Origin: Desulfobulbaceae bacterium
GTDB taxonomy: Bacteria; Desulfobacterota; Desulfobulbia; Desulfobulbales; Desulfobulbaceae
Assembly (NCBI GenBank): GCA_026986885.1
Contig: JALSNT010000565.1
Location: 1-7,794 of the forward strand
DNA length: 7,794 nucleotides
Reading direction: 5' to 3'
Of the stretch, positions 1 through 7,794 are shown one piece after another. The position numbers and the translations under genes are program-made. Numbering within the stretch: position 1 is the first letter of the stretch; the number at the start of each line of letters is the position of its first letter. Below the pieces are notes generated by a model that saw only the letters and a program-made list of their open reading frames with translations, searched no databases and was not told the DNA's origin.

Positions 1-273
1 CGGCTTGAGGTCCTGGCCCGAAGTCAGGAGGCGTTTAAGGATGCGGCCCGCAACTGGCCGGGAGACAAAATCTTAGTGATCAGTCATGAAGGCGTCCTTA
101 AATGTCTGGTTTACAATATCTGCGGCCGAAAATTTCTGCCCTCGGAACAGCCGATCATTGAAGGGTATGCATTGCATCTCCTGCAGATCTGTAAAAAAAG
201 CCTGCTCCTTGAAAAGGTGGGGATTGTGGAACTTGCTACCAGTAAAGAAGCAGAGACAAAGGCCCTTTTTTAA
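1..273 (+). CDS. Histidine phosphatase family protein, C-terminal fragment
   Basis: Frame 1 is open from the left edge to a TAA at 271-273, giving 90 residues of a protein whose N-terminus lies outside the window. Residues 24-34 read ILVISHEGVLK with His29. This matches the second catalytic-His block of the histidine phosphatase (phosphoglycerate-mutase-like) superfamily, in which a hydrophobic strand leads into SHxG. The first RHG motif, which would carry the phosphorylated His, must lie upstream and is not visible. Members include alpha-ribazole phosphatase (CobC), GpmB-like and sugar-phosphate phosphatases, and the fragment does not distinguish them. A cobalamin role would suit the nearby cobA domain, but that is only a guess because the gene is convergent with that operon. 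Its stop is 29 bp from the stop of the CULT gene, and I see no clear terminator between them. Confidence 0.8.
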   Translation, partial: RLEVLARSQEAFKDAARNWPGDKILVISHEGVLKCLVYNICGRKFLPSEQPIIEGYALHLLQICKKSLLLEKVGIVELATSKEAETKALF

Positions 274-302
274 GCGGGATTGAAGCGGTCGTCCCCGGCT
301 GG

Positions 303-737
303 TCACTCAAGCAGTCTGTCTGCGATCAGGCCGAAAAATGAATCGGTCTGTGAGGAAAACCGCCAGCCCAAATGGGTCAGGCAGGTGGCGCACAGGGCAT
401 ACTGCCAGTTGTAACCGTTAAACCAGGAGAATACATCCGTCGGTTCTCCCCGGATGAGGCAGCCCGGTGCCCGCTTGTAGCAGCAAATTTCAAAGGCTAT
501 GCCCGCCGGGTTGAAAAATACATGTTCATGGCGACCGTTTTTGCTGCAACCATCTCCCGGGCTGGTTATGGCTGCCGTGCAGGTACTGCAGAGGATGGCT
601 TTTTTGGGGGAGATTTTTTTCCGATCCCCGGATTCGTTTTCCGTTTCCCCTGTTTTCCCCTGCTGGAGCTCAAGGCGATAGCAGGAAAGCGGCAGCGGGC
701 CGGGGTCAGTCGATACTGTAATTGGTGACGATTGCAT
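303..737 (-). CDS. CULT-domain (cereblon-like) small protein
   Basis: This is a 144-residue soluble protein read from ATG at 737. It shows the full signature of the CULT domain, the beta-tent fold that binds thalidomide in human cereblon. C50xxC53 and C116xxC119 form the zinc site. N76-P77-x-G79 matches the human NPxG loop. S104-W105, W111 and W125 form the tri-Trp cage, with F127 behind it. The Trp spacings (+6, +14) and the Trp-to-Cys spacings (+5, +8) equal those of human W380, W386, W400, C391 and C394, and F127 corresponds to F402. Human H378 is replaced by F103, as I recall for the Magnetospirillum protein MsCI4. There is no Lon-like or DDB1-binding region, signal peptide or membrane segment. 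Residues 1-45 are a polar extension of unknown role. The start overlaps cobA-hemD by 32 nt and no Shine-Dalgarno is visible. A TTG at 752 is an alternative start. Family assignment is firm; the physiological ligand and function are unknown. Confidence 0.92.
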   Translation of the reverse strand: MQSSPITVSTDPGPLPLSCYRLELQQGKTGETENESGDRKKISPKKAILCSTCTAAITSPGDGCSKNGRHEHVFFNPAGIAFEICCYKRAPGCLIRGEPTDVFSWFNGYNWQYALCATCLTHLGWRFSSQTDSFFGLIADRLLE

Positions 738-2259
738 TGACCATGTCGGCAATGGTATATTCCGACGGCTGGATATCGACCTTGAGGCCGTGTTTTTTGA
801 CGGTGTCGGCGGTAATCGGCCCGATGACTGCGATTTGTACCGGGTCCATCAGCCGGTGCAGTTCTTGGTCGGATTCGGCGTCAACCATGGTGAGGAAGTT
901 GTCCACCGTCGACGAGCTGGTAAAAGTGATCAGGTCAATGGTCCGATCTTCCAGCCTTTCCCTGAGTTCATCTTTCCTCCCTTGTGGCGGAACATTGCGA
1001 TAGACAGGGGCAACTGTCACCTCGGCCCCGGCAGCGTTGAGCATCTCCGGCAGGATCTCCCGCGCCTTTTCTGCCCGTGGCAGCAGAATTTTTGCCCCGT
1101 TAACCCCCGTATTGATGAGCGCTTCGGCCAGTCCCTCACCGGTGAATTTTATCGGCAGCAGGTCCGCCTTTAAGCCATAGTCACGCAACTTCCTCGCTGT
1201 GGCCCTGCCGACTACCCCGATTTTCGGACCGCCAAGTCTTCTGACATCCATGTCGCTTTCCCAGAGATGGCGAAAAAACCAGGTAACGGCATTGATACTG
1301 GTAAACAGCAGCCATTGATAGTCACCGATTCGGGCAAGGCTGCTGTCAAGAATGGAGTAATCAACAGCCGGTTCCATGTGCAGGGTCGGATATTCCAGGC
1401 AGTCGGCGCCGTTTTCCTCCAGCAGGGCAACCAGTTCACTGGCCTGTTCCCTGGTACGGGTAACCACGATCTTTTTACCAAACAACGGTCGTTTCTCAAA
1501 CCAGTCGATGGTTGCACGTAATTTGACGACATCACCGACAATGATCAGGGCCGGAGGCGTGATGCCTGCCTCGGCGACGATATCGGTGATGGTTTCCAGA
1601 GTGCCTGCAACCGAGTATTGCTCCGGAGTTGAGGCCCAGCGGACAACGGCCACCGGTGTTTCCGGTGCCCGGCCGTTGTCGATCAGTTTTTTAGTGATGA
1701 CGGGCAGGTTCTTGATGCCCATGTAGATGACAATTGTGCCGGCGCCGGTGGCCAGTTTGTCCCAGGCAATGTTTGATTCTTTTTTGCCGGGTGCCTCATG
1801 GCCGGTAATAAAGGCGACCGAAGCCGTATATTCACGATGGGTTATCGGAATGCCTGCATAGGTGGCGGCGGCGGTGGCCGAAGTCACGCCGGGCACAACT
1901 TCAAAGTCTATACCGGCGGCGACCAGTTCTTCAATCTCTTCCGCGCCCCGGCCGAAGATGAAGGGATCTCCCCCTTTAAGTCGTACCACCCGTTTGCCCT
2001 TGCCGGCAAAGTCGATTAACAGGTTGTTGATTTCCGCCTGGGTAAAGGCATGCAGGCCGCCGCCTTTTTTACCGGCATAAACAAGTTTCGCTGTTTCCGG
2101 AGCATGGCGCAGCAGCTTGGGATTGGCCAGGTAATCGTAGACCACCACTTCAGCTCGTTCCAGCAGATGTTTGCCCCGCAGGGTAATCAATCCCGGCGCA
2201 CCGGGACCGGCGCCGACAAGATAGACCTTGCCGGGTAGTTTTGTTGGCTGTTTCTTCAT
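706..2259 (-). CDS. cobA-hemD: Fused uroporphyrinogen-III C-methyltransferase / uroporphyrinogen-III synthase
   Basis: This 517-residue protein has two enzymes in one chain. Residues about 10-248 are the SAM-dependent methyltransferase (SUMT/CobA). It has the N-terminal VYLVGAGPGAPGLITL loop, RLKGGDPFIFGRG at 93-105, VVPGVTSATAAATYAGIPITHR at about 121-142 and YMGIKN at 179-184. Residues about 258-517 are uroporphyrinogen-III synthase (HemD), starting with KKIVVTRTREQASEL, with LLFTSINAV near 317 and TFTSSSTVDNF near 446. HemD cyclises hydroxymethylbilane with D-ring inversion. CobA then adds two methyl groups to give precorrin-2, the branch point to siroheme, cobalamin and siroheme-derived heme. 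No Met8/CysG-type dehydrogenase-chelatase domain is present. The ATG overlaps the hemC stop as ATGA, and an AGGA at 2272-2269 is spaced 9 nt from it, both supporting this start. The 3' end overlaps the CULT gene. Confidence 0.96.
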   Translation of the reverse strand: MKKQPTKLPGKVYLVGAGPGAPGLITLRGKHLLERAEVVVYDYLANPKLLRHAPETAKLVYAGKKGGGLHAFTQAEINNLLIDFAGKGKRVVRLKGGDPFIFGRGAEEIEELVAAGIDFEVVPGVTSATAAATYAGIPITHREYTASVAFITGHEAPGKKESNIAWDKLATGAGTIVIYMGIKNLPVITKKLIDNGRAPETPVAVVRWASTPEQYSVAGTLETITDIVAEAGITPPALIIVGDVVKLRATIDWFEKRPLFGKKIVVTRTREQASELVALLEENGADCLEYPTLHMEPAVDYSILDSSLARIGDYQWLLFTSINAVTWFFRHLWESDMDVRRLGGPKIGVVGRATARKLRDYGLKADLLPIKFTGEGLAEALINTGVNGAKILLPRAEKAREILPEMLNAAGAEVTVAPVYRNVPPQGRKDELRERLEDRTIDLITFTSSSTVDNFLTMVDAESDQELHRLMDPVQIAVIGPITADTVKKHGLKVDIQPSEYTIADMVNAIVTNYSID

Positions 2260-3191
2260 GGCCGTGTTTCCTGATATACCTGGTCAAGTATGGCCCGGCC
2301 GCCCCGGTCAAGCAGGGTCTCGGCAAGGGATCTGCCGAGTTTTACCGCTTGCTTCATGGGTGCGCTTTGCTGTTCTCGCAGTATTCGGGTACCGTCGACG
2401 GCGGCAATGAGACCGGTCAAGGTAACGGTGTCGTCGTTCAGCACCGCATGGGCGCCGATAGGGACCTGGCAGCCGCCTTCAAGTCGGAGAAGAAAGGCGC
2501 GTTCCGCTGCAACGGTAATTGCCGTTTTCGGGTCATGCAGAAACTGCATACCGGCAAGAAGCTCGTCATCGGCAATGCGGAGTTCTATACCCAATGAGCC
2601 CTGGCCGATGGCCGGCAGCATCTGTTCCGGCGTGAACAGGGAGGCAATCCGCTGCTGTAAACCCAAGCGGTTGAGACCGGCTCCGGCAAGGATGATGGCA
2701 TCATACTGTCCTTCATCAAGCTTGCGTAATCTGGTGTCAAGATTACCGCGCAGGTCCTCAATGACAAGATCCGGGCGCAGGGCGGCAAGCTGGGCCTTGC
2801 GCCTGAGGCTCGAGGTGCCGATGCGGGCACCTGCCGGTAGCTCGTCAAGTGTTGTTTCGCCATTGCAGATAAAGGCATCAAATGGTGTTTCCCGGGGAGG
2901 AATGACGGCCACCTGCAGCCCCTCGGGCAGGTCGGAAGGAACGTCTTTCATGGAGTGAACGGCAAGATCGACCCGGCCGGCTGCCAGGGCATCTTCAATC
3001 TCTTTGACAAAGAGTCCTTTGCCGCCTACCTTGGCCAGCGGTACGTCCAGGATTTTATCGCCTCTGGTGGTTATTTTCACCAGCTCCACGGTTGTATCCG
3101 GGTACTGGCTTTCAATTTGATTTTTTACCCAGGTAGACTGGGTAACGGCCAGCAGACTGGCCCTGGTGCCGATTTTTACGGTTTTCTTCAT
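2256..3191 (-). CDS. hemC: Hydroxymethylbilane synthase (porphobilinogen deaminase)
   Basis: HemC polymerises four porphobilinogen molecules into linear hydroxymethylbilane, the substrate of the HemD domain encoded just downstream. From ATG 3191 the protein is 311 residues, close to the 313 of E. coli. Visible hallmarks are KIGTRASLLAVTQ at 6-18, KGLFVKEIEDAL at 58-69, VHSMKDVP at 78-85 with catalytic Asp83, GTSSLRRKAQL at 125-135, EDLRGNLDTRLRKL at 145-158, and LEGGCQVPIGAHA at 237-249. In the last motif Cys241 would anchor the dipyrromethane cofactor. An in-frame ATG at 3236 would add 15 residues that do not resemble the family. Neither start has a clear Shine-Dalgarno, so 3191 is chosen by family length. 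The TGA forms a 4-bp ATGA overlap with cobA-hemD, suggesting translational coupling. Confidence 0.97.
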   Translation of the reverse strand: MKKTVKIGTRASLLAVTQSTWVKNQIESQYPDTTVELVKITTRGDKILDVPLAKVGGKGLFVKEIEDALAAGRVDLAVHSMKDVPSDLPEGLQVAVIPPRETPFDAFICNGETTLDELPAGARIGTSSLRRKAQLAALRPDLVIEDLRGNLDTRLRKLDEGQYDAIILAGAGLNRLGLQQRIASLFTPEQMLPAIGQGSLGIELRIADDELLAGMQFLHDPKTAITVAAERAFLLRLEGGCQVPIGAHAVLNDDTVTLTGLIAAVDGTRILREQQSAPMKQAVKLGRSLAETLLDRGGRAILDQVYQETRP

Positions 3192-3242
3192 GGGTATGGA
3201 TTGTAAGCAGGAGGAGCATAACCTAAATTCAGGCATAAAAAG

Positions 3243-3263
3243 TATTGATTCGGAGAATCAATA
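3243..3263 (-). terminator. Perfect 9-bp dyad between the DHS-like gene and hemC
   Basis: TATTGATTC (3243-3251) and GAATCAATA (3255-3263) are perfect inverted repeats separated by GGA. Read on the minus strand, the hairpin follows the stop of the DHS-like gene by about 23 nt and is followed by CTTTTTATG, a run of five T. It could be a weak rho-independent terminator for the upstream gene. The stem is AT-rich, so an operator for hemC, which starts 52 nt downstream, is just as possible. The symmetry is seen directly; the role is inferred. Confidence 0.4.
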
Positions 3264-3286
3264 TAAATTGACCAGGCACCCTTGTA

Positions 3287-4243
3287 TCATGTTTTTGCAA
3301 GCTCGTCCAGTAATGCGGCGGCAAAAAGAGGAATCATCAGCTCATGGTGGCCGGTGAAGTTAAAACCGCGTCCGCCCTCAAGAGTGGGGCGGTGGACAAC
3401 ATTGGTGGCAGGGCGGTAGTGGCGGATAAAATCAAAGTTGGCCGTGGTAATCTCTTTGACGGTAAAACCAAGGTTTCTAACTACGGTCAGGGCCTTGAGA
3501 AAGACCTCGGGCAGCAGCACCGCCGAACCGACGTTAAGGTAGGCACCACCGTCAAGATCGCTGACCAGACGACAGAACAGGCGGAAATCGTGATAGCTGG
3601 TTTTGCCGATGGCAGCGCCGTCGGCATCCGGATGGATATGGATGATATCTGTGCCGATGGCGACATGCACGGTAACCGGCACACCTAATCTGCAGGCCTG
3701 GGCCAGCAGGCTGTGTTCGTTGTGGGGAAAATCATGGGCCAGCAGGGTCCGGCCCACGGCTTCGCCCATGCCCATGTCCTGGGTCGCGCCTTCATTGATT
3801 GCCCGGTTGAGAATTTCTCCGGTCTCTCCGGCTGCTCCGAAAGCGCCCCGGCCAAGGACATCGGCAACTTCCTCCGAGGTGCGGCCGACCATGGCTATTT
3901 CCGCATCGTGAATAATACCGGCGCCGTTTAAGGCAATGGAGGTAATGATTCCCCGTTTCATCAGTTCAATGAGGATGGGGTTTAAGCCGACCTTGATGAC
4001 GTGGGCACCCATGCCCAACATTACCGGCCGTTTGTTTCGTCGTGCCGATGCCACCCGCTTGATCAACTCGGGAAATTCGCCACCGGCCAACTGGGTCGGC
4101 AGGGCTGCCAGTAAATCTTTGACCCGCATGTCGGGTTTGAGAATACCGGCAAAATCTTTGACGCTGACCTTGGAATGCCGGTCGTAGACAGAGTAGGTGT
4201 TCAGTCCTGAGAAATCAAGTGGCTGCAGAGAGAGGGCGGACAT
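3287..4243 (-). CDS. Conserved protein of uncertain function, deoxyhypusine-synthase-like features
   Basis: This 318-residue soluble protein is read from ATG 4243, which is 22 nt after the gmhA stop. I do not recognise it with certainty. Residues 73-98 (PVMLGMGAHVIKVGLNPIL and onward) followed by SIALNGAGIIHDAEIA at 102-117 resemble the Rossmann-like nucleotide-binding core of deoxyhypusine synthase (a GxxSxLVSSG helix, then TTAGGxEED). NVGSAVLLPEVFLKAL at 237-252 resembles its later GGGVVKH region. The active-site lysine motif (WGKI) of true DHS is not seen, and bacteria lack eIF5A, so classical DHS activity is unlikely. A histidine-rich stretch, VHVAIGTDIIHIHPDADGA at 192-210, and FDFIRHYRPATNVVHRP at 270-286 look conserved and could bind metal or substrate. 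A longer in-frame ORF reaches back to 4429, but it overlaps gmhA and its added sequence looks like frame shadow. The gene probably shares a transcript with gmhA. Confidence 0.6.
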   Translation of the reverse strand: MSALSLQPLDFSGLNTYSVYDRHSKVSVKDFAGILKPDMRVKDLLAALPTQLAGGEFPELIKRVASARRNKRPVMLGMGAHVIKVGLNPILIELMKRGIITSIALNGAGIIHDAEIAMVGRTSEEVADVLGRGAFGAAGETGEILNRAINEGATQDMGMGEAVGRTLLAHDFPHNEHSLLAQACRLGVPVTVHVAIGTDIIHIHPDADGAAIGKTSYHDFRLFCRLVSDLDGGAYLNVGSAVLLPEVFLKALTVVRNLGFTVKEITTANFDFIRHYRPATNVVHRPTLEGGRGFNFTGHHELMIPLFAAALLDELAKT

Positions 4244-4265
4244 AAGGGTAACCGGCAGAAAAAAA

Positions 4266-4859
4266 TTAAAAAGCCTGAGCAGCGCCGAACATGCGTGTTT
4301 CGACCATCTCACAGAGCAGGTGTTCAATCCAGAGGTGGGCCTCCTGGATATGGGGTGTGGAGTCGGAGGGGACATTGAGCACCAGGTTACATATTTCAGC
4401 AAGATCATTCCCGGAATTTTCGGACCCACCGGTAAGGGCGACGGTGCGCAGGCCGCGTTCTTTGGCGGCTTTCATCCCTTTTACTACGTTTGCTGAGGTG
4501 CCGGAAGTCGATATGCCAAGGGCAAGATCTTCCGGTTTGGCCAGGGCCTGGACCTGTTTGGCAAAGATCTGATCGTAGGAAAAATCATTGCCGATGGATG
4601 TCAGCACTGAGGTGTCCGTAGTCAGGGCCAGGGCCGGCAGAGGGCGTCTGTTGATCAGGAAACGGTTGACGAATTCCGCTGCCATGTGCTGGGCATCGGC
4701 GGCAGAACCACCGTTGCCGAAGATAAGCAGTTTGCCTTCATCTTCAAAGGTTTCCCTGATCCAGTCGGCAGCAGTAATAAGCGCATCGGCGGATTCCTTG
4801 GCAAAGGCCTCCTTTGCCATGATGGACTGCACCAGATTCATGGAGATAAGTGTTTTCAT
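4266..4859 (-). CDS. gmhA: D-sedoheptulose-7-phosphate isomerase
   Basis: GmhA converts sedoheptulose 7-phosphate to D-glycero-D-manno-heptose 7-phosphate, the first step towards ADP-heptose for the LPS inner core. The 197 residues form one SIS domain (E. coli GmhA has 192). Visible features are FGNGGSAADAQHMAAEFVNRF at about 47-67 with His58 and Glu62, ALTTDTSVLTSIGND at 78-92, GISTSGTSANVV at 115-126 (the sugar-phosphate serine/threonine loop), and HIQEAHLWIEH at 170-180 with Gln172 and His180. His58, Glu62, Gln172 and His180 match the zinc/active-site set known for E. coli (H61, E65, Q172, H180). ATG 4859 is chosen for length; an ATG at 4841 is possible, and neither has a convincing Shine-Dalgarno. 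No other heptose genes are in the window. The call implies an outer membrane with heptose-containing LPS. Confidence 0.93.
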   Translation of the reverse strand: MKTLISMNLVQSIMAKEAFAKESADALITAADWIRETFEDEGKLLIFGNGGSAADAQHMAAEFVNRFLINRRPLPALALTTDTSVLTSIGNDFSYDQIFAKQVQALAKPEDLALGISTSGTSANVVKGMKAAKERGLRTVALTGGSENSGNDLAEICNLVLNVPSDSTPHIQEAHLWIEHLLCEMVETRMFGAAQAF

Positions 4860-4861
4860 AC

Positions 4862-4895
4862 CCTATAGCATGAAAGAAAAAACGTGGACTGTCAA
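4862..4895 (-). promoter_or_regulatory. Candidate gmhA promoter, weak
   Basis: On the minus strand a perfect TTGACA lies at 4895-4890, immediately after the T-tract of the adk terminator. At 17-bp spacing the -10 is only CATGCT (4872-4867). The better-looking TATAGG (4867-4862, preceded by TGC) is 22 bp away and abuts the annotated ATG. If TATAGG is the -10, transcription would begin inside the first codons and favour the ATG at 4841. The -35 match is seen; promoter function is inferred. Confidence 0.3.
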
Positions 4896-4935
4896 ATAAA
4901 AAAGGCGTTGCCATGTATTCCCATGGAAACGCCTT
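4892..4935 (-). terminator. Rho-independent terminator of adk
   Basis: On the minus strand AAGGCGTTTCCATG (4935-4922) pairs with CATGGCAACGCCTT (4915-4902) with one mismatch, around a six-base loop. It is followed by TTTTTTATTT running into 4894. A GC-containing 14-bp stem plus a U-tract, 37 nt past the adk stop and reading in its direction, is a classic intrinsic terminator. It makes adk largely monocistronic and separates it from gmhA. Confidence 0.88.
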
Positions 4936-4936
4936 G

Positions 4937-4952
4937 TACGCAATGCTGCGTA
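4937..4952 (-). repeat. Small 6-bp hairpin preceding the adk terminator
   Basis: TACGCA (4937-4942) and TGCGTA (4947-4952) are perfect inverted repeats with a four-base loop. The hairpin sits between the adk stop and the main terminator and would form a tandem stem-loop at the 3' end of the adk mRNA. It may help stabilise the 3' end or pause polymerase. No T-run follows it directly. Confidence 0.45.
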
Positions 4953-4971
4953 GAGAGCAGTATATACGGTA

Positions 4972-5646
4972 TTATTGCAACTGGCTCATGATCTCATCGG
5001 ATATTTCCTGGATGCCCTTGGAGCCGTCCACGGAGATAACCTTGGCATTACCCTTGTTTTTGAAATAGTTAACGGCGGCCATGGTACCGGTTTTATCATC
5101 ATAGTAGATGTCATGCCGTTTGTTGATGGCATCCTCGTCCTGATCATCGGCGCGGGTGGAGAGCTCGCCGCCGCATATACGACAGACCAGCTTGCCGTCT
5201 TTTTCTACGGGCTTGATGGCTTCAAAGGCAATGTGATTGGGGTGATTCGGGTCATTGGCACAGAGGCGGCGGCCCATGATCCGTTGTTTGGCGATTTCCC
5301 GGTCAAGGACGATTTCAAGAACATAATCCAGGGGCATGCCCTTTTCCTGCAAAGCCTTGTCCAGGGCTTCCGCCTGGGCCAGGGAACGGGGAAAACCGTC
5401 GAGTATCCATCCGCTTCCTTTTGATTTGCTTAAGGTTTCCAGTACCATGGGAATGGTGATATCATCGGGAACCAGGTCGCCGCGTTCTATATATTCTTTA
5501 GCCTTTTTACCGAGCTCGGTGCCGCCTTTGATATGTTCCCGGAAGATTGCGCCGGACTCAATGTGGTCCAGACCATATTTTTTTGCTACGATGGCACCCT
5601 GGGTGCCTTTACCACTACCGTTTGGTCCGAAAGCTAAAATGTTCAT
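4972..5646 (-). CDS. adk: Adenylate kinase
   Basis: Adk catalyses ATP + AMP = 2 ADP in the cytoplasm. The 224 residues include the P-loop GPNGSGKGTQ at 7-16 (Asn replaces the usual Pro or Ala). ESGAIFREH at 30-38 corresponds to the usual TGDMLR region with Arg36. LDGFPRSLAQAEAL follows at 82-95, and GRR at 125-127 precedes a long LID. The LID carries Cys129, His135, His138, Cys155 and Cys158, then STRADDQDEDAINKRHDIYYD at about 163-183. This is the long-type LID with a partly Cys-based structural site. The spacing differs from the classical four-Cys form, so zinc binding is inferred. A strong Shine-Dalgarno (GGGAGA at 5659-5654, 7 nt from the ATG) fixes the start. The gene has its own candidate promoter and a downstream terminator. 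Confidence 0.97.
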   Translation of the reverse strand: MNILAFGPNGSGKGTQGAIVAKKYGLDHIESGAIFREHIKGGTELGKKAKEYIERGDLVPDDITIPMVLETLSKSKGSGWILDGFPRSLAQAEALDKALQEKGMPLDYVLEIVLDREIAKQRIMGRRLCANDPNHPNHIAFEAIKPVEKDGKLVCRICGGELSTRADDQDEDAINKRHDIYYDDKTGTMAAVNYFKNKGNAKVISVDGSKGIQEISDEIMSQLQ

Positions 5647-5683
5647 AAATTAATCTCCCATGCATTAAAAAATTTAAGAGTAC

Positions 5684-5708
5684 GGTTACCTTTGCAGGTG
5701 GTGTAACC
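5684..5708 (-). repeat. Inverted repeat in the adk leader
   Basis: GGTTAC (5684-5689) and GTAACC (5703-5708) are perfect complements around 13 bases. An inner ACCT/AGGT pair (5688-5691, 5696-5699) offers a competing fold. It lies about 38 nt upstream of the adk start and would be inside the adk mRNA leader if the candidate promoter at 5760-5788 is used. It could equally be a protein-binding site. No known riboswitch was recognised. Confidence 0.35.
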
Positions 5709-5720
5709 AACAGATATGCA

Positions 5721-5757
5721 GAGAGGCGGAAAAATGAACAGCCTCTCATTTAACCGC
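5721..5757 (-). repeat. Two overlapping, mutually exclusive hairpins in the adk leader
   Basis: Stem 1 is GAGAGGC (5721-5727) with GCCTCTC (5741-5747), a perfect 7 bp. Stem 2 is GCGGAAAAATGA (5726-5737) with TCATTTAACCGC (5746-5757), pairing 10 of 12 with a two-base internal mismatch. They share bases 5726-5727 and 5746-5747, so only one can form fully at a time. They fall at the 5' end of the predicted adk transcript. Pairing is seen; a regulatory switch is inferred. Confidence 0.4.
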
Positions 5758-5759
5758 TT

Positions 5760-5788
5760 ACTATAGCGTACCCGTACCACTTTGGCTA
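5760..5788 (-). promoter_or_regulatory. Candidate sigma-70 promoter for adk
   Basis: On the minus strand TAGCCA (5788-5783, four of six to TTGACA) is followed after 17 bp by TATAGT (5765-5760, five of six to TATAAT). Transcription would start near 5753, giving a leader of roughly 105 nt that contains the inverted repeats at 5684-5757. It is placed back to back with the hom promoter. Confidence 0.45.
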
Positions 5789-5790
5789 TT

Positions 5791-5812
5791 AAAATATAGT
5801 ATCTAATATTTT
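5791..5812. repeat. AT-rich dyad abutting the hom promoter
   Basis: AAAATAT (5791-5797) and ATATTTT (5806-5812) form a perfect 7-bp inverted repeat with an 8-base spacer. The right arm touches the -35 element of the hom promoter, and the dyad sits between the two divergent promoters. It could be an UP-like element or an operator. AT-rich dyads also arise by chance. Confidence 0.3.
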
Positions 5813-5840
5813 TGACATTGCGCTTGAAAGAGGGTACAAG
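5812..5840 (+). promoter_or_regulatory. Candidate sigma-70 promoter for hom
   Basis: A perfect TTGACA (5812-5817) is followed after exactly 17 bp by TACAAG (5835-5840, four of six to TATAAT). Transcription would start near 5847, leaving a leader of about 60 nt before the hom ATG at 5907. The leader is A-rich near its 3' end and shows no attenuator-like terminator. Confidence 0.6.
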
Positions 5841-5906
5841 TTGGCGGCAACCGGCAGGTTTTCGTTGGAAAATAAATTTTAGAAAAAAAATAGTTAAATA
5901 GAACTG

Positions 5907-7211
5907 ATGAATGAGATACGGGTAGGATTGATCGGATTTGGAACCGTGGGCAGCGGCCTGGCCGAAGTGATGCTGGCACAGAAAGAACGGCTGGAAAAGA
6001 GAAGCGGCCTGTCCTTACGACTGGCTGCGGTTGCCGATATCAACATAGACAAATTGCCGCCCCGGTTTGGCGATGTTTTCCTGAGCCGGGATGCGATGGA
6101 GCTGATCCATGACCCTGATATTGATATCATTGTTGAATTGATCGGCGGCATCCAGCCTGCCAAGAAATTTGTCATGGCGGCCATTGCGGCGGGTAAGCAT
6201 GTGGTGACCGCCAATAAGGCACTGCTTTCGCAGGAGGGTCGGGATATCTTTTCCGCAGCGGCAAAAAAGGGCGTTGAGGTCGGTTTTGAGGCCAGCGTCG
6301 GCGGCGGCATTCCGGTCATCAAATCACTCAAAGAAGGGCTGGTGGCCAATAAAATTCTCTCCATAATGGGGATTATGAATGGAACGGCCAACTATATTCT
6401 TACCCGGATGACCGATGAAGGTGTTCCCTTTGATGTGGTACTGAAAGATGCCCAGGAGCAGGGCTTTGCCGAGGCCGATCCGACCTATGACATTGAGGGA
6501 ATAGACACGGCCCATAAACTTGCCATTCTCATGACCATGGCCTATGGCATGAATATCACCCATAATGATATTGCCACCGAAGGCATTTCGCAGATCAAGC
6601 CCATGGACATTGATTTTGCCCGGGAATTCGGCTGTCGGATCAAGTTGCTGGCCATCAGCCGCAATCACGATGATCATGTGGAGGCCAGGGTTCATCCGAC
6701 CATGGTGCCCGAGAGCCATCTGCTGGCCAAGATTGACGGCGCCTTTAATGCCATCCATTTTACCGGTGATATGGTGGGTAATGTTCTGCTTTACGGCCTG
6801 GGCGCCGGTAAAATGCCGACCGGCTCTGCCGTGGCCGCCGATATTGTGGATATTGCCCGTGATATCCATGCCGGTTCCGTTGGTCGGGTGCCGTCGCTCT
6901 CCTATCTGCCGGAAAATATCGGCAAGCGGAAAATTACCCCCATTGCTGAATTATCCTGCCCCTATTATTTCAGGATTACTGCCAGGGATGAGCCTGGTGT
7001 GTTGTCTGCAGTCGCGGGCATCCTCAGCAGCCATGCGATCAGTATCGAGTCCGTTATTCAGAAAGGGCGCAAGCAGGTCGGTCCGGTGGCCATAGTCATG
7101 CGTACGCATACGGCAAAAGAATCGGCGGTGCAGGCGGCTCTGCAGGAAATTGATGCCCTTGATGTGGTAGCTGCGTCGACGGTGAAAATACGAATGCTTG
7201 AGGATGAGTAA
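5907..7211 (+). CDS. hom: Homoserine dehydrogenase with C-terminal ACT domain
   Basis: Hom reduces aspartate semialdehyde to homoserine with NAD(P)H, the branch to threonine and methionine. In the 434 residues, the Rossmann motif GFGTVGSG is at 10-17, VTANKALLS at 100-108, GFEASVGGGIPVI at 126-138 and GIMNGTANYILTRM at 155-168. GFAEADPTYDIEGIDTAHKLAIL then runs from 186 to 208. Glu189, Asp195, Asp200 and Lys204 reproduce the 6-5-4 spacing of yeast E208, D214, D219 and K223. Residues about 353-430 (YYFRITARDEPGVLSAVAG, then ESVIQKG) are an ACT domain, the usual threonine-feedback module. The ATG at 5907 is set by the family N-terminus. No Shine-Dalgarno is seen and the region upstream is A-rich. 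A promoter lies at 5812-5840. The next gene begins 21 nt after the stop, so cotranscription is likely. Confidence 0.97.
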   Translation: MNEIRVGLIGFGTVGSGLAEVMLAQKERLEKRSGLSLRLAAVADINIDKLPPRFGDVFLSRDAMELIHDPDIDIIVELIGGIQPAKKFVMAAIAAGKHVVTANKALLSQEGRDIFSAAAKKGVEVGFEASVGGGIPVIKSLKEGLVANKILSIMGIMNGTANYILTRMTDEGVPFDVVLKDAQEQGFAEADPTYDIEGIDTAHKLAILMTMAYGMNITHNDIATEGISQIKPMDIDFAREFGCRIKLLAISRNHDDHVEARVHPTMVPESHLLAKIDGAFNAIHFTGDMVGNVLLYGLGAGKMPTGSAVAADIVDIARDIHAGSVGRVPSLSYLPENIGKRKITPIAELSCPYYFRITARDEPGVLSAVAGILSSHAISIESVIQKGRKQVGPVAIVMRTHTAKESAVQAALQEIDALDVVAASTVKIRMLEDE

Positions 7212-7232
7212 TCCTCCACGGTTGAAGTGCGG

Positions 7233-7794
7233 ATGAAGTATATTTTAATTATAGGTGACGGTATGGGTGATGAGCCCATTGCCGAGCTTAATGGCAAGAC
7301 ACCGCTTGCCGCTGCCGCGACTCCTGTTATGGACCGGCTGGCAAAGGCGGGCGAACAGATGCTGGTGCGCACCGTGCCCAAGGGGTATCCACCCGGCAGT
7401 GACGTGGCCAATCTCTCCCTGTTAGGCTATGCTCCTGAAAAATATTATACGGGGCGGGCACCGCTTGAGGCCGCTTCCATGGGTATTGATATTGCAGCCG
7501 ATGAACTTGCCTTTCGCTGTAATCTCGTCACCCTGGAACATAACAATGACCGGATAATCATGCGCGATTACAGTGCCGGTCATATTACCACCAGGGAAAG
7601 TACGGAACTTATCAGGGCGGTGCAGCGGCAATGCGGAACGGACCGGATTACCCTGTATCCCGGTATCAGTTATCGGCATCTCCTGGTGCTGAAGGGCGAG
7701 CCGCCCGGGCTGACAACGGTTCCGCCCCATGATCACCTGGATCTGGATGTCACCGACTTTTATGAGAAATATCTGCAGGTTGATTACCTGAAAG
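7233..7794 (+). CDS. ApgM-type phosphoglycerate mutase-like protein, candidate homoserine kinase; truncated by window edge
   Basis: From ATG 7233 the frame stays open to the right edge, giving 187 residues of a protein that usually has about 400. The start MKYILIIGDGMGDEP carries the metal-ligand Asp9 of the alkaline-phosphatase superfamily. Residues 52-66 (YPPGSDVANLSLLGY) contain Ser56 in the position of the phosphorylated nucleophile. YYTGRAPLEAASMGI at 71-85 and the SAGHITT block near 114-120 are typical of archaeal-type cofactor-independent phosphoglycerate mutase (ApgM). A subset of this family sits beside threonine genes and has been proposed as a homoserine kinase (TIGRFAM 'proposed homoserine kinase'). 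Placement 21 nt after hom favours that reading, but glycolytic mutase activity is the alternative. The fragment does not show which. The Shine-Dalgarno is weak. Confidence 0.88.
   Translation, partial: MKYILIIGDGMGDEPIAELNGKTPLAAAATPVMDRLAKAGEQMLVRTVPKGYPPGSDVANLSLLGYAPEKYYTGRAPLEAASMGIDIAADELAFRCNLVTLEHNNDRIIMRDYSAGHITTRESTELIRAVQRQCGTDRITLYPGISYRHLLVLKGEPPGLTTVPPHDHLDLDVTDFYEKYLQVDYLK

Follow-up and report, generated by a model that had tools for sequence, protein, structure and literature searches.

Targeted protein degradation works mainly through the pocket of cereblon, whose role in bacteria is unsettled. What such a pocket may serve is the question raised by a short gene in a 7,794-nucleotide stretch of DNA from a Desulfobulbaceae bacterium (the whole of which is called the window here). 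A first-pass annotation, made from the letters alone, had described its product as a stand-alone bacterial CULT-domain protein with an intact cereblon pocket.

Family membership and pocket of the window protein

The gene, its domain and the parts of the predicted pocket are located as follows.

303..737, minus strand: gene for the CULT-domain protein (144 amino acids plus stop; ATG at 737, stop ending at 303)
306..602, minus strand: CULT domain proper, residues 46-144 (from pLDDT, aligned range and pN/pS)
579..590, minus strand: first predicted zinc-site CxxC, C50 and C53 (from sequence and conservation)
381..392, minus strand: second predicted zinc-site CxxC, C116 and C119 (from sequence and conservation)
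357..425, minus strand: aromatic cage, W105, W111 and W125 plus F127 (spaced as in MsCI4)
501..512, minus strand: NPAG loop, N76-G79 (from conservation)

The open reading frame and the residues all lie where the first-pass annotation had put them; a TTG at 752 is the sole other in-frame start ahead of the tail motif described below. In phmmer comparisons, the window protein matched the homologous MsCI4 (MGR_0879), the bacterial CULT protein of Magnetospirillum gryphiswaldense, with an E value of 6.4e-26, and human cereblon with one of about 1e-10. A first protein search returned 37 homologues and the alignment search 961, of which 120 were listed. Taken together with the low pN/pS of the domain (see below), the match to MsCI4 and these numbers argue against chance similarity. 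Among the matches listed, the CULT proteins P0063, P0073 and P0075 are labeled "filamentous hemagglutinin family protein," apparently a misannotation.

The AlphaFold2 (AF2) model of the window protein found its fold matches among PDB structures, aligned over residues 46-144, and has block-mean pLDDT values of 92-98 from residue 51 onward. An overlay on the CULT domains of MsCI4 and human cereblon had been set beforehand as a test. Neither of the outcomes named at first pass as refuting was observed: matches to solved CULT domains are strong, the model superposes on both proteins, and the beta-tent fold by which the CULT family is recognized is present in it. Judged from sequence, the protein is thus a member of the CULT family, correctly named at first pass and of a kind already known. 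General profile libraries were less telling: the nearest Pfam model, Yippee-Mis18 (PF03226), scored 19.2 bits, below its gathering cut-off of 26.6, and NCBIfam returned no match at E 0.01. No LON domain was matched by Pfam at E 0.1, and the LON-before-CULT arrangement of cereblon is not found in the 144 residues; nor did the Pfam scan find an enzyme or DNA-binding domain attached to the CULT domain. "Stand-alone" holds with respect to domains but leaves out two things: ahead of the domain lies a tail bearing a conserved short motif, and the gene overlaps cobA-hemD in its lineage.

The pocket itself is strongly conserved. The tryptophans W79/W85/W99 of MsCI4 correspond to W380/W386/W400 of the human protein (PMC8900816), and their spacings of 6 and 14 are identical to those of W105-W111-W125; as claimed at first pass, F127, both CxxC pairs, Ser104 and the loop N76-P-A-G79 are in place as well. 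All three tryptophans are kept in 264/264 full-length relatives and both CxxC motifs in 263/264 (C50 in 264/265 relatives, C53, C116 and C119 each in 266/266), and the loop is similarly constant (N76 in 267/267, P77 in 266/266, G79 in 266/267). Pooled over six relatives of the window protein, pN/pS of the domain was 0.23, a value which, like all such ratios given here, is only comparative because synonymous differences are near saturation (pS 0.55-0.62). Selection on the pocket, which had initially been deduced from the retained cage, is supported by this ratio and by the invariance of the cage tryptophans among relatives.

Around the cage, the protein departs from both solved relatives. The floor of the MsCI4 cage is Tyr101, whose hydroxyl is absent from the human protein (PMC8900816), and is replaced by Phe127 here. 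Two residues ahead of Ser104, Val102 stands for Glu76 of MsCI4, a position occupied by Glu or Asp in 227/267 relatives. Compared with human cereblon, Phe103 replaces His378 and Ala78 replaces His353 (mapping as given in PMC8900816), and both the LON domain and the DDB1/CUL4 ligase are lacking. Cys86 had been considered as a catalytic cysteine; it is invariant in closer relatives, yet Thr, Leu, Ser or Ile takes its place in 11/267, and the candidate was dropped. A divergent group of bacterial CULT proteins (loci L138-L142) has the hairpin NPAGVxC or similar, not NPAGIxF, and apparently has no Cys at position 86.

A conserved motif in the N-terminal tail

The segment ahead of the domain comprises two parts that the analysis could tell apart.

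660..686, minus strand: tail motif, residues 18-26, SCYRLELQQ (from enrichment and pN/pS)
603..659, minus strand: charged linker, residues 27-45 (from low hydrophobicity in homologues, pN/pS and pLDDT)

When 119 tails were compared without gaps, counting back from the first zinc cysteine, hydrophobic residues peaked at positions -31/-30 and Arg/Lys at -29. Two hydrophobic residues followed by a basic one lie about 28-31 residues N-terminal to this cysteine in several phyla. For quantification, the pattern [FILMVWYC]2[RK] was counted at positions -38 to -24 before Cys50 and compared with 1000 shuffles of each tail. It was present in 72/113 proteins (shuffles: mean 14.8, maximum 31; the set results from excluding 13 of 126 proteins that were too short or lacked the Cys pattern) and in 24/32 proteins after thinning to 55% identity (mean 4.1, maximum 11). 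At the level of loci, it occurred in 41/52 of those of the hemD lineage (mean 5.7, maximum 15) and in 21/47 others (mean 5.7, maximum 13). The underlying locus set comprised 103 loci, with the duplicates L127 and L145 and the too-short L140 and L143 excluded; its hemD part includes L013 and L032, both truncated upstream, as well as L060, wrongly counted since its sequence breaks off within the domain. The joint frame of L008 (see below) did not enter the counts. A later set of 42 loci, mostly from Spirochaetota and Pseudomonadota genomes and three from Nitrospirota, yielded the motif in 18 of the 39 readable tails (mean 4.6, maximum 13). Thus, the count exceeded all 1000 shuffles in every set. 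As the tail was part of the profile with which the sequences were collected, the sets may be somewhat biased toward tails like that of the window protein. A control stretch at -24 to -8 contained the pattern less often than its shuffles (6/113, 3/32, 2/52 and 1/47, and 2/39 in the later set). Placement is narrow, the basic residue being found at -28 to -30 in 61/97 occurrences.

The strict pattern is absent from 26/47 loci outside the hemD lineage and from 21/39 of the later ones; in many such tails a looser form, judged by eye, occupies the same place (LLFFDP, AFKRLD, ALQRID). No such motif lies ahead of the domain in the crystallized chain of MsCI4 or in L143 and L144, two loci from Alphaproteobacteria; hence some CULT proteins do without it. 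Residue 42 of the window protein aligns with residue 16 of the MsCI4 chain, which is hence too short to contain a motif at that distance; the longer tail with its conserved motif is one of the differences between the two proteins.

Within the tail, pN/pS against the six relatives was 0.37 for residues 18-26, compared with 0.77 for the linker and 0.95 for residues 10-17. As far as these substitution ratios indicate, the tail motif is under purifying selection, weaker than that on the domain and stronger than that on the linker; the overall pattern argues that both pocket and motif are kept by selection. The notion that the tail is part of the fold was rejected on the basis of two AF2 models, in both of which it has no secondary structure (block-mean pLDDT 60-69 and 53-65); an alignment chosen for the motif even lowered tail pLDDT, and residues 21-40 in the linker region reached about 53-63. 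Since the tail is modeled as disordered, a docking site for another molecule appears likelier than an element of the fold.

Lupas et al. (2015) described the bacterial CULT group as made up of nothing but the CULT domain. Compared with that description, the tail motif, the overlap with hemD and the broader counts for Spirochaetota, Nitrospirota and Acidobacteriota are additions. Mention of a tail motif was not found in the portions of the CULT literature covered (parts of PMC4287342 and PMC4449219), which is no proof of its absence there. The conserved motif is the addition of interest beyond the known CULT kind.

Genomic context, distribution and co-occurrence

Upstream of the CULT gene lie two genes of tetrapyrrole synthesis.

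706..2259, minus strand: cobA-hemD fusion (Pfam TP_methylase and HEM4)
2256..3236, minus strand: hemC, porphobilinogen deaminase (Pfam); its stop overlaps the hemD start

The gene order is hemC, cobA-hemD, CULT, all on the minus strand and with CULT at the end, and by coordinates hemD shares its final 32 bases with the CULT gene. Further upstream, between a gmhA-like gene and hemC, positions 3290-4237 of the minus strand encode a deoxyhypusine-synthase-like protein of the GSU2086 family (NF052581, E 4.5e-132). For promoters and terminators, a scan of positions 1-3400 of the window did not clearly exceed shuffles.

The term hemD lineage is used for loci in which hemD lies next to CULT; these loci belong mostly to Desulfobulbaceae, Desulfobulbus, Desulfofustis, Desulforhopalus and similar taxa, with a few labeled only Deltaproteobacteria, Desulfobacteraceae/Desulfobacterales or uncultured bacterium. 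In 47/64 loci from named genomes, hemD ends upstream of CULT, and four more (L013, L032, L060 and L064) are cut off there. Every in-frame CULT start before the motif falls inside hemD in 33 of these 47; in six, starts lie on both sides of the hemD end, in another six CULT starts 9-311 bases past it, and L021 has no start ahead of the motif position. The 13/64 loci without hemD stem from Rhodospirillaceae, Nitrospirota/Nitrospirae, Spirochaetes, Acidobacteria or Deltaproteobacteria. We take the linkage to be a feature of the lineage, not of CULT function. In L008 (positions 6592-8544), cobA-hemD and CULT share one open frame of 651 codons from which the usual HemD C-terminus is missing; this is probably an assembly frameshift and possibly a real fusion.

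Outside the lineage, the gene appears solitary. In 49 loci, hemD was not within two genes of CULT (L064 and L121, cut off just upstream, are among them). No Pfam family occurred more than three times in their 146 neighbor proteins, frames having been called by a simple script and proteins shorter than 100 or longer than 700 amino acids left out. Neither an ATP-dependent protease family nor a pyrimidine family was among the 25 neighbor families listed. With group names taken from locus titles, CULT was counted in 39/395 genomes from the phylum to which the Desulfobulbus elongatus locus belongs, in 3/289 from the class and 21/349 from the phylum of a Rhodospirillaceae locus, and, for the phyla of the Spirochaetes locus, a Nitrospirota locus and the Acidobacteria locus, in 32/247 (one being a weak match with two stops), 4/148 and 4/149, respectively. 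It is retained in 27/27 rows of one spirochaete clade, which, together with the lack of a recurring neighbor outside the hemD lineage, suits a general role. The window protein had no tblastn match at E 1e-5 in 50,697 phage and 72,556 plasmid records. A search for CULT fusions of ~358-1139 amino acids gave 16 candidates, none at E ≤1e-5, the search being so insensitive that cereblon itself was not returned.

According to a review, C-terminal cyclic imides can be products of the human protein-isoaspartate methyltransferase (PIMT), PCMT1 (PMC13001092); for this reason, the co-occurrence of PIMT and CULT was examined. Among spirochaetes, PIMT was found in 31/32 genomes with CULT vs 15/48 without, and outside spirochaetes in 75/76 genomes with CULT; G872 and G381 carry CULT without a PIMT match. 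In genomes of at least 3 Mb the link persisted (28/29 vs 21/52, combined from different profiles and cut-offs). In the Desulfobacterota sample, PIMT was near universal either way (38/39 with CULT, 41/41 without). A divergent paralogue, PIMT3 (alignment A5), was assigned by score band to 29/32 CULT-carrying spirochaete genomes and found in 6/74 spirochaetes without CULT (E 2e-76 or better); it was missing from the 76 CULT-carrying genomes outside Spirochaetota, none of which had a match better than 3e-48. On an rpoB tree of 72 genomes (from 80, seven without a qualifying rpoB match and G704, which has neither CULT nor PIMT, being excluded), all 27 rows with PIMT3 form one CULT-carrying clade; the tree implies three changes for CULT and one for PIMT3, leaving only three independent pairs, too few for a test. 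As the genomes with both genes form a single clade, the link amounts to one event and was rejected as evidence of function.

In one spirochaete genome, a PIMT-like methyltransferase gene (L191:733-1404; G859:C23) overlaps the CULT start on the same strand, the only case in 149 loci searched, both matches being loci of this one genome. The spirochaete paralogue clade L191-L194 and L196-L209 has GQ(T/K)SDDP or similar for the canonical GQTISQP, and the four members scanned score under the NCBIfam PIMT cut-offs.

A proposed reader of cyclic imides and its alternatives

The explanation preferred here, tentatively and as the best among several, is that of a cyclic-imide reader whose tail tethers it to a partner, for which an ATP-dependent protease is the likeliest candidate. 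The gene product would be a small cytosolic protein that recognizes a cyclic imide with its CULT domain, and a disordered tail of roughly 45 residues would dock the partner through the short hydrophobic-basic motif ~30 residues before the zinc site. The substrate-receiving part of the protease, the N-domain of ClpX or that of Lon, would be the most likely docking partner, and the protein would work as a degradation adaptor without ubiquitin, translated, in its own lineage, where cobA-hemD ends.

In eukaryotic cereblon, CULT is preceded by a LON domain, which hints at a Lon-like partner. Small adaptors often have a disordered tail bearing a single conserved short motif, and both this and the mostly solitary, stably retained gene favor a protease adaptor. 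The likeness to SspB-type ClpX adaptors is one of mechanism only: these combine a tag-reading domain, a flexible tether and a short hydrophobic-basic peptide, and they have another fold and the motif at the opposite end. The resemblance in letters between the ClpX-binding tail of SspB and the window motif is weak and loose. The SspB peptide is described as functional wherever it is placed in the polypeptide (PMC12373786). That human cereblon reads C-terminal cyclic imides (PMC12117711) likewise favors the adaptor, while the narrow spacing of the motif speaks against docking through a free tether, for which it would be unusual. Also against the adaptor is the lack of an ATP-dependent protease family among the 25 neighbor families listed.

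This spacing would suit an intramolecular latch: once ligand is bound, the tail would fold back along the ligand site and gate the cage, requiring no outside partner, much as an N-terminal extension of human cereblon lies folded along the site of thalidomide (PMC4449219). In both AF2 models the tail is unstructured (pLDDT 53-69), an objection that is weak in that they are ligand-free; overall we consider the latch rather improbable. A small-molecule sensor is somewhat unlikely. Here the cage would bind a metabolite, for instance a hydantoin, a dihydropyrimidine or uracil/uridine; the pocket would fold on binding, and this change would be the signal that the tail motif relays to a partner. Because MsCI4 also binds uracil and uridine (PMC4287342), the ligand may indeed be a small molecule; the MsCI4 pocket unfolds when the ligand departs (PMC4449219), and the cage, invariant in the bacterial set, is common to animal cereblon, which Lupas and colleagues took to favor a widespread ligand over a linear sequence motif (PMC4287342). 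However, the neighbor families listed include no pyrimidine family, and the protein has no attached enzyme or DNA-binding domain to transmit a signal.

The genomic findings bring up two further explanations. Translational coupling to cobA-hemD, with hemD upstream in 47/64 loci and starts before the motif only inside hemD in 33/47, might point to a sensor or regulator of the siroheme/heme pathway in the lineage, which could, for example, bind breakdown products of the maleimide type or steer the turnover of a pathway enzyme. But 13/64 loci have no hemD beside CULT and the 49 loci of the further set have none within two genes, loci without it keep the cage and often the motif, and the linkage is confined to one lineage, which makes this very unlikely. 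Even less credence is given to CULT as a repair partner of PIMT, capturing aspartimides from the methyltransferase for repair or removal. The co-occurrence in spirochaetes and elsewhere, the one overlapping gene pair and the ability ascribed to PCMT1 point that way, whereas the single clade with its three independent pairs, the near universality of PIMT in Desulfobacterota and the two genomes with CULT but no PIMT match stand against it.

The cyclic-imide reader with a docking tail may be extended to the family. Bacterial CULT proteins would then be ubiquitin-independent degradation adaptors, a cyclic-imide degron reader being joined by its N-terminal motif to ClpXP or Lon, a generalization that we regard as doubtful. 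MsCI4 is the common laboratory model of bacterial CULT, and work on it would miss partner docking at the motif, as its crystallized chain is too short to contain it. The tail motif makes the function of bacterial CULT directly testable, with the peptide as bait and with point mutants that part the role of the tail from ligand binding. If the generalization were true, quality control through C-terminal cyclic imides would predate the ubiquitin ligase by which animals exploit it, and imide-based degraders in bacteria would have a natural anchor in bacterial CULT.
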